Origin: Kaistella montana
GTDB lineage: Bacteria; Bacteroidota; Bacteroidia; Flavobacteriales; Weeksellaceae
Length of the DNA stretch: 64,000 nt
Direction of reading: 5' to 3'
Assembly: GCF_024436175.1 (NCBI RefSeq)
Contig: NZ_JANFQP010000001.1
Span: 1,240,001 to 1,304,000 of the forward strand
Position numbers and translations under genes: made by a program. Shown here piece after piece: positions 1-64,000 of the stretch. The notes under the pieces are model-generated. The model saw only the letters and a list, made by a program, of their open reading frames with translations, was not told the origin of the DNA and did not search any database. Within the stretch, counting starts at the first letter, position 1, and each line of letters begins with the position of its first letter.

Positions 1-612
1 ATTCTCTGTTTTGAGTTTTTCCTTGGAATATACAATCAAAAATTCTTTGTCTTCTCCCAAAAATTCTTTGTCTTCCTCGCCGGAAATCATTTTATTTTTT
101 GTTGAGAAATAAATTGCTACCTTCATCGCAATATCCGGATGAAGCCACTTGAAAGCCCATTGAGCAAGCGGATTGGTGAATAATTTCTTCATTCTTTTAT
201 AGCCTTTGTCGCCCGGTCCTAACCCGTCGCCATGAGCCAAAAGAAAATTTTTCCCGTTAATTTCAAAGTATTGTTTTTCGAAAAAAACCGTGCATCCAAT
301 TTCTTCCTCGAAGTAGTTTTTCATCCACAAATCGTGATTTCCCACAAACATGAAAAGTTCAACTCCGGAATCTTTCAATTCAGCCAATTTGCCCAAAACA
401 CGAACATATCCTTTCGGAATTACATGATTCCATTCATGCCAAAAATCGAATAAATCCCCCATCAAAAAGAGCACTTGCGCATCAGATTTTATTTCATCCA
501 ACCAACGGATAAATTTCTCTTCCCGCAATTTGCTTGCTTTTGGTGTTGGTGCGCCAAAATGCTGGTCCGAAGCGAAATATATTTTTTTATTATGTTCTAA
601 TTTTATTTTCAT
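1..612 (-). CDS. lpxH: UDP-2,3-diacylglucosamine diphosphatase LpxH, 3' end outside window
   Basis: Calcineurin-type metallophosphoesterase that removes UMP from UDP-2,3-diacylglucosamine to give lipid X in lipid A synthesis, at the inner membrane. I translated it by hand: it starts at the ATG whose complement is 610-612 and stays open through all 204 codons to the window edge. Metal-binding motifs are visible in order: SDQH (D16, H18), GDLFDFW, GNHD and a later HGDG. The family is about 240-260 residues, so roughly 40-50 C-terminal residues are missing because of the cut, not because of decay. Near the cut the sequence contains a seven-residue in-frame tandem repeat (GEDKEFL twice). The LpxH/LpxI/LpxG alternatives are separated by the SDQHxG and GDLFDFW signature, which fits LpxH. 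Confidence 0.9.
   Translation of the reverse strand, partial: MKIKLEHNKKIYFASDQHFGAPTPKASKLREEKFIRWLDEIKSDAQVLFLMGDLFDFWHEWNHVIPKGYVRVLGKLAELKDSGVELFMFVGNHDLWMKNYFEEEIGCTVFFEKQYFEINGKNFLLAHGDGLGPGDKGYKRMKKLFTNPLAQWAFKWLHPDIAMKVAIYFSTKNKMISGEEDKEFLGEDKEFLIVYSKEKLKTEN
37..78. repeat. 21-bp in-frame tandem duplication inside lpxH
   Basis: Two adjacent 21-bp units, each beginning CAAAAATTCTTTGTCTTC, add seven residues (GEDKEFL) to the C-terminal part of LpxH without shifting the frame. The second copy differs only at its end. Confidence 0.8.
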
Positions 613-671
613 GGATGAATTTCGAAGTGCAGATTTCTTGATTTCTTAATTTTAGTAGAATGACCTAAAAA

Positions 672-1121
672 CTATGAATTATTGTCTTCAGCAAACCATT
701 CTCCGTAAGAATTTTCGGTTTCGTGAAGTTTCAGGTAAGCGAGTTGCACCTCTTTCGGAAGTTTATTTTTAATCTTTTCGGCGATATCATACAACATATT
801 TTCGCATGTCGGCTGGTAATTACATAAAATCACTTTGTGCCCTTTTCCCTCCAAATCTTGTCCTAAATCTTTGTGCGGGGAAGCGCCATTTACCAAAACT
901 GCATGATCCCAAACATCGATAATCTCGGAATTGACGATTTTTTTTATATCGCCAAAATCTACCACCATTCCGTTTTTTGGATCATTTAAATCATTGATAG
1001 GTCTTCCTTTTACCGTAACAAAAAGTTTGTAGGAGTGCCCGTGCATATTTTTGCATTTTCCGTCGTAATTGTACAGAACATGAGCGGTTTCGAAAGTGAA
1101 AATTTTGGTAATACGTATCAT
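672..1121 (-). CDS. queD: 6-carboxytetrahydropterin synthase (QueD/PTPS family)
   Basis: Converts dihydroneopterin triphosphate to 6-carboxy-5,6,7,8-tetrahydropterin, the second step to preQ0 and queuosine. The chosen start gives 149 residues. Zinc ligands of the family are visible: H14 in FETAH and H27/H29 in the C23-KNM-HGH block, where C23 is the catalytic cysteine; a later WDHAV motif also matches. An upstream start would add 11 residues (MRSFNFLYLCK) but would place the -7 box TATCTTTG inside the gene, so the internal ATG is preferred. That box sits four bases before the ATG, implying an almost leaderless transcript. The gene stands alone between lpxH and aceA. A PTPS paralogue of other function is possible but less likely with the CxxxHGH motif. 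Confidence 0.87.
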   Translation of the reverse strand: MIRITKIFTFETAHVLYNYDGKCKNMHGHSYKLFVTVKGRPINDLNDPKNGMVVDFGDIKKIVNSEIIDVWDHAVLVNGASPHKDLGQDLEGKGHKVILCNYQPTCENMLYDIAEKIKNKLPKEVQLAYLKLHETENSYGEWFAEDNNS

Positions 1122-1125
1122 TTTG

Positions 1126-1133
1126 CAAAGATA
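1126..1133 (-). promoter_or_regulatory. -7 promoter box of queD
   Basis: TATCTTTG on the minus strand, matching the Bacteroidota sigma consensus TAnnTTTG, four bases upstream of the queD ATG. A TTG lies 18 bases further upstream as a possible -33 element. Confidence 0.6.
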
Positions 1134-1204
1134 AAGAAAGTTAAAAGATCGCAATGGTATTGAAAAAACTTTATTAAGATAGAATAATTCTCAAATTCAA
1201 AGCT

Positions 1205-1235
1205 AAAAAATCCCTCTGCAAAAAAAGCAGAAGGA
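1205..1235 (-). terminator. Rho-independent terminator after aceA
   Basis: On the minus strand a nine-pair stem (TCCTTCTGC / GCAGAGGGA, one G-U pair) with a seven-T loop is followed by a T run. Confidence 0.75.
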
Positions 1236-1265
1236 CTTTAAAATAACAATTATTAAAGAATATAA

Positions 1266-2552
1266 TTAATGAAACTGTGCCGATTCGGTAGAATCTTTCA
1301 TCGCAACTACAGAAGAATTCCCCGCAGTAATGACGGTTTGTAGTGCATCGAAATAGCCGGTTCCTACAAAACTTTGATGTTTTACCGCGCGGAACCCTTC
1401 TTTTTGCAAAGCAAATTCTCTTTCCTGAAGTTCGGAATAGCCCGCCATTCCTCGTTTTTTATAAGCTAAAGCCAATTCAAACATCGAAGTATTCAAAGCA
1501 TGGAAACCTGCCAAAGTGATGAATTGGAATTTGTAACCCATTTTTGCAAGCTCTTCACGGAACGTTTCCATTTCCTCCACTGAAAGTTTTGCTGCCCAGT
1601 TGAAAGACGGCGAACAATTGTAAGCAAGCATTTTTCCAGGAAATTTCGCATGGATTCCTTCCGCAAATTTTCTGGCATAATCCAAATCCGGATTTGAAGT
1701 TTCCATCCAAATCAAATCCGCGTAAGGCGCGTACGACAAACCTCTGTCGATGCCCTGTTCTACTCCATTTTTCACTTCAAAAAAGCCTTCAGTTGTACGA
1801 GTTCCTGTAACAAATTTTTTGTCTCTATCGTCGATATCCGAAGTCAACAAATCCGCAGCATCAGCATCGGTCCTTGCCACCAAAAGTGTCGGAACGCCAC
1901 AAACATCGGCTGCCAAACGAGCTGCAATCAATTTATTTACAGCTTCTTGCGTAGGAACCAAAACTTTCCCACCGAGATGTCCGCATTTTTTGGCAGATGA
2001 TAATTGATCTTCAAAATGAACACCCGCCGCTCCGGCTTCAATCATTTGTTTCATCAGTTCAAAAGCATTCAAATTTCCTCCGAAACCAGCTTCTGCATCG
2101 GCAACAATCGGAACCAGATAATTTTTTCTGTTCACTTCATCCACTTCATTTACCGATTGAATTTGATCTGCTCTCAACAACGCATTATTGATTCTTTTCA
2201 CTACACTCGGAACCGAATTCGCTGGATAAAGACTTTGATCAGGATACATTTCCCCGCTCAAATTGGCATCTGCAGCCACTTGCCAACCGGAAAGATAAAT
2301 CGCTTCTAAACCTGCATCAACTTCTTGAACCGCCTGATTTCCGGTAAGTGCACCCAAAGCCGCCACAAAATCTTGGCTGTTGAGTTTTTCCCATAATTTT
2401 TCAGACATGAGTCTCGCAACCGTATAATCGAGTTGATAAGAACCTCTTAATTTTAGCACTTCTTCTGCAGAATAAGGTCTTTTAATCCCGTTCCATCTTG
2501 GGTTTTCTAACCAATCTTTTTCCATTTTCTGGATTTGTTCGTGATTTTTCAT
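1266..2552 (-). CDS. aceA: Isocitrate lyase
   Basis: Cleaves isocitrate to glyoxylate and succinate, the first step of the glyoxylate shunt, in the cytoplasm. The 428-residue length matches bacterial enzymes. The catalytic signature KKCGH is present with the active-site cysteine at residue 190, and the upstream metal-binding segment ADAEAGFGG (about 151-159) is intact. It lies 48 bases downstream of aceB on the same strand and is followed by a terminator, so the two form an aceB-aceA operon. Control probably comes from the divergent ScfR-type regulator at 4.3 kb. The pathway lets the cell grow on acetate or fatty acids. Confidence 0.97.
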
Positions 2553-2600
2553 AATATTTTGGATTTGATTTTTTAATTAAATTTTACTTTTTGAATTCTT

Positions 2601-4178
2601 TTATAAATATTGATAAGCTTCCAAGGTTAAAAACTCCACAAAATGGTCGTTTAAAACAATTCCGTCAAAAATTTCGGTAGCGAGTTCAAACTTTCCGGAA
2701 GCAAACCGCTCTTCACCGACATATTCTTTAATTTTTTGAAGTTCTTCGGTTTGCCATTCGAGGATCATTTCCGGAAGCAATATTCTTCCATCGTCTAATT
2801 TTGCTTCATTTTTCAGCCATTGCCAAATTTGTGTTCTCGAAATTTCGGCTGTTGCGGCATCTTCCATCAAGTTATAAAGTGCGGCGGCTCCAACGCCCAT
2901 CAACCAAGATTCGATGTAAAGAATTCCGACATTGATATTTTTTTGAACTCCCTTTTCGGTGATTGTGCCTTTTGGAATTTCCAATAAATCCGCTTCCGAA
3001 ATCTGATATTCTTCAAATTTCTTGTCAATTTGATTCGGCGAAGGCATGAATTCATCAAAAATATCTTTCGCCACTTTCACCAAACCGGGATGCGCCACCC
3101 AAGTTCCGTCGTGCCCGTTTTTCACTTCTCTTTCTTTGTCGGCACGCACTTTTGCAAAAGCAATCTCGTTTTCCGATTCGTTATTTTTTACTGGAATTTG
3201 AGCTGCCATTCCGCCCATCGCGTGCACATTTCTTTGATGACAAACTTTAATCACCAACTTCGAATAAGCGCTCATGAAAGGCGAAGTCATCGTCACCTGA
3301 TCGCGATCGGGAACCAAAAACTCCGGAAGATTTCTGAATTTTTTGATGTAAGAAAAAATATAATCCCATCTTCCGCAATTCAATCCGGAACTGTGCTCTT
3401 TCAATTCAAATAAAATTTCGTGCATTTGAAAAGCCGCTGTAATCGTCTCAATCAAAACCGTTGCTTTGATCGTTCCTCGCGAAATTTTCAGGTAATCTTG
3501 AGAAAAATTAAACACTTCATTCCACCATTTTGCTTCTTTGTAATGCTCCAATTTTGGAAGATAAAAATAAGGCCCACTTCCGTTTTCGATCAATTTTTGC
3601 GCATTTCGAAAGAAGAAAATTCCGAAATCGATTAAAGAACCTGAAGCTTTTTTACCATTAATTTCAATGTTTTTTTCTTCCAAATGAAGCCCTCTCGGAC
3701 GAACCAAAAGTGTCGCTAATTCTTGATTAAGTGTGTATTGTTTACCATTTTCATTTTCAAAACTGATGGTTTTGTTCACCGCTTCGGAAAGGTTGATTTG
3801 TCCTTCCATACAATTTTCCCAAGTTGGCGAATTGCTGTCTTCAAAATCGGCCATAAAAGCAGAAGCACCGGAATTAAGAGCATTAATAATCATTTTTCGC
3901 TCAACCGGACCGGTAATTTCCACACGACGATCCAACAAATCTTTCGGAAGCGGATTGCAAACCCAATTTCCGGATCTTATGTCTTCAGTTTCAGGAAGAA
4001 AATTGGGCAATTGATGATGATCAAATTCAATTTGACGCATCTTTCGGGCAATTAAAAGACGGTCTCTTTCTTCCTCGAAAACACTATGAAGTTCGGTTAA
4101 GAAATCAACAAGTTCCGGTGTAAAAATTTCGTCGTACTGCTCTTTTGCATGAATTCTAAATTGGGTGGCTGTTTCCAT
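2601..4178 (-). CDS. aceB: Malate synthase A
   Basis: Condenses glyoxylate with acetyl-CoA to malate, the second step of the glyoxylate shunt. Length 525 residues, typical of the short isoform A. Conserved blocks seen: FMADFEDSNSPTW near residue 110, VRPRGLHLEE near 160 with the catalytic Arg, and EDAATAEISRTQIWQW toward the C terminus containing the catalytic Asp. It is the first gene of the aceB-aceA operon. Its promoter region contains a TAAGTTTG -7 box at 4207-4214 and, at the place expected for the -33 element, a perfect palindrome that I interpret as the operator of the divergent regulator. Confidence 0.97.
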   Translation of the reverse strand: METATQFRIHAKEQYDEIFTPELVDFLTELHSVFEEERDRLLIARKMRQIEFDHHQLPNFLPETEDIRSGNWVCNPLPKDLLDRRVEITGPVERKMIINALNSGASAFMADFEDSNSPTWENCMEGQINLSEAVNKTISFENENGKQYTLNQELATLLVRPRGLHLEEKNIEINGKKASGSLIDFGIFFFRNAQKLIENGSGPYFYLPKLEHYKEAKWWNEVFNFSQDYLKISRGTIKATVLIETITAAFQMHEILFELKEHSSGLNCGRWDYIFSYIKKFRNLPEFLVPDRDQVTMTSPFMSAYSKLVIKVCHQRNVHAMGGMAAQIPVKNNESENEIAFAKVRADKEREVKNGHDGTWVAHPGLVKVAKDIFDEFMPSPNQIDKKFEEYQISEADLLEIPKGTITEKGVQKNINVGILYIESWLMGVGAAALYNLMEDAATAEISRTQIWQWLKNEAKLDDGRILLPEMILEWQTEELQKIKEYVGEERFASGKFELATEIFDGIVLNDHFVEFLTLEAYQYL

Positions 4179-4206
4179 AATGAAATATTTATCGGGATTG
4201 GTTGTA

Positions 4207-4214
4207 CAAACTTA
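4207..4214 (-). promoter_or_regulatory. Probable -7 box of the aceB-aceA operon
   Basis: TAAGTTTG on the minus strand, a match to TAnnTTTG, about 30 bases upstream of the aceB start codon. The -33 position falls inside the palindrome at 4231-4246. Confidence 0.5.
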
Positions 4215-4230
4215 TACAAAATATTTTAAT

Positions 4231-4246
4231 TAGCGAACGTTCGCTA
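4231..4246. promoter_or_regulatory. Perfect 16-bp palindrome, likely operator of the acetate/glyoxylate regulator
   Basis: TAGCGAACGTTCGCTA reads the same on both strands. It lies between aceB and the divergent XRE-type regulator. A related half site, TTTGCGAACAAA at 4256-4267, follows and overlaps the region upstream of the regulator's own -7 box (TAACTTTG, 4283-4290). RamB of actinobacteria, in the same family, binds TTTGC-type sites near its glyoxylate genes; the equation of the two is inference. Confidence 0.6.
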
Positions 4247-4282
4247 GAAAATAAATTTGCGAACAAATAATATTTTTTTTAT

Positions 4283-4290
4283 TAACTTTG
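4283..4290 (+). promoter_or_regulatory. -7 promoter box of the ScfR/RamB-like regulator
   Basis: TAACTTTG, matching TAnnTTTG, about 65 bases upstream of the likely ATG at 4354 and divergent from the aceB promoter. Confidence 0.5.
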
Positions 4291-4353
4291 TATCAATCGG
4301 ATTTTCAAGTAAATCTTTAGAAAGATTATAAATTGTATTCAATAGAAAAAAAA

Positions 4354-5823
4354 ATGACAAACGACGGCAATTTTATCAAAACAGTTTTCGGCCTGAAACT
4401 CAAGCAGCAGCGGCAAAAAAAAAATTGGTCGCTACAAGATTTGGCCAATGAAACCGGCATGTCGAAATCTTATTTGAACGAGATCGAAAACGGAAAAAAA
4501 TTCCCGAAACACGATAAAATCATTCACATTTCCGAAAAATTAGGTTGCAGTTACGACGATTTGGTGTCCACAAAACTTGATAAAAGCCTCGCCCCATTCA
4601 CCGAAATTTTGCAATCGGATTTTTTTAAGGAAATTCCGCTCGAACTTTTTGGAATTAACAAGAGCAACCTCATCAGCATCATCAGTGATGCGCCGAAAAA
4701 AGTGACCGCTTTTATCAACACGTTGATCGAAATTTCGCAGAATTACAATTTAGGAAAAGAACGATTTTATTTTGCTGTTTTGCGAAGTTTTCAGGAACTT
4801 TATGACAATTACTTCCCGGAAATTGAGGAAAAAGCACAAAGTTATTTTATTGAAAATCAACTAAATGCAAAACCGAAAGCTGAAGATTTTGAACAACTTT
4901 TAATTCAATCTTTTGGTTACGAAATCAGAACGATGAATTTTGAAAATTTCGGAGCTTCCGGGAAATTGCGGTCGCTTTTTATTCCAGAAAAAAAACTTCT
5001 TTTACTGAACGAAATGCTCAGCGAAGACCAACGAACCTTCATTTTTGCTAAGGAAATTGGTTTTAATGTTTTAAATCTTAATCCGCGTCCGAATACTTAT
5101 TCTTGGTTGGATTTTACCAGCTTTGAAAGTTTGTTAAATAATTTTCATGCGGCCTATTTTGCCGGATGTTTATTGATTCCAAAAGATGCTGTAACTGAAA
5201 AATTGAACGATTTTTTTCAATCGAAAGAATGGGAACCCGAAGTTTTCGATCAATTAATTCAAGAATTTACCAACTCACCGGAAACTTTTTATTATCGATT
5301 AACGAACATTCTTCCGCCGGAATTAGGGATTAAAGATCTCTTTTATCTTTGTTTTACCAAAAAGAAAAATTCAGATAAAATACAGATTTTTAAAGAGTTA
5401 CACCTCAATCAACAACAAGCTCCACACGCCAACGCTACCAACGAACATTATTGTCGAAGATGGATTGCTGTGAAAAATTTAGTAAGTTTAAAGGAAAATG
5501 AAAAACTTACCGATGCGCAAATTTCGCATTACAAAGACAGTGGACTTTCATATTTGGTGATTTCAACTTCGCAGAAAAACCCTTTTTCTGACGGCACAAA
5601 CCGCAGTTATTGTTTGGGAATTTTACTCAACACCAATTCTTTAAAGAAAATAAAATTTGCCAAAAGCGACCGAATAAAAACCATCAACGTCGGTGTAACC
5701 TGCGAAACCTGCAGCATTTCCGATTGCGAAGTACGACAAGCGCCACCAATCCGTTTGGAGAAAGAACTTTTCAACGAAGAAATGAAAAAATCCATTGAAA
5801 AAATCAGGAAAAATTTGTTGTAA
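4354..5823 (+). CDS. XRE-family regulator of the short-chain fatty acyl (ScfR/RamB) type
   Basis: Predicted DNA-binding regulator of acetate or short-chain fatty acid metabolism. An N-terminal XRE helix-turn-helix (LKQQRQKKNWSLQDLANETG, then MSKSYLNEIENGKK) occupies roughly residues 12-70. The middle resembles the IrrE/ImmA peptidase fold, but the place where HExxH would be reads AKEIGF, so it is not expected to be a metalloprotease. The C-terminal domain ends with a cysteine cluster CETCSISDC, as in DUF2083-containing ScfR proteins. I chose the ATG at 4354 (MTNDGN); an in-frame TTG-type start at 4333 adds seven residues. Divergent placement next to aceB-aceA, with a palindrome between, strongly suggests it controls the glyoxylate shunt. 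The effector, possibly an acyl-CoA, is unknown. Confidence 0.82.
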   Translation: MTNDGNFIKTVFGLKLKQQRQKKNWSLQDLANETGMSKSYLNEIENGKKFPKHDKIIHISEKLGCSYDDLVSTKLDKSLAPFTEILQSDFFKEIPLELFGINKSNLISIISDAPKKVTAFINTLIEISQNYNLGKERFYFAVLRSFQELYDNYFPEIEEKAQSYFIENQLNAKPKAEDFEQLLIQSFGYEIRTMNFENFGASGKLRSLFIPEKKLLLLNEMLSEDQRTFIFAKEIGFNVLNLNPRPNTYSWLDFTSFESLLNNFHAAYFAGCLLIPKDAVTEKLNDFFQSKEWEPEVFDQLIQEFTNSPETFYYRLTNILPPELGIKDLFYLCFTKKKNSDKIQIFKELHLNQQQAPHANATNEHYCRRWIAVKNLVSLKENEKLTDAQISHYKDSGLSYLVISTSQKNPFSDGTNRSYCLGILLNTNSLKKIKFAKSDRIKTINVGVTCETCSISDCEVRQAPPIRLEKELFNEEMKKSIEKIRKNLL

Positions 5824-5862
5824 ATCGAATGGTTTAATTTTGTAATTTTAGAACATAAATGA

Positions 5863-6522
5863 TTGTATTTGAATCCTCTGCAACTTCTTTTCCCGAATCG
5901 ATGTCTCGAGTGTAACCGAATAATATCTTCGGAAGAAGTGGTTTGCGGATTGTGTTATGACCAAATTCATTTTACACACAATCATTTATCGGAAAATAAT
6001 TTACTTAAAGAAAAATGTTCATTACTTTTCCCAGTAGAGAATGCGGTGGCTTTGCTACAATTTGAAAAAGAAAATCTCAGCAGAAAAATCGTACATCAAC
6101 TCAAATATGGAAATCGGGAAAAAATCGGGAAAATTTTAGCCAATTGGACTTTAGAAAAAACCGATGTAAAAAACTTAATTTTCGATGTTTTGGTCACCGT
6201 TCCACTACATCCAAAAAAGTTGAGAAAGCGAGGCTACAACCAGCTTCATCTCTACGCCGAAACTCTTTCTAAAGAATTAAGAATCCCTTTTGACCACACT
6301 TTAATTCGACGAAATTTTCACAAAAAAGCGCAGGCGAAAAGGAGCCGAAAAGAACGTGAAGCAACGCAAAATCTTTTCAGCATCACGAAAGAAATTTCCG
6401 GGAAACATATTTTATTGATTGATGATGTTTTCACGACTGGAAACACGATAAGTTCGATAGCGTGGGAAATCCTAAAATATCCTAATAACACTGTTTCTGT
6501 TTTAATGATCGCGACAGATTAA
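5863..6522 (+). CDS. ComF-family phosphoribosyltransferase-like protein
   Basis: Member of the ComF family, linked to natural transformation in other bacteria. N-terminal zinc-finger cysteines C14, C17, C28 and C31 (CLEC...CGLC) are followed by a phosphoribosyltransferase fold with the PRPP loop LLIDDVFTTGNT near residue 185. The basic segment KKLRKRGYNQ is also typical. Length 219 residues. No ATG fits the reading frame upstream of the first cysteines; TTG at 5863 (or a second TTG at 5869) is the likely start. A -7-like box (TAATTTTA) is just upstream at about 5843. It lies 39 bases after the ScfR-type regulator and converges on upp. Whether this organism is naturally competent cannot be judged from one gene. 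Confidence 0.82.
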   Translation: MYLNPLQLLFPNRCLECNRIISSEEVVCGLCYDQIHFTHNHLSENNLLKEKCSLLFPVENAVALLQFEKENLSRKIVHQLKYGNREKIGKILANWTLEKTDVKNLIFDVLVTVPLHPKKLRKRGYNQLHLYAETLSKELRIPFDHTLIRRNFHKKAQAKRSRKEREATQNLFSITKEISGKHILLIDDVFTTGNTISSIAWEILKYPNNTVSVLMIATD

Positions 6523-6531
6523 ACGAAAAAA

Positions 6532-6560
6532 AAATCCTTCACTGAAGAAAGGAAGGATTT
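6532..6560. terminator. Bidirectional terminator between comF-like gene and upp
   Basis: Inverted repeat AAATCCTTC / GAAGGATTT with an 11-base loop, flanked by A and T runs, between two convergent genes. Confidence 0.75.
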
Positions 6561-6580
6561 AAATTTTATGTTGAAGCCGT

Positions 6581-7231
6581 TTATCTTTGAAGTTTTTCGC
6601 CATAAGACAAATCCCCTGCATCTCCCAAACCAGGAGTAATATAACCTTTGGAGGTAAGTTTTTCATCAATAACCCCTACCCAAATTTTAGCGTTGGGATA
6701 TTCTTTTTGAATTGTTTCAACACCTTGCCTAGAAGCAATTGCCGCCACAATATGAAGTTGTGTAGGTTTACCATGATTCAACAAATCTTTGATGGCTTCT
6801 ATTAAACTCGCGCCGGTTGCTAACATCGGATCTGCAACGATTAAAGGTCTTCCATCGATATTTGGACATGTCAAATAATCTTGTTTTATAGAAAAATAAT
6901 CATTGGCATCGTGTTTTCGGTAAGCTGCAACGAAACCACAATCTGCTTTGTCAAGATAATTTAAAATCCCCTGAAACAAAGGAACACCCGCTCTTAAAAT
7001 CGTTGTAATTACCGGCTGAACTGCGATTTCTTTCACTTTAAGTTTGTCTAAAGGCGTGGTAACTTCTATTTCTTTCTGTTCTAAACCTTTACTAATTTCA
7101 AATGCGGCAATTTCGCCAATTCGCTCCATATTTCTACGGAATTTCATGCGGTCGTTTTGCACTTCTACATTTCGTAATTCATTAATCCAGGTATTAACAA
7201 GCGAGAATTGATCGGATAAAACAGTAATCAT
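6581..7231 (-). CDS. upp: Uracil phosphoribosyltransferase
   Basis: Salvages uracil to UMP using PRPP, in the cytoplasm. Length 216 residues. The PRPP-binding loop reads IVADPMLATGASLIEAI near residues 130-146, and the uracil-binding C-terminal GDAGDL segment is present as in other Upp proteins. ITTILRAGVPLF is also a family motif. It is a single gene, converging on the comF-like gene, with its own start at the ATG complement 7229-7231. Confidence 0.95.
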   Translation of the reverse strand: MITVLSDQFSLVNTWINELRNVEVQNDRMKFRRNMERIGEIAAFEISKGLEQKEIEVTTPLDKLKVKEIAVQPVITTILRAGVPLFQGILNYLDKADCGFVAAYRKHDANDYFSIKQDYLTCPNIDGRPLIVADPMLATGASLIEAIKDLLNHGKPTQLHIVAAIASRQGVETIQKEYPNAKIWVGVIDEKLTSKGYITPGLGDAGDLSYGEKLQR

Positions 7232-7281
7232 AGATATTAATTATGTGGGTAAAGTTCGGGAAAAATTCAATTAATAAAAAA

Positions 7282-7305
7282 CCTTTCAGAAAAAATTCTG
7301 AAAGG
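7282..7305 (-). terminator. Rho-independent terminator after der
   Basis: CCTTTCAG / CTGAAAGG inverted repeat with an AT loop; on the minus strand it is followed by a T run, directly after the der stop codon. Confidence 0.75.
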
Positions 7306-7315
7306 CTTAAAGTTT

Positions 7316-8626
7316 TTATTTTTGACGGAAATAAATTTCGATTGGAACTCCGGTAAAACCAAAATGTTTTCTCAATTGGTTTTCGGTGAATCTTTTGTAA
7401 GCTTCCTTCACATATTGCGGAAGATTACAGAAAAATACAAACTGCGGACTCGGCGTTGGAAGTTGTACGCAATATTTGATTTTCACGTATTTTCCTTTGA
7501 TAGCTGGCGGTGGCGTTTGTTCGAAAACCGGTAACATTACCTCATTTAATTTTGAAGTTTTAATTTTTTTAGCTCGATTTTCATACACTTCCATCGCTAC
7601 TTCTACCGCTTTCAAGATTCTTTGTTTGGTTAAAGCTGAAATAAACAAGATTGGAATATCAGTAAATTGACCAATTCTTTCTTTAATTTGATTCTCGAAA
7701 TCGCGGGTTGAATTGGTACTTTTATCTTCCACAAGATCCCATTTATTCACCAAAATCACGATTCCTTTTCTGTTTTTCTGAGCTAATCCGAAGATATTCA
7801 TATCCTGAGATTCCCAACCTAAAGTTGCATCCACCATGATAATTACCACATCGGAATATTCGATAGAACGGATGGATCTCATCACAGAATAAAACTCCAA
7901 ATCCTCTTTCACTTTAGCTTTACGACGCATTCCAGCGGTATCGACCAAGACAAATTCATGTCCGAATTTGTTGTATAAGGTCTGAATTGAATCTCTCGTT
8001 GTTCCTGCAATATCGGTTACAATATTTCGTTCAACATCGAGCAAAGCATTGGTCAAGGTAGATTTTCCAACATTTGGTCTTCCTGCGATGGTAATTTTTG
8101 GCAAACCTTCGAAAGGATCTTTATATTCGGTTGTTGGAAATTCTTTTACGATATCATCGAGCAATTCACCGGTTCCGGAGCCTGTAGCTGAAGATAAAGT
8201 GTAATATTTTTCGATTCCTAGTTGATAAAATTCGGTTGCAGCCAATTCTTCGGTTGCAGAATCTACTTTATTTACGGTAATATAAATCGGTTTGTTGGAT
8301 CGGCGAAGCATTTCATAAATCTCCTGATCGGTATCAGTCAAACCTTCTTCCACATTCAGCATGAAGATGATTGAAGTTGCTTCATCTACCGCCAATTCAA
8401 CTTGTTTGATGATTTCTTCTTGGAAAACATCTTCTGTATTTACTTCATAACCACCGGTATCAATCACGGTAAATTCCACACCATTCCAGTCAGATTTTCC
8501 GTAATGACGGTCTCTTGTAACCCCGGAAGTAGAATCTACGATCGCTTCTCTTCTCTCTAAAAAACGGTTAAACAGGGTTGATTTTCCTACGTTGGGACGC
8601 CCAACAATTGCAACAATATTGCTCAT
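7316..8626 (-). CDS. der: Ribosome biogenesis GTPase Der (EngA)
   Basis: Essential double GTPase for 50S subunit maturation. Two complete G domains are seen: first P-loop GRPNVGKST near residues 8-16 with DTGG and NKVD motifs, second P-loop GRPNVGKST near 182-190 with DTAG and NKWD motifs. The C-terminal KH-like domain follows (about 350-436). Length 436 residues, usual for the family. It follows murA on the same strand but a terminator stands between them, so it probably has its own transcript. Confidence 0.97.
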   Translation of the reverse strand: MSNIVAIVGRPNVGKSTLFNRFLERREAIVDSTSGVTRDRHYGKSDWNGVEFTVIDTGGYEVNTEDVFQEEIIKQVELAVDEATSIIFMLNVEEGLTDTDQEIYEMLRRSNKPIYITVNKVDSATEELAATEFYQLGIEKYYTLSSATGSGTGELLDDIVKEFPTTEYKDPFEGLPKITIAGRPNVGKSTLTNALLDVERNIVTDIAGTTRDSIQTLYNKFGHEFVLVDTAGMRRKAKVKEDLEFYSVMRSIRSIEYSDVVIIMVDATLGWESQDMNIFGLAQKNRKGIVILVNKWDLVEDKSTNSTRDFENQIKERIGQFTDIPILFISALTKQRILKAVEVAMEVYENRAKKIKTSKLNEVMLPVFEQTPPPAIKGKYVKIKYCVQLPTPSPQFVFFCNLPQYVKEAYKRFTENQLRKHFGFTGVPIEIYFRQK

Positions 8627-8721
8627 TAAATTTTGTTTAATAAATGAATTATTAATGGGTTACTTCAACTTTTGAAGCCCAAAAATTTTTGCAAAGATAG
8701 GTTTTAAAATTTAGAAATAAA

Positions 8722-8744
8722 AAATCCGCAAAAAAAGCGGATTT
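8722..8744 (-). terminator. Rho-independent terminator after murA
   Basis: AAATCCGC / GCGGATTT around a seven-A loop, with T-rich sequence following on the minus strand, between murA and der. Confidence 0.75.
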
Positions 8745-8776
8745 ATTTTATTTAAAATTGAATTGGATTCATGTTT

Positions 8777-10084
8777 TTAAATTCTTTCGATATCTGCACC
8801 TAAAGCGCGTAATCTTACGTCGATATTCTCATAACCACGGTCGATTTGCTCAATATTGTGAATGGTAGAATTTCCTTCCGCTGAAAGCGCAGCAATCAAC
8901 AAAGCGTTTCCAGCTCTGATGTCTGGTGAAACCATCGTTGTTCCACGCAAAGGATATTCGTGATTCAAACCAACAACGGTTGCGCGGTGCGGATCACACA
9001 AGATAATTTGCGCTCCCATATCGATTAATTTATCAACGAAAAACAATCGGGATTCGAACATTTTTTGGTGAACCAATACCGTACCTTTTGCTTGAGTTGC
9101 TACGACCAAAATAATGGAAAGCAAATCCGGCGTAAATCCCGGCCAAGGCGCATCGGAAACAGTAAGAATAGAACCATCGATGAACTTTTGAATCTTATAA
9201 TTTTCCTGAGCAGGAATATAAATATCATCACCAAGTCTTTCCAATTGAATTCCTAATTTTCGGAAAGTATTCGGAATTACACCCAACTCGTTCCAATGAA
9301 CATTTTTAATAGTGATTTCAGATTTGGTCATCGCAGCGAGTCCGATCCACGAACCGATTTCCACCATATCCGGAAGCATTGTATGCTCAGTTCCGTGGAG
9401 CTTATCTACTCCTTCAATGGTCAATAAATTGGACCCAATTCCGGAAATATTCGCACCCATTCTGTTCAACATTTTACAAAGTTGTTGCAAATACGGTTCG
9501 CAAGCAGCATTGTAAATTCTGGTTTTTCCTTTCGCTAAAACGGCTGCCATCACAATATTCGCCGTTCCGGTAACGGAAGCTTCTTCCAAAAGGATAAATT
9601 TTCCGCGAAGTTCGGTTGCTTTTAGTGAATAAAGATATTCGTTTTCGTCATAATGAAATTCTGCACCCAATTCTACAAACCCTTGAAAATGCGTATCAAG
9701 ACGTCTTCTTCCAATTTTATCGCCACCTGGAGTCGGCATATAAGCTTCACCAAATCTCGCCAACATCGGGCCTAAAAGCATAATGGAACCCCTTAGTCGG
9801 GAACCGTCTTTTTTGAATTCCGGTGATTTTATATAATCAAAATTTACAGAATCAGATTTGAAAGTATAATCACCATGACCGTTTTTGGTAACTTTCACTC
9901 CGAAATCTCCCAAAATTTCAATCAATCGGTTGACGTCATGAATATCGGGAATGTTATTGATTCGCACTTCGTCTTCGGTAAGCAATACCGCACACAAAAT
10001 CTGTAGCGCCTCGTTTTTGGCACCTTGCGGAGTAATTTCACCCTGTAATCTTTTTCCTCCTTTTATCTTAAATGATCCGCTCAT
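8777..10084 (-). CDS. murA: UDP-N-acetylglucosamine 1-carboxyvinyltransferase MurA with Asp in place of the catalytic Cys
   Basis: First committed step of peptidoglycan synthesis: transfers enolpyruvate from PEP to UDP-GlcNAc. Length 435 residues. Conserved K22-N23 of the PEP site and the RLRGSI segment (R98) are present. The catalytic loop, which in E. coli reads PGGCTIG with Cys115, here reads PGGDKIG with Asp122. A natural Asp at this site is known to abolish fosfomycin alkylation in several bacteria such as Mycobacterium tuberculosis, so intrinsic fosfomycin insensitivity of this enzyme is expected. The gene is co-transcribed with the upstream DUF4290 gene (two bases apart). Confidence 0.96.
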   Translation of the reverse strand: MSGSFKIKGGKRLQGEITPQGAKNEALQILCAVLLTEDEVRINNIPDIHDVNRLIEILGDFGVKVTKNGHGDYTFKSDSVNFDYIKSPEFKKDGSRLRGSIMLLGPMLARFGEAYMPTPGGDKIGRRRLDTHFQGFVELGAEFHYDENEYLYSLKATELRGKFILLEEASVTGTANIVMAAVLAKGKTRIYNAACEPYLQQLCKMLNRMGANISGIGSNLLTIEGVDKLHGTEHTMLPDMVEIGSWIGLAAMTKSEITIKNVHWNELGVIPNTFRKLGIQLERLGDDIYIPAQENYKIQKFIDGSILTVSDAPWPGFTPDLLSIILVVATQAKGTVLVHQKMFESRLFFVDKLIDMGAQIILCDPHRATVVGLNHEYPLRGTTMVSPDIRAGNALLIAALSAEGNSTIHNIEQIDRGYENIDVRLRALGADIERI

Positions 10085-10086
10085 GC

Positions 10087-10731
10087 TTATTTTCGGTTTT
10101 TATTGTGTTGAAAGTTTCTTCTTTTGTTTTGGTTATTCTGGTTCTGGTGTTTTCCGTTGGATTTCCCGTTTCGGTTGGTTGCGTAGTAAATTTTGCTTTT
10201 TTCAAGAGAGTCCAAACCAGTTAAATCTAATCTGTTTTCGGAAAGATCTTTTAAATGCCTAAAAATCACTTCATCCTGAACATGTTCTTTGTTATAAACA
10301 TTATAGGACTTCTTCATATTATTGGCAATTACTTGGATTAAAGCATCTTTTTCGTCGCCGTCTTCCAATTCGATGGCTTTGTCAATCAATTGCAAAATGC
10401 TTTTCCCGTAAAATTTAAAATCGCCTTGAAGTTTAGGATATTCCATTCTTTTTGGCTTAACCTGAAGCTCTTCCATCGTTGGAAAAGGATACGGTGAATC
10501 TACGTCTAAATCGTAATTAGCTAAGATAAAAAGGTGATCCCAAAGTTTATGTTTATAGTTTTCTTCGTCTCTCAATTGCGGGTTGCGCTGTCCCATAAAA
10601 TCTACGATGGCTACAGCCATTTCGTTGCGCTGTTCTTTAGTTTCCAGTTCTTTGCAACGCTCTACAAGCTGCTGTATAATTCTGCCGTATTCAGGCATGT
10701 GCAGATGCGTTCTATTGGTATTATATTCCAT
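10087..10731 (-). CDS. DUF4290 family protein
   Basis: Conserved protein of Bacteroidota with no assigned function, 214 residues. The N-terminal two thirds are mixed helical sequence (MEYNTNRTHLHMPEYGR; a GQRNPQLRD block near 50-60); the last 25 residues are rich in Asn, Lys and Gln (NQNNQNKRRNFQHNKNRK), a basic disordered tail that could bind nucleic acid. No membrane segment or signal is present. It stands two bases before murA, an arrangement I recognise from many flavobacteria, so a link to cell-wall growth is plausible but not shown. The -7 box TATATTTG lies four bases before the ATG. Confidence 0.85.
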   Translation of the reverse strand: MEYNTNRTHLHMPEYGRIIQQLVERCKELETKEQRNEMAVAIVDFMGQRNPQLRDEENYKHKLWDHLFILANYDLDVDSPYPFPTMEELQVKPKRMEYPKLQGDFKFYGKSILQLIDKAIELEDGDEKDALIQVIANNMKKSYNVYNKEHVQDEVIFRHLKDLSENRLDLTGLDSLEKSKIYYATNRNGKSNGKHQNQNNQNKRRNFQHNKNRK

Positions 10732-10735
10732 TTTG

Positions 10736-10743
10736 CAAATATA
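10736..10743 (-). promoter_or_regulatory. -7 promoter box of DUF4290-murA
   Basis: TATATTTG on the minus strand, then CAAA, then the ATG; the same spacing as at queD, implying a leaderless or near-leaderless transcript. Confidence 0.6.
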
Positions 10744-10816
10744 AGAATTAGTTTTAGGTAAAAAATCGGTCGTTACTTTAATTTTAGAGCGTTTTTGTTA
10801 TCGAAAATTCCTTGTT

Positions 10817-11230
10817 TTAATCAATGTTAGAGATAAATTTCTCTTTCTGATTCGGTGAAAGAACCATGCAGTGATCTGGAGCCAAACGATGACGATTTGC
10901 AGCAATTTTATTGTAAATAAAATCGGTAAGAGATTGTGGCAAATATTTCAAATAACTCAAAATACGATATTTTCCTCCCAAAACTTCAGCGATTTTAAAT
11001 ATTGCCTGAGATTTATCAAGATAAAAAGAATGAGGTTTCCAAAGATAAATCGTATTCAATTCTTGAGTTTCCAGACCTCTTTCCTTTAAAAAATGCTGTC
11101 CAAAATCGGATTGTAAAGACGAAAAAAGAAACTTATCCCGCGCATCATTTTTCAGAATCCACTGAATCCATTGATTGCAAAATCCGCAATCTCCATCATA
11201 AAAAACATAATATTTTAATGAGTTAACCAC
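10817..11230 (-). CDS. DCC-family thiol-disulfide oxidoreductase-like protein (DUF393)
   Basis: Small cytoplasmic protein, 137 residues, of the DUF393/YuxK family. The family-defining motif is seen as D12-G-D-C15-G-F-C18, with the usual aromatic context FYDGDCGFCNQWIQW. A thioredoxin-like redox role is assumed for the family but the substrate is unknown. It ends the short operon begun by the haem-binding protein two bases upstream, so both may act in redox or electron transfer. Confidence 0.82.
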   Translation of the reverse strand: MVNSLKYYVFYDGDCGFCNQWIQWILKNDARDKFLFSSLQSDFGQHFLKERGLETQELNTIYLWKPHSFYLDKSQAIFKIAEVLGGKYRILSYLKYLPQSLTDFIYNKIAANRHRLAPDHCMVLSPNQKEKFISNID

Positions 11231-11232
11231 GT

Positions 11233-11712
11233 TTATTTTTTCGGTTCTGCAGGCAGATTATGAGTTAATCGAATATCATTCTCCACTTTACTAAAATACT
11301 GAATCAATTCTTGCTTTTGCGCTTCGGAATATTTCGCTTCGGAATGAATCAAAACATAAGAATCCAAAGGCATTTCTCCTTTTTCGATCATTTCAACAAC
11401 TTCATGTAATTTATGCGCCTGTCTTTTCGGTTCGTAAGTAGCGAAAGTTGAAAAATTCAACTCTTTTCGGCCTTCATCAATGTGATCTTTCAGAAACCAT
11501 GCAATTGGTTGTACGTTGCTGTACCATGGATATTTAGATTCGTTGCTGTGACAATCGTAGCAACCGTTTCTAATCAAGTTCGCGGTACTTTCAGGCGTAT
11601 TTTTGATGGTAAGAAAATCCATTTGTGGTGTAGGAGCAGGATTGCTTTTATCAATCGGGAAAAACTGAATCAATACAAAGGCTACCAATAAAATAACGAG
11701 GATTTTTTTCAT
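11233..11712 (-). CDS. Haem-binding domain protein, membrane-anchored
   Basis: 159 residues. Residues 4-18 form a hydrophobic N-terminal anchor or signal. A single c-type haem attachment motif C51-Y-D-C54-H55 is followed by NESKYPWYSNVQP, the hallmark of the Haem_bd domain of Bacteroidota. It is expected to face the periplasm, carrying a covalent haem. Function is not established; a role as a peripheral cytochrome or haem-linked sensor is possible. It is the first gene of a two-gene unit with the DCC-family protein. Confidence 0.85.
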   Translation of the reverse strand: MKKILVILLVAFVLIQFFPIDKSNPAPTPQMDFLTIKNTPESTANLIRNGCYDCHSNESKYPWYSNVQPIAWFLKDHIDEGRKELNFSTFATYEPKRQAHKLHEVVEMIEKGEMPLDSYVLIHSEAKYSEAQKQELIQYFSKVENDIRLTHNLPAEPKK

Positions 11713-11867
11713 AATTTTAAAATTTAAAATGTGAATTTACAGCAATATTTTTTAAATACTTCAAAAAAAATCTAGAAGACTATTAATTTATTTAACCTTT
11801 ATATCAAATCTTTAATCGCGATAGATATTATAAATCAATAAACATTTTTCAATTGATAAAAACTTTG

Positions 11868-11875
11868 TACTTTTG
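11868..11875 (+). promoter_or_regulatory. -7 promoter box of the peroxiredoxin operon
   Basis: TACTTTTG, matching TAnnTTTG, 26 bases before the peroxiredoxin ATG. No clear -33 element was seen. Confidence 0.55.
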
Positions 11876-11901
11876 TAACATCAATTTAAAAACAAATTAA
11901 T

Positions 11902-12540
11902 ATGTCATTAGTAGGAAAAAAATTCCCCAATGTAGCAATCGACGCAATGAGCGAAATGGGTGACGATTTGAAAATCAACATTTTTGAAGAAGCGACCAAA
12001 AATCAACAAAAAATTGTTCTTTTCTGGTATCCAAAAGATTTCACTTTTGTTTGCCCAACTGAACTTCACGCTTTCCAAGAGGCTTTACCAGAATTTGAAA
12101 AAAGAAACACCAAAGTAATCGGCGCTTCTTGCGATACCAACGAAGTACACTTTGCTTGGTTGAACACCGCAAAAGATAACGGAGGAATCGAAGGAGTAAC
12201 TTACCCAATTCTTGCGGATACTCACAGACAATTGGCTAACATCCTTGGAATCGTAGATCAAGATTTCGAATTTGATGAAGAAGGAAATGAATTCTACACA
12301 GGTTCTAACGTTACTTACAGAGCTACTTATCTTATCGATGAAACCGGAAAAATCTTCCACGAATCTGTAAACGATATGCCTTTAGGAAGAAACGTAAAAG
12401 AATTCTTAAGATTAATCGATGCTTATACTCACGTACAAAAACACGGCGAAGTGTGCCCTGCAAACTGGGAAGAAGGTAAAGATGCGATGAAAGCTGATAG
12501 AAATTCAACAGCTGAATATCTTGCTAATCACAAAAATTAA
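11902..12540 (+). CDS. Peroxiredoxin (2-Cys, AhpC/Prx type)
   Basis: Reduces hydrogen peroxide and organic peroxides in the cytoplasm. Length 212 residues. The peroxidatic cysteine is C51 in FTFVCPTELHAF and the resolving cysteine is C185 in HGEVCPANW, so it is a typical 2-Cys enzyme. The next gene, 19 bases downstream, encodes a thioredoxin-like protein that is the probable electron donor. Codon use suggests strong expression. AhpF is not seen nearby, supporting thioredoxin-based recycling. Confidence 0.92.
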   Translation: MSLVGKKFPNVAIDAMSEMGDDLKINIFEEATKNQQKIVLFWYPKDFTFVCPTELHAFQEALPEFEKRNTKVIGASCDTNEVHFAWLNTAKDNGGIEGVTYPILADTHRQLANILGIVDQDFEFDEEGNEFYTGSNVTYRATYLIDETGKIFHESVNDMPLGRNVKEFLRLIDAYTHVQKHGEVCPANWEEGKDAMKADRNSTAEYLANHKN

Positions 12541-12559
12541 TTAAAAAAAAACAACCGAT

Positions 12560-12871
12560 ATGTACACAGAATTAACAGAAGACACTTTGCAACAAATCGT
12601 TGCGGACCATGAGCAGGTTGTGGTACAATACGGTGCATCCTGGTGCGGAAACTGCAGAATCATGAAACCAAAATTCAAGAAATTGGCTGCAGAAAACGAA
12701 AATATTCCTTTCTACTACGTAGATGCGGAGAAATTACCAGAAAGCCGAAAATTGGCAAAAGTGGATAATTTACCAACCTTTGCGGTATTCAAAAAAGGAG
12801 AATTATTCAACCAAGTACAAACCAATCAGGCAGAAAGTCTTATTAACCTTTTTAACGAAGCAAACTCATGA
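12560..12871 (+). CDS. Thioredoxin-like protein with WCGNC active site
   Basis: 103-residue thioredoxin fold without signal peptide. The active site is W28-C-G-N-C32 rather than the canonical WCGPC; the cis-Pro is visible in NLPTFAVF. Asn in place of Pro normally makes the redox potential less reducing. Its position between the peroxiredoxin and DUF6952 genes suggests a dedicated reductant for the peroxiredoxin. The stop overlaps the start of the next gene (ATGA), showing translational coupling. Confidence 0.88.
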   Translation: MYTELTEDTLQQIVADHEQVVVQYGASWCGNCRIMKPKFKKLAAENENIPFYYVDAEKLPESRKLAKVDNLPTFAVFKKGELFNQVQTNQAESLINLFNEANS

Positions 12872-13116
12872 AGCTACCTATAATTAGACAGTTTTATCAA
12901 ACTCAAACTCCAGAAAATCTAGAAAAAACCGCCGAGGTTTTGGAAGCTTTCTGCGAATTCAGAGGTGCTACAGAAGAAGACATCAATGTAGCGGGAGAAC
13001 TGATTACCAATATCTTTGGAGCATTGGAGGTTCACAAAAGCGTAAAAAACGGCATGAGTGAAAAAGATGCACTGAACGGATTTGCACAAAAGGTTTTAGG
13101 TTCTATCGACAAGTAA
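12868..13116 (+). CDS. DUF6952 family protein
   Basis: 82-residue acidic, probably all-helical cytoplasmic protein without cysteines or membrane segments. It overlaps the thioredoxin-like gene by four bases and is third in the peroxiredoxin operon. I recognise the family from similar Bacteroidota operons; its function is unknown. Constant linkage to the Prx/Trx pair suggests a helper role in peroxide defence. Confidence 0.78.
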   Translation: MKLPIIRQFYQTQTPENLEKTAEVLEAFCEFRGATEEDINVAGELITNIFGALEVHKSVKNGMSEKDALNGFAQKVLGSIDK

Positions 13117-13138
13117 AACCAAATGTGTTTACAACAAA

Positions 13139-13160
13139 AACGCGGGAAGTTTCCCGCGTT
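13139..13160. terminator. Strong bidirectional terminator
   Basis: AACGCGGGAA / TTCCCGCGTT with a two-base loop followed by a T run, between the peroxiredoxin operon and the convergent lipoprotein gene. Confidence 0.85.
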
Positions 13161-13169
13161 TTTTGTTAA

Positions 13170-13634
13170 TTATTTAGATTTTTTTCCTTTTTTATGTTTA
13201 CCTTTTTGGTGTTTTCCATAATCATCTTTACCGTAGCGGTCGTCATCTTGCCAGTTTCGGTTATTGTTCCAAGAGCCATTTCTTTTCTTTGTTTGTCCGT
13301 AGGCATAGTCTTTAGCACTTCCACCATAGATTTTCTTGGCTTGTCCTGGTGGCAGTCTTTTAGCATTACCATAAGTTCCATTTCGACTTAATATACCTGG
13401 TCTTCCATAGATATCGCCGGTTCTGATTATGCGTCCGTTTTGGTACACATTTCCGTTTCTATCCCGATACACATCACCTTGTCGGTAAACAGTTCCATCA
13501 GATGTTCTATATACTGTTCCGTTATTGGGATAATTATTCGGATAGTTATTGCCATAAACATCATTTGCAGTTCCACAAGAAGTCATTGTAAATGCCAATC
13601 CTGCTGCTACAAAAATTTTAAATAGATTTTTCAT
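13170..13634 (-). CDS. Low-complexity lipoprotein with basic C terminus
   Basis: 154 residues, function unknown. A lipoprotein signal peptide ends in TSC (lipobox FTMTSC, Cys20). The mature part has Asn-Tyr-Pro repeats (NNYPNNYPNN), then short repeated units of the form GTVYR / GDVYRDRNGNVYQNG, then a strongly basic Lys/His/Gly tail (KHQKGKHKKGKKSK). It is likely in the periplasm or on the outer membrane. The repeated VYR/VYQ units resemble short beta-hairpin repeats. Monocistronic. Confidence 0.72.
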   Translation of the reverse strand: MKNLFKIFVAAGLAFTMTSCGTANDVYGNNYPNNYPNNGTVYRTSDGTVYRQGDVYRDRNGNVYQNGRIIRTGDIYGRPGILSRNGTYGNAKRLPPGQAKKIYGGSAKDYAYGQTKKRNGSWNNNRNWQDDDRYGKDDYGKHQKGKHKKGKKSK

Positions 13635-13705
13635 TTTTAAATTTTTTAAAGTCTTTACAAGATTCCAATCTTAGTGCCAAACTCTAAAAATAAAATTAAA
13701 ACCCA

Positions 13706-14203
13706 TTATTGCCCCACAATTCGGCTTCGTCTTTCCAGTAATACCACATCACGCCAAACGCCTTTCATTTCAGCGATTTTCTCACGATTTCCTACGATTC
13801 TAAAACCAAATTTCTGGTGAATGATGAGACTCGGCTGATTCTCAGGGAAAATACCTGCCTGAAGCATCCAAAAACCATGTTCCTCACTGGCTAAAATTAA
13901 TTTCTGAAGCAACATCGATCCCAAACCTTTTCCTTGCGCGGCATTTGAAAGATAAATGCTCACCTCGGCAACTCCTTTGTAACAATCTCGGTTACTGATT
14001 GGTTGCAGAGCTGCCCAACCCATGATATTCTGGTTTTCGTCCTCTAAAACAAGGCGACAAATTTTAAAATATTTCTGATCCCAAGCTTCCCAACTCTGTG
14101 CTGTCTGGTCAAAAGTTGCATTGCCTCCTGCGATGCCTTCTTCAAAAATTTCGATTACTTTTGCGCCATCCTCGGGTTGCAATTCTCGTATTTCGTAGTT
14201 CAT
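13706..14203 (-). CDS. GNAT-family N-acetyltransferase (phosphinothricin acetyltransferase-like)
   Basis: 165 residues, acetyl-CoA-dependent. The acyl-CoA pyrophosphate loop is visible as NAAQGKGLGSMLLQ near 88-101, and EVSIYLSN precedes it as in the PAT/MddA group. ENQPSLIIHQKFGFRIVG is the family C-terminal motif. Substrates in this group include phosphinothricin and methionine derivatives; the actual substrate is unknown. It follows the DUF421 gene with a gap of three bases, likely co-transcribed. Confidence 0.85.
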   Translation of the reverse strand: MNYEIRELQPEDGAKVIEIFEEGIAGGNATFDQTAQSWEAWDQKYFKICRLVLEDENQNIMGWAALQPISNRDCYKGVAEVSIYLSNAAQGKGLGSMLLQKLILASEEHGFWMLQAGIFPENQPSLIIHQKFGFRIVGNREKIAEMKGVWRDVVLLERRSRIVGQ

Positions 14204-14206
14204 TAT

Positions 14207-14719
14207 TTAATGATATTTTTTCTTAATTCTTCTTTTAATTCTGGAATAATGGATTTGCTTATCTGTTTCATTTTCTGAAATTACACTAATGTTTCCGTCC
14301 ACTTCCATAATCGAGAGTTTCACTTCTTCAATTTTTTCTACCCCATGTTCTCGCACCGATTCTTCGAGTTCATCCATCGATATTTCTACTTTTCTTAAAT
14401 TATCTTCCAACACCTTTCCGTTGCGGATTAAGATGACAGGATCAGACTCTAAAAAGCTTTTCACTTTTGGATTTTTAAACATGATTTTCTTCAATAAAAA
14501 ATTGGCAGCAAATAGCACTAAAGCAGCAATAAGACCACCTTCCAATGAAGTATTTTCGCCAACCATTGCATTTTGCACCGCATTCGAGATCAAAAGAAGC
14601 AGCACCACATCTCCTGCATTGAGCTGCGAGAGTTGGTTTTTCCCAAAAATACGGATTCCTGCCACCATAAAAAGATAAACGCAGAGCGAACGCAGTACAA
14701 TATTGAGCAGATCTTCCAT
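14207..14719 (-). CDS. DUF421 (YetF-like) membrane protein
   Basis: 170 residues from the chosen ATG (MEDLLNI). Three hydrophobic segments lie in the first 75 residues (LCVYLFMVAGIRIFG, VVLLLLISNAVQNAM, LIAALVLFAANFLL), then a cytoplasmic mixed domain with the DUF421 core (PVILIRNGKVLEDNLRK). A longer start at 14761 exists, but the -7-like box TATCTTTA lies between it and the chosen ATG. Some YetF/SpoVA-linked relatives form membrane assemblies; no function is known here. Translationally close to the following GNAT gene. Confidence 0.8.
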   Translation of the reverse strand: MEDLLNIVLRSLCVYLFMVAGIRIFGKNQLSQLNAGDVVLLLLISNAVQNAMVGENTSLEGGLIAALVLFAANFLLKKIMFKNPKVKSFLESDPVILIRNGKVLEDNLRKVEISMDELEESVREHGVEKIEEVKLSIMEVDGNISVISENETDKQIHYSRIKRRIKKKYH

Positions 14720-14820
14720 TGAAAATTTTATTAAAGATAAATAAAAAATAAAATTACCCATCTGTTTTGAAGATTTTCATCTACAAAAAAGTAAAAATCA
14801 TGCATGATAAAGACAAAAAA

Positions 14821-14855
14821 AAAACCTTATCGGAAACCCAACAAGGTGATTTTTT
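14821..14855 (-). terminator. Terminator after uvrA
   Basis: On the minus strand ACCTT ... AAGGT stem followed by a long T run, just past the uvrA stop codon. The stem is short, so confidence is moderate. Confidence 0.5.
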
Positions 14856-14876
14856 CTAGAATTGTATTGAAAAATT

Positions 14877-17711
14877 CTACGCTTCCAATTCTTTTTTGAG
14901 ATATTTTGCCGTTAAAGATTTTCTAGATTTCACTACTTCTTCAGGCGTGCCTTTTGCGATGATCTCGCCACCTTTGTTACCACCTTCCATTCCTACATCG
15001 ATAAGGTGATCGGCCATTTTGATTACGTCTAAATTATGCTCGATGATGATAAATGAATTCCCTAGATCCACCAGTTTATTGATGGCATCCATTAAGACTT
15101 TCACATCTTCAAAATGAAGTCCTGTTGTAGGCTCATCCAAGATATAGAGGGTATTTCCGGTTTGTCTTTTTGCCAATTCCGTAGCAAGTTTTATTCTTTG
15201 TGCTTCGCCACCCGAAAGTGTTGTAGATTGCTGTCCGAGCGTGATGTAGCCCAATCCAACATCCTGCAAGGTTTTCACTTTCGTAAAAATCTTTGGAATC
15301 GGTTGGAAGAATTCAGTGGCTTCATCGATGGTCATTTCCAAGACATCAGAGATGGATTTTCCTTTGTAACGAACCTCGAGTGTTTCACGGTTGAAGCGTT
15401 TTCCGTTGCAGGTTTCGCAATGCACATAAACATCTGGAAGAAAGTTCATTTCTATTACCTTTAAACCACCACCTTGGCAAGTTTCGCATCTTCCACCTTT
15501 CACATTGAAAGAGAATCTTCCGGGTTTATAAGCCCTGATTTTTGATTCGGGAAGTTCTGCAAATAGGTTTCTGATATCCGTGAACATCCCGGTATAAGTA
15601 GCAGGATTAGATCGAGGAGTTCTGCCGATCGGAGTTTGATCAACATCAACAATTTTATCAATATGTTCAATGCCTTCTATTTTCTTGTAAGGCAATGGCT
15701 CCTGCACGCTTCTGTAGAAATGGCGGTTGAGAATTGGGTACAATGTTCCGTTAATCAGTGAAGATTTTCCGCTTCCTGAAATACCGGAAACCACCACCAA
15801 TTTCCCTAGAGGGATTTCTAATGTTACATTTTTCAGGTTGTTCCCTGTAGCACCTTTCAGTACAATTGATTTTCCGTTGCCCGCTCTTCTTGTTTCAGGA
15901 ATTTGTATTTTGCGTTTTCCTGTCATATAATCGGCGGTTACGGTATCCGCTTTCAGGAGGTCTTTAGGTTTTCCCTGCCATAGGATTTCTCCTCCGTACT
16001 TTCCTGCTCTTGGACCTATATCGAGTACTTCATCAGCTTCCAGAATCATGTCTTTATCATGTTCTACAACGATAACAGAGTTTCCGATATCTCTTAGGTT
16101 TTTCAATGAATTGATGAGTCTTTCGTTATCCCTTTGGTGGAGTCCGATGGAAGGTTCATCCAGAATATAAAGTACATTCACCAATTGCGAGCCTATCTGA
16201 GTTGCTAGACGAATTCGTTGGGATTCTCCACCAGAAAGCGTTCGGGAACTTCTGCTTAAACTCAAATAATCAAGTCCTACATCGAGTAGAAACTGCAACC
16301 TTGTTTTGATTTCCTTTAGGATTTCGTGGGCGATTACTTTATTTTTTTCACTGAAAGTATCTTCTACTTCATTCAGCCAAGTTTTTAGATCAAGAAGAGA
16401 AAGTGCATTGATTTCTGCAATATTTTTCCCATCAATCTTAAAACTAAGACTTGAAGGTTGCAAGCGTGTACCTTTACACTCCGGGCAAATCTCTTCAGTG
16501 GTAAAATGTCTTTCGAGGAGTACAGCGTCATAGCTTTCTTTATCCTCAATCATCTCATTAATGATAGCTACCAAACCATCAAAGTTCACTTTGATTTTCT
16601 TGGTGATACCTGCGTATTTTAAATCTTTATTAAACTCTTTGTGGCAACCATGGTAAATATAATCCAAAGTCTCTTCTGGAATATCTTTGAACGGCGTCAT
16701 CAAACTAAGCCCGAATATTTCGAGAATATTTTTGATTTGTCCGAGAATCCATTTGTTGGATTTAATATCTTCCAAAGGCAATAAAGCCCCCTGATTGATA
16801 GAAAGCTTAGGGTTTTCGATAAAATAATCGGTGTTTACCTTTTTGATGGTACCCAAACCTTTACAATGTGGGCAACTGCCTTTCGGAGAGTTAAATGAAA
16901 ACGTATTAGGTTCAGGTAAAGCCATTGAATAGCCGCTTTCGGCATCCATGAGGTTTTTTGAGAAATATTCTATTTCCTCGCTATTTAATTTTTGAATACC
17001 AATGGTTCCTTCGCCCATTTGCATCGCTGTTCGCAGGGATTTTTCCATTCGGTTTTCGGAAGCATTTTCCCCAATAATCCATCGGTCGATTACGATATCG
17101 ATGTCGTGGGTTTTATAACGGTCGAGTTTTAAATCAGCTTCAATATCCTGTAGTTCCCCGTCAATTCTCGCTTGTCCGTAACCTTTTTTGGACATCTGAA
17201 TGAAAAGTTCATGATAATGTCCTTTTCTGGAACGAACTACGGGAGCCATTAACATTACCTTTTCGCCTTTGTAATTTTCTTTGATGACGTCGATGATTTG
17301 TTCTTCGGTGTAGCTAACGAGTTTTTTACCGGAGTTTAATGAGTAAGCATCAGAAACCCTTGCAAACAATAACCTCAGGAAGTCGTAAAGTTCGGTAACA
17401 GTACCTACGGTAGATCTAGGATTTTTGTTGGTCGTTTTCTGTTCTATAGCGATTACTGGAGATAAACCATCTATTTTATCCACGTCGGGTCTTTCGAGGC
17501 CGCCGAGAAACTGTCTTGCGTACGCGGAGAAGGTTTCGATATAGCGGCGTTGCCCTTCGGCGAAAATGGTATCAAAGGCAAGAGAGGATTTTCCACTACC
17601 TGAAAGTCCAGTGATGACCACGAGTTCGTTGCGTGGTATTTTCACAGAAATGTTTTTCAGGTTGTGCTCTCGTGCTCCGTAAACTTCAATATATTCTTTA
17701 GAATCTTTCAT
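14877..17711 (-). CDS. uvrA: Excinuclease ABC subunit UvrA
   Basis: DNA damage recognition ATPase of nucleotide excision repair. Length 944 residues. Two ABC modules are complete: Walker [14 protein letters not shown] near residue 33 and [13 protein letters not shown] near 640, with signature motifs [12 protein letters not shown] and [12 protein letters not shown]. Zinc-binding CxxC pairs ([32 protein letters not shown]) are all present. Monocistronic with its own terminator. The many conserved blocks leave no doubt on identity. Confidence 0.98.
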
Positions 17712-18077
17712 TTTAATGCTCCGAAATTAGCAAATTCGGAATGGGCAAAAATACGGAAATTTTATGGCATTTCGCATGAAGGATTGTGAATGAAAAGAGG
17801 TAAGATTCAAGAGACAAGATTCAAGAATCTAAAGGGTAAGATCAGGTAATGTTCGACTATTTAATGTTTTATCATCGGCTTGTGGAGCTTTTCTTTTTAG
17901 ATAAAATTTTAAAAACCATTAAGAAATGAAGGTTCATGAAGGCCTGTGTACGTGATTTTTAACCTAAATAATTATTTTTATGATGATGTTTATTGATAAT
18001 TCTTATCATACATCAATAAATTGATTGATGAAAGTATTTACTTTTGCAAATCAATTTTAATCAATAATCAATTCTCA
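17712..18077. other. Intergenic region upstream of uvrA and the YceI lipoprotein
   Basis: Divergent promoter region of 366 bases. Two copies of AAGATTCAAGA lie at 17802-17812 and 17816-17826. Near the yceI end are two inverted repeats, described separately. No small gene was seen. Confidence 0.6.
17994..18046 (+). promoter_or_regulatory. Promoter of the YceI lipoprotein with two inverted repeats
   Basis: TGATAA-ttc-TTATCA at 17994-18008 and ATCAAT-aa-ATTGAT at 18012-18025 precede the -7 box TACTTTTG at 18039-18046. The second repeat covers the -33 region, so a repressor or activator could bind here. The binding protein is unknown. Confidence 0.5.
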
Positions 18078-18752
18078 ATGAAAAAACTATCAATCCTCGC
18101 ATTATCTGCATTTTTGTTTGCAGTATCTTGTAAAGAGTCTAAAACCGACAATGCATCAACTGCTACTGAACAAGCTGTAGCTGAACAACAAGGTGAAGCC
18201 TATACCGTAAACGCAGACAGCAGCTCTGTAAAATGGACAGGATACCACAAAGGAGGTCTTAACCCAAGATTCGGAACCATGAAAACTTCGGGAACTCTTT
18301 CTTTAGATGGTGACAACTTAACTTCAGGAAGTTTAAGCTCTGACGTTAACACCTTGGTAACCGACCCTGCATCTGTAGATCCTGCACAAAGCGAAGGAAA
18401 AACTTCTGCAGACTTAGATGGACACTTGAAAAGTGCTGACTTCTTTGACGCAGCAAAATACCCAACTGTGAAATTCGAAATCACTAAGATTGAAGATTTA
18501 GCTGCAGGAACTGAAAGCAAAACTGAAGGAGCTAACAAAACTGTAAGTGGTAACCTTACCATCAAAGACAAAACTGTAAACGTAACCTTCCCAGCAAAAG
18601 TAGCTGTAGCGAATGGAAAAGCAGAAGTTACTTCTAAATTCACCATCAACAGACAAGATTGGGGATTAGCGTACGGAGCAGAAGGAGATCCGAAAGACTG
18701 GATGATCTCTCAGGAAGTAGATTTAGAGCTTCATGTTGTTGCAACAAAATAA
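18078..18752 (+). CDS. YceI-family lipoprotein
   Basis: 224 residues from the ATG at 18078 (MKKLSILAL). An upstream in-frame start at 18021 would add 19 residues before the signal peptide and would run through the -7 box, so it is rejected. The signal peptide ends with the lipobox FAVSC (Cys18). The mature domain is a YceI lipocalin-like barrel (VKWTGYHKGG, GTLSLDGDNLTSG, FEITKIED, NLTIKDKTVNVTFPAKV), which in other members binds isoprenoid or amphiphilic lipids. Likely a periplasmic or surface lipid-binding lipoprotein. Terminated by a strong hairpin. Confidence 0.9.
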   Translation: MKKLSILALSAFLFAVSCKESKTDNASTATEQAVAEQQGEAYTVNADSSSVKWTGYHKGGLNPRFGTMKTSGTLSLDGDNLTSGSLSSDVNTLVTDPASVDPAQSEGKTSADLDGHLKSADFFDAAKYPTVKFEITKIEDLAAGTESKTEGANKTVSGNLTIKDKTVNVTFPAKVAVANGKAEVTSKFTINRQDWGLAYGAEGDPKDWMISQEVDLELHVVATK

Positions 18753-18771
18753 GTTGATAACGAAATAAATG

Positions 18772-18803
18772 AAAAAAGGCTGCATGTATTTGCAGCCTTT
18801 TTT
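18772..18803 (+). terminator. Rho-independent terminator after the YceI lipoprotein
   Basis: AAAAAAGGCTGCA / TGCAGCCTTTTTT with a six-base loop and T run. Confidence 0.85.
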
Positions 18804-18842
18804 TTGCACCCAAAAACTACCACGTCATACCATGGAGATGAA

Positions 18843-19025
18843 TCAACCGGTTTTTTGGAATAATTCTCTAATTTCTTCCGGTTTTAGACCCAAATAATCA
18901 GAGACCTCTTCTACGGTGACCTTCTGATGTTTGAGTTTGTGATTGATGTCTTTGATTTTTCTAATGATTCTTCTACAGTGGCCGAGGCTGTAGCGGGTAA
19001 CGACATGAACGTCCACGGCGTCCAT
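18843..19025 (-). CDS. Small putative helix-turn-helix protein
   Basis: 60 residues from the ATG complement 19023-19025; a GTG six codons upstream (19043) is an alternative. The protein is basic in its first half (YSLGHCRRIIRKIKDINHKLKH) and ends with VTVEEVSDYLGLKPEEIRELF, whose spacing looks like a helix-turn-helix of the excisionase/MerR kind. I do not recognise a named family. It borders a gene-poor, repeat-rich stretch, which may hint at a mobile past, but no recombinase is present. Confidence 0.6.
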   Translation of the reverse strand: MDAVDVHVVTRYSLGHCRRIIRKIKDINHKLKHQKVTVEEVSDYLGLKPEEIRELFQKTG

Positions 19026-19281
19026 AATTAACTTTTGTTTCACGATTAAAAATTTTTTTTTGCTTCATTTTGCTGAAGATTTTGTTTAACATTCATTTAA
19101 AAAAACTCATGTTACATCCCATGCTGCAAAAGGCTAAAAAAGTGTGGAAAAAGAGGAAGAATAACCTAAAGAATGGTGTTTTAGGTTTGTCATAATTGGA
19201 TTTTTTAAGTGTTTGATTCTTTTTATTACCGCAAGAATCTGGCGGAATCATCATCTATTCGTATTATAAAGTACCCGCATC

Positions 19282-19455
19282 ATGGTACCGAGACGATCTG
19301 AGTATGTATTATTTAAGCTACTGCAGAAGTATGCAGCAATGCTAAAGTATCACAAAGGATACGGTGCAGCGGTTGACTCACTCAACGTGCTAGTGTTGCG
19401 TTCATGTAATGTAGTAAATCTCCGAGGAAATTCTTCGCTTTTTCCGACACCTTAA
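19282..19455 (+). CDS. Possible 57-residue protein, unsupported by homology
   Basis: ATG to TAA frame of 57 residues with Leu/Tyr/Lys-rich N-terminal half (LFKLLQKYAAMLKYHKGYG) and no recognised domain. Surrounding DNA is more GC-rich than the neighbouring intergenic sequence, which is the only reason to list it. It has no clear promoter box. It may equally be a remnant. Confidence 0.2.
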   Translation: MVPRRSEYVLFKLLQKYAAMLKYHKGYGAAVDSLNVLVLRSCNVVNLRGNSSLFPTP

Positions 19456-19552
19456 TGAACGATTCGCAGAATATTCAAATAACATTCTTACTCACAAATA
19501 TAAAAATTAATCTTATTATTATCAACACTAGCCCTAAATAAAACATAATAAT

Positions 19553-19576
19553 GTAACAAAATGTTCGTTTTGTTAC
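19553..19576. repeat. 24-bp inverted repeat
   Basis: GTAACAAAA-tgttcg-TTTTGTTAC, a perfect nine-base stem. The arm plus TG recurs at about 19709 (GTAACAAAATG). It could be a protein-binding site for the gene at 19996 or a hairpin. Confidence 0.6.
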
Positions 19577-19623
19577 TTATTGCATTTTATTTACTATTAC
19601 AAAGGCTACCCTTTCTTTACCCT

Positions 19624-19664
19624 TTCCTTTGACATTCCTTTGACATTCCTTTGACATTCCTTTG
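19624..19664. repeat. 11-bp tandem repeat array
   Basis: Three perfect copies of TTCCTTTGACA followed by a partial copy TTCCTTTG. The period is close to one helical turn, as in iteron-like or cooperative protein-binding arrays. It lies about 330 bases upstream of the 249-residue gene. Confidence 0.75.
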
Positions 19665-19995
19665 CCCCTCTTATTCCAACTTAATAAAACGGGATTAAAA
19701 AAACATGGTGTAACAAAATGCACCTAGATGGAATTTTTCAATCAAAACAATATCAAAAGTTACAAGAAAAACCAAATGTAACATCCTGTTTGTGAGTGTA
19801 TTAAAACCATTCTATATTTGTCCTGTAAAACTAGTTGCAACGGAATTACACCGTGCTGAATGAGATTACACAAGGAAGAAGATGGCAGTTTTGAAAACCC
19901 GGTTCGAAACGGAAAATAAAAAACAACCACTGGCTCCAAAGTTATCCATTGTAGCACAAAAAGAAAAATTATTAATCTTTTAAAAAGTCAAAAAA

Positions 19996-20745
19996 ATGGC
20001 AAAAGAAACATCAATTTTAAAGTTAAAAGGCGTGCTCGATGGCATGAGCTTTTACAAGAATTCCGAAGGACACTATGTACGTGCAAAAGGCGGAATAGAG
20101 AGAGAACGCATCATGAACGATGCTAATTTTGCAAGAACCCGTGAAAACATGAACGAGTTCGGCAATATCAACGGAGCAGGCAAACTGATCCGCAACAGTG
20201 TGAGCGAATACCTAAAACGCGCAAAGGATATACGAGCCAGCAGCCGATTGGTAAGCGCTATCTCGAAAGTCAAAAACCTAGACAGTGTTTCACCACGTGG
20301 ACACCGAAAGTTTGCGATTGGATTTGCAACCCCCGAAGGACAGGCACAATTGCTGGGATTTGATTTCAACAAGTATGCTCCTTTGAGCCAAATTCTGAAT
20401 AAGGATTTTGTGTTGGACCCCACAGCAGGCAGCTTAACCATTGCGGATTTCAAGCCTAAAGAAAACCTGAGTGTTCCCGAATATGCAACCCATGTAAGTA
20501 TTGGTTTGGCTTGCGCAAGTCTAGATGCTGAGAATGACCATTCGCAAACGGTGTACGCTACTCCGAATCCTATGGTTATTAATGAAGAGGTACAAACCTT
20601 GACGGTGACTTTGGATTCACTTCCTACTGATCCGGGGATAAAAATGTTCTATGTATTCATCGCGTTTTACCAAATGATCAATGCGGAGTTGTATCCTTTG
20701 CGAAGCGACAAGATGAATGCGCTGAAGCTGGTGCATATTGTGTAG
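19996..20745 (+). CDS. Uncharacterised Bacteroidota protein, 249 residues
   Basis: Function unknown. The N terminus has the pattern SILKLKGVLDGMSFYKNSEGHYVRAKGG, then a conserved-looking Arg/Asn block (NDANFARTRENMNEFGN), which I recall from a family of similar-length proteins found in flavobacteria, often as paralogues. The rest looks like mostly beta structure. No signal peptide, membrane segment or catalytic motif is visible. It stands alone, flanked by 950 and 790 bases of repeat-rich DNA; an A-rich leader GTCAAAAAA precedes the ATG. The isolated setting suggests a late acquisition or a gene with long regulatory regions. Confidence 0.75.
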   Translation: MAKETSILKLKGVLDGMSFYKNSEGHYVRAKGGIERERIMNDANFARTRENMNEFGNINGAGKLIRNSVSEYLKRAKDIRASSRLVSAISKVKNLDSVSPRGHRKFAIGFATPEGQAQLLGFDFNKYAPLSQILNKDFVLDPTAGSLTIADFKPKENLSVPEYATHVSIGLACASLDAENDHSQTVYATPNPMVINEEVQTLTVTLDSLPTDPGIKMFYVFIAFYQMINAELYPLRSDKMNALKLVHIV

Positions 20746-20853
20746 ATTGGGGTTTATTTTATAGAAGGAGCGGGCTGAGAGGTCTGCTTCTTTTTTTTAG
20801 AGGAAAGAGGAAAGATTGGAATTTGAAAATGGGGACGGCGCATTATGGGATAG

Positions 20854-20896
20854 GCTTTAGGCAATACGCTTTAGGCAATAGGCTTAGACAATACGC
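20854..20896. repeat. 14-bp tandem repeat
   Basis: Units GCTTTAGGCAATAC, GCTTTAGGCAATAG and a diverged GCTTAGACAATACGC in a row. Confidence 0.7.
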
Positions 20897-21033
20897 AATT
20901 TGAAAGAGGTGGTTTCTGGAAGTTTTAGAGAAAAGAGGAAAGAAAAATGAGGAAAGATTTAAATTGGATTGGATGATTTGTCTTTTTGGGTTAAAAATTT
21001 TTAGATTTCAGATAATATGGATATATTTGAGTG

Positions 21034-21114
21034 ATGCGCTACTTGGTGGCGTTTGTAGTAAATAGAAACGAACTAGAAAAAGACTTTGCCTTGAGAGGCA
21101 TTAAAAAAAGATGA
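21034..21114 (+). CDS. Possible 26-residue peptide behind a -7 box
   Basis: The frame reads MRYLVAFVVNRNELEKDFAL then RGIKKR and stops at TGA. A TATATTTG box at 21022-21029 ends four bases before the ATG, the same spacing as at queD and DUF4290-murA. No homologue is known to me and no good -33 element is visible, so this may be chance or a remnant. Confidence 0.25.
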   Translation: MRYLVAFVVNRNELEKDFALRGIKKR

Positions 21115-21241
21115 GCTTGCGTAACGCTATGGCGCAAGGAGGATTTTTATTGGGGTATGTTATTTGGGCGCAAAGGTGCTTCGCTTAGCTAAGGGATGGT
21201 GGTAAATCTGCAGAATTTGTGAGAATATTAATAGTTTCTTG

Positions 21242-21277
21242 CGGATTGGTCGGATTGGGCGGATTGGGCTGATTGAG
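21242..21277. repeat. 9-bp tandem repeat
   Basis: CGGATTGGT, CGGATTGGG, CGGATTGGG, CTGATTGAG in succession. Confidence 0.7.
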
Positions 21278-21533
21278 GGGATTTAAATGTTAAATTTTCA
21301 CTTGACCATTAAGGTATTAAGAGGAGTAATAAGCTAGAATGTGCCGACTACAATCAAACAAAAACAAAACACCACCGTTTCCCATGAATAAGAACTTATT
21401 GTAGCGATTTTTTTATTTTATAAAAATAGCATGAAATGTATTTCCAAATTCTTAATTTTACGGAAACATTTAGGCTTTCAATTTTTTTGTTTCCTGATGT
21501 TTACAACTATTAATGACATTTACTTTAATTGCT

Positions 21534-22769
21534 ATGAAACAACGACTTGGATTTCTACTTTTGCTTTTGTTTTCACTATCTTTCTATGGACAGCAAAACC
21601 AGAGTGCTGATGAATTGTTCCAAGAAGCACGAACCGCTGCATTTGATAAGAAAGACTACCCCACCTCTATCGCCCTTGCTAAACAAGCTTTAGAAAAATC
21701 GCCTAATTATACCGATATTGCTGTGTTTTTAGGAAGATTATACACTTGGAATGGAGATGAGGCTGCAGCCCGAAACGTATTTACAGAACTTTTTCAGAAA
21801 GATGTTCAGGACGAAGATTTCTTCCTTGCCTATGCTTCGCTGGAATATTGGAATGACCAGAATGACAAAGCTGTGGAAATTTTAGATAAGGGCCTCCTAT
21901 CTCATCCTCAGTCCGAAGAATTATGGACGCTAAAAGCAAGAGCTCTTTCCTCTTCTAAGAAGTACTCTGAAGCTGAAAAATCGGTAGAAACTTTGCTGGC
22001 TATTAATCCGCAAAACACTGAAGGCCGGGAACTCGCCACTAAAATCAATGACTTGAGTGCGAAGAATGCCGTGGGTATTACCTATAATTTCTCCCACTTT
22101 GATCAACAATTTGATGATGACTGGCATATAGTGGGAATCAGTTATAAAAGGGTCACTCCCATAGGCTCGGTAATCCTAAAAGGGAATTATGCCAATAAAT
22201 TTGCCACCAGTGGAACTCAGTTTGAAATCGAAGCCTACCCAAGACTCTCTAAAACCTTCTATCTGTACGTTGGCGCAGGTTATTCCGGTGATGTAGGCAT
22301 TTTCCCGAAATACAGAACGGGTGTTTCCCTGAACGCAAACCTCCCTAAAAGCTTTGAGGCAGAAATTGGGTATCGACAGCTTTATTTTAGCGAAAACCTT
22401 TGGATGTATACCGCATCTGTAGGAAAATATTACAAAAACTTCTGGTTCAATCTCCGTACTTATATCACTCCGGATCGCGAAAACATTTCTCATTCCTATA
22501 CGGGAACGGTAAGGTATTACCTAAAAGGAGCTCAGGATTATATTGCCTTCCAAGCCGGAACAGGAATTAGTCCGGAAGAAAACCGAAACAATCTTTTAGA
22601 TACTACCACCTATAAACTAAAGACTTATAAGGTTGGTGCCGAGTATAACTTTTCGGTGAAAAAGACCAACCTTTTTTCTGTTTCTGCGATGTATTTCAAC
22701 CAAGAGTTTCGCCCGAATGTAAAAGGCAACCAATTTGATATCACCTTGGGATACACTAGAAAATTCTAA
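21534..22769 (+). CDS. YaiO-family outer-membrane beta-barrel protein with TPR region
   Basis: 411 residues from the ATG at 21534, which begins a clear signal peptide (MKQRLGFLLLLLFSLSFYG, then QQNQS). Residues about 25-170 form tetratricopeptide-like helices (SIALAKQALEKSPNYTDIAVFLGRLYTWNGDEAAARNVF; LEYWNDQNDKAVEILDKGL). The rest, about 175-411, is alternating amphipathic strands ending in Phe (GYTRKF), as in outer-membrane barrels. TPR plus barrel is the plan of exopolysaccharide export proteins such as PgaA. The convergent gene 14 bases away is a processive glycosyltransferase fusion, which also mirrors the yaiO/yaiP pairing in E. coli. I infer export of its polysaccharide. An in-frame start at 21513 is less likely. 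Confidence 0.85.
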   Translation: MKQRLGFLLLLLFSLSFYGQQNQSADELFQEARTAAFDKKDYPTSIALAKQALEKSPNYTDIAVFLGRLYTWNGDEAAARNVFTELFQKDVQDEDFFLAYASLEYWNDQNDKAVEILDKGLLSHPQSEELWTLKARALSSSKKYSEAEKSVETLLAINPQNTEGRELATKINDLSAKNAVGITYNFSHFDQQFDDDWHIVGISYKRVTPIGSVILKGNYANKFATSGTQFEIEAYPRLSKTFYLYVGAGYSGDVGIFPKYRTGVSLNANLPKSFEAEIGYRQLYFSENLWMYTASVGKYYKNFWFNLRTYITPDRENISHSYTGTVRYYLKGAQDYIAFQAGTGISPEENRNNLLDTTTYKLKTYKVGAEYNFSVKKTNLFSVSAMYFNQEFRPNVKGNQFDITLGYTRKF

Positions 22770-22783
22770 GCCTTAACAGGTTC

Positions 22784-25700
22784 TTATTTTTTATTCCTAT
22801 AATTGACCATCACTGAATCGGGCATTATTTTACCGGAGGAATAAAATTGGGCATTCATTTTTTTAAAGTTAGCGAACTGATTATTTATTTTGGTGAATTC
22901 AGACTGATTATCTACCGCGGATTCTTTCATGTCATTAAGTTTCATCAGCATCTCGCTTTCAAGATGATAAGACCCATAATGATAATCAATAAGCTCACTT
23001 TTACTTCTCATCATAGGATAACCATGAGCCTGCAAATCCAAATCTGATTGCAACCCCTTTCCTACCCAAGTAACCGTGGATGGAGTGATGAGCTTATAAT
23101 TGTTCTTATAATACGCAACAAGAGACGGTGCCACATCAAAATGACTCACTACTTTTTTGAAAGACTTCGCTCCTTTCAGCAGGGGCGAATAGATCACCAA
23201 AGGTACATGGTATCGGTCTATTTTAGATTGCATCGTAATTTCAGGCATACTGTGATCACCAGTAATCACAAAAATAGTATTGGCGAAATCCGGTCGCTTA
23301 CGGTAATTATCAAAAAAATGTTTTAGAGCATCGTCTGCATTCAACACAGACACCAGTTGTTTCTTGTGCATTGCTGCCCATTTTTGTTGCTCGGGAGAAA
23401 GCCCCCCCGACTTTAATCTATGTGCAAATAATTTTTCGTAATAAGTACTATTATTAATTAAGAACGGATTGTGGGTAGATAAAGTTAATATAATATTGAA
23501 ATAAGGACCTGCCTGAGGTTGCTGCACTTGAAGCATTTTCGAAAATACTGCTTGATCTTCATATCCCCAACTCTCTCCGCCATGGCTTGCCGGCAATTTT
23601 TTGTATGGAGCATCATAGGAAGACTGATCAACAATGTGACTTACTCCTGAAAAATCTAAAAACTTTCTAGTTTGGTCAAAATCAGCATTTCCTCCATAAA
23701 AGAATCCGGTATCAAAGCCATTTTTTTTCAGAATATTATACAGGTTGAAGTGAGCGGGTATTTTCTCCATCTCCATAAACCCATTCCTTCCATATGGCAG
23801 TGATCCGGTAATTGTAGGCAGAACAGAGAATGTTCTACCAGAAGAACTCAAACTATTTTCCCAATAAAGACTTTTTGATGCTAATGAATCAAGGAAAGGC
23901 GTGAAGTTTCCGATATATCCGTTCGGTGAACTGTAAGCATGTCCCATTCCTTCCAGCACAACGAAAACCAAGTTTGGTGTTTTTTGAGAATGGTTCATAT
24001 AAGATCCTAAAAAATCTCGGGTTTTTTCTTTTCTCCAGAAAGGATAGTTTGGATTTATCGCATCGGGATCCATTTCTATTTCCTCTTTCGCATTCAATAA
24101 ACGAGCTATTCCAGGATATTTACTTATCATATTATCAATATTAGAATCGAAAAAATAGGCCCATTTGCTTTTTGCAGCTGTTTGTTCAAATTCATTTTTG
24201 AACTTCACTTGAATGCCATTTGATGGGATAAAAAAGGCCAATATGCTAATTGCCAACATGATCACCCCAACATACCATGACTTGAAAGTAGATTTGAAAG
24301 CCAGCCACAAAGGAATAATCGCTGCCGCAACCAAAATCACTGTTAATACTATGTTTTTGACATTGAGGATGCCACTAGCCTGCAGAATCTGCTTCATTTC
24401 TGCTTTGCTATAGTAGAGAAAATCCGCTCCCAATAAATTTTTGGATTCCGAGAAATAGAAGAAAAGGAAATATTGACTGATAATAACCACTGCCCCGATA
24501 AGAATGGTCAACGTTTTTGCCCAACTCTCTTTTATAAAAGATAATAACAAATAAAGCATCCCCATACCGGAAACAAATTTGAAAACAAAGAGCAGGTTTT
24601 CAAAGAAAAGATTCTCTGCTATAGCCCTGTAATTATCGTCATTAAAGTTGTAACGGTACCATCCCCATTCGGCAGAAACACCTATTAAAAAAAGTACTGA
24701 AAATACAGGTGCGAATACCCCCCAGTTTCTGAGGGCCACTTTAAGAATTTTCCAAATACGATCTTTTAGTGGTAGATTTTTATCTGCCTGATTAAAACCT
24801 TGCCTGGTCATTTCGCCCCAATGATGCGTTTTCCTAAAATAATCAAAGAACCCCCTGACTCCTGACCAAACGACGATAGGATGGAAATAAAAAGGCTCTA
24901 AAAAAGCAGAACTGATTAGTCCTGTGAAATCTTTTCTTTTGTTATATACCTGATGGCTCACCAAATCTACAAGCACTGCATAAATAGAAAATAAAATTCC
25001 TGTGCAAATGACTAATGCAAAAAGTGCCCAAAAGAAAGGCCAGCTGATAATCCCCAATATTAAGAATATAACAAAAACAACATACCCAAAAAACTCTATT
25101 AAAGGACCAAGGAACTCAAAAAAGAACCAATAAGGCAGACTCACCATTCCGAGTTTGCCATAATTAGGGTTGAACATGAGCTTACGATGCTTCCACAGTG
25201 TTTCCATGGTTCCCCGCATCCATCTATTTCGTTGTTTTTTGAGAACATCTTTGGTTTCTGGTGCTTCGGTCCAACATAAAGGGTCAGGAATTGTTATTAC
25301 TTCATACGGCTCCTTCAGCTCTTCCATATACTTGCGCATTCTTACCACAAGTTCCATATCTTCACCCACCGTATTGCGATCATATCCGCCACACGCAAGC
25401 ACAATCTTCCGATCGAAAACCCCGAAAGCACCTGAGATAAGAATTAATCCAGAAGCCCGGGACCAAGCCATACGTCCAAGGACGAAAGCCCGGATATACT
25501 CCAAGGCTTGGCTTCGTCCCAATAAGGTTTTGGGGATATTAATATCTACTATTTTACCATCTATAATCTTACAATTATTGGCAAGTCTGATAATCCCTCC
25601 ACATGCGATGACCTTTTTATTTGTTTGTTCCAAAAATGGTTTAGCAAGTTTCAGGATAGAATCTTGTTCTAATATACAATCTACATCTATACATACCAAA

Positions 25701-26203
25701 TAATCACCGGAAGAAATATTCACCCCTACATTTAATGCGTCTGCTTTGCCTCCGTTTTCTTTGTCTACCACAATAAGTTTGCTGAAAGCTGGATTTTTGC
25801 TTTTGTAAATCCCTTTGATTTGATTGGTTTCAATGTCTCCTTGGACAAAAAAATCGGTGGATTCCAATTCATAAGCATTAATCAATTTCTGCATCGAATC
25901 GTCTTTACTACCATCATTCACAATGATAATTTCTAAATTATGATAATAAAGTGAGAGTAGAGACCTTACATTTTCCACAACAGTAATCCCTTCGTTATAT
26001 GCTGGGGCAATAAGACTAAATGTTGAAGCATTGGGATCACCAGCAATAATGCTATAATCGGTAAAAGTATTTTGCCTTTTATAGAGAATCACGGCACCAA
26101 GTGCGTAAACAGCAATCCATCCGTAAACGAATACAACTGCGGCACCGTAAATTAGGAAAATCCAAATAACGAGTTCGTAAATAAAATGAGAAAATGTTAT
26201 CAT
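22784..26203 (-). CDS. Fusion of processive GT2 glycosyltransferase and LTA-synthase/sulfatase-like domain
   Basis: 1139-residue inner-membrane protein. N-terminal membrane segments (7-45) precede a GT2 catalytic domain with PAYNEG (about 68), NDGS, DVDC (about 172, DxD motif), GED and QRNRW (about 323-327, the QxxRW motif of processive synthases such as PgaC, cellulose and hyaluronan synthases). Further membrane helices follow (360-440, 500-700), then a periplasmic alkaline-phosphatase-superfamily domain (about 735-1075) resembling LtaS: VVLEGMGH (metal Glu near 749), SSSGRTFSVLPT (nucleophile Thr near 785), HGGESWGYED and TGDHSMPE (near 980). It would make a polysaccharide and add phosphoglycerol, phosphoethanolamine or another group, or trim it. 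The gene overlaps the HEAT-repeat gene by four bases, last of a four-gene operon. Confidence 0.88.
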   Translation of the reverse strand: MITFSHFIYELVIWIFLIYGAAVVFVYGWIAVYALGAVILYKRQNTFTDYSIIAGDPNASTFSLIAPAYNEGITVVENVRSLLSLYYHNLEIIIVNDGSKDDSMQKLINAYELESTDFFVQGDIETNQIKGIYKSKNPAFSKLIVVDKENGGKADALNVGVNISSGDYLVCIDVDCILEQDSILKLAKPFLEQTNKKVIACGGIIRLANNCKIIDGKIVDINIPKTLLGRSQALEYIRAFVLGRMAWSRASGLILISGAFGVFDRKIVLACGGYDRNTVGEDMELVVRMRKYMEELKEPYEVITIPDPLCWTEAPETKDVLKKQRNRWMRGTMETLWKHRKLMFNPNYGKLGMVSLPYWFFFEFLGPLIEFFGYVVFVIFLILGIISWPFFWALFALVICTGILFSIYAVLVDLVSHQVYNKRKDFTGLISSAFLEPFYFHPIVVWSGVRGFFDYFRKTHHWGEMTRQGFNQADKNLPLKDRIWKILKVALRNWGVFAPVFSVLFLIGVSAEWGWYRYNFNDDNYRAIAENLFFENLLFVFKFVSGMGMLYLLLSFIKESWAKTLTILIGAVVIISQYFLFFYFSESKNLLGADFLYYSKAEMKQILQASGILNVKNIVLTVILVAAAIIPLWLAFKSTFKSWYVGVIMLAISILAFFIPSNGIQVKFKNEFEQTAAKSKWAYFFDSNIDNMISKYPGIARLLNAKEEIEMDPDAINPNYPFWRKEKTRDFLGSYMNHSQKTPNLVFVVLEGMGHAYSSPNGYIGNFTPFLDSLASKSLYWENSLSSSGRTFSVLPTITGSLPYGRNGFMEMEKIPAHFNLYNILKKNGFDTGFFYGGNADFDQTRKFLDFSGVSHIVDQSSYDAPYKKLPASHGGESWGYEDQAVFSKMLQVQQPQAGPYFNIILTLSTHNPFLINNSTYYEKLFAHRLKSGGLSPEQQKWAAMHKKQLVSVLNADDALKHFFDNYRKRPDFANTIFVITGDHSMPEITMQSKIDRYHVPLVIYSPLLKGAKSFKKVVSHFDVAPSLVAYYKNNYKLITPSTVTWVGKGLQSDLDLQAHGYPMMRSKSELIDYHYGSYHLESEMLMKLNDMKESAVDNQSEFTKINNQFANFKKMNAQFYSSGKIMPDSVMVNYRNKK

Positions 26204-27267
26204 ATTTTTTTCTGGAGTGCGTGTTTAATGATATGAATTAATTCTTCGGAAGCAGTAGGATCTTGGATAAACAAATTTAAATACTCCTGATGTCCTAATG
26301 CAAAAAGTGCTTCGGCAGCATGAATTCTGATGCCCGTATTGGGATGCTCCAGCAGTTGTGTTTTTAGAAAACCGACTGAGCCCTGATCGTTGGAAACCTC
26401 CATTTTTTTCAAAATTTCGTACTGCGCTTCCAAAGGTTGATCGGGGAAAACCTCGGCAAGAGCAGAAATTGTTTTTTCATTCTCTAATGACAATAGTGTT
26501 CTCACCGCATTTACTCTCACCTCAACATCTGAATGTTGCAATAGATCCCATACTGCAGGATAAAAGGACAGCATTTGGAATTTCCTCAGTAAACTAAGGG
26601 CAAAAATAACGACTGAGTTATTGGAACTCTGTAACCAATTATTAATCTCTACTTGATCCTCTTCAGGAATGCTAGTGAGCGAAATAAGTAAGCGAAGCTG
26701 TTGCCAATCAGAAATATCATGAGAGATATTATTAAGAAAGCTTAGCCCTTTGAATCCCTTGAAAGCTAACATTGCATATTGAGATTCTTGATAAACCATA
26801 GTAGATGGATGTTTTAGAAACGACTCTATTTTCGGAAGAGCAGCATCCACTTTCATCGCCGTCAGTTCCTGGATACCACCTGCTATGAGATGCGGTTTTT
26901 TCTGACTGAGTTTGCTGTAGGCTTCTTTGCTAAGGTTATAAGTTTCAAACAAATCCTTGATTTCTTCTTGTGCAATACCCGAAAACTTTTTTTCAGTACT
27001 TACCAATTTTTCTAGGAAAAGCTCTCTGAATGCAGATCCATGAGAAACCTTCAAGAACTCCTCACTATCAGTTTCCTCCTCTTTACCATATACGATGGCT
27101 TCAGATACTTTCTCATCTATTAATCGAGACCATTCGGAGAGATTTTTCAGTGATCTGTATTGGCTAAAACTATAAATGAGCACTGCGATAATCAGTATGA
27201 TAACTATAACCAGCAATACAACAAAAGCGATGAAAAGTTCGTGAATCGTAATATTAAAAATTACCAT
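26200..27267 (-). CDS. Membrane-anchored HEAT-repeat protein
   Basis: 355 residues. One N-terminal transmembrane helix (about residues 10-32, LFIAFVVLLVIVIILIIAVLIY) is followed by a cytoplasmic helical region with HEAT-like repeats: KIESFLKHPSTMVYQESQYAML, VWDLLQHSDVEVRVNAVRTLLSL and LKTQLLEHPNTGIRIHAAEALFAL blocks spaced by about 35-45 residues. HEAT repeats bind proteins, so a scaffold between the response regulator and the glycosyltransferase is a reasonable guess. It lies between those two genes (four-base gap, four-base overlap). Confidence 0.82.
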   Translation of the reverse strand: MVIFNITIHELFIAFVVLLVIVIILIIAVLIYSFSQYRSLKNLSEWSRLIDEKVSEAIVYGKEEETDSEEFLKVSHGSAFRELFLEKLVSTEKKFSGIAQEEIKDLFETYNLSKEAYSKLSQKKPHLIAGGIQELTAMKVDAALPKIESFLKHPSTMVYQESQYAMLAFKGFKGLSFLNNISHDISDWQQLRLLISLTSIPEEDQVEINNWLQSSNNSVVIFALSLLRKFQMLSFYPAVWDLLQHSDVEVRVNAVRTLLSLENEKTISALAEVFPDQPLEAQYEILKKMEVSNDQGSVGFLKTQLLEHPNTGIRIHAAEALFALGHQEYLNLFIQDPTASEELIHIIKHALQKKI

Positions 27268-27271
27268 TGTT

Positions 27272-27628
27272 TTATTTTACAGCTATTCTTTTAATCCTAA
27301 GCAGCAATTCATTTGGGCTGAACGGCTTCACAATAAAATCTGCCGCTCCCATTCCGAAAGCATTAATTACGACCTCCTCTTGCCCCATGCTGGAAAGCAT
27401 AATAACAGGAATGTTTTTTCCTGACGACTTCACAGCAGAAAGAATCTCAATACCAGAAGCAAATGGCATCATAATATCGGTTATGATTAGATCTACATCT
27501 GTATTTTGAAAGGTCTCAATCGCCTCTTTCCCGTTATGGGTTATAATAACTTCGTGGCCTTCTTTTTTTAGTTTGTGTTCAATTGTTTTCAGAATAAGTT
27601 CGTCGTCTTCAGCAATTAAAATTAGCAT
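27272..27628 (-). CDS. Single-domain response regulator
   Basis: 118-residue CheY-like receiver without output domain. Acidic pocket E7-D8-D9, phospho-acceptor D51 (LIITDIMMP), the Ser of MLSSMG and Lys of VKPF are all present. It follows the hybrid kinase with a seven-base gap and precedes the HEAT gene, so it probably takes phosphate from the kinase HPt domain and acts by protein contact rather than DNA binding. Confidence 0.93.
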   Translation of the reverse strand: MLILIAEDDELILKTIEHKLKKEGHEVIITHNGKEAIETFQNTDVDLIITDIMMPFASGIEILSAVKSSGKNIPVIMLSSMGQEEVVINAFGMGAADFIVKPFSPNELLLRIKRIAVK

Positions 27629-27635
27629 ATTATCT

Positions 27636-30600
27636 TTATTTTATCATTTCTTTAATTAAATCAAGCGCCACTTTGATTTCCTGAAGGATTTCTTTAGGAA
27701 AATCAGGAGCTTCTGCATGTTTTTTCAAATTATCTTCCCATTGTAAAGACATTTCCGATAATTTGAATAATCCAGCTGTACCAGCTGTACCCTTGAGTTT
27801 ATGAATTATTTTTTTGAGTTCCTCTGAAGGATGATTACTTTCCGCTATTTTCAAATTTTCTTCAGAGGCCATTAACTCTTGTAACAAGATATTTAAAAAT
27901 ATCTTTTTGAATTCTTCATCTCCACCTACTTGTTCCTCAAGAATATCGAGATTCCAATGTTCGTCAAGCATTGGTTTCTGCTGGTTTTCATTTTCTATTT
28001 TATTTTTTACAAGATGTTTCTTTAACATTTCTAACAGATCAATCTGTCTTAAAGGCTTAGGCAAAAAGTCGTCCATTCCTGCTTCTAAGCATTTTTCTTT
28101 TTCACCAGAAACATTCCCTGCAGTAACCCCAATAATTAAAACCGTTGAATAACCAGGCAATAAACGAATCTCTTTCGTTGCCTGAATTCCATCCATAATA
28201 GGCATTTGAACATCCATCAAAATGAGGTCAAACTCTTCTAACTTACAAGCTTCCAACGCCTGCAAACCATCAACCTTTTCGGTAAGTTGAGCATCTGGCA
28301 CGATGGTCTCTAACATTTTACGATTCAGCACCATATTTACCGGATTATCATCAACCAGTAATACATTGAGATGGGAAGGGAACAATGCTGAATGTCCAGT
28401 TTCTTTTGCCACAGTATGATGTACGGTAATGTTTTTTGAATTTTTGATAGCCCGTTTCAGGGTGTCATATAGCTCTTCACATTTCACAGGTTTTAGCAAG
28501 CGGAAGGAATTGGGATCTTCTTGAAAATACTCCAACACCTCAGATTCTTCGGAGGAGGTATGAAGTATCACTAGAGGTGCTGACTCCTCTTGCTCTTTGA
28601 AGAGTTGTTTGATTTTATCGATGGTTTCCAAGCCAGAAATAAACGGCATGTGATAATCCATTAAAATAATATCAAATCTTTCTCCTTTACTTAATATATC
28701 GAGTGCTTCGAATCCGTTGGAAGCTAATTTTGTATTGATCTTTTTGTAATTCAGCATGTGCTGAATGATTTTTCTGTTATTTTCATTATCATCTACCACC
28801 AATACACTTTGCAAAGGCAAACCTTCATTCTCCTCTACAGCATTTTCAAAATCGGCTTTTTCATAGGGAAGTTCTATATCAAAATAAAATACCGAACCTT
28901 TTCCCAATTCACTAATCAGGTTGAGTTTACTGCCCATATATTTTAGTAAATTGTTGGATATAGTAAGTCCCAATCCTGTACCACCAAAGCGTTTGCTCAC
29001 AGAGCTGTCTTCTTGAGTAAATGCATCGAAAATTCTCTGTTGTTTATCTTCCGGGATTCCTATTCCTGTATCTCTTACTGCAAAACGAAGCGTAATATTC
29101 TGATCATCCAAGTGTAGTTTTTCAACTTTTAGCTCTATCTCTCCCTTTTCTGTAAATTTATTGGCGTTGCCCAATAAATTAATAAGCACTTGCTTAATGC
29201 GTGGCTCATCCATAAACAACATTTTCGGAAGCCCTTGCTCAACATTGAGAAGCAGTTCTATCTTTTTCTGTTGAGATTGATAGAGAATCACGTTCATCAC
29301 TTGATTCAGCAACTTATAAATATTACATTTTTCAATAAACAGTTCCAATTTTCCAGATTCTATTTTTGAAAAATCGAGAATATCGGAAATAATGCTGAGT
29401 AAGGTTTCCCCAGATTCGTTTATATAATTAAGATACTGAGTTTGCATCTCATTAAGTGGCGTTTTGAGCAAAAGATCCGAGAATCCAATCACTCCATTGA
29501 GTGGAGTACGTATTTCGTGGCTCATGTTTGCCAGAAACTCAGACTTGGCCTTATTGGCAAGATCTGCTAATTCTTTGGCTTTTTTAAGTTCTTCATTGGC
29601 CTTTATCGTTGCTGTAATATTCTGTACGGTAACTATTACTCCGCCTGTAACCCCGTTAGAAATATACCAAGGGGAGGCTTCGAAATTATAATGTTGAGGT
29701 TCGGATGCCTCGTATAGTTGAAAGTAAAAATCTGCATCTTTATGGGCTTTACCTTCTAATGCTTCATAATATATTTTTTTTCTTTCCTCAGGTATATTGG
29801 GATAAAGATCGAAGATATGTTTCCCGATAATTTCCTTACCAGACATTTGAAACTCTTCGGCCCAGGTATTGCTTATCACCAAAAAGTTCAGGTCTTTATC
29901 AAACATGGCTACAGCGGTGGGAACATCATTCACAAAAGACTGAAGCATGGCTTCTTTTTTCGCAAGTTCAAAATAGGTTCTTTTGAAATTGTCTATATCC
30001 TGAATAATCCCAAACACTTTTGTACACACTCCATTTTCGAATTCGGGAATTCCTTTTACTCTTACCCATATTACATTTCCGTCTGCTTGTTTTAGCCGGA
30101 GTTCTTCATCATAAGCCATCCCTTCATTGACTACTTTATTGAACAGATAAGTAATGCGATCCTTATCTTCATCTACATAAAAGTCTATTGCTCTTTCCAA
30201 ATCAGGCACATAATCCTGATCAACTTTGTGGATCTCCCTAGTATAGCGAGACCAAAAAATGGAATTTTTTTTAAGATTAATCTCCCATCCTCCTACTTGA
30301 GCAACCGCACTTGTCTGTTCCAGAATTTTCCGGGTGTAGATTAAATCTTTTTCCAGTGACATTCTATCCGTGACATTCAGCGCAGTACTCAACACATAAG
30401 GATTGCCTTTTTCATCTTCCTCCATCATATTATGATACATCCAAATGATTTCTTTACCTTCTTTTGTAAGCAGTAGCATATTGCCCTTATCTTCTTTATT
30501 CACCATCATCCGTTCCAAATACTGTTCCAAAAATGGCCAGTGCTCCTGTGGGATAAGGTCTTTTAAATTAAGTTTTTTTAATTCTTCATTGGAATAATTC

Positions 30601-31550
30601 AGCACTTCACAGCCCCTCTTATTCACCGCAAGAATATTGCCCTCCATATCATGGATACTCATTAGACCGATGGCATTATTGAAAAAACTCTTGAACCTCC
30701 TTTCAGAACTCTCTAGCTTTAAGTTTTCTTCTACCAATTGAGTAATATTCTTCCCAAAACAAAAAAACTCATTGTGTAGATGATTGCGTTTTAATTGCCA
30801 CTCGATAATTACTTCTTCATCTTCAGCAATTTTGGTATTGGTTGTAAATAAGAATTCATCTATTTGATCCAGTTTTTTATTCGTCAGTGAAACTGCTTGC
30901 TCAACATTTAAAAGATCGATAAAACTTCGACCAATCTCTTGATTTTTCTTTAATTTAAAAGTATTTAAAAAAACTTGATTGAGATTTTTAAATTTAAAAT
31001 TATTGTCCAGAACACAAATCAGATTATTGGTAATATTGAATATATTTTCGAAATATTCCGCGTGCAAATTTTGTTTCTTATTTATTAATATCCTAGTAAT
31101 AGTCTTTCCTATCTTTTTAAGAAACTCCATTTGTTTTTCTGATAAAATATTGGGCTTATAATCCATAACACAAAGAGTCCCTAGCACAAAACCCTCATCG
31201 TCAACAAGCGGAAATCCCGCATAAAACCTAATTCCACTTTCAATAACAATATCCATAGACCTCGAATCCAACAAAGTGTCATTAATTATCAGTATTTCAT
31301 TCGTTGCGATTACATATTGACATATTGTGTTCTTACGATCCACTGTATCAAGCTCAATTCCTACACAACTCTGTATACTCTGGGCTTGTTCTGTCATCGT
31401 AGCAATAAGGGATAGTGGACAATCCGCGACTAAACATGCGCCTTCTGCGAAAATATCCAATTCAGGATCTTTTTCTAAATTCAATAAATTTAGGAATTGC
31501 AACTTTTTTAATCTTTCTTCTTCATTATTAGGAATTTGATATTCTGGCAT
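27636..31550 (-). CDS. Cytoplasmic hybrid histidine kinase: GAF, several PAS, HisKA-HATPase, two receivers, HPt
   Basis: 1304 residues, no transmembrane segment, so the signal is sensed inside the cell. Order: GAF (about 20-160), four PAS-like domains (about 170-665), HisKA with [10 protein letters not shown] (His near 678), HATPase with N, G1 and G2 boxes ([24 protein letters not shown]), receiver 1 ([19 protein letters not shown]), receiver 2 ([22 protein letters not shown]) and a C-terminal HPt domain with HKLKGTAGT (His near 1250). A full phosphorelay is thus in one chain. It heads the operon with the response regulator, HEAT protein and glycosyltransferase fusion. A TATATTTA box lies about 130 bases upstream. 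PAS/GAF ligands are unknown; redox or small-molecule sensing is possible. Confidence 0.92.
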
Positions 31551-31913
31551 AATAATTAAACTTAATTACATGGGTTATTTAAAAATTAATAAGCATTGGA
31601 ATTGTTGATCTAACAATAATTCAGAACTTAATCTCATAAGTTTCCAGAGTTTTTAACCACAAATGCTTTCTCTGTAAATATACAAAAAAAACAAGTCATA
31701 ACTTACACTATAGTTTTTTAAATATTTATCTAACAATCTATGTCTAAGTACTCTTCATATAAAAAACATTACAAAAAAAACTAAACCCTGATTTTAAGTT
31801 CCAATGAAAAATAAAGTTTGATGAAAGCTGTTCGATAACGAATTTATCGCTAAGAAAAACGGCATGTTGCTTTAAAGAAAACACATCATTTGCCAAGAAA
31901 AAATCTAAAAGAG

Positions 31914-32129
31914 CTACTGATTTTGGTGTTCTTGAATGGGAATGATCTTGGATATTTTAGTCAATTCTTTTGTGAGATAGCAATTTCCGTTGTAGTGAAG
32001 TACCGGTTTTCTTTTATTCGCGCATAATTCCTGACTGATATAATCGTAGTGCATTACATAATCAATCATTAGTAGCAAAGGTTTTAGCATGAGATAAAAA
32101 ACCTGCAAAAAGCTGAAGAAGTATTACAT
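31914..32129 (-). pseudogene. Decayed small membrane-anchored protein of iron loci
   Basis: The reading frame contains LKPLLLMIDYVMHYDYISQE then LCANKRKPVLHYNGNCYLTK. This matches my memory of a small flavobacterial family with an N-terminal hydrophobic helix, then LC-NK-KP--CNGKC-L-KEL, often beside TonB receptors or PepSY genes. Here the probable start ATG (complement of 32127-32129) is followed at once by TAA, followed by an open YFFSFLQVFYLMLKP segment; AAA to TAA at codon 2 would explain this. The second Cys of the motif is Tyr and the C terminus is shorter than the usual 100 or more residues. A TTG at 32108 could still start a 64-residue product, so decay is likely but not certain. Confidence 0.55.
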
Positions 32130-32351
32130 AAAACGATAAACAAAAAAAAGGATAAGATATCAATGGAAAAGAAGAGTGTAAAATTCTGGAATTGAATAAT
32201 CAGCTCATTGATGAATGTCTAGGAAAGAAAATTAGTTTTTTCTCAATCATCGAAAAACATTATGAATAAAGACAATTGGGTTAATAAATGGTTCGATTTT
32301 AATACTCTTATCTCATTTTTTTGAATCATATTATGATATTTGTCTGTTTCT

Positions 32352-32414
32352 TTATTTAGAATAATTAAAAATAATTTTTACCTTTGCCTCATTATCAATA
32401 ATAATTCTAAATAA
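32352..32414 (+). promoter_or_regulatory. Promoter and inverted repeats of the TonB receptor, Fur-like operator
   Basis: TTATTTAGAATAATT (32352-32366) and its inverse AATAATTCTAAATAA (32400-32414) match in 13 of 15 positions and flank the -7 box TACCTTTG at 32379-32386. The TTATTTAGAA...TTCTAAATAA layout resembles AT-rich Fur-type boxes. Iron repression is inferred from the gene content. Confidence 0.55.
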
Positions 32415-32417
32415 CCC

Positions 32418-34595
32418 ATGAAGAAAATAATCATTTTTGCAGGCACGATGTCTGTTTTTTCCTTGAATGCCCAAGAACTAGATTCAGTAAACGAGAAAAA
32501 TATCGATGAAATCATTTTGAACAGAATTTCAAAGAAAGATACCGAATCCAGCAACAAAATGCCAATCAAATTTATCGAGAATTCACAAGTTTATTCTTCT
32601 GTAGATAAAAGCGTTTTGGAACACCAGAACATTTTTACGGTAGACGAGGCATTCCGAAATGTCACAGGATTGCAGAAAATGTGGAACGCCACCAACCGAT
32701 CCGGAGATGGCGGTGCCTATATTAATTTGAGAGGATTTATCGCATCCAACGGAATGAGAAACGGAATGGTTTCTCCTGTTTCGGGAACCATTGACGCAAT
32801 AAATATTGAGAAATTAGAAGTTTTGAAAGGCCCATCCGGAACGATATTCGGGAGTAATGTTTCTTCTTACGGCGGAATTGTGAACAGGGTGACTAAGAAA
32901 CCTTTTGATTATTTTAAAGGAAGCGCAACAGTTGCAGGTGGAAGCTACGATTATTATCGTGCACAAGCAGACATCAACGCACCACTGAATAAATCAAAAT
33001 CGCTGTTGTTCCGTATCAATACGGCATATACTACAGAAGGAAACTTCCAGAATAAGGATGTACATAATACTTATTTTGCTTTCATTCCAAGTTTAACTTG
33101 GAAAATATCCGATAATGTAGATTTGAATGTAGAATATGAAGCTTTTGAAAACCGTAACCAAGGCGAACAAGGATTATTCTTTATTTTCTCACCATCCAAA
33201 TATGGCTTCAAGGACATGCAGGATTTGGAAAATGCAGGTTTAAACTATAAAGAATCTTATGTAGGAAAAGACCTCTACAATACCGGTAGAAACAGAAACT
33301 TATTCGGACAATTGAATTATAGAATCAACGACAAAATAAAATCTACCACATTGGTAAGCAGCTCCTATAGCTACTCCAACGGTTTCAACCCTTATTTTTA
33401 TTTAACCACAGCCAGCTATGCTCCAGATGGGACACCGCTTGGACTTTACCGCGGCGATCAATCTACCCGCGACAGCAAGCAAACCTACCTTCAATTACAG
33501 CAAAACTTTAATTTTGATTTCAATATCGGAACAATGAGAAACCGCCTTTTGGCTGGTGCCGATTACCTTAAAAATAAAAGCAACCAATTGTTTATTTTTG
33601 GAATACTCGATTTCGTACCCTTCACCAGAAACTATGATTACACAGGATTCAACGGGCAAACTGTAGGAGATTTCTACAATTCGGAAGCCGCTGGAAACTA
33701 TCCCGACATAGGAGAGAAAAACACTTACAGTGCTTATGTTTCTGATGTTTTAACTATTGCAGACGGACTGAATGTGATGGCTTCTATACGATATGAAAGC
33801 AACGATTTTCAAGGTGGAAAAAAAGGAGCCAACGAAATTCAGCCTTATCAACAATCTGCTTTCTCACCAAAATTTGGTTTAGTGTATGAAATTGTAAAAA
33901 ACAAGTTCTCAGCATTTGGAAATTACCAAAATAGCTTCAAAAGCAATGGGTATTATCTATCTGATGCTTCAGAAAATGTATCTCTTTCTGATCCTGAAAC
34001 CGCTAACCAGTACGAAGTAGGTTTCAAAACTAATCTTCTTAACAGCCGCTTAAATGCTACTATTAGCTATTATGACATTAAAGTAAAAAATACACTACAA
34101 ACCATTGGGTATACCACCTCATCGCTTGCTATACAAAACCAAGCTGGTGAACTGAAAAGCAAAGGTGTTGAATTGGAAGTAAACGCTTATTTAGTAAAAG
34201 GATTCTCTGTCATTGCAGGTCTTAGCTATAATGATAGCAAATACACCGAAACTTCTGACGCTTCAGTATTGAACAGAAGACCGAACACGGCTTCTTCTCC
34301 ATGGTTGGCTAATTTCAATGCCAATTACCAGTTCCTTGACGGAACATTAAAAGGATTAGGATTTGGTTTCGGTGGAAACTATGCGAGTGCCAATCGAATT
34401 TTCAATACAACAACCGATGTGTTTGAATTGCCGAAATATTTCGTTTTGAACGGAAATGCATTTTATGACACTCCAAAATATAGAATTGCAGTAAATGTAG
34501 ATAATTTTACCAACGAACATTACTGGATCGGCTACACTACCGCAAATGCACAGAAATTACTCAACGCAGTAGCAAGTTTCACCTACAAGTTTTAG
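32418..34595 (+). CDS. TonB-dependent siderophore/haem receptor
   Basis: 725-residue outer-membrane receptor. Signal peptide MKKIIIFAGTMSVFSLNAQ; plug domain about residues 45-165 (VDEAFRNVTGLQ; IEKLEVLKGPSGTIFGSNVSSYGGIVNRVTKKP is the conserved plug segment); 22-strand barrel to a terminal Phe (NAVASFTYKF). It lacks the N-terminal carboxypeptidase-like domain of SusC proteins and fits the FhuA/FoxA-type siderophore group. A PepSY protein follows after a hairpin. Substrate is inferred as a ferric siderophore. Confidence 0.92.
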   Translation: MKKIIIFAGTMSVFSLNAQELDSVNEKNIDEIILNRISKKDTESSNKMPIKFIENSQVYSSVDKSVLEHQNIFTVDEAFRNVTGLQKMWNATNRSGDGGAYINLRGFIASNGMRNGMVSPVSGTIDAINIEKLEVLKGPSGTIFGSNVSSYGGIVNRVTKKPFDYFKGSATVAGGSYDYYRAQADINAPLNKSKSLLFRINTAYTTEGNFQNKDVHNTYFAFIPSLTWKISDNVDLNVEYEAFENRNQGEQGLFFIFSPSKYGFKDMQDLENAGLNYKESYVGKDLYNTGRNRNLFGQLNYRINDKIKSTTLVSSSYSYSNGFNPYFYLTTASYAPDGTPLGLYRGDQSTRDSKQTYLQLQQNFNFDFNIGTMRNRLLAGADYLKNKSNQLFIFGILDFVPFTRNYDYTGFNGQTVGDFYNSEAAGNYPDIGEKNTYSAYVSDVLTIADGLNVMASIRYESNDFQGGKKGANEIQPYQQSAFSPKFGLVYEIVKNKFSAFGNYQNSFKSNGYYLSDASENVSLSDPETANQYEVGFKTNLLNSRLNATISYYDIKVKNTLQTIGYTTSSLAIQNQAGELKSKGVELEVNAYLVKGFSVIAGLSYNDSKYTETSDASVLNRRPNTASSPWLANFNANYQFLDGTLKGLGFGFGGNYASANRIFNTTTDVFELPKYFVLNGNAFYDTPKYRIAVNVDNFTNEHYWIGYTTANAQKLLNAVASFTYKF

Positions 34596-34643
34596 AATTA
34601 TTTTGCAATTATTCCTATTCTTAATTTTAATTTTCATTCAAAA

Positions 34644-34672
34644 GTTGGCAGTTTCGCACTGCCGGCTTTTTT
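34644..34672 (+). terminator. Hairpin with T run between TonB receptor and PepSY gene
   Basis: GTTGGCAGT / ACTGCCGGC stem with a five-base loop followed by six T. It could fully end the receptor transcript or lower expression of the downstream gene. Confidence 0.7.
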
Positions 34673-34685
34673 AGCATATAAAAAC

Positions 34686-35912
34686 ATGATGAAGAAACTT
34701 CATAGCCGCCGTCAGGAAAAAGGAACCTCAAAACTCAAGAAATGGATTGGCAAGCTGCACCTATGGTTGGGCTTGGGAATTGGATTGATTGTTTTTATTG
34801 TGAGCATTACAGGTGCTTTACACGTTTTTAAAGAAGATATTCAATACGCTCTTCGCAAAGATTTTATCTATCATAACGAACCCAACATCCAAAACAAAAA
34901 AGTGCTTTCTCTAAAGGTATTGGAGGAAAAGGTAGAAGCACAAACTTCGGAGAAATACCCTATTCACTGGGTGGAAATTCCGCTGGACAAATCCAAATCC
35001 TATAAATTTTATTACTACGAACACGATCCAAAAGCATGGAACTTTTTTGATGAATATCCGGTTTATAAATCAGTTTATACCAATCCATTCACAGGAAAGG
35101 TACTGAAAATTCAGGACGAAAAAATAGAGTTCTTCACGATTGTAAAATCTATTCACTGGAGCTTTCTGCTTAAAAGCGAATGGGGAACTTATGTGGTGGG
35201 AATTCCGGTGCTGATCTTTTTGTTCATGCTTGTATCCGGAATTATCCTTTGGTGGCCTAAAAACAAATCTGCCAGAAAACAACGCATTTGGTTCCGTTGG
35301 AAAAACATCAAAAATTGGAAGCGCAAAAATTATGACCTGCACAGTATCTTGGGATTTTACAGCTCGTTTGTGGCTTTAATTGTTGCAATTACCGGATTAT
35401 TTTACTCGTTTTTATGCATCCAAACCTTTATGTATTTTGTTTTTTCAGGGGGAGAAACCGCGCTGCCCGATCTGTCAAAATATGCAACTACTGCCCCCGC
35501 AACGATGCGCAACGAAAGTACTTTAGATAAAATGGCAATTCTAGTAGAACAACATTATCCCAATGCAAGCGCCTATTCTATTGATCTTGGCCATCCTCAC
35601 ATGGATGATCATGAACATGAGAATTTCACCATTTACATCCGTCATTTCGACGATCGCTATTGGAAATACAGCGAAATGATTTTCGATGAAAACTCTGGAA
35701 AATTATTGCTTAATCGACCTTACGACAAACGAAATTTGGGTGAGAAATATGTAGCTGCCAATTACGATATTCATGTAGGTGCAATTTTAGGTTTACCTGG
35801 GAAAATTCTTGCATTAGTTGTGAGCTTAATCTGTGCATCACTTCCTATAACCGGATTTCTGGTTTGGTGGGGTCGGCGAAGTAAGAATAAAAAAAAATTT
35901 AAAACAGTATAG
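34686..35912 (+). CDS. PepSY-associated transmembrane protein
   Basis: 408 residues (a Met at codon 2 is an equal start). Four membrane helices are seen: about 25-48 (LWLGLGIGLIVFIVSITGALHVF), 170-195, 220-250 and 370-395. GKLHLWLGL and the HSILGFY segments contain the His residues typical of this ferric-reductase-like family, with PepSY domains in the periplasmic loops. It lies 90 bases after the TonB receptor and likely reduces or strips iron from the siderophore in the periplasm. A His/Asp/Glu-rich loop (GHPHMDDHEHENF, about 304-316) may bind metal. Confidence 0.9.
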   Translation: MMKKLHSRRQEKGTSKLKKWIGKLHLWLGLGIGLIVFIVSITGALHVFKEDIQYALRKDFIYHNEPNIQNKKVLSLKVLEEKVEAQTSEKYPIHWVEIPLDKSKSYKFYYYEHDPKAWNFFDEYPVYKSVYTNPFTGKVLKIQDEKIEFFTIVKSIHWSFLLKSEWGTYVVGIPVLIFLFMLVSGIILWWPKNKSARKQRIWFRWKNIKNWKRKNYDLHSILGFYSSFVALIVAITGLFYSFLCIQTFMYFVFSGGETALPDLSKYATTAPATMRNESTLDKMAILVEQHYPNASAYSIDLGHPHMDDHEHENFTIYIRHFDDRYWKYSEMIFDENSGKLLLNRPYDKRNLGEKYVAANYDIHVGAILGLPGKILALVVSLICASLPITGFLVWWGRRSKNKKKFKTV

Positions 35913-35972
35913 AACATACAAGAATTCTTATTTAAAATCTGAGGTTCTAAAAATATTTTTCTAATTTTAAGT

Positions 35973-36010
35973 TACCAAAAGAGAAAAACCATAATTTTTC
36001 TCTTTTGGTA
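35973..36010. repeat. Perfect 16-bp stem inverted repeat
   Basis: TACCAAAAGAGAAAAA / TTTTTCTCTTTTGGTA with the six-base loop CCATAA. It lies between the PepSY gene and the zinc-ribbon gene. It could be a terminator for the iron operon, but it lacks a T run outside the stem. Confidence 0.75.
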
Positions 36011-36046
36011 CGTGCTAAAAATACCCATGAACCTAACTCTTATATT

Positions 36047-36493
36047 ATGCAAAACAACCGTTTTCAGGATGAGAATAAAAGGCTTACCTACTATCAAAAC
36101 GAGGTTTTGGTAGTATGTCCTGTATGTACAAAAAAAGCCGTTTCCAAAGCCGATACTGAAGCGAAAAAAGTACGGATGTATTGTGAAAACTGTGGCTATA
36201 ATAAAGAAATTGCTGCCGAAGCTACTCTTTTTGGTATTACCGGAGATTGGATAATGGCAGCTCACCACTACTTCGGTGCCGAATTATGGCTGCAATTCCC
36301 TTTTAAAAATGAAGTATTTTGGAGTTATAATTATGAACATTTAGCTTATTTGGAGCAATATATTTCTGCCACGCTTCGCGAACATAAAGACCGCTCACAT
36401 TTTACTTTGCTGGAGAAACTTCCCAAATTTTATCATGAAGCCAAAAACAGAGATGCATTACTGAAAATCATTAAAAAACTTAAAAATAAATAA
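36047..36493 (+). CDS. TFIIB-type zinc-ribbon protein, uncharacterised
   Basis: 148 residues from the ATG at 36047; a TTG at 36005 would add 14 residues but lies in the shadow of a large hairpin. A zinc ribbon is visible as C25-P-V-C28 ... C49-E-N-C52 (VVCPVCTKK; MYCENCGYNK). The C-terminal part has an aromatic-rich helix region (WIMAAHHYFGAELWLQFPF) and a Lys-rich end. Annotated elsewhere only as zinc-ribbon protein; function unknown. Monocistronic. Confidence 0.75.
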   Translation: MQNNRFQDENKRLTYYQNEVLVVCPVCTKKAVSKADTEAKKVRMYCENCGYNKEIAAEATLFGITGDWIMAAHHYFGAELWLQFPFKNEVFWSYNYEHLAYLEQYISATLREHKDRSHFTLLEKLPKFYHEAKNRDALLKIIKKLKNK

Positions 36494-36713
36494 TGATCAG
36501 TCGCTAAAGCTTTTTTAAAGTAAACAGTGGACTCAACTATTTTATTGTAATGTAATAACAAATTAAACCTCATTTGCTCTCAAGCAAAATGTAAATCCTT
36601 TATTTCAGATAGGGGCTATTCCAAAAGATCCATGACACCATCACATAGGATAAAGTCCAATATATCAATCTCCTCCAAGTTTTGATACTGAATCTTATTT
36701 TCTTCTAGAAACA

Positions 36714-36743
36714 TAAAAAAAGAGCTACAGAACACTGTAACCC
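36714..36743 (-). terminator. Terminator of the tRNA-Ala transcript
   Basis: On the minus strand GGGTTACAG / CTGTAGCTC stem (two G-U pairs) with a TGTT loop and a run of seven T, nine bases after the tRNA. Confidence 0.7.
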
Positions 36744-36751
36744 TTTTGTTG

Positions 36752-36825
36752 TGGAGGATATCGGGATCGAACCGACCACCTTTAGACTGCCAGTCTAACG
36801 CTCTAGCCAGATGAGCTAATCCCCC
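36752..36825 (-). tRNA. tRNA-Ala (anticodon GGC)
   Basis: 74 bases fold as a cloverleaf: acceptor GGGGGAT / ATCCTCC with the alanine identity pair G3-U70, anticodon stem TTAGA / TCTAA around loop CTGGCAG (anticodon GGC), T arm TCGGTTCGATCCCGA and discriminator A. The 3' CCA is not encoded. Confidence 0.95.
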
Positions 36826-36939
36826 TTTTCTTAAATTTTAGATTCTAAATTATAGATTTCAGATTCCAAAATTTAGATTGCAATAATACAAATTTTTATA
36901 TTGAATTCTGAAGCTTCCTTAATATTTTTATGGGAGAAA

Positions 36940-37743
36940 TCACGATTTATCAGTATTCTTTTTGGCTACCAAAGAGAAAATATGAGGAGCTTTGTTACCA
37001 AATTGCGGTATTCTGTACTTCCCTTTCTCGAATTCTTCGTTGTGTCGGAAACAAGCATACGGCGACCAATCATACTCCTGAAAATCCTCCAGCAAAAGGT
37101 TTTCCTTCAGCAAACTTCCGAGAACTTCTGAAGTCGGGTGATTCCACATCACATATTGCTGCACCAAATCGGCAGATTGGTCTGCATAAGTTCCTTCGTA
37201 GGTTTCTACGATTGGTTTTTCGTTGAAATAATTGTATTTTACATGGGTGAAATCATCGTTAAACATCCACACCACCGGATGAAATTCCACAAAAACCAAT
37301 TTCCCGCCGGGTTTTAGAAAATGAGAAATCACTTGCGCCCATTTCTCCAAATCGGGAAGCCAACCGATGGTTCCGTAACTGGTGTACACGATGTCGAATT
37401 TTTGGTCTAAAACTTTCGGTAATTCATAGACATCAGAAACAAGAAATTGGGTATCTGTGTTACATTTCTTGGCTAAATCTCTTGCTGCTTCAATGGCTTT
37501 ATCTGATAAATCGATACCTGTAACCTTCGCTCCCATCCTTGATAGCGAAATGGAATCTTGCCCAAAATGACACTGAAGATGAAGGATTTCTTTCCCAGCT
37601 ACATCACCTAAAATATCTAGTTCTATGGAATTTAAAGAAGTTCTACCTTCAAGAAATTCATCCACAAAATAAAAATCCGATTTCAGATGCGGCTCCACTT
37701 TAGCGTTCCATGATTTTCGGTTGATATCGAGGTAATTTTCCAT
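36940..37743 (-). CDS. Class I SAM-dependent methyltransferase
   Basis: 267 residues. The SAM-binding motif I reads ILHLQCHFGQDSISLSRMG (about 55-73), followed by the acidic VTGIDLSD loop and YTSYGTIGWL (motif IV region). The variant HLQCHFG replaces the usual DLGCGTG and is typical of a flavobacterial subgroup of Methyltransf_11/25 proteins. Substrate unknown. It follows the small membrane protein gene by 18 bases and might share the hisS transcript. Confidence 0.88.
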   Translation of the reverse strand: MENYLDINRKSWNAKVEPHLKSDFYFVDEFLEGRTSLNSIELDILGDVAGKEILHLQCHFGQDSISLSRMGAKVTGIDLSDKAIEAARDLAKKCNTDTQFLVSDVYELPKVLDQKFDIVYTSYGTIGWLPDLEKWAQVISHFLKPGGKLVFVEFHPVVWMFNDDFTHVKYNYFNEKPIVETYEGTYADQSADLVQQYVMWNHPTSEVLGSLLKENLLLEDFQEYDWSPYACFRHNEEFEKGKYRIPQFGNKAPHIFSLVAKKNTDKS

Positions 37744-37761
37744 GATTGGTGTGTTGAATAT

Positions 37762-37926
37762 TTATTTGAAAATAAACCAATACAAAATTACCCAAGCTAG
37801 GACAAAAAACAGCCCCGGATAAAGCACCGCCTTGAATGTGGCAGCATCTTTCTTCCAGAAATAGAGATAAATCAGATAAACAACAAGAACAACCGTAAGA
37901 ATGGCAGGAAGCATTACAAAAGACAT
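37762..37926 (-). CDS. Two-helix small membrane protein, 54 residues
   Basis: Found by reading the gap by eye; it is shorter than the usual cutoff. Start ATG complement 37924-37926. The first helix (SFVMLPAILTVVLVVYLIYLY, residues 2-22), a short basic loop (FWKKDAATFK) and a second helix (LFFVLAWVILYWFIF, 39-53) form a hairpin. The frame is fully open for 54 residues and hydrophobic throughout, which is unlikely by chance. It stands between hisS and the methyltransferase in the same direction. Function unknown. Confidence 0.72.
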   Translation of the reverse strand: MSFVMLPAILTVVLVVYLIYLYFWKKDAATFKAVLYPGLFFVLAWVILYWFIFK

Positions 37927-38013
37927 GGTAATAATTTTAGCAGGTGAATAATGAATAAAGGTAAGAATTTTTATTCTCTTTCAATCCTCGCTCTTTTTAC
38001 TCCCTGAATCTCA

Positions 38014-39366
38014 TTAGTTTTGCAAGAATTGTTCGATAGAAATCGTTTCCTGTTCGCTGTTCATAAGGTTTTTCACCGTAATATTTCCATCAGAAATTTC
38101 CTGTTCACCGAAGAAAACAAGATTCGGAATTCCTTTCTTTTCAGCGTACGCAAACTGTTTTTTGAGTTTGGCTGATTCTGGATAAAGCTCCGCAGAAATT
38201 CCTTTTTCTCTCAATTTAGCAATGATTTTCAAAGCTTCCACTGCTTCATTTTCACCATAATTAGCGAACAAAAACTTCACCGTATTTTCGGCATTTTCAG
38301 GGAAAAGCCCCAACTCTTCCATCACCAAATAAATTCGGTCGAGACCAAAAGAAATTCCGATACCCGGAATATTTTTCACCCCAAAAACCTCGGTAAGGTT
38401 GTTGTATCTTCCACCACCACCGATGGAACCCATTGCAACATCATTGGCTTTCACCTCAAAAATTGCTCCGGTGTAATAATCCAGTCCGCGAGCGAGAGTG
38501 ATATCGAATTTTAAGTTCTCCGGAGAAATCCCCAAATCCAGACATTTAGTAAGCACAAATTCCAATTCTTCAACACCTTGAAGACCAATTTCGTTTCCTG
38601 TAAACTTCTCTTTCAATTGCAGAACATTTTCCAAAGCATCATCACTTTGGCTAAAGAGAAAATCCAGTTGATCGACGGATTTTTGGGAAATATTTTTCTC
38701 TAAAAGTTCTTTTACTACTCCTTCTTTTCCGATTTTATCGAGTTTATCTAGCGCAACGGTGAAGTCGATTAACTGTTCGGAAATTCCCGCAAATTCTGCC
38801 AATCCTGAAAGTATTTTCCTATTATTCAAATGAATGGTTACCGGGATTTTCAATTCACTAAACGATTTCAAATAAAGCTGAACCAGCTCCACTTCCTGCC
38901 ACAAACTTTCGCTTCCTACCACATCGGCGTCGCATTGATAAAATTCTCTGAACCTCCCTTTTTGTGGACGATCAGCGCGCCAAACCGGCTGAATCTGATA
39001 ACGCTTAAAAGGAAAAACCATTTGCCCGTGATTCATCGCTACAAACCTTGCGAAAGGTACCGTGAGATCGTATCGAAGCGCTTTTTCAGAGATTTGCGAG
39101 ATCAGTTTCTGAGAGTTTTTGGCATTCCAATCTTCGTCTTTGGTTTTCGCTGCATAATCGCCAGAATTCAATATTTTAAATATAAGTCGGTCGCCTTCTT
39201 CCCCATATTTTCCAGTTAAAGTAGAAAGATTTTCAAAGCTGGGCGTTTCCAATGGCTGAAAACCAAATAGTTCGAAATTATTTTGTAATGTATTGATGAT
39301 CAACCTTCTGTTGATAATTTCCTTTGCGGTAAAATCGCGAGTTCCTTTTGCTAAGCTTGGCTTCAT
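38014..39366 (-). CDS. hisS: Histidine-tRNA ligase
   Basis: 450 residues from the ATG complement 39364-39366 ([12 protein letters not shown]). The upstream frame start adds 19 residues without homology, and its DNA holds promoter-like sequence (TAATTTTG on the minus strand). Class II motif 2 ([13 protein letters not shown]), the histidine-A boxes [10 protein letters not shown] and GSIGGGGRY, motif 3 ([10 protein letters not shown]) and the C-terminal anticodon-binding domain are present. Cytoplasmic, essential. Confidence 0.97.
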
Positions 39367-39548
39367 GCTGGTTTGTAATACGTAATGATTAATAAGCAAA
39401 ATCGGTTTGCTTTTGAGTCGCAAAATTAAGGAATTGGAAAGGATTTTTCATCACATAAAGCCGAAGAATGCACTCTACGGCTTTAATAAAATATATAGGA
39501 ATTTGTGTTTTTGTGGTATTAAAGCGGAATTAAACAAGATTTTAGTAC

Positions 39549-39998
39549 TCAAACCGATTCTACAATCTCAATGATTTCTTCACCATAATTTTCGATTTTA
39601 TGTTTACCAAACCCTTTTATTTCAAGCAATTGTTCTTTTTTTCCAGGTTTGTATTTAGCGATGGAACGCAATTCCTGATTGGTCGCAATGAAATACACCG
39701 GAAGTTTCTGGTTTTTTGCTTTTTCGGTACGCCAAAGTTTTAGTGAATCGAGAATTTTTATTTCATCAGAGTTGAGTTCCGCGCCGTCTTCTAAAGTATA
39801 TTTTTCTAGTTGGGAATCATTTAATACGATTTTAGGTTCTTCGTAATATAAAATTACCGACCAATAAGCTTCATCTTCTTGAACAAAAGCCGATTCGAAT
39901 TTCACCACATTATTTTCGCGCAAAAAGCGATCCAGTGCGGCCTGATCTCTACCGATAAACTCATCGGACAATCTTACTTTTAAAACTTTTACTTTCAT
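39549..39998 (-). CDS. HRDC-domain protein
   Basis: 149 residues. The last 75 residues form an HRDC fold (LKLWRTEKAKNQKLPVYFIATNQELRSIAKYKPGKKEQLLEIKGFGKHKIENYG), a nucleic-acid binding domain shared with RecQ and RNase D. The N-terminal half is an uncharacterised alpha-beta region (VLKVRLSDEFIGRDQAALDRFL), seen in similar flavobacterial proteins. No nuclease or helicase motor is present. The ssb-like gene lies directly upstream on the same strand. Confidence 0.82.
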   Translation of the reverse strand: MKVKVLKVRLSDEFIGRDQAALDRFLRENNVVKFESAFVQEDEAYWSVILYYEEPKIVLNDSQLEKYTLEDGAELNSDEIKILDSLKLWRTEKAKNQKLPVYFIATNQELRSIAKYKPGKKEQLLEIKGFGKHKIENYGEEIIEIVESV

Positions 39999-40021
39999 GA
40001 TTTGTGAATTTTAAAATGAAA

Positions 40022-40064
40022 AAAATTGCTGCCAAAATCAATAATCCAAAAGACTTTGGCAGCA
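40022..40064 (-). terminator. Terminator after the ssb-like gene
   Basis: TGCTGCCAAA / TTTGGCAGCA stem, followed on the minus strand by a T run. It stands between the ssb-like gene and the HRDC gene, so the two are not one transcript. Confidence 0.75.
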
Positions 40065-40068
40065 TTGA

Positions 40069-40398
40069 TTATTTACCGCCGAGAAGCACCAACTCATCTG
40101 CTCTTATTTCGGTAATGTAATGTTTGATTCCTTCTTTGTCGTCCCAACTTCTGTACACGATTTTGCCTTCTACCGCGATTTCCTTTCCTTTTTCTACATA
40201 TTTTTCGACGATATCGACCAATTTTCCGTTAAAAACCAAATTGTGCCATTGGGTTTCTTCCACTTTTTCGCCGAGTGCGTTGGTGTAAAAATCGCTGGTT
40301 GCGAGACTTACTTTACCAATTCTTCCGTTTTCGAATTTTACGAATTCAACTTCTTTTCCTGTTCTACCGATCAAGGTAACTTTGTTTCTTAGTGACAT
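40069..40398 (-). CDS. Short single-stranded DNA-binding protein
   Basis: 109-residue OB fold of the SSB family (MSLRNKVTLIGRTGKEVE; ATSDFYTNALGEKVEETQWHN; EKYVEKGKEIAVEGKI). It stops right after the fold (LVLLGGK) and lacks the acidic tail ending in DDIPF that recruits partner proteins. A tailless SSB is usually a secondary, competence- or stress-linked copy rather than the replicative SSB; here this is inference. Own promoter, own terminator. Confidence 0.88.
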   Translation of the reverse strand: MSLRNKVTLIGRTGKEVEFVKFENGRIGKVSLATSDFYTNALGEKVEETQWHNLVFNGKLVDIVEKYVEKGKEIAVEGKIVYRSWDDKEGIKHYITEIRADELVLLGGK

Positions 40399-40631
40399 GA
40401 CTTTAAAATTTTTAATTAAACATTAGAAACGGGTCTCACTGATCTTCCCCGAATCTCTGTTGCAAAGTTTCACCGGTTGACAAAATTTAGTCGGTAACAA
40501 ACTATTTAATATCGTTTGTAGTCGTTTGCATCAAATATGTAATTAAAAATCAGTTAATTAAAAATTCGCTCAACCTAGATTTTGTTACATCAAAACTTCC
40601 GTTTGTTCAGTATTTACCTTAAAGATTTAAA

Positions 40632-40639
40632 TATATTTG
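40632..40639 (+). promoter_or_regulatory. -7 promoter box of the Gfo/Idh/MocA gene
   Basis: TATATTTG, matching TAnnTTTG, 17 bases before the ATG. Confidence 0.55.
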
Positions 40640-40656
40640 TAAAAAAATAGCAGACA

Positions 40657-41712
40657 ATGCAAGTAGTAAAAGTAGGTTTGTGCGCTTTTGGAATGAGTGG
40701 AAAAGTTTTTCACGCGCCATTTATAAAAGAACATTCCGGATTTATTTTATCCGCGGTGGTCGAAAGAAACAAACAAGAATCAAGAATACAATATCCCGAA
40801 TCCACATTATACCGTTCTGTTGAAGAAATGTTGCAATCTGATGTCGATGTGGTGGTGGTGAATACGCCCGTTCAAACCCATTATGAATATGCAAAAATGG
40901 CTCTGAATGCCGGTAAAAATGTGATTATAGAAAAACCTTTTACCGTCAATGTTGCTGAAGCGCAAGAATTAGTGGAACTTGCCGAAGAAAAGAAACTGTT
41001 CTTAAGCGTTTTCCAAAACCGCAGATTCGATCGAGATTATCAGCAGGTTCAGAAAATTTTATCTGAAGGCTATTTAGGAAACATCAAAGAAGTAGAAATC
41101 CGGTTTGACCGCTTCCGTACTATTCCCGGCGCAAAAGCTCACAAAGAAGATCCCGCAAAACCGGGTTCCGGGAGCTTACATGATCTGGGCGCTCACCTCA
41201 TCGATCAGGCGGTGCAACTTTTTGGTGTTCCTGAGAAGCTTTTTGCGGATGTATTTTCGATGAAAGGAAAAACATTTGCCAATGACTATTTCGAGATTTT
41301 ACTCTATTATAAGAATGATTTACGAGTACGATTGAAATCCTCAGTTTTTAGCAAAGAAGCTCATTATGCTTACGCAATACATGGTGACAAAGGAAGTTTC
41401 TTACAAGAAAGAACCGATGAACAGGAAAGTGAATTGGCTGCAGGAGCAATTCCTGTTTTCGAGGAAGATTGGACAAAACCTTTAACAGAAAATGATGGGA
41501 TTTTGAATTATTTAAATGAAAACTCAGAATCTGAAAGAATATTGACTAAAAGCGAACCTGGAAATTACATGAACTACTATCATCAAATATACGAACACAT
41601 CGTTTTCCAGCAACCATTGCCCTCGCCCGGCGCCGAAATTATCATCAACATGAAACTGATCGAAGCAGCAGAAGAAAGTTCTCGAAATGAACGGGTAACA
41701 CTAATTAAATAG
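40657..41712 (+). CDS. Gfo/Idh/MocA-family NAD(P)-dependent oxidoreductase
   Basis: 351 residues. Rossmann motif VGLCAFGMSGKVFHAPF at 6-22, the EKPFTVN motif near 90 with catalytic Lys, and HDLGAHLIDQAVQLFG near 173 (catalytic His/Asp region). Closest to the group containing scyllo-inositol dehydrogenase IolW/YgjR by the GMSGKVFHAPFI start. Substrate is a sugar or inositol derivative, not resolvable from sequence alone. Monocistronic. Confidence 0.9.
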   Translation: MQVVKVGLCAFGMSGKVFHAPFIKEHSGFILSAVVERNKQESRIQYPESTLYRSVEEMLQSDVDVVVVNTPVQTHYEYAKMALNAGKNVIIEKPFTVNVAEAQELVELAEEKKLFLSVFQNRRFDRDYQQVQKILSEGYLGNIKEVEIRFDRFRTIPGAKAHKEDPAKPGSGSLHDLGAHLIDQAVQLFGVPEKLFADVFSMKGKTFANDYFEILLYYKNDLRVRLKSSVFSKEAHYAYAIHGDKGSFLQERTDEQESELAAGAIPVFEEDWTKPLTENDGILNYLNENSESERILTKSEPGNYMNYYHQIYEHIVFQQPLPSPGAEIIINMKLIEAAEESSRNERVTLIK

Positions 41713-41779
41713 GCCTACATAATACATAAACCACTATTTAGACAATAACCGCTAAGTTTTTTCTTAAGGACTAAATTAT

Positions 41780-41787
41780 TACCTTTG
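41780..41787 (+). promoter_or_regulatory. -7 promoter box of the kinase-CheR-CheB operon
   Basis: TACCTTTG, matching TAnnTTTG, about 40 bases upstream of the first start codon of the seven-gene signalling operon. Confidence 0.55.
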
Positions 41788-41826
41788 GAAACTTAACCCA
41801 TTTTTACCTTAAATTTATTTTTGAAA

Positions 41827-42972
41827 ATGATTCTAATTGTAGATGATGCTCCTGAGAATATCATATCTTTGAAAAAGGTACTCGAGAAAAATGATTTTGA
41901 GGTTGATACCGCATCTTCAGGCGAGGAAGCATTAAAAAAAATTCTAAAAAAATCCTACGTCCTAATCATTCTGGACGTTCAAATGCCTGGAATGGATGGC
42001 TTTGAAGTAGCGGAAGCCATTTCCGGTTACAGCCGAGCCAAAGAAACTGCTATCATATTTCTTTCTGCAGCGAGCGCAAATCTAAATTTAATTACTAAAG
42101 GATACTCTTCCGGTGGTCTCGATTACATCAGCAAGCCGGTGGACATCAATATTCTTTTGCTTAAAGTGAAAACTTTTTATCGGATTTATGAGCAAAGCCG
42201 CGCACTGAACGAAATGCAAACCGCACTTCGCGAAGAGATCGAATTTCGGAAAGAAGCCGAAAGAAAAAAAGACGAATTCATCAGTATCGCAAGTCACGAA
42301 CTGAAAACACCGATGACGAGTATCAAAGGATACATTCAACTTTTGGAAAGAAGCTTGGACAAAAACGACATCGAAACAGTGCGAACCCGACTTCATAAAG
42401 TCCAGAATCAAGTAGAAAAACTCCATTTATTGATCGCAGATTTGCTTGATATTTCGAAAATTGAAAGCGGAAAACTGAAATTCAACAAGAAATATTTCGA
42501 ATTCGAAGGTTTGGTTTCTCACATTGCTGAAATCATGCAGCAATCGAATCCTCAGGTTAAAATCATTATAAAAAACAAAGTTGAAGCCCAAATCTATGCA
42601 GACGAAATGCGGATCGAACAAGTGATCATCAACTTCATGACCAATGCTATTAAATATGCGCCTGATTCTGAAGAAATCCACATCAGTTCAGAACTGAAAG
42701 GGAACAATCTTTGCTTCTCGGTGAAGGATTTTGGAATCGGAATGTCGCCGGAACATCAACAAAAAATATTTGATAAATTTTACCGAATCGAAGAAACATC
42801 AGCACGTTTCCAAGGTTTGGGAATCGGCTTATATATTTGCCAGGAAATTATCGAGCGACACAACGGAATCATCGGAGTCAACAGCGTTCTTGGTGAAGGT
42901 TCGGAGTTTCATTTCACAATTCCCCTAAATCCTGAAAAGGAAGAAATTAAAATTGAAAACAATGAGTTTTAA
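41827..42972 (+). CDS. Receiver-histidine kinase fusion without membrane segment
   Basis: 381 residues from the ATG at 41827 (MILIVDD; a TTG at 41821 adds two residues). N-terminal receiver with D6, D7, phospho-acceptor D50 (LIILDVQMPGMDG) and K of SKPVD; then a linker helix; HisKA with ASHELKTPMTSIKG (His157); HATPase with N box (FMTNAIKYAP), VKDFGIGM and GLGIGLYIC. No TM or sensor domain: it likely reads the receiver state and passes it on. First gene of the operon; its stop overlaps the next start by 11 bases. Confidence 0.93.
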   Translation: MILIVDDAPENIISLKKVLEKNDFEVDTASSGEEALKKILKKSYVLIILDVQMPGMDGFEVAEAISGYSRAKETAIIFLSAASANLNLITKGYSSGGLDYISKPVDINILLLKVKTFYRIYEQSRALNEMQTALREEIEFRKEAERKKDEFISIASHELKTPMTSIKGYIQLLERSLDKNDIETVRTRLHKVQNQVEKLHLLIADLLDISKIESGKLKFNKKYFEFEGLVSHIAEIMQQSNPQVKIIIKNKVEAQIYADEMRIEQVIINFMTNAIKYAPDSEEIHISSELKGNNLCFSVKDFGIGMSPEHQQKIFDKFYRIEETSARFQGLGIGLYICQEIIERHNGIIGVNSVLGEGSEFHFTIPLNPEKEEIKIENNEF

Positions 42973-45900
42973 AAAAAATCTATTTTTCGGACTTGGATTA
43001 TCACTTTTGCTGTTATTTATAAGTTCACTCGCGTCGTACATCAGCATCCATAACCTCATCGAAAGCTCTGAAATGGTTCGAAGCAGCAATCGGGTGATCA
43101 AAAATCTAGACAATACCCTTTCTCTGCTTAAAGACGCCGAAACTGGTCAAAGAGGATATCTTTTGACAGACAAAGAACAGTTCCTGAATCCTTATCTTGA
43201 AGCTAGAAAAAATATTGAAGTACAAATCGATAAAGTTTCTAAGCAGATTTCTACAACGCCCACTCAAAAAGGTAATTTTGAAAACCTTAAGAAATATACC
43301 TATTTGCGTTTGCAGATTCTGGACATTAATCTGAAGAGCAAAACCACGAAAAATTATATTGATCCAAAATTCTTGGATCTAGGTAAACAATATATGGATA
43401 ATGTTCGGGCAACAGTGCTCAAAATGCAAGAAGAGGAACAAATCGTTCTTGCATCCCGAACCGAAACCATGAAGAAGTTTGCTTCATACACGCCAATTCT
43501 CATTGTCCTTTCCGCGCTGCTCGCGATTTCCATTACCTTGTTTTTCTTCAGAAAAGTATCTAATGACTTCAGCGAAAAAACAAGACTTACCGAGGAATTA
43601 GAACAAAAAAATGAAGAAACGCAAAACCGCCTGATTGCCATAGAAAATGTTGCAGCAAAAATTTCTGCGGGCAATTATGATATTATTTCGGATTCCTTTG
43701 CAGTACAAAACCTTGGAAACGTAGCAGTACCATTAAATAAAATGGCGCAGTCCCTTCAATCTTCATTTAATGCACTTCAGGAAAGAGAATGGCTTAGCAC
43801 TTCAATTGCGCAACTTAACGAGAAAATGATGGGCGACAAAAGCATTGAAAAACTCGCCTCTGACATTCTGAATCAGCTTACCGAAAGTACAGAAAGTTCT
43901 GTAGCTGCTATTTATCTTCAAGGTGAGGATAACCGTTTGCATCTTGCAGGAAGTTACGCTTTGGCAGATCAGCACTGTAAAAAACAATTGCAAATTGGTG
44001 AAGGAATTGCCGGGGAAGCTTTCCGTTCCGAAAAACACATTGTGGTTCAAGATATTCCTGATGACAACCTCACAATAAGTTTTGCAACCGGAAATACCAA
44101 ACCGAAAAACATCGTAGCAGTACCTATTACGCGCTATAATCTTCCGCTTGGTGTGATTGAATTGGGAGCGATGCACAACTATTTCCCTCATCAACTTGAG
44201 TTTTTGGATGCAGTTGCCGCCAATATCGGTCTTGCTTTTTTCAGCGCCCAAAGCAGAATTAAAATGCAGGAACTTTTGGAAGAAACTCAAGCGCAATCCG
44301 AAGAATTACAAACGCAACATTCTGAACTTGAGAATATTAACGCAGAATTAGAAGCGCAATCGCAAAAACTTCTTGCTTCCGAAGAAGAACTTCGGGTGCA
44401 ACAAGAAGAATTGATGCAAAGCAACCAAGAACTCGAGGAAAGAACGAGTCTTTTGGAAGAAAAAAATATGCTTATTGAGCAGCATAATATTGAAATTCAA
44501 CAAAAATCCATCGAACTGGAACAAAGCACCAAATACAAATCGGAGTTTCTCGCCAATATGTCTCACGAGTTGCGCACACCGCTCAATTCGATTTTATTGC
44601 TTTCAAAATTAATGACAGAAAGCGATGATCTCGACGAACAATATGTGGAATACGCTGAAGTGATGCAGAGCTCCGGACAAGGACTCCTAACGCTGATTGA
44701 TGAAATTCTCGACCTTTCGAAAATTGAATCGGGGAAAATGACTTTGGAAATACAAGAAGTTCCTTTAGAAGAAATTGCTACCGATATGAAAATGATGTTC
44801 GGAGCGATTGCTAAAGAAAAAAATCTTGCTTTAAACATCGAAACACTGCCGGAAACTACTCCACTATTGCAAACCGACAAGCTTCGACTAGAGCAAATCC
44901 TGAAAAATTTACTTTCAAACGCCATCAAATTTACCTCCGAAGGAAGCATTAGTTTAAAAATTTCTAATGACGAATCGAAAGAAAAAATAGTTTTCAAAGT
45001 AATCGATACCGGAATCGGAATCGCCAAAGACAAACTGCGAATGGTGTTTGAAGCCTTTCAGCAAGCCGATGGATCTACACAAAGAAAATATGGAGGAACC
45101 GGACTTGGTCTATCCATCAGCCGTGAATTAGCAAGACTCCTCGGTGGTGAAATTTTACTAAAAAGTACCGAAGGAGAAGGTAGCGAATTTACTTTAGTCG
45201 TTCCAATAAAAACGGTTGAAAACCAAGAAATGACCATCGTAGAAGAACCAAAAGTTCTTCTAACACCTCCGGAAACTGAAAAAAAACAAGAAAACAATCA
45301 ACCTGAAAGGTTTGTAACACAAAAAATCCCGCAGCCAATTGAGGATGATCGCGATAACATCGAGGAAGGCGATAAAGTAATTCTAATTATTGAAGACGAT
45401 ACCGCTTTTGCAAAAATTCTCCGTGATTTCTCCCGAACCAAAAACTACAAAGTGGTGGTAGCTGTTCAAGGTGATCTGGGTTTAGAAATGGCGCAACATT
45501 ACAAGCCACTCGCTATTTTGCTCGACATTCAACTTCCAGTGATGGACGGTTGGCAAGTAATGGAAGCTCTGAAATCGAATCCGCAAACCAAACCAATTCC
45601 TGTACACATCATGTCTTCCATGAAATTCAAACAGGAAAGTCTTCTTCGCGGTGCGGTAGATTTCATCAACAAACCTTTTGCTTTAGAACAAATGCAGGAA
45701 ATTTTCATTAAACTTGAAAATGCACTGAACCGTTCACCAAAAAAAGTGCTGATTGTAGAAGAAAACGAGCAACATGCGAAAGCTTTAAGTTACTTTTTGG
45801 AAGCTAATAATATTACCACCGATGTTGCTACCAATGTTTCCGACAGCATCGAATCTCTTCACAACAAAGAAATCGACTGCGTGATCCTCGACATGGGAGT

Positions 45901-46555
45901 TCCAGATCGTTCTGCCTACGAAACTCTCGAAACCATTAAACAAAATAAAGGTTTGGAACAATTGCCAATCATTGTATTTACCGGGAAAAACCTTTCAAAA
46001 GGCGAAGAAAACCGCATCAAAAAATACGCAGATTCTATCGTGGTGAAAACCGCCTATTCTTACCAAAGAATCCTGGATGAAGCGGGACTTTTCCTTCATT
46101 TAGTTGAAGAAAAACATAAGAAAAAACAAGATCCCAATTCCGGCTACCAAAGCGAAGGCGAATTGAGAAACATTTTAAAAGACAAAACCGTTTTGATCGC
46201 CGATGATGATGTGAGAAATATTTTCTCGCTCACCAAAGTTCTCGAAATGCACGGTATGAAAGTACTTCCCGCGATGGACGGAAAAGAAGCGCTGAAAACC
46301 TTACACGAGAATCCAAGTATCGACGTAGTTTTAATGGATATGATGATGCCAGAAATGGACGGCTACGAAAGCATCCGCGAGATTAGATCATCATACAAAT
46401 TCAAAAATTTGCCTGTTTTGGCAGTCACTTCCAAAGCGATGATGGGCGACCGTGAAAAATGCATCGCAGCGGGCGCTTCCGATTATATTTCGAAACCGGT
46501 CGATGTTGATCAGCTGGTTTCTTTGCTAAGAGTTTGGCTTTATGATAAAATTTAA
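42962..46555 (+). CDS. Membrane hybrid histidine kinase: CHASE3, HAMP-like, GAF, HisKA-HATPase, three receivers
   Basis: 1198 residues from the ATG at 42962. TM1 (about 6-27) and TM2 (about 172-194) bracket a periplasmic CHASE3 domain (DAETGQRGYLLTD is its signature). A HAMP-like segment, GAF (about 280-430), long coiled coil (430-525, EEELRVQQEELMQSNQELEE), HisKA with SHELRTPLNS (His near 535) and HATPase follow. Three receivers come next: first with LLDIQLPVMDGW, second with ILDMGVPDRS, third with LMDMMMPEMDGYE. Receiver 3 is very similar to the next gene. Signal unknown; CHASE3 senses an outside or membrane cue, GAF an inside cue. Overlaps the upstream kinase gene. Confidence 0.93.
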   Translation: MSFKKNLFFGLGLSLLLLFISSLASYISIHNLIESSEMVRSSNRVIKNLDNTLSLLKDAETGQRGYLLTDKEQFLNPYLEARKNIEVQIDKVSKQISTTPTQKGNFENLKKYTYLRLQILDINLKSKTTKNYIDPKFLDLGKQYMDNVRATVLKMQEEEQIVLASRTETMKKFASYTPILIVLSALLAISITLFFFRKVSNDFSEKTRLTEELEQKNEETQNRLIAIENVAAKISAGNYDIISDSFAVQNLGNVAVPLNKMAQSLQSSFNALQEREWLSTSIAQLNEKMMGDKSIEKLASDILNQLTESTESSVAAIYLQGEDNRLHLAGSYALADQHCKKQLQIGEGIAGEAFRSEKHIVVQDIPDDNLTISFATGNTKPKNIVAVPITRYNLPLGVIELGAMHNYFPHQLEFLDAVAANIGLAFFSAQSRIKMQELLEETQAQSEELQTQHSELENINAELEAQSQKLLASEEELRVQQEELMQSNQELEERTSLLEEKNMLIEQHNIEIQQKSIELEQSTKYKSEFLANMSHELRTPLNSILLLSKLMTESDDLDEQYVEYAEVMQSSGQGLLTLIDEILDLSKIESGKMTLEIQEVPLEEIATDMKMMFGAIAKEKNLALNIETLPETTPLLQTDKLRLEQILKNLLSNAIKFTSEGSISLKISNDESKEKIVFKVIDTGIGIAKDKLRMVFEAFQQADGSTQRKYGGTGLGLSISRELARLLGGEILLKSTEGEGSEFTLVVPIKTVENQEMTIVEEPKVLLTPPETEKKQENNQPERFVTQKIPQPIEDDRDNIEEGDKVILIIEDDTAFAKILRDFSRTKNYKVVVAVQGDLGLEMAQHYKPLAILLDIQLPVMDGWQVMEALKSNPQTKPIPVHIMSSMKFKQESLLRGAVDFINKPFALEQMQEIFIKLENALNRSPKKVLIVEENEQHAKALSYFLEANNITTDVATNVSDSIESLHNKEIDCVILDMGVPDRSAYETLETIKQNKGLEQLPIIVFTGKNLSKGEENRIKKYADSIVVKTAYSYQRILDEAGLFLHLVEEKHKKKQDPNSGYQSEGELRNILKDKTVLIADDDVRNIFSLTKVLEMHGMKVLPAMDGKEALKTLHENPSIDVVLMDMMMPEMDGYESIREIRSSYKFKNLPVLAVTSKAMMGDREKCIAAGASDYISKPVDVDQLVSLLRVWLYDKI

Positions 46556-46566
46556 AAAAACTGAGA

Positions 46567-46941
46567 ATGAATAGCAGTAAAAAAATCCTCATCATCGATG
46601 ATGACAGCAAAAATATCTTCGCGCTGAACGCTGTTTTAAAGGCCCGAAAATACCAATGCATTTCCGCACTCAGTGCCAAAGAAGGTTTGCAACTCCTCGC
46701 CGGAAACGATTCAATCGGAGTGGTTTTGATGGATATGATGATGCCAGAAATGGACGGTTATGAAGCCATTATGAAAATGAAAACCGATGAAGATTTGAAG
46801 AAAATCCCCGTAATCGCCGTCACAGCACAAGCGATGACCGGTGATCGAGAAAAATGCATGAACGCAGGAGCCGATGGATATTTATCGAAACCTGTGAATG
46901 TGGACGAATTGGTGAAAATGCTCAATCATTTAATTAATTAA
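46567..46941 (+). CDS. Single-domain response regulator (paralogue of receiver 3 of the preceding kinase)
   Basis: 124 residues; DDDS acidic pocket, VVLMDMMMPEMDGYE with phospho-Asp, VTAQAM and SKPVNV. No output domain. Around the phospho-Asp a run of DNA is identical to the third receiver of the preceding gene, which points to a local duplication. Probably shuttles phosphate among kinases of the operon. Confidence 0.92.
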   Translation: MNSSKKILIIDDDSKNIFALNAVLKARKYQCISALSAKEGLQLLAGNDSIGVVLMDMMMPEMDGYEAIMKMKTDEDLKKIPVIAVTAQAMTGDREKCMNAGADGYLSKPVNVDELVKMLNHLIN

Positions 46942-46946
46942 AAAAA

Positions 46947-47765
46947 GTGAACTCCGAACGCAGCGACGAATATCTAGAAACCCTCCTCGGCGATATCCTG
47001 GAAGTCTATGGCTATGATTTCACGGGCTATTCTCGTGCATCGCTCAAGCGGCGAATTGTGCGGCTTTATCAGTTGGATCATTTTGTGAGTTTCGCTGAAT
47101 TTCGCTACAAAATAAGAACAGAACCTGGGTATTTTAAAAGATTTCTGGAAGAAGTAACGATCAATGTAACGGAAATGTTCCGAGATCCTTCTTTTTATAA
47201 GACATTACGGACCGAAATTCTTCCAAAACTTGGCACTTATCCGTTCATCAGAATTTGGGTGGCCGGTTGCAGTACAGGCGAAGAAGCTTATTCCATTGCG
47301 ATTTTCTTGCAAGAACTTAACTTGTTGCACAAATCTTTGATTTATGCCACCGACATCAACAGTGCAGTGCTAGAAAATGCTGCTCAAGCGATGATTCCTT
47401 TAAGTAAAATAAAATTGTACACCGAAAATTATATCGCGGCAGGTGGTAGCGAACAATTCTCCGATTATTATACCGCTAATTATTCCCTCGGAAAATTGAA
47501 AGATGAATTGAAATCAAAAATTATTTTTTCTACCCACAATTTGGTGACGGATAATTCTTTTAATGAATTTCAATTAATTCTTTGTCGCAATGTGATTATC
47601 TATTTCGACAGGCCATTGCAAAATACGGTTTTTGAACTTTTCGATAATAGTTTGGAGAAGCGTGGTTATTTGGCACTGGGAACAAAAGAAACTTTGGATT
47701 TTTCATCAATTTCTAGAAATTATGAAAGATTAAATGGAGAAAAAATTTGGCGTAAAATACATTAA
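46947..47765 (+). CDS. CheR-type protein-glutamate methyltransferase
   Basis: 272 residues, GTG start at 46947, five bases after the response regulator. N-terminal helical domain (GDILEVYGYDFTGYSRASLKRRI) is that of CheR; SAM motif RIWVAGCSTGEEAYSIAI near 95-112; NVTEMFRDPSFY and LILCRNVIIYFD motifs follow. CheR normally methylates chemoreceptors with SAM. No chemoreceptor, CheA or CheW is in the window, and gliding flavobacteria usually lack that system, so the target is probably a non-receptor protein, maybe the coiled coil of the CHASE3 kinase. Confidence 0.93.
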   Translation: MNSERSDEYLETLLGDILEVYGYDFTGYSRASLKRRIVRLYQLDHFVSFAEFRYKIRTEPGYFKRFLEEVTINVTEMFRDPSFYKTLRTEILPKLGTYPFIRIWVAGCSTGEEAYSIAIFLQELNLLHKSLIYATDINSAVLENAAQAMIPLSKIKLYTENYIAAGGSEQFSDYYTANYSLGKLKDELKSKIIFSTHNLVTDNSFNEFQLILCRNVIIYFDRPLQNTVFELFDNSLEKRGYLALGTKETLDFSSISRNYERLNGEKIWRKIH

Positions 47766-47767
47766 AA

Positions 47768-48337
47768 ATGGAAAATTGCAGCGCTTTAATCATTGGCGGA
47801 TCAGCAGGAAGCATCGAGGTTTTACTGAAGGTATTGCCCGGACTTGATTCTTTTCTGGATTTCCCAATTGTCATTGTATTGCATAGAAAATCCGGGAAAG
47901 ACAATATCCTGACCGATATTTTATCCACCAAAACACAACTGCGGGTAAAAGAACTTGAAGAAAAAGAAAAAATAAAACCTGCCACTATTTATCTTGCACC
48001 TCCGAATTATCACGCATTAATCGAGGCTGATCAAACTTTTTCACTCGATGCTTCCGAGAAAGTGAATTTCTCACGACCTTCCATCGATGTTACTTTTGAA
48101 AGTGCTGCGGAAGTTTTTAAAAACAATCTTGTCAGTTTATTGCTTTCCGGAGCCAATAACGATGGCACAGAAGGACTAAAAAAAGTAAAAAATAAAGGTG
48201 GAAAAGTGATCATTCAAAACCCCAATTCGGCCATTGTAAGGTATATGCCCGAATTCGCAATAGAACACGTAAACCCCGATGCAGTCTTGAACGATTCAGA
48301 AATGGCTGCATATATAAATAAGCTCTCAAAAAAATGA
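47768..48337 (+). CDS. CheB-type methylesterase without receiver
   Basis: 189 residues holding only the catalytic domain. Triad: Ser12 in IIGGSAGSIEVL, His in IVIVLHRKSGKDN (about 39), Asp in LLSGANNDGTEGL. Missing the N-terminal receiver of chemotaxis CheB, so activity may be controlled by the adjacent single response regulators. Two bases after cheR-like gene; its stop overlaps the next start (ATGA). Confidence 0.92.
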   Translation: MENCSALIIGGSAGSIEVLLKVLPGLDSFLDFPIVIVLHRKSGKDNILTDILSTKTQLRVKELEEKEKIKPATIYLAPPNYHALIEADQTFSLDASEKVNFSRPSIDVTFESAAEVFKNNLVSLLLSGANNDGTEGLKKVKNKGGKVIIQNPNSAIVRYMPEFAIEHVNPDAVLNDSEMAAYINKLSKK

Positions 48338-48708
48338 ATCCTACCACAGCAAAAAAAATATTTATTTTCGATGATAATCTGGAAATTCTGGAACTGTGCA
48401 CCGAAATTCTGGAAGATTTGGGCTGCGAAGTGAAAACATCACCCACAACGACCAACGTAGAACAACAAGTGTTGGATTATATGCCGGACCTTATTTTCAT
48501 GGATAATTGGCTCCCCGATATCAGCGGAATTGAAGCTACAAAACTGCTAAAATCGAATGAAACTTTAAAAAAAATACCGGTACTTTATTTCTCTGCAAAC
48601 AGCAATATCGATGCTTTGGCTCGAGAAGCCGGCGCTGATGATTATCTCGCAAAACCATTCGATATCGACCAATTCGAAGAGGTCATAAAAAAATATGTCA
48701 GTGCATAA
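48334..48708 (+). CDS. Single-domain response regulator
   Basis: 124 residues. DDNLE acidic pocket, LIFMDNWLPDISG with phospho-Asp, YFSANS and AKPFDI. No output domain. Overlaps the CheB-like gene by four bases, last of the signalling operon. It may replace the receiver missing from CheB. Confidence 0.92.
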   Translation: MNPTTAKKIFIFDDNLEILELCTEILEDLGCEVKTSPTTTNVEQQVLDYMPDLIFMDNWLPDISGIEATKLLKSNETLKKIPVLYFSANSNIDALAREAGADDYLAKPFDIDQFEEVIKKYVSA

Positions 48709-48741
48709 TGCCCTTCAAAATTATCACTAATAACCACCACG

Positions 48742-49713
48742 ATGACCATTAAAAATAATACTCCCGAAAAAACAAGACTGCACCTTCGCAACAAAAACCG
48801 CGAACCTTATGATTTGGAAGCTTTAATAAAAGCAGTTCCTGAACTTGGGCAACATATTAAACCCAATAAATACGGTACCGAATCGGTAGATTTTGCCAAA
48901 CCCGAAGCTGTAAAATTGCTCAATCAAGCGTTGCTTAACCACTATTACGGGATCAAAAACTGGGATTTCCCTGATGAAAATCTCTGTCCGCCAATTCCAG
49001 GAAGAGCAGATTACATTCATTATATCGCCGACCTTTTGGCACAAACCAACTTCGGAAATTTACCCGAAGGAAATAAAATTAAAGCATTAGACATCGGCGT
49101 TGGAGCCAATTGCATTTACCCAATCATCGGTGTGACCGAATATGGCTGGAATTTTATCGGTTCTGACATCGACCCGAAATCCGTAGAAACTGCTAAAAGA
49201 ATTGTAGAAGCCAATGAAAATTTAACCGGCAAAATCGAGATTAAATTACAAGAAAATCCCGATGCTTTTTTTGATGGAATTATCGCTGAAAACGAACGTG
49301 TAGACCTCACTTTCTGTAATCCTCCGTTTCATTCCTCAACCGAAGAAGCCGAAAAAGGAACTCAAAGAAAAATAAAAAACCTTACCGGAAAAAAATCCCA
49401 AAAACCCACGCTCAATTTCGCCGGAATCAGTAATGAATTGATTTATGAAGGTGGTGAAGCCGCTTTTATCCATAAATTGATTCGCGAAAGCAAAAATTTT
49501 GGAGAAAATGTATTTTGGTTTTCCACTTTGGTTTCCAAACAAAGCAATTTGAAAGGCATTTACAAACTATTGAACGATATGGAAATTGTTCAAATAAAAA
49601 CCATTCCGATGGGAACCGGCAACAAAAGCACCCGAATTATCGCTTGGAGTTACCTTCCGAAAGCCAAACAACAAGAATGGCGCGAACAAAGGTGGATTAG
49701 TAAAAACAAATAA
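48742..49713 (+). CDS. rlmF: 23S rRNA (adenine-1618-N6)-methyltransferase
   Basis: 323 residues. Adds a methyl group to A1618 of 23S rRNA with SAM. Family motifs: LHLRNKNREPYDLEAL N-terminus, ALDIGVGANCIYPIIG SAM loop near 114-129, VDLTFCNPPFHSS (NPPF catalytic motif near 192), and RIIAWSYLP at the end. Starts 33 bases after the signalling operon but is a housekeeping gene. Confidence 0.95.
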   Translation: MTIKNNTPEKTRLHLRNKNREPYDLEALIKAVPELGQHIKPNKYGTESVDFAKPEAVKLLNQALLNHYYGIKNWDFPDENLCPPIPGRADYIHYIADLLAQTNFGNLPEGNKIKALDIGVGANCIYPIIGVTEYGWNFIGSDIDPKSVETAKRIVEANENLTGKIEIKLQENPDAFFDGIIAENERVDLTFCNPPFHSSTEEAEKGTQRKIKNLTGKKSQKPTLNFAGISNELIYEGGEAAFIHKLIRESKNFGENVFWFSTLVSKQSNLKGIYKLLNDMEIVQIKTIPMGTGNKSTRIIAWSYLPKAKQQEWREQRWISKNK

Positions 49714-49826
49714 CTTCAATTGGTTTTTGTAGAATTCATCGGTTAAAACGTCATTAAATTTATTTAATCTTTTAACTTTTTAAAATTAAATTTTAAGGAT
49801 TAAAAATTATCGGAGTCAAGCAAAAA

Positions 49827-51287
49827 ATGGAGGAAAACGAGCGCAAAAAATGGAAAATATGTCCGGAATGTTTAGGACTTGGCAAAAAAAAGCGAAGAGT
49901 TCGAAAAAGTGTGCGACTTCGTTATATTTCTGCTTTAGAAACCTATGAAAAGTCCGGAAAACAAGGAAAACCACCAGTTTTGCCGATTCCGCATGTGTAT
50001 TCTTGCCCGGAATGTTCAGGTTCCGGTTTGATTTCTTCTGAAGAATTTCCCATTCCCGATTTCGAAAAATTTCCGCATGTATCGATTATTGGTGGCGGAA
50101 TTGGCGGCGTTGCACTTGCTGTAGCTTGTTTGCATCGTGGAATTCCTTTTACCCTTTTTGAGCGGGATTTAAGCTTTGATTCTCGTTCGCAAGGTTACGG
50201 ACTTACTTTACAGCAAGCGAGTAAAGCGATTGAAGGATTTGGAGTTTTTACTTTAAAAAAATCTGTGGTTTCGACTCGACATTTGGTTCATCAACCCGAC
50301 GGAAAAGTGGTTGGCGAATGGGGAATGCGAAAATGGCTCGAAAACGGAACTCAAAAATCAACCAGAAAAACCAATGTTCATATTGCCCGACAAGCTTTGC
50401 GCGCAGCACTTTTGGAACAACTCGATGATGAAAATAATATCGTTTGGAATCACCGACTTTTAAACATTAAAAAAAATGAAGATGGAAAATTGGAATTGCA
50501 GTTTCAAAATGGTGAAATACTAAAAACCATTCACACCGATTTGGTTGTAGGAGCAGATGGAATCCGCAGTACGGTGAGAAATTTAGTGGCTAATGAAGAA
50601 AAATTTCCTTTAAGATATTTGAATTGTTTGGTCATTCTCGGGATTTGTCCGCTGAATTCGTTGAAAAATCGAGAAAGTGATTTACTGGATTCCGCAACGG
50701 TTTTTCAAACAGCAAATGGCCACGAAAGAATTTACATGATGCCCTACGATTCGGAAACGGTGATGTGGCAACTCAGTTTTCCGATGGAGGAAGAAGAAGC
50801 GAAAATTTTGAGTGCAAAAGGCTCAGTCGCTTTGAAGGAAGAAGCCATTCGCAGAACTCCGTGGCATTCTCCAATTCCGGAAATTTTATCGGCAACTCCG
50901 GAAGTTTTTGTTTCAGGTTATCCGGTTTATGACCGCGAATTATTAACCTCAGAATTTTTAGAAAACGCCGGAAACATCACCTTAATCGGCGACGCGGCGC
51001 ATCCGATGAGTCCATTTAAAGGTCAAGGCGCGAATCAGGCGTTATTGGATGCATTATCATTGGCTCGGGAAATTTTCAAAAATTGTAATTCCACTTCCGA
51101 TTGGCGAAAAAGCGGAATTCGGGAAACGGTTTTAACAAAATTTGAATCTGAAATGTTGGAACGCAGCTCAATAAAAGTCGCAGATTCCGCAGCGGCAGCA
51201 GAATTCCTACATTCTGAAATTGCTTTGTACGAAGGCAATGAACCGAGAGGAAGAGTTTTGAAAAGAAAAAAAGATCACGGAAATTAA
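49827..51287 (+). CDS. FAD-dependent monooxygenase with N-terminal DnaJ-like zinc finger
   Basis: 486 residues. Residues 9-67 carry two CxxC pairs, C12/C15 (CPECLGLG) and C60/C63 (CPECSGSG), like half of a DnaJ zinc-finger region, joined by a basic segment. From residue 76 an FAD monooxygenase of the UbiH/PHBH type: GGGIGGVALAVAC, VVGADGIRSTVR, and GDAAHPMSPFKGQGANQALLDA. The start ATG at 49827 is supported because the zinc finger is in frame and looks conserved in style. Substrate is unknown. The 3' end overlaps the convergent J-domain gene by four bases. Confidence 0.85.
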   Translation: MEENERKKWKICPECLGLGKKKRRVRKSVRLRYISALETYEKSGKQGKPPVLPIPHVYSCPECSGSGLISSEEFPIPDFEKFPHVSIIGGGIGGVALAVACLHRGIPFTLFERDLSFDSRSQGYGLTLQQASKAIEGFGVFTLKKSVVSTRHLVHQPDGKVVGEWGMRKWLENGTQKSTRKTNVHIARQALRAALLEQLDDENNIVWNHRLLNIKKNEDGKLELQFQNGEILKTIHTDLVVGADGIRSTVRNLVANEEKFPLRYLNCLVILGICPLNSLKNRESDLLDSATVFQTANGHERIYMMPYDSETVMWQLSFPMEEEEAKILSAKGSVALKEEAIRRTPWHSPIPEILSATPEVFVSGYPVYDRELLTSEFLENAGNITLIGDAAHPMSPFKGQGANQALLDALSLAREIFKNCNSTSDWRKSGIRETVLTKFESEMLERSSIKVADSAAAAEFLHSEIALYEGNEPRGRVLKRKKDHGN

Positions 51288-51730
51288 TCCGCCATCACTT
51301 CGCCCGACTTTCTATAAATAAAATTTCCGTAGATGTGTCTTCTCGCAAAACGGCTCGGCGAATCGGAATTCACCATTTTGATGTAGGTATTTCTTGGAAC
51401 GCCGATGTATTCATACATTTTCCCGTTAAAATGCTGAACTTTCAAAATAGATTTCTCCAAATAAAAATCCTGAATAATCGATTGTGTAATGGTTTCCGTG
51501 TATTCTTCTTTATATTTTTCCTGAGTTTCCGAGTTGATGCTCACCAAAAAATGATAGGCTTCAATCACCGATTTGCTTTTTTCTTCGGCATCTAATTTTC
51601 CGGCTTCGTCGTTCACAAATTTATCGGGATGTGCGTCCTTCATGGTGTTTCTGTACACTGTTTTGAGTTCTTTCAATGTTGCAGATTTATCAACTCCTAA
51701 CAATTTTCGGTACTCGCCAATTTTTTTCAT
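51284..51730 (-). CDS. J-domain protein with KTSC domain
   Basis: 148 residues from MKKIGEYRKLLG (ATG complement 51728-51730); 19 upstream codons in frame look non-coding. N-terminal J-domain with HPD (DAHPDKF, residues about 33-39), C-terminal KTSC domain (VQHFNGKMYEYIGVP...FARRHIYGNFIYR, about 95-145), named for a KTSC-type motif and thought to bind nucleic acid or act with lysyl-tRNA synthetase. J-domains recruit DnaK. It converges on the zinc-finger monooxygenase, overlapping by four bases. Confidence 0.85.
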   Translation of the reverse strand: MKKIGEYRKLLGVDKSATLKELKTVYRNTMKDAHPDKFVNDEAGKLDAEEKSKSVIEAYHFLVSINSETQEKYKEEYTETITQSIIQDFYLEKSILKVQHFNGKMYEYIGVPRNTYIKMVNSDSPSRFARRHIYGNFIYRKSGEVMAD

Positions 51731-51877
51731 ACTTGTATTTCTATTTTCGGGGTGCAAAATTAGGCATTTAAATTTTAATAAAAACAATAAAGTATTCTGA
51801 TAATGAGAAAATTAATCTATTCTTCATGAATTCACGCATCTCTGCCCAAACCACACCCAACTTCCACACAAAAATCT

Positions 51878-51885
51878 TATCTTTG
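51878..51885 (+). promoter_or_regulatory. -7 promoter box of tyrS
   Basis: TATCTTTG, matching TAnnTTTG, 22 bases before the tyrS ATG. Confidence 0.6.
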
Positions 51886-51907
51886 CTACTCAAAAATTTT
51901 TAAGAAA

Positions 51908-53203
51908 ATGAATTCCTTTATTGAAGAACTGAAATGGCGCGGCCTTTTTTCCGACATGATGCCCGGAACCGAAGAACAACTGAACAAAGAGATCACCACC
52001 GCATATATCGGTTTTGATCCAACTGCAGATTCTTTGCACATCGGAAGTCTTATTCAGATCAAAATTCTGGCTCATTTTCAACAACACGGACACAAACCTA
52101 TCGCATTGGTAGGCGGCGCAACCGGAATGATTGGCGATCCTTCGGGAAAATCCAATGAGAGAAATCTTTTGGATGAAGCGACTTTAAACCACTATGTAGA
52201 TTGCCTAAAAAACCAACTTTCGAAATTCTTGAAATTCGACGGCAATGAAGCCAACAAAGCCGAATTGGTGAACAATTACGATTGGATGAAGGAATTTTCT
52301 TTCCTAGAATTCATTCGTGATATCGGGAAAAACATCACCGTAAATTACATGATGGCGAAAGAATCGGTAAAAAAGAGAATTACCGGCGAAGGAGGTGCGG
52401 AAGGAATGAGTTTCACCGAATTTACTTACCAACTTTTGCAAGGTTACGATTTCCTGCATTTGTACCGTGAAAAAAACGTGAAATTGCAAATGGGCGGTTC
52501 TGATCAATGGGGAAATATCACCACCGGAACAGAATTGATCCGAAGAAAAGCGCAAGGAGAGGCGTTTGCTTTAACAGTTCCATTAATCACCAAATCCGAC
52601 GGTTCCAAATTCGGAAAATCGGAAAGTGGCGAGAATTATTGGCTCGATCCAAAGAAAACTTCACCTTACAAATTTTACCAATTTTGGGTAAATGCAACCG
52701 ACGAAGATGCGGAAAGATTCATTAAATTTTATACTTTTTTAAGCAAAGAAGAAATCGAAAACTTAATTGCTGAACACAAAACCGCTCCACACGAACGAAA
52801 ACTTCAGAAAAAACTCGCTGAGGAAGTGACAGTTTGGGTTCACAATCGTGAAGAATTTGAGAAAGCAGTGAAAGCTTCAGAAATTCTTTTCGGAAAATCG
52901 ACCGCGGAAGATTTAGTAAATCTGGATGAAGCAACTTTCTTGGAAGTTTTTGAAGGCGTTCCACAAAAAGAAATTGCGAAAAATGAAGTTTTAGGAAGCA
53001 ACGTAATCGATTTGATTTCGGAGCAAACAGGTTTCTTAAAATCAAAAGGAGAAGCGAGAAGAGAGCTACAAAGCAACGCAATTTCCATCAACAAAGAAAA
53101 AGTAAACGATAGTTTTTCAGTTTCAGAAAAAGACCTCATCGACGGAAAATTCCTCTTGCTGCAGAAAGGCAAGAAAAATTATTTCATCGTAAAAACAATA
53201 TAA
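51908..53203 (+). CDS. tyrS: Tyrosine-tRNA ligase
   Basis: 431 residues. Class I motifs SLHIGSL (HIGH, about 46-52) and KFGKSESG (KMSKS-type, about 236), GGSDQWGNI for tyrosine recognition, and a C-terminal S4-like domain (about 360-431). Own promoter and terminator. Identity is certain by the many conserved blocks. Confidence 0.97.
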
Positions 53204-53212
53204 CCAGAAAGA

Positions 53213-53237
53213 AAATCCGGAATATAAATCCGGATTT
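53213..53237 (+). terminator. Rho-independent terminator after tyrS
   Basis: AAATCCGG / CCGGATTT with a nine-base loop followed by a T run. Confidence 0.8.
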
Positions 53238-53308
53238 TTTTTCTTAACAATTTCAACTTCGGGTTAATCCCCACAATTTTTATATTTTAATTTTTTATTC
53301 CTTTTTTA

Positions 53309-54061
53309 ATGGTTATTCTTATTTTTATCGCAGTTCTATGGTATTCAGGGCTGTTTTTCCAGACTTTTTTCCTTCACCGGTACGCAGCGCATCAAACCTA
53401 CAAGATGTCGCGATTCGGCGAAAAATTATGTTATGTACTGACTTGGATTACCCAAGGTTCCAACTACCTTTCCGCTTACGGTTATGGAGTAATGCACCGC
53501 ATGCATCATGCTTATGCCGACACCGAAAAAGATCCTCATTCACCAAAATATGATCACAATCTTTTCACGATGATGTGGCGCACCAAATCGATTTACCAAC
53601 AAATCAACCAGCAAAAGGTAAAAATCGAGGAAAAATTCACCAAAAACGTTCCTCAATGGGAAGGTTTCGACAAGTTTGCAAGTTCGTGGGGTTCAAGAAT
53701 TGGTTGGGCAATTGGTTACACTGCATTTTTCTATTTTTTCGCGACCGCTTGGTGGCAATGGATTTTGCTTCCGGTTGCGTACATGATGGCTCCAATTCAT
53801 GGCGTGATTATCAATTGGTTCGGACATATTTACGGATATGTAAATTTTAAAGTTTCAGATACTTCCAAAAACCTCTTTCATTTCGATTGGTTGATGATGG
53901 GTGAAGGTTACCATAACAATCACCACAAACATGGCGGAAGAGCCAATTTCGGTGGCGTAAGATGGCACGAAATCGATGTCACCTATTACATCATGATTCT
54001 TTTGGATAAAATGAAACTCATCCAACTGAAACCAGTAGCAAAAGTTACGAGAGAATTATAA
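53309..54061 (+). CDS. Acyl-CoA/fatty acid desaturase
   Basis: 250 residues, integral membrane di-iron desaturase of the delta-9 type. Three His boxes: HRYAAH (about 24-29), HRMHH (about 65-69) and HNNHH (about 208-212). Membrane helices lie around 2-20, 45-60, 135-165. Introduces a double bond in fatty acyl chains, useful for membrane fluidity at low temperature. Confidence 0.92.
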   Translation: MVILIFIAVLWYSGLFFQTFFLHRYAAHQTYKMSRFGEKLCYVLTWITQGSNYLSAYGYGVMHRMHHAYADTEKDPHSPKYDHNLFTMMWRTKSIYQQINQQKVKIEEKFTKNVPQWEGFDKFASSWGSRIGWAIGYTAFFYFFATAWWQWILLPVAYMMAPIHGVIINWFGHIYGYVNFKVSDTSKNLFHFDWLMMGEGYHNNHHKHGGRANFGGVRWHEIDVTYYIMILLDKMKLIQLKPVAKVTREL

Positions 54062-54100
54062 ATTGATCGGGTTGCAAAAACCCCAGTTTCCTAAAAATCT

Positions 54101-54127
54101 AAATCCTGAATTTCTTGTTCAGGATTT
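54101..54127 (+). terminator. Rho-independent terminator after the desaturase gene
   Basis: AAATCCTGAA / TTCAGGATTT with a seven-base loop and T run. Confidence 0.8.
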
Positions 54128-54516
54128 TTTTTGGCTTTAATTTCAATCCAGAAATTCAAACTAAAAATTCCATTAAGTCTTTTTTCAAAACTTAAAATTT
54201 AGAATAAATCTGGAGCTCATTTGGAAGCAAAAATTAATGACGAGAACAATCAGATTTTTGGAAAAATAATTCAGTCTTTTCTAATCATTGAATGATTATG
54301 GGTATAAATTAGACTAAATTTTTATTTGTAATAACTTAAAGTAAAATTTAAATTTTAATCATATCTAATTAATTTTCAAATGTTAAAATTAAATTTATCT
54401 AAAGTTAAACTTGAAATAAAAAATTTAAAGGTAAAAATCGTAAAATTTTCATGAATTTTCAGAGCAAGAAAAAATCACAATGAAAAAATGATGAAAAATT
54501 TCATCAATAATTCTTC

Positions 54517-54547
54517 TTTGCAACTCCTAAAAAATAGAATATCTTTG
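54517..54547 (+). promoter_or_regulatory. Consensus Bacteroidota promoter of the hydrolase operon
   Basis: TTTG at 54517-54520, a 19-base spacer, then TATCTTTG at 54540-54547: an exact fit to the TTTG-N19-TAnnTTTG pattern. The ATG is only four bases further, so the transcript is probably leaderless. Confidence 0.8.
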
Positions 54548-54551
54548 TTCA

Positions 54552-55190
54552 ATGGATTTACATTATTTGGTTCGCGAACCACAAAACTTGAATTCGAAAA
54601 CTCCACTTTTAATTTTACTTCACGGCTACGGAAGCAACGAAGAAGATCTATTTTCTTTTGTTCCTACTCTACCCGAAGATTGGTTGGTGGTAAGTTTTCG
54701 TGCGCCAATGAATTCGCAATATGAAGGCTATTCTTGGTACGACATCGATTTGATGAACACGGAAAACCGAATCGATATTCCGCAAGCCAAAGAATCTTTG
54801 AACGGGATTTTAGAAAATATTTTAAAAATCGGCAATCATTACGGTTTAACCGATAACGAAACTCATTTGTGCGGATTTTCGCAAGGAGGAATCTTATCAT
54901 ATGCTTTAGCCCTAGAAAACCCTCAATTGTTCTCTAAAGTGGCTTGTATGAGCTGTTATCCGGAAGAAAAACTCATGGAAAACATGGTGAAGGACAAAAA
55001 GAAACTAGAAAGGTTGAGATTTTTCATCTCTCACGGAACCGAAGATGCCGTAATTCCGTTGGAATGGGGTCGAAAAGCAGCTGATTTGTTGTACGATTTA
55101 AGCTGTTATTTCTCTTTCCGAGAATACATGAGTGGACACGGCGTGAACCAGAAAAACTACATGGATTTAATGGATTTCTTTAAAAAATAA
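54552..55190 (+). CDS. Phospholipase/carboxylesterase-type alpha/beta hydrolase
   Basis: 212 residues, no signal peptide. Nucleophile Ser in GFSQGG (about 115), oxyanion block LLHGYGSNEEDL (about 22-33), Asp in GTEDAVIP and catalytic His in SGHGVN. Matches the short-chain carboxylesterase family (YpfH/Abhydrolase_2). Substrate unknown. Its stop overlaps the start of the next gene by one base, so both are coupled. Confidence 0.9.
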   Translation: MDLHYLVREPQNLNSKTPLLILLHGYGSNEEDLFSFVPTLPEDWLVVSFRAPMNSQYEGYSWYDIDLMNTENRIDIPQAKESLNGILENILKIGNHYGLTDNETHLCGFSQGGILSYALALENPQLFSKVACMSCYPEEKLMENMVKDKKKLERLRFFISHGTEDAVIPLEWGRKAADLLYDLSCYFSFREYMSGHGVNQKNYMDLMDFFKK

Positions 55191-56335
55191 TGAAAAGCTG
55201 GCTGTTTCTGATTTGCGTTTCGGTACAATTTTCAGCTCAAATTACTTTAAAAGTTACCGAAATTCCTGAAAACACTCCGAAAAATGCAACCATTTACGTT
55301 GCTGGAAATTTTAATGGCTGGAACCCTAATTCTACTCCATTAATTTCCGATGGAAAAGGAAATCAAACAGTTACAATTCCCGAAGGAAATGGCTTAATTG
55401 AATACAAATTCACCCGCGGAAACTGGAATACCGCCGAAGGAAATGCTTCCGGAAATCCAATTTCTAACCGAAATTCTGTATTCACGGGAAAACCACAAAC
55501 CATCGAAACGCAGATTCTTTCTTGGGAAAAAGCCACCGAAAAAGTGAGTACTGCAGCCAAAAACGTTCACTTGATCAGTAATTCATTTCTCATTCCAGAA
55601 CTCGGAAGAACCCGAAAAATCTGGATTTATCTTCCTCCGGATTACGAAACCAGCAAGAAAAAATATCCTGTAATTTACATGCAAGACGGGCAAAATCTTT
55701 TCGACAATGCTACTTCGTTTTCAGGAGAATGGGAAATCGACGAAACCCTGAACCAGCTTTTCGCAGAAGGCGATTACGGCGCTATCGTTGTTGGAATTGA
55801 CAACGGTGATAGTCATCGAATTGACGAATACACTCCATGGAAAAACCCAGAATACGGAGGCGGCGAAGGAGATTTGTACGCAGATTTTTTAGCAAAAACT
55901 TTGAAACCGTTTATCGACAGTCATTACAGAACCAAAACCGGAAAAAAGCACAACGCATTGATCGGAAGTTCTTTAGGAGCATTAATTTCCAATTATGCTG
56001 GAATAAAATATCATAATGTTTTTTCCAAAATCGGTTCTTTCAGTCCTGCTTATTGGATTGTAAATCAGGAATTTAACAATTACGTCAAGGATTCTAATAT
56101 GAATTTATCTGCAACGCGAATCTATTTCGTTACCGGTTCCCGAGAAAGCAAGACCATGACAAAAGATCTGGAAACTGTGAAAAATAATCTGCAGAAGAAA
56201 GGTCTGAAACCCGGAAATACCTTTGTAAAAGTAGATTCCTACGGTCAACATAATGAAAATTACTGGAAAGGAGAATTTAGAGAGGCTTACAGATGGCTTT
56301 TTAAAACATCAAAACTAAAAAGCAAAAAAAAATAG
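55190..56335 (+). CDS. Secreted esterase with N-terminal carbohydrate-binding-like domain
   Basis: 381 residues. Signal peptide MKSWLFLICVSVQFSAQ. Residues about 20-100 resemble the AMPK/glycogen-binding E-set fold (ATIYVAGNFNGWNPNSTPLI; FTRGNWNTAEGN). Residues 120-370 are an esterase D/Fes-type alpha/beta hydrolase (IWIYLPPDYE, VIYMQDGQNLFD, nucleophile in LIGSSLGALIS, His in YGQHNENYW). Likely periplasmic; acts on an ester of sugar or siderophore. Second gene of a hydrolase pair. Confidence 0.88.
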   Translation: MKSWLFLICVSVQFSAQITLKVTEIPENTPKNATIYVAGNFNGWNPNSTPLISDGKGNQTVTIPEGNGLIEYKFTRGNWNTAEGNASGNPISNRNSVFTGKPQTIETQILSWEKATEKVSTAAKNVHLISNSFLIPELGRTRKIWIYLPPDYETSKKKYPVIYMQDGQNLFDNATSFSGEWEIDETLNQLFAEGDYGAIVVGIDNGDSHRIDEYTPWKNPEYGGGEGDLYADFLAKTLKPFIDSHYRTKTGKKHNALIGSSLGALISNYAGIKYHNVFSKIGSFSPAYWIVNQEFNNYVKDSNMNLSATRIYFVTGSRESKTMTKDLETVKNNLQKKGLKPGNTFVKVDSYGQHNENYWKGEFREAYRWLFKTSKLKSKKK

Positions 56336-56373
56336 AAACATCCAACAAAAAACTCAGTAATCTCCGCTTATTT

Positions 56374-56829
56374 CTATGGTTCAATCACTGTAGAATTTTT
56401 CACTTCTTTGATCATAAAAGAACTTTGAGTACTCGCAATATGCTGTAAATTCGTAAGTTTTCCTACCATAAATTCACGATATTCCTGAATGTCTCGAACA
56501 CAAATTTTGAGGATATAATCGTAGTCTCCAGATACGTGAAAACATTCTAAAACTTCCGGAAACTGTGTGATTTCTTTTTCAAATTGGGAAATGTACTCCT
56601 TTTTGTGCTGAATAAGTTTTACATGACACAACACCACGAAGCTTTTCAGTATTTTTTCGTTGTTGAGCAATGCAACATATCGCGCAATGATTTTCTGTTT
56701 CTCTAATTTTTTAATCCGTTCGAAAACCGCAGTAACCGATAAATCTAGTTCCAGAGCGAGCTGTTTGGTTGTTTTTTTCGCATCAGTTTGGAGCAGAATC
56801 AGCAATTTTTTATCTTTAGAATCCAACAT
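56374..56829 (-). CDS. Lrp/AsnC-family transcriptional regulator
   Basis: 151 residues. N-terminal winged HTH (LILLQTDAKKTTKQLALELDLSVTAVFERIKKLE, about 10-43) and C-terminal RAM ligand-binding domain (about 65-145; HVSGDYDYILKICV). It is divergent from the PLP trans-sulfuration gene (149-base gap, AT-rich), so it most likely controls that gene in response to an amino acid. Confidence 0.92.
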   Translation of the reverse strand: MLDSKDKKLLILLQTDAKKTTKQLALELDLSVTAVFERIKKLEKQKIIARYVALLNNEKILKSFVVLCHVKLIQHKKEYISQFEKEITQFPEVLECFHVSGDYDYILKICVRDIQEYREFMVGKLTNLQHIASTQSSFMIKEVKNSTVIEP

Positions 56830-56978
56830 TAATAGAATTATTTTCGGTGAGTCTTATTATTATTCATCAAATATAAATTTAAATTCTATGATTTACCATT
56901 AAAATAAATTTATTTTCTAAATTTCATCTTATTCATTGTTTTTAAATCAGATAATAAAGATTTTTAAACAAAAAAATC

Positions 56979-58181
56979 ATGGAAAAATTTAATGCAGCAA
57001 ACAATATTCAGGATTTGCAATATTTCGGAGAATTTGGAGGAGTAAACCCTTCGATTTCCGACAGTTCCACCTACACTTTTCTCTCAGCGAAAACCATGTT
57101 CGACACCTTCGAAGGCAATACCGAAGGTTGCTATCTTTATTCGAGACATTCCTCACCAAGCAACCTTTATCTTGGTCAAGCTTTAGCACAAATGGAAGGA
57201 ACGGAAAGCGCAAACGTAACCGCATCGGGAATGGGTGCGATTACCTCTACCCTGCTTCAGCTTTGTAAAAGCGGCGACCATATCATTTCGAGCCGTACGA
57301 TCTATGGCGGAACTTATGCATTTATGAAAAACTTTCTGCCGGGCTTTCAAATAAACACTTCTTTTGTAGACATCACGGATTTAGATAAAGTTGAAAGCGC
57401 CATTACCAAAAATACAAAAGTGCTATTCTGCGAAACCGTAAGCAATCCGCTTCTGGAAATTGCCGACCTTCAAGCGTTGGCAAAATTGGCAAAAAAATAC
57501 CAACTGAAACTCGTAGTTGACAATACCTTTTCGCCGCTCTCAATAGCTCCTATTCAGCTTGGCGCCGATATCGTCATCCATAGTTTAACTAAATTTATCA
57601 ACGGAAGCAGCGATGCAGTTGCCGGTGTAGTTTGCGCCACTTCTTCATTCATCAATGATTTGAAAGATGTAAATTCCGGAGCGTGTATGTTATTAGGACC
57701 GACTTTAGACAGTTTGCGAGCATCCAGTATTCTGAAAAATCTTCGAACACTACACATTCGAATTAAAAAACATAGTGAAAATGCTCAATATTTGGCAGAA
57801 AGATTCGAGAAAGACGGCTTAATTGTGAAATATCCAGGTCTAGAAAGTCATAAACAACACGAACTTTTCAAAAAAATGATGAATGAAGAGTATGGTTTCG
57901 GTGGTTTGCTCACTTTAGACGTAAAAACAGTAGAAAAAGCCAACGAATTAATGGAATTGATGCAACAGGAAAATCTGGGCTACCTCGCAGTAAGTCTTGG
58001 GTTTTATAAAACGTTGTTCTCCGCCTCTGGAAGCTCTACCTCCTCAGAAATCCCCGAAGCAGAGCAAAAAGAAATGGGACTTTCACCAGGTTTGATTAGA
58101 ATGTCAGTTGGTTTAGATCATGACATTCAGAGAACCTATGAAAAAATGAAAAAATGCATGCAGCAAATAGGCATTTTGTAA
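56979..58181 (+). CDS. PLP-dependent trans-sulfuration enzyme (methionine gamma-lyase/cystathionine gamma-synthase group)
   Basis: 400 residues, Cys/Met-metabolism fold. The PLP-binding Lys is in VIHSLTKFINGSSD near residue 206; YSRHSSPSN near 53 and FCETVSNPLLE near 148 are family motifs. The position that is Cys116 in classical methionine gamma-lyases (YGCTF) is Gly here (YGGTY), so strict gamma-lyase activity is uncertain. Divergent from an Lrp regulator, as amino-acid catabolic genes often are. Function: cleavage or synthesis at the gamma-carbon of a sulfur amino acid. Confidence 0.85.
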   Translation: MEKFNAANNIQDLQYFGEFGGVNPSISDSSTYTFLSAKTMFDTFEGNTEGCYLYSRHSSPSNLYLGQALAQMEGTESANVTASGMGAITSTLLQLCKSGDHIISSRTIYGGTYAFMKNFLPGFQINTSFVDITDLDKVESAITKNTKVLFCETVSNPLLEIADLQALAKLAKKYQLKLVVDNTFSPLSIAPIQLGADIVIHSLTKFINGSSDAVAGVVCATSSFINDLKDVNSGACMLLGPTLDSLRASSILKNLRTLHIRIKKHSENAQYLAERFEKDGLIVKYPGLESHKQHELFKKMMNEEYGFGGLLTLDVKTVEKANELMELMQQENLGYLAVSLGFYKTLFSASGSSTSSEIPEAEQKEMGLSPGLIRMSVGLDHDIQRTYEKMKKCMQQIGIL

Positions 58182-58196
58182 TTGAGTTTTCTAAAA

Positions 58197-58228
58197 AAAT
58201 CCGCCTCACAACTGAGGCGGATTTTTTA
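58197..58228. terminator. Bidirectional terminator
   Basis: AAATCCGCCTC / GAGGCGGATTT with a six-base loop and flanking A/T runs, between convergent genes. Confidence 0.85.
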
Positions 58229-58232
58229 TTAT

Positions 58233-58733
58233 TTAATCAAATGAATTCGGATGCAATTCTTTGATTTCATCAACTGTATCAAGGACTTTATTTTTCAAAT
58301 AATGCTGATATTTTTGCAATTTTATGGCGATTGTTTCATCAGCGGTTCCAATAATTTTTGCAGCTAAAATTCCAGCATTTGCAGCTCCGTTCAAGGCAAC
58401 TGTAGCCACAGGAATCCCCGATGGCATCTGCAAAATTGATAAAACAGAATCCCAACCATCAATAGAATTTGACGACAAAATTGGCACTCCAATTACCGGC
58501 AAAGTGGTACAACTCGCAACCATTCCGGGCAAATGCGCCGCTCCTCCTGCTCCAGCAATAATTACTTTCAAACCACGATCTTTGGCAGATTTTGCATATT
58601 CGAACATTCTCTCGGGCGTTCTGTGAGCCGAAACCACCGTTAATTCATAAGGAATTTCAAGAGATTTCAAAAAATCTGCTGCTTGTTGCATCACCGGCAA
58701 ATCGCTTTTGCTGCCCATTATAATTCCTACCAT
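58233..58733 (-). CDS. purE: N5-carboxyaminoimidazole ribonucleotide mutase
   Basis: 166 residues, class I Pur[11 protein letters not shown] at 6-15, [10 protein letters not shown] near 40 and [11 protein letters not shown] near 67 are the active-site motifs. Works after PurK, which is here encoded 1.4 kb away on the same strand; an MFS transporter gene in opposite orientation separates them. Own -7 box TATCTTTG at 58758-58765. Confidence 0.96.
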
Positions 58734-58757
58734 TTTTCTCGATTTTTATTGGAATTC

Positions 58758-58765
58758 CAAAGATA
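58758..58765 (-). promoter_or_regulatory. -7 promoter box of purE
   Basis: TATCTTTG on the minus strand, 24 bases upstream of the purE ATG. Confidence 0.6.
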
Positions 58766-58853
58766 AAGATTTAATCCGAAAAAATTAACATAAGAATGCT
58801 CTAAAACTTACGCTGAGAACTTATTCTAGAAGCTTTCCAACCGCAAATTTTTC

Positions 58854-58861
58854 TATTTTTG
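58854..58861 (+). promoter_or_regulatory. -7 promoter box of the MFS gene
   Basis: TATTTTTG, matching TAnnTTTG, 28 bases before the MFS ATG, divergent from the purE promoter. Confidence 0.5.
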
Positions 58862-58889
58862 TAGTGGATTTTTTCAAACCATTTCGTTC

Positions 58890-60116
58890 ATGTTCACCAA
58901 AATCATTAAAACTTATCAAGCGGCATTCAGCGGTTTAAGCAAAGAAAGTTGGATTCTTTCTTTCGTCATGCTCATCAACAGAATGGGCACGATGGCTGCG
59001 GTTTTTATGAGCGTTTATGTTACCAGAATTTTAGGAAAAAGCTTGGCCGATGCCGGTTTAGTAATTACGTTATTTGGTGTAGGAGCGGTTTTCGGAGCTT
59101 TATCCGGCGGATTTTTCATTAAAAAAATCGGTTTTCGGGCAGTACAAATTTTGACGAGCATCATCAGTGGCGCGTTGTTCATTTTCTTTGCTAAAATCTC
59201 CGATTTCCAATTGTTGTGTTTAGTTTCGATACTCATCGGGTTTTTCAGCGAAGCTTTTCGTCCGGCAAATTTCACGGCGATTGCCTATTATTCTAAACCA
59301 GAAATGATGACCAAATCCTATTCACTGAACCGTTTTGCGGTGAATTTAGGAATGGGATTAGGAACTGCTGTTGGCGGAATTTTAGCGTCTATCGATTATC
59401 ATTTGCTATTTTATGTGGAAGGTTCCACGTATATTTTGGTCGGAATTTTAATTATGATTCTTCTCCCAAAAATCTCGAAAACAATTAAAAAGAAAGAGAA
59501 AAACAAAGAAATCAAGTCAAAATCGCCTTGGAAAGACACTTTGTATCTGAAATTTCTTTTCCTAATTCTCATTTATATTTCGAGTTTTCTAGTGGTTTTC
59601 AAATTGGTTCCCGTTTATTGGAAAGACATTCAGCATATCGACGAATCTTTAATTGGAAGTATTTTGGGCCTTAACGGAATCATTATTGCGATTTTTGAGA
59701 TGGTTTTGGTGCAACATCTTCAAACCAGAAACAAAGACATTAAGTACATTTATGTCGGCATTTTCATTGCTGCGATTAGTTTTGCATTAATCCTTTTTCC
59801 CGTTTTTTCGGTTTTGATTTCAGCTATTCTTGCCATTATTTTCCTTACGATCAGTGAAATGTTGGCTTTACCTTTCATCAATGCTTTTGTGGTGAACCGT
59901 GCCGGTGAAGAATCGCGCGCGAGCTACGCTTCGGCTTATACTTTCGTGTGGTCGCTTTCCGGAATTATTGCTCCTGCAGGTGGCGCTTATATTGCCGATC
60001 TTTTCAGCTATAATGCTTTGTGGATCGTATTAATTCTGCTTTGTTTGATTTCAGCTTTAGGTATAAAAACCCTTTCCAAAAAAGAAAAATCCTCATTTAA
60101 AAATGAGGAAATTTAG
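58890..60116 (+). CDS. Major facilitator superfamily transporter
   Basis: 408 residues, about 11-12 hydrophobic helices in two bundles separated by a charged loop (KISKTIKKKEKNKEIKSKSPWKD, about 193-215). MNRMG / GKSLADAGLVITLFGVGAVFGALSGGFFIKKIG is the MFS motif A region. It resembles the multidrug/DHA1 group; substrate unknown. It ends one base before purK on the other strand; its stop region carries a hairpin. Confidence 0.9.
   Translation: MFTKIIKTYQAAFSGLSKESWILSFVMLINRMGTMAAVFMSVYVTRILGKSLADAGLVITLFGVGAVFGALSGGFFIKKIGFRAVQILTSIISGALFIFFAKISDFQLLCLVSILIGFFSEAFRPANFTAIAYYSKPEMMTKSYSLNRFAVNLGMGLGTAVGGILASIDYHLLFYVEGSTYILVGILIMILLPKISKTIKKKEKNKEIKSKSPWKDTLYLKFLFLILIYISSFLVVFKLVPVYWKDIQHIDESLIGSILGLNGIIIAIFEMVLVQHLQTRNKDIKYIYVGIFIAAISFALILFPVFSVLISAILAIIFLTISEMLALPFINAFVVNRAGEESRASYASAYTFVWSLSGIIAPAGGAYIADLFSYNALWIVLILLCLISALGIKTLSKKEKSSFKNEEI
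60087..60110. terminator. Bidirectional hairpin overlapping the end of the MFS gene
   Basis: TCCTCATTT / AAATGAGGA with a two-base loop, flanked by A and T runs. It lies inside the last codons of the MFS gene and past the purK stop. Confidence 0.65.
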
Positions 60117-61223
60117 TTATGCAATCACTCTTACCAAGGATTTGATGTGAGTGAGTTTTTCTAAAAGTTCTTCTCTAGAATTGGCCAAAACATTGATGTG
60201 ACCCATTTTTCGGCCGGGTTTTGTTTCGTTTTTTCCGTAAAGATGAATGTAAGTTTGTGGCAATTTCAACACTTCATCTAAGCCTTCATATTGCACTTTT
60301 CCGGTGAAATTTTCCTCCCCAACCAAATTAAGCATTCCCGAAAAACCAAAATTCGTAGTATCAGCTAAAGGTAAATTTTTCACCACTCGATAAAACTGTT
60401 CAAACTGAGAATTTGCGTTTCCTTCCTGACTTTGATGGCCGGAATTATGCAGTCTCGGTGCGGTTTCATTCACCCAAACTTTTCCATTTTTATCTAAAAA
60501 AAGTTCGATGGCAAACAATCCGGGTGAAGCAATTGCTTTCGTAAATCGGTTTGCAATTTCGATAATTTGAGCTTCAACTTCAGCAGAAATCGCAGCGGGA
60601 CAAATGTTGAAATCCAAAAGATTGAGTTTCGGATCGGCCACCATTTCGGTCACCGGAAAAGTTTGGCTTTCCCCCGATTCGTTGATTCCGATGATCACCG
60701 ACAATTCTTTATCAATGTCCACCAAATGCTCCAAAACCGACGGAACATCCCACATTTTTGCCAAATCTTCTTCTGTTTTAATGATTTGCACGCCTTTTCC
60801 ATCGTAACCGCCAGTATTCATTTTTTGAACAAACGGAAGCGGAAAATTTCTTTCCGAAGCATTTTGAATCACCTGAAATTCCGGACTTGGAATTTCATTT
60901 TCGAGATAAAACGATTTCTGAAGTATTTTTTGTTGAATAATTTTGATACTTTCAGAATTCGGAACCACTTTGACACCTTGTTTTTCAAGAGTTTGCAAAG
61001 CTTCCACATTAACATGTTCAATTTCGATGGTTACAACATCTTTGTCTTTTCCGAAAGCCAAAACCTTATCAAAATCATTAAAATCTCCTTTTGTAAAATG
61101 TGAAATTGTAGCACAAGAACATTCAGGATTTGGATCCAAAACATAGAATTCATCGTCGTATTTCAACGCTTCCTGAATAAACATTCGGCCCAATTGACCG
61201 CCTCCTAAAATTCCGATTTTCAT
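60117..61223 (-). CDS. purK: 5-(carboxyamino)imidazole ribonucleotide synthase
   Basis: 368 residues, ATP-grasp. GILGGGQLGRMFIQEA at 3-18, the ATP-grasp lid YDGKGVQII near 149, and NETAPRLHNSGHQSQEG near 255 are the family motifs. Converts AIR, bicarbonate and ATP to N5-CAIR, the substrate of PurE. It follows the VOC gene by 41 bases on the same strand, so it likely shares the menaquinone/VOC transcript, while purE is separate. Confidence 0.96.
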   Translation of the reverse strand: MKIGILGGGQLGRMFIQEALKYDDEFYVLDPNPECSCATISHFTKGDFNDFDKVLAFGKDKDVVTIEIEHVNVEALQTLEKQGVKVVPNSESIKIIQQKILQKSFYLENEIPSPEFQVIQNASERNFPLPFVQKMNTGGYDGKGVQIIKTEEDLAKMWDVPSVLEHLVDIDKELSVIIGINESGESQTFPVTEMVADPKLNLLDFNICPAAISAEVEAQIIEIANRFTKAIASPGLFAIELFLDKNGKVWVNETAPRLHNSGHQSQEGNANSQFEQFYRVVKNLPLADTTNFGFSGMLNLVGEENFTGKVQYEGLDEVLKLPQTYIHLYGKNETKPGRKMGHINVLANSREELLEKLTHIKSLVRVIA

Positions 61224-61264
61224 TTTTATAGATTCAATTTTATTTAAAAATAATTTATTTCGAT

Positions 61265-61645
61265 TTAATTCATTTCATAAAATTCCAGCGGCAAATCGTC
61301 GGGATCTTGGGTAAAAAAGAATTTTTTATCGGTAAATTCATCCACCCGAATTTCCTCGCAAATCAATCCTTTTGAAACCAATTCGTCTCGTTTTTCTTCT
61401 ACATTTCCAACTGCGAAAGCCAAATGTCTCAAACCGCAACTTTCCGGCCGCGAAGGTCTTTTTGGCGGATTTGGGAAAGAAAACAATTCAATAACGTATT
61501 GATTTTCAATTCCAAGATCTAGTTTATATGAATCCCGCTCGGAACGATAAACTTCTCGTAAAATTTGAAGTCCTAAAATTTCAGTGTAGAATTTTTTGGA
61601 AATTTCGTAATTCGAACAAATAATCGCGATGTGATGAATGTGCAT
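61265..61645 (-). CDS. VOC-family protein (glyoxalase/YaeR-like)
   Basis: 126 residues, two beta-alpha-beta-beta-beta modules. Metal ligands are consistent with H5 (MHIHHIAI), E47-type position and H74 (GLRHLAFAVG) plus E in LPLEFYE. It resembles the GloA2/SMU1112c type; activity unverified. Four bases after the isochorismate synthase gene. Confidence 0.88.
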   Translation of the reverse strand: MHIHHIAIICSNYEISKKFYTEILGLQILREVYRSERDSYKLDLGIENQYVIELFSFPNPPKRPSRPESCGLRHLAFAVGNVEEKRDELVSKGLICEEIRVDEFTDKKFFFTQDPDDLPLEFYEMN

Positions 61646-61649
61646 TTTT

Positions 61650-62624
61650 TTACTTTTTTATTTCCAAATTTTTCAAAATTGCTTGCGATTTTAGTTCGGT
61701 TTCGCGCCACTCTTTTTCAGGCGAACTATCCGCAGTAATTCCACCGCCAACATAGATTAAAGCAGCGTTTTTGAAAAATTCTGCACAACGTAAATTCACA
61801 AAATATTCAATATTTTCTAAAGTTTCAACTTGGATATAACCAGCGTACAATTTTCGCGGATGTGACTCAAAATTTCCAATTGCATCTTGGCACAAATCCT
61901 TCGGAATTCCGCACACAGCCGGCGTTGGATGAAGTTCTGCGATGAGATTTTCCAATTCGACTTTTTCAATTTTAGCTTTAAAATCGGTTCTTAAATGCTT
62001 GATATTTCCGGAAATATGATCGTAAGTTTCCGATTCTTCAACTTCTGATGCGAAGTTTTTAAGAATATTTTTAATAAAAAGGGTGACCGGTTTTTGCTCT
62101 TCCAACTCTTTTGAAGTCCAAGATTCTTCGACACGAAGCGTTCCGGCGAGACTCATGGTTTCAAATTCGGAAGTTTTTTTGTTGAATTTTCCGAGAACTT
62201 CCGAAAAAGCGCCGATCCAACATTGCTCATCTTTAATGAAAAAATAAACGAATGCGTTTGGATAAGATTTGCATAAATTCAGAAAAGTTTGTTTCAAATC
62301 AACCGAAAAATGATCAAAACTCACTAGTTTTCTTCTGGAAATTACCAGTTTAGAAAGCTGATTTTCTTTAATAAAATCAATTATATTTTCGAGTTTTTGC
62401 TGATATTCAGTTTGATTCTCTTCCTGAAAATCAATTAATTCGCCTGATAAATTTGAATTAAAAAAATTCAAATTTTGAAAATCAGCCAACGAAATTTCCT
62501 TTATATCTCCATCAAAATCAATTCTTTCCGATTGATCAAAAGAATGAAAAGAAACATTTTGTGACGCAGAATTTTGCTCAGTAGTCCACAAAGTTTCGGA
62601 GAAAGGAAATCTAAAAAAAACCAT
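61650..62624 (-). CDS. menF: Isochorismate synthase (chorismate-binding enzyme)
   Basis: 324 residues, shorter than E. coli MenF (431) but holding the complete chorismate-binding core: KLVISRRKLVSF near 90, GAFSEVLGKF, LAGTLRVEE near 178, HPTPAVCGIP near 233, GYIQVE and IYVGGGITADSSPEKEW at the end. First step from chorismate to menaquinone or to salicylate/siderophore. The MenI-like thioesterase directly upstream (two-base gap) favours menaquinone, the quinone of flavobacteria. Confidence 0.88.
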   Translation of the reverse strand: MVFFRFPFSETLWTTEQNSASQNVSFHSFDQSERIDFDGDIKEISLADFQNLNFFNSNLSGELIDFQEENQTEYQQKLENIIDFIKENQLSKLVISRRKLVSFDHFSVDLKQTFLNLCKSYPNAFVYFFIKDEQCWIGAFSEVLGKFNKKTSEFETMSLAGTLRVEESWTSKELEEQKPVTLFIKNILKNFASEVEESETYDHISGNIKHLRTDFKAKIEKVELENLIAELHPTPAVCGIPKDLCQDAIGNFESHPRKLYAGYIQVETLENIEYFVNLRCAEFFKNAALIYVGGGITADSSPEKEWRETELKSQAILKNLEIKK

Positions 62625-62626
62625 AT

Positions 62627-63055
62627 CTACTGCGGTCTTGGGATGATATTGTTGGTCATGGTGGTATGATTAATCAACACCCCTTTTTCGTCGCGAATTT
62701 CGATTTCAGAAACTTGCATTGTATTTCCTTTTCTGATGAATCGCGCTGTTCCAGTTACGGTTCCTTCTTTTTTACTTCTCAAATGATTCGAATTGATGTT
62801 GGTTCCCACAGGAACTACTTTTTCGGTATCGACGTGTAAAACTGAAAGGCAAGATCCCAAAGTTTCGGCCAAAACGCAACTCGCACCGCCATGTAAAATT
62901 CCGAAAGGTTGATGAACTTTTGGCGTAACCGGCATCGTCGCAGTGAGGGTTTCATCGGTAACATCGGTGAAAATAATCCCCAAAGTTTTCCCTAAATTTT
63001 CGCCACCCCAGTTATTTAATCGATGTAATATTTCGTTTTTTTTGCTGTCTTCCAT
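62627..63055 (-). CDS. Hotdog thioesterase, likely 1,4-dihydroxy-2-naphthoyl-CoA hydrolase
   Basis: 142 residues, PaaI/YdiI type. QPFGILHGGASCVLAETLGS around 49-68 matches YdiI (MenI) of E. coli closely, with catalytic Glu64 and the H55-G-G loop; NSNHLRSKKEG is also shared. Removes CoA from DHNA-CoA in menaquinone synthesis in that family. It directly precedes the isochorismate synthase gene, which supports that role; broad acyl-CoA thioesterase activity is the alternative. Confidence 0.85.
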   Translation of the reverse strand: MEDSKKNEILHRLNNWGGENLGKTLGIIFTDVTDETLTATMPVTPKVHQPFGILHGGASCVLAETLGSCLSVLHVDTEKVVPVGTNINSNHLRSKKEGTVTGTARFIRKGNTMQVSEIEIRDEKGVLINHTTMTNNIIPRPQ

Positions 63056-63070
63056 ATTTAATTTTTCAAA

Positions 63071-63637
63071 TTAATAGATTTTCGGATTCCATTTTTCAGG
63101 ATATTTCGGCGTGATATTTTTGTAATAATCTTCCATTTCCTGCATGATGTCTTCAAAAGTTCGGGTTTCCAAATCTTCTACAGAAATTTTGTAGCCAAGA
63201 TGAATTTCTTTGTGCTTGAAATCGCCTGCAGCAACCACAATTGGAACTTTCGCAGCAATCGCCATGTGATAAAAACCTTTGCGCCATTTCGGCACCCAAC
63301 TTCTAGTTCCTTCCGGAGTAATCACAAGGCTGAAATCTTCTTTTTTGAACTCATTTGCAACGAAATTCACCAAATCATTTTTCTGTGAACGATCGATTCC
63401 AATTCCGCCCAAAGCTTTTACAATAAAGCCATACCAAGCTTTAGTATGTGCATCTTTGATGATGATTTTCAATGGTTTGTCGAGTGCCCAATAAGCCAAA
63501 TTTCCCAAAAGATATTCGGCGTTGGAAGTATGCGGAGCCACTACGAGAATACAGCGGTTGAGATTATCGACATCGCCTTCCAGAACGATTTTCCAGCCGA
63601 TGAGTTTCAGGATCAGTTTTCCGAGGAATTTTTTCAT
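63071..63637 (-). CDS. 1-acylglycerol-3-phosphate acyltransferase-like protein with HxxxxE
   Basis: 188 residues from the ATG complement 63635-63637 (MKKFLGKL); a TTG six codons upstream is unlikely. PlsC fold: motif I reads APHTSNAEYLLG, that is HTSNAE, where the catalytic pair is normally HxxxxD; motif III reads VITPEGTRSW. The Glu for Asp change may be a subgroup trait or change activity. It likely acylates a lysophospholipid or another lipid at the inner membrane. It heads the transcript with the MenI-like, menF, VOC and purK genes. Confidence 0.85.
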   Translation of the reverse strand: MKKFLGKLILKLIGWKIVLEGDVDNLNRCILVVAPHTSNAEYLLGNLAYWALDKPLKIIIKDAHTKAWYGFIVKALGGIGIDRSQKNDLVNFVANEFKKEDFSLVITPEGTRSWVPKWRKGFYHMAIAAKVPIVVAAGDFKHKEIHLGYKISVEDLETRTFEDIMQEMEDYYKNITPKYPEKWNPKIY

Positions 63638-63659
63638 TTTGTAGTATTTAAACAAAAAA

Positions 63660-63684
63660 GTATAACCAGATGTATTGGTTATAC
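63660..63684. promoter_or_regulatory. Palindrome just downstream of the acyltransferase promoter
   Basis: GTATAACC / GGTTATAC with a nine-base loop. On the minus strand the -7 box TATATTTG (63690-63697) stands directly upstream and a T run follows, so it may be an operator, a 5' stem-loop or a terminator for a transcript from upstream. Confidence 0.55.
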
Positions 63685-63714
63685 TTTACAAATATATTGA
63701 ATTAATATTCTTAA

Positions 63715-63777
63715 CTAAAATAAACTGCTGACGAAATCGATGATTTTGATTGCGATTTCAATAACGAACTGTACCAT
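63715..63777 (-). CDS. Possible 20-residue amphipathic peptide
   Basis: The frame MVQFVIEIAIKIIDFVSSLF ends with TAG. It is strongly hydrophobic with E7, K11 and D14 spaced to lie on one helix face, like a short membrane-active or modulin-type peptide. A promoter-like pair (TTTG, 21 bases, TAATTTCG) lies upstream at about 63815-63850. Short length makes chance possible; no homologue is known to me. Confidence 0.4.
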   Translation of the reverse strand: MVQFVIEIAIKIIDFVSSLF

Positions 63778-63919
63778 GATTTGCTGTTGTTTAAATGTTA
63801 ATAGTGATTGATGAAAATTAACTGCACGAAATTAAGATTTATTTTAATAAAATCACAAATATCGATGTTAAATTTTATTAAATTTACTAATTAGAGGAAC
63901 AAGCGAAAAGCAGATTTTT

Positions 63920-63955
63920 TTGTGATAAAAGCCTCCGCTTTTGCTTATCCACTCT
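63920..63955 (-). terminator. Likely terminator after the gene at the window end
   Basis: On the minus strand AAAAGC-GGAG-GCTTTT hairpin, with a T run about ten bases further, right after the stop codon at 63958. Confidence 0.5.
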
Positions 63956-63957
63956 CA

Positions 63958-64000
63958 TTATTTGGTTTTAATGGAAATTTCTTTTTTTCCGTCTTTGATG
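63958..64000 (-). CDS. 3' end of a gene running out of the window
   Basis: Frame ending IKDGKKEISIKTK and TAA, followed on the same strand by a hairpin. Only 13 residues are visible, so the product cannot be named. Confidence 0.45.
   Translation of the reverse strand, partial: IKDGKKEISIKTK

Follow-up and report, generated by a model that had tools for sequence, protein, structure and literature searches.

We examined a 64,000-nt window of Kaistella montana DNA (assembly GCF_024436175.1, contig NZ_JANFQP010000001.1, positions 1,240,001-1,304,000 of the forward strand). The region under study spans positions 22784..31550, and all positions given here follow the numbering of the window. The locus encodes a hybrid histidine kinase, a stand-alone CheY-like receiver (REC), a HEAT-repeat protein, and a fusion of a family 2 glycosyltransferase (GT2) with an LTA-synthase-type transferase, with a TPR-YaiO barrel gene alongside (Table 1). 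ORF coordinates gave gaps of 7, 4, and −4 bases between the four genes from kinase to fusion, and a gap of 14 bases between the fusion gene and the convergent YaiO gene, in agreement with the preliminary description. The motifs QRNRW, LEGMGH, SGRTFS, and GDHS that it had listed are present in the translated fusion, and Pfam agreed with its domain calls for the kinase, REC, HEAT protein, GT2 domain, alkaline-phosphatase-type domain, and YaiO barrel.

Table 1. Genes and domains of the Kaistella montana locus, in window numbering
Feature	Position	Strand	Details
Hybrid histidine kinase	27636..31550	-	1304 aa; ORF and Pfam
HPt domain of hybrid kinase	27675..27896	-	Residues 1219-1292; PF01627, 30.6 bits (cut-off 24.6)
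Stand-alone CheY-like REC	27272..27628	-	118 aa; PF00072, 101.1 bits
Membrane-anchored HEAT-repeat protein	26200..27267	-	355 aa; Pfam, hydropathy, structure model
GT2-transferase fusion	22784..26203	-	1139 aa; ORF, Pfam, structure model
Processive GT2 synthase domain of fusion	24779..26203	-	Residues about 1-475
Linker and five membrane helices of fusion	24104..24778	-	Residues about 476-700; ahead of transferase domain
LTA-synthase-type (alkaline phosphatase superfamily) domain of fusion	22793..24052	-	Residues about 718-1137
TPR and YaiO outer-membrane beta-barrel	21513..22769	+	Presumed exporter; PF19413, TIGR04390

The hybrid kinase comprises GAF, at least three PAS regions, HisKA, HATPase, two REC domains, and HPt by Pfam, with no clear membrane helix by hydropathy; the kinase of one related locus (L079) is shorter, at 855 aa. 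The stand-alone REC has no output domain and carries D51 and K101. Of 56 aligned RECs, all keep K101 and 53 keep D51, three lacking the Asp there. The features of a multi-step phosphorelay are present as predicted from sequence, namely a kinase, a receiver, an HPt domain, and a phosphorylatable stand-alone receiver, the HPt domain being the presumed phosphodonor to the last of these. Hydropathy gave the HEAT protein one N-terminal membrane helix (13-31). Its structure model (pLDDT 92.8) has an N-terminal helix at 8-60, including the membrane segment, followed by a HEAT/ARM solenoid. Its conserved residues include the region of W188/Q190 and W211/N216.

Pfam hits within the fusion were GT2 at 63-194 and Sulfatase at 743-1030, and both hydropathy and the model placed five helices between the two enzyme domains, though with a pTM of 0.59 the model leaves the relative placement of the domains unsure. 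Processive GT2 enzymes are characterized by a DxD motif, an ED base, and a Q(Q/R)xRW motif. The corresponding residues of the fusion (D97, D173, D175, E281, D282, Q324, R325, R327, and W328) were invariant in all 150 aligned rows, and the domain combines these motifs with the membrane helices of a processive synthase. Structure comparison showed a hyaluronan-synthase-like fold, with 18-19% identity to the Chlorella virus hyaluronan synthase, a likeness that does not imply the same product. The best NCBIfam model for this domain was PgaC_IcaA (TIGR03937), and membership of the PgaC/IcaA PNAG synthases was rejected at 118.8 bits, far under the cut-off of 422.3. For the YaiO protein, TPR hits precede the barrel, and the curated family models were matched well above their cut-offs (PF19413, 230.7 bits against 23.9; TIGR04390, 202.7 against 32).

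We then compared the gene order with that of 80 related loci, many of them from close relatives. REC, HEAT, and glycosyltransferase genes occurred in this order in every locus. A hybrid kinase lay upstream of REC in 75 loci and was missing there in five, and the YaiO barrel was found in 78, being upstream of and co-directional with the unit in five. The only gene families recurring in at least eight of ten genus groups were the five operon families; no sixth family recurred across most groups. The remaining recurrent clusters in these loci were two four-group clusters of antisense ORFs inside the fusion gene and one three-group cluster. Since all 80 loci keep REC-HEAT-GT, and as the five families recur and loci chosen by HEAT or by GT give the same pairing (see below), a chance neighbourhood can be ruled out. 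The unit is genuine, YaiO included, and the original observation of it is confirmed; the proposed logic of synthesis, modification, and export is supported by this conservation. A lack of conserved order in relatives, which the preliminary description had named as refuting its reading, was thus not seen. Our literature search found no description of such a system, just as the preliminary description had known of none.

A wider REC-HEAT-GT2 core exists, to which neither kinase nor transferase domain need belong. The synthase family was matched in 94 of 395 sampled genomes of the phylum, in searches that scored few candidates per genome (three for GT, five for HEAT). A HEAT match adjoined each of the 55 strongest among 106 listed GT matches, a pairing made by eye from coordinates; of the 51 weaker matches, 12 were examined, and HEAT was present in all 12 (two weakly) and REC in 10. 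Among 29 loci picked by GT, HEAT adjoined GT in 28, the remaining locus having an 859-aa HEAT protein upstream. Conversely, 20 loci picked by HEAT all contained GT, and 17 had REC within the stretch; these were chosen by hand, mainly from full-length HEAT matches, with some such matches (e.g. G270 and G352) not included, and two such matches (G124 and G158) are L100 and L099 of the GT-picked set.

Across a combined set of 58 modules, 56 had a REC no more than 7 kb away, and in 55 it shared the strand. HEAT was present in 58 of 58, partly by construction as a HEAT or GT match was the ground for choosing most of the loci; the 80-locus set, the 29 GT-picked loci, the 20 HEAT-picked loci, and the 55 top GT matches give the less biased counts. 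Kinase was matched in 28 modules, YaiO in 47, and transferase in 37, with some stretches short; L001, the window's own operon, ends before its kinase in this count. Two loci were omitted from the set (L163, a paralog in the own genome, and L170, which has no GT), and three pairs of rows share a genome (L101/L148, L110/L147, and L112/L144). These kinase counts, with the five loci lacking it above, reject the kinase as an obligatory part in general. The preliminary description had counted kinase and transferase domain as members of the unit, which holds for many loci, but neither is a fixed part of the wider core.

In gene trees made without L161 and L176, in which REC was not found within 7 kb, the GT tree had 28 of 53 splits in common with the HEAT tree and 21 of 53 with the REC tree, the latter two being quick trees. 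In 200 relabelled GT-HEAT controls, the mean was 0.2 splits in common and the maximum two. These common splits indicate co-inheritance and not contact, and no clear fusion of REC with HEAT, or of HEAT with GT, was found. The state of the transferase domain, labelled by hand as fused, adjacent, near, or absent, changed at least nine times on the GT tree, the domain being fused, split, or absent in relatives.

The cellulose, PNAG, alginate, and Pel synthases of well-studied Gram-negative bacteria are switched by c-di-GMP, and BcsA is under such control, whereas the Kaistella-type synthase is accompanied by REC and HEAT genes. No GGDEF or PilZ match was found in 28 module-bearing genomes, against 14 control genomes of which eight had GGDEF matches and five had PilZ matches. 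Control by c-di-GMP through GGDEF or PilZ was rejected on this basis for the 28 genomes. The synthase keeps HEAT beside it, and REC in nearly every case, while kinase, transferase, and YaiO are often missing; given this and the GGDEF and PilZ results, the post-translational switch proposed earlier for REC and HEAT is the best reading.

We propose that the locus makes a surface polysaccharide by a synthase-dependent route under a phosphorelay switch, an explanation that, taken whole, we regard as evenly balanced between right and wrong. The cytosolic hybrid kinase would receive a signal via GAF/PAS, and its HPt domain would phosphorylate the 118-aa receiver. Once phosphorylated, the receiver would dock on the cytosolic solenoid of the HEAT protein, which the N-terminal helix tethers to the inner membrane, and would thereby activate (or release) the GT2 synthase; such gating is suggested by co-inheritance and by a receiver without any output domain. 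Judging from its family and its invariant catalytic residues, the synthase would polymerize a nucleotide sugar and thread the chain through its membrane part. The periplasm-facing five-helix transferase may then add the head group of a phospholipid, with phosphoethanolamine the likeliest, to the emerging chain, which the TPR-YaiO barrel would carry across the outer membrane. REC and HEAT would together be the counterpart of c-di-GMP for cellulose and PNAG synthases.

REC and HEAT could also act in assembling or placing the synthase, with HEAT as a scaffold that recruits synthase, transferase, and exporter, and REC phosphorylation setting where or when. We hold this to be unlikely, if the most credible of the alternatives, as the close and co-oriented position of REC in nearly all modules fits a direct signalling role. 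Less probable still, and in our view distinctly doubtful, is that the phosphorelay has its main output elsewhere, with REC serving as a phosphate sink or shared relay that sits here by operon history. Some modules have no kinase match beside them, and one variant places REC downstream of a 732-744-aa gene (DUF4838 in L160) instead of next to HEAT, both of which would suit such a role; against it, REC keeps within 7 kb of almost every module and follows GT and HEAT both in the gene trees and where modules are duplicated.

The preliminary description named phosphoglycerol as the group moved by LtaS-type enzymes. If the domain acts in this way, as LtaS or OpgB do, its product would be a polysaccharide substituted with glycerophosphate or a polymer of teichoic-acid type. 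Its profile and fold do match LtaS and LtaP, and E751, T791, H911, D983, and H984 align with the metal ligands and threonine nucleophile of LtaS/LtaS2. However, LtaS family membership was rejected by the NCBIfam model (NF053595), which gave 22.9 bits where 970 is required, and the FWNR segment of LtaS, whose W354 and R356 we take to bind glycerol phosphate, is FDxx in the family of the fusion, with D843 in 108 of 113 rows. The own genome has a single CDP-alcohol transferase match (PF01066), best to pssA at 86.0 bits (below the NCBIfam cut-off of 107), and no pgsA match over cut-off. A second CDP-alcohol transferase occurred in 10 of 15 genomes; four were scanned, none reaching a cut-off. PS decarboxylase was present in the own genome and in all 15 overall. 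Because the sole CDP-alcohol transferase is PssA-like, PS decarboxylase is encoded, and FWNR is lost, phosphoethanolamine from phosphatidylethanolamine is favoured over phosphoglycerol as the transferred group, and we consider the phosphoglycerol reading improbable. Phosphatidylethanolamine and aminolipids are listed for two Chryseobacterium species, with phosphatidylethanolamine as a major polar lipid (PMC7064467, PMC7036476). On these grounds, phosphatidylethanolamine is available as a donor. The domain could instead serve in lipid sensing or as a structural part in the manner of PbgA/YejM, whose combination of membrane helices and an LTA-synthase-type domain it displays, or be a hydrolase, leaving the polymer unmodified. 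None of the 96 fused rows lacks any of the five catalytic residues, and the domain has repeatedly fused with and split from the synthase, which makes this option comparably improbable to phosphoglycerol transfer; among unfused rows, five show a degenerate active site, and these come from three genomes, two of them counted twice.

LtaS has five helices ahead of its catalytic domain, as does the fusion, which alone is joined to a GT2 synthase. The catalytic fold, metal ligands, and threonine are also common to LtaP and Vibrio VP1736 (3lxq), and the latter likewise departs from FWNR, with FDNM. The PNAG systems PgaABCD/IcaA resemble the unit in the best-matching GT model and in TPR-barrel export; they differ in the low GT score, the lack of a further recurrent family in the 80 loci, and the GGDEF and PilZ results from the 28 genomes. 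A linked polysaccharide deacetylase (PgaB/IcaB) is a further mark of the PNAG synthases. The E. coli yaiP-yaiO-yaiS region, in which we take a GT2 gene to lie beside a YaiO barrel, shares that neighbourhood, and to our knowledge holds no REC, HEAT, or LtaS-type gene. A similar logic is that of the E. coli phosphoethanolamine-cellulose Bcs system, which has an inner-membrane processive GT2 (BcsA), a membrane-anchored transferase acting on the nascent chain (BcsG), and a TPR-beta-barrel exporter (BcsC) (PMC11379886). Bcs has separate synthase and transferase proteins, whereas the Kaistella unit has both in one chain; and the nucleophile is given as Ser278 in BcsG (PMC11379886), compared with threonine in the LtaS-like domain. 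No sixth family equivalent to the BcsB of Bcs recurred in the 80 loci.

Collectively, these data point, tentatively and a shade short of an even call, to a widespread class of Bacteroidota synthases gated by a phosphorylated CheY-like protein on a membrane HEAT adaptor, not by c-di-GMP, and here fused with a head-group transferase that would decorate the polymer. REC and the membrane HEAT protein are a concrete candidate switch for exopolysaccharide synthases in genomes without GGDEF or PilZ matches. If true, exopolysaccharide synthesis would here be under direct post-translational control of a different kind. From the fusion, one would also expect Chryseobacterium, Sphingobacterium, and similar genera to carry a surface polysaccharide that contains phosphorus.

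The five genes reported in the preliminary description were recovered at the same positions in the window, and their coordinates confirm gaps of 7, 4, and −4 bases within the minus-strand run from kinase through receiver (REC) and HEAT-repeat protein to the fusion, which joins a processive GT2 synthase domain (GT) and an LTA-synthase-type transferase domain. By hydropathy, the kinase has one borderline stretch only (33–51) and no clear membrane helix, the HEAT protein has a single strong N-terminal helix (13–31), and the fusion has one helix at 8–26, two in 368–412, and five in 489–661 preceding the second enzyme domain. A weaker fusion stretch (253–271) lies inside the GT fold and was left out of this count.

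Genes of the locus and the flanking reading frame, in window coordinates
Gene	Position (strand)	Length	Place	Domains
Hybrid kinase	27636–31550 (−)	1304 aa	first gene	GAF, PAS, HisKA, HATPase, two REC, HPt
REC, stand-alone receiver	27272–27628 (−)	118 aa	second gene	no output domain
HEAT protein	26200–27267 (−)	355 aa	third gene	
Fusion	22784–26203 (−)	1139 aa	fourth gene	GT, transferase
TPR-YaiO barrel	21513–22769 (+)		convergent to fusion, 14 bases apart	TPR, outer-membrane barrel
ORF	19996–20745	249 aa	upstream of YaiO, outside conserved unit	

The genome collection was scanned with the fusion as query, and the best 80 of 144 relatives, many closely related to each other, came from Chryseobacterium, Kaistella, Sphingobacterium, Myroides, Flavobacterium, Empedobacter, Pedobacter, Paradesertivirga, Ferruginibacter, and other Chitinophagales. 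The proposed gene order is conserved: REC, HEAT, and GT follow one another on the same strand in all 80 loci, with the hybrid kinase upstream in 75 (a shorter copy of 855 aa in L079) and YaiO found in 78. YaiO is upstream and on the same strand, not convergent, in five Sphingobacterium loci, and two adjacent genes replace the fusion in two Pedobacter loci. The overlap between the HEAT and GT genes is 7 bases long at 55 loci and 4 bases long at another 13. When ORFs of at least 110 aa were clustered and scored over 10 genus groups, exactly five families recurred in at least eight groups, namely kinase, REC, HEAT, GT fusion, and YaiO; the remaining recurrent clusters were two antisense-ORF sets inside the fusion gene (four groups) and one three-group cluster from four loci. 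The five-gene unit is real. Its fusion is patchily distributed within the window's own family: it was found in full in 11 of the 29 genomes of that family in an order-level sample.

Across relatives, HEAT stays beside GT, whereas presence of the kinase, the transferase domain, and YaiO varies. HEAT was adjacent in 28 of 29 loci picked by GT; at the exception, L103, an 859-aa HEAT protein lies upstream (seen in L145). Conversely, when a HEAT profile was used to choose 20 loci (18 of them new), all had an adjacent GT, with REC in 17, YaiO in 14, kinase in 8, and transferase in 5 within the stretch. GT matches at E 1e-60 or better occurred in 94 of 395 genomes sampled across the phylum. A HEAT match adjoined on the same strand in 55/55 of the best of 106 listed matches (≥562 bits), and among the 51 weaker ones, the 12 opened had HEAT in 12 and REC in 10, the HEAT matches being weak in L260 and L261 (21 and 14 bits). 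REC lay within 7 kb in 56 of 58 collected modules, and the examined stretches held YaiO in 47, transferase in 37, and kinase in 28. The receivers keep Asp at D51 in 53/56 and K101 in 56/56, and 141 of 142 HEAT proteins have an N-terminal hydrophobic helix. Emticicia oligotrophica plasmid pEMTOL05 carries a module of response regulator, HEAT, GT, YaiO, and "LTA synthase" genes; Bacteroides finegoldii plasmid 4 carries HEAT, GT, DUF4838, and a protein of 988 aa that matches TPR-barrels weakly. GT relatives of 37–40% identity also occur beyond Bacteroidota, on plasmid records of Paenibacillus, Mesorhizobium, haloarchaea, and Erythrobacter. The HEAT search gave no match in any of them, so GT may have a HEAT partner in Bacteroidota only.

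Several modules depart from this pattern. Separate transferases encoded beside GT in L144, L145, and L147 have lost active-site residues (DSSSH, DSKSH, and DNSSH versus ETHDH), as have those of L112 and L110, which come from the same genomes as L144 and L147, respectively; each is seemingly a dead copy retained in the unit. HEAT proteins in such modules are long (693–859 aa). The L146 transferase, of the same clade, has an intact active site. Another order, HEAT-GT-YaiO-(732–744 aa)-REC, was seen in L160, L169, L171, L178 (where the gene preceding REC is 737 aa), and the second module of L148. The fourth gene of L160 matches DUF4838 (313 bits), possibly a glycosidase of the polymer. One GT of this family (L259:6078–8666) has ~380 additional C-terminal residues, and at L269:3633–5195 the receiver adjoining HEAT forms the C-terminal end of a longer protein (520 aa), which has a second receiver match N-terminally.

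The GT tree shared 28 of 53 splits with the HEAT tree and 21 of 53 with the REC tree; 200 relabellings of the HEAT tree gave a mean of 0.2 common splits and a maximum of 2. Five genomes are represented in the trees by two modules; in four of them (G002, G114, G176, and G437) the two modules fall into separate clades, and these agree between the GT and HEAT trees, while the pairing in G329 was not resolved. This co-inheritance is evidence for a functional unit, not for physical contact. The Flavobacterium sp. TAB 87 copy clusters with those of Chryseobacterium and Kaistella (support 100/99), and Myroides and Sphingobacterium copies fall inside the same 13-row clade, which has full support and a mostly weak internal order. 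Provided the record names are right, this placement is suggestive of horizontal transfer of the unit in one piece.

The working layout of synthase, head-group transferase, and TPR-barrel resembles that of phosphoethanolamine-cellulose systems, and the barrel is a YaiO family member. PgaC was rejected by score as an identity for the synthase, as was LtaS for the transferase by score and by the FWNR test. The LtaS FWNR segment, whose W and R bind glycerol phosphate, is FDxx in this transferase family (FDNM in 3lxq). PF01066 matches just once in the own genome, with pssA as the best model at 86.0 bits (below the cut-off of 107), and the genome also has a PS decarboxylase. Among 15 module genomes, it and four others have one PF01066 match and the other ten have a second enzyme; none of the four second CDP-alcohol transferases scanned reaches a curated cut-off. 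The passages on two Chryseobacterium species in PMC7064467 and PMC7036476 list phosphatidylethanolamine and aminolipids and do not contain the word phosphatidylglycerol. The segment, the genes, and the lipids thus argue against phosphoglycerol, the group previously proposed, and favour phosphoethanolamine, the group that BcsG adds to cellulose (PMC11379886), though a phosphatidylglycerol synthase of another family may exist. In the own genome, outside the window, a second LtaS-like protein of 640 aa (L163:8842–10764) is the divergent neighbour of the PssA-like gene (10879–11592). This neighbourhood hints that phosphatidylethanolamine, rather than phosphatidylglycerol, may be the lipid linked to LtaS-type enzymes here.

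BcsA and PgaCD are under c-di-GMP control. Neither GGDEF nor PilZ was found in any of 28 module-bearing genomes, with 8 and 5 of 14 control genomes positive, respectively. The gene retained beside the synthase encodes the HEAT protein, a membrane-tethered solenoid (HEAT/ARM fold; model pLDDT 92.8). Given this retention, a REC without an output domain, and the GGDEF and PilZ results, the simplest reading is a path from phosphorylated REC through HEAT to the synthase, in which phosphorylated REC would bind HEAT and HEAT would then act on the synthase, through its activity or placement. No published description of this system was among the matches listed, most subscription journals being outside coverage. 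New here are the synthase-transferase fusion and the REC-HEAT pair that, in many Bacteroidota, regularly accompanies a family of GT2 synthases.
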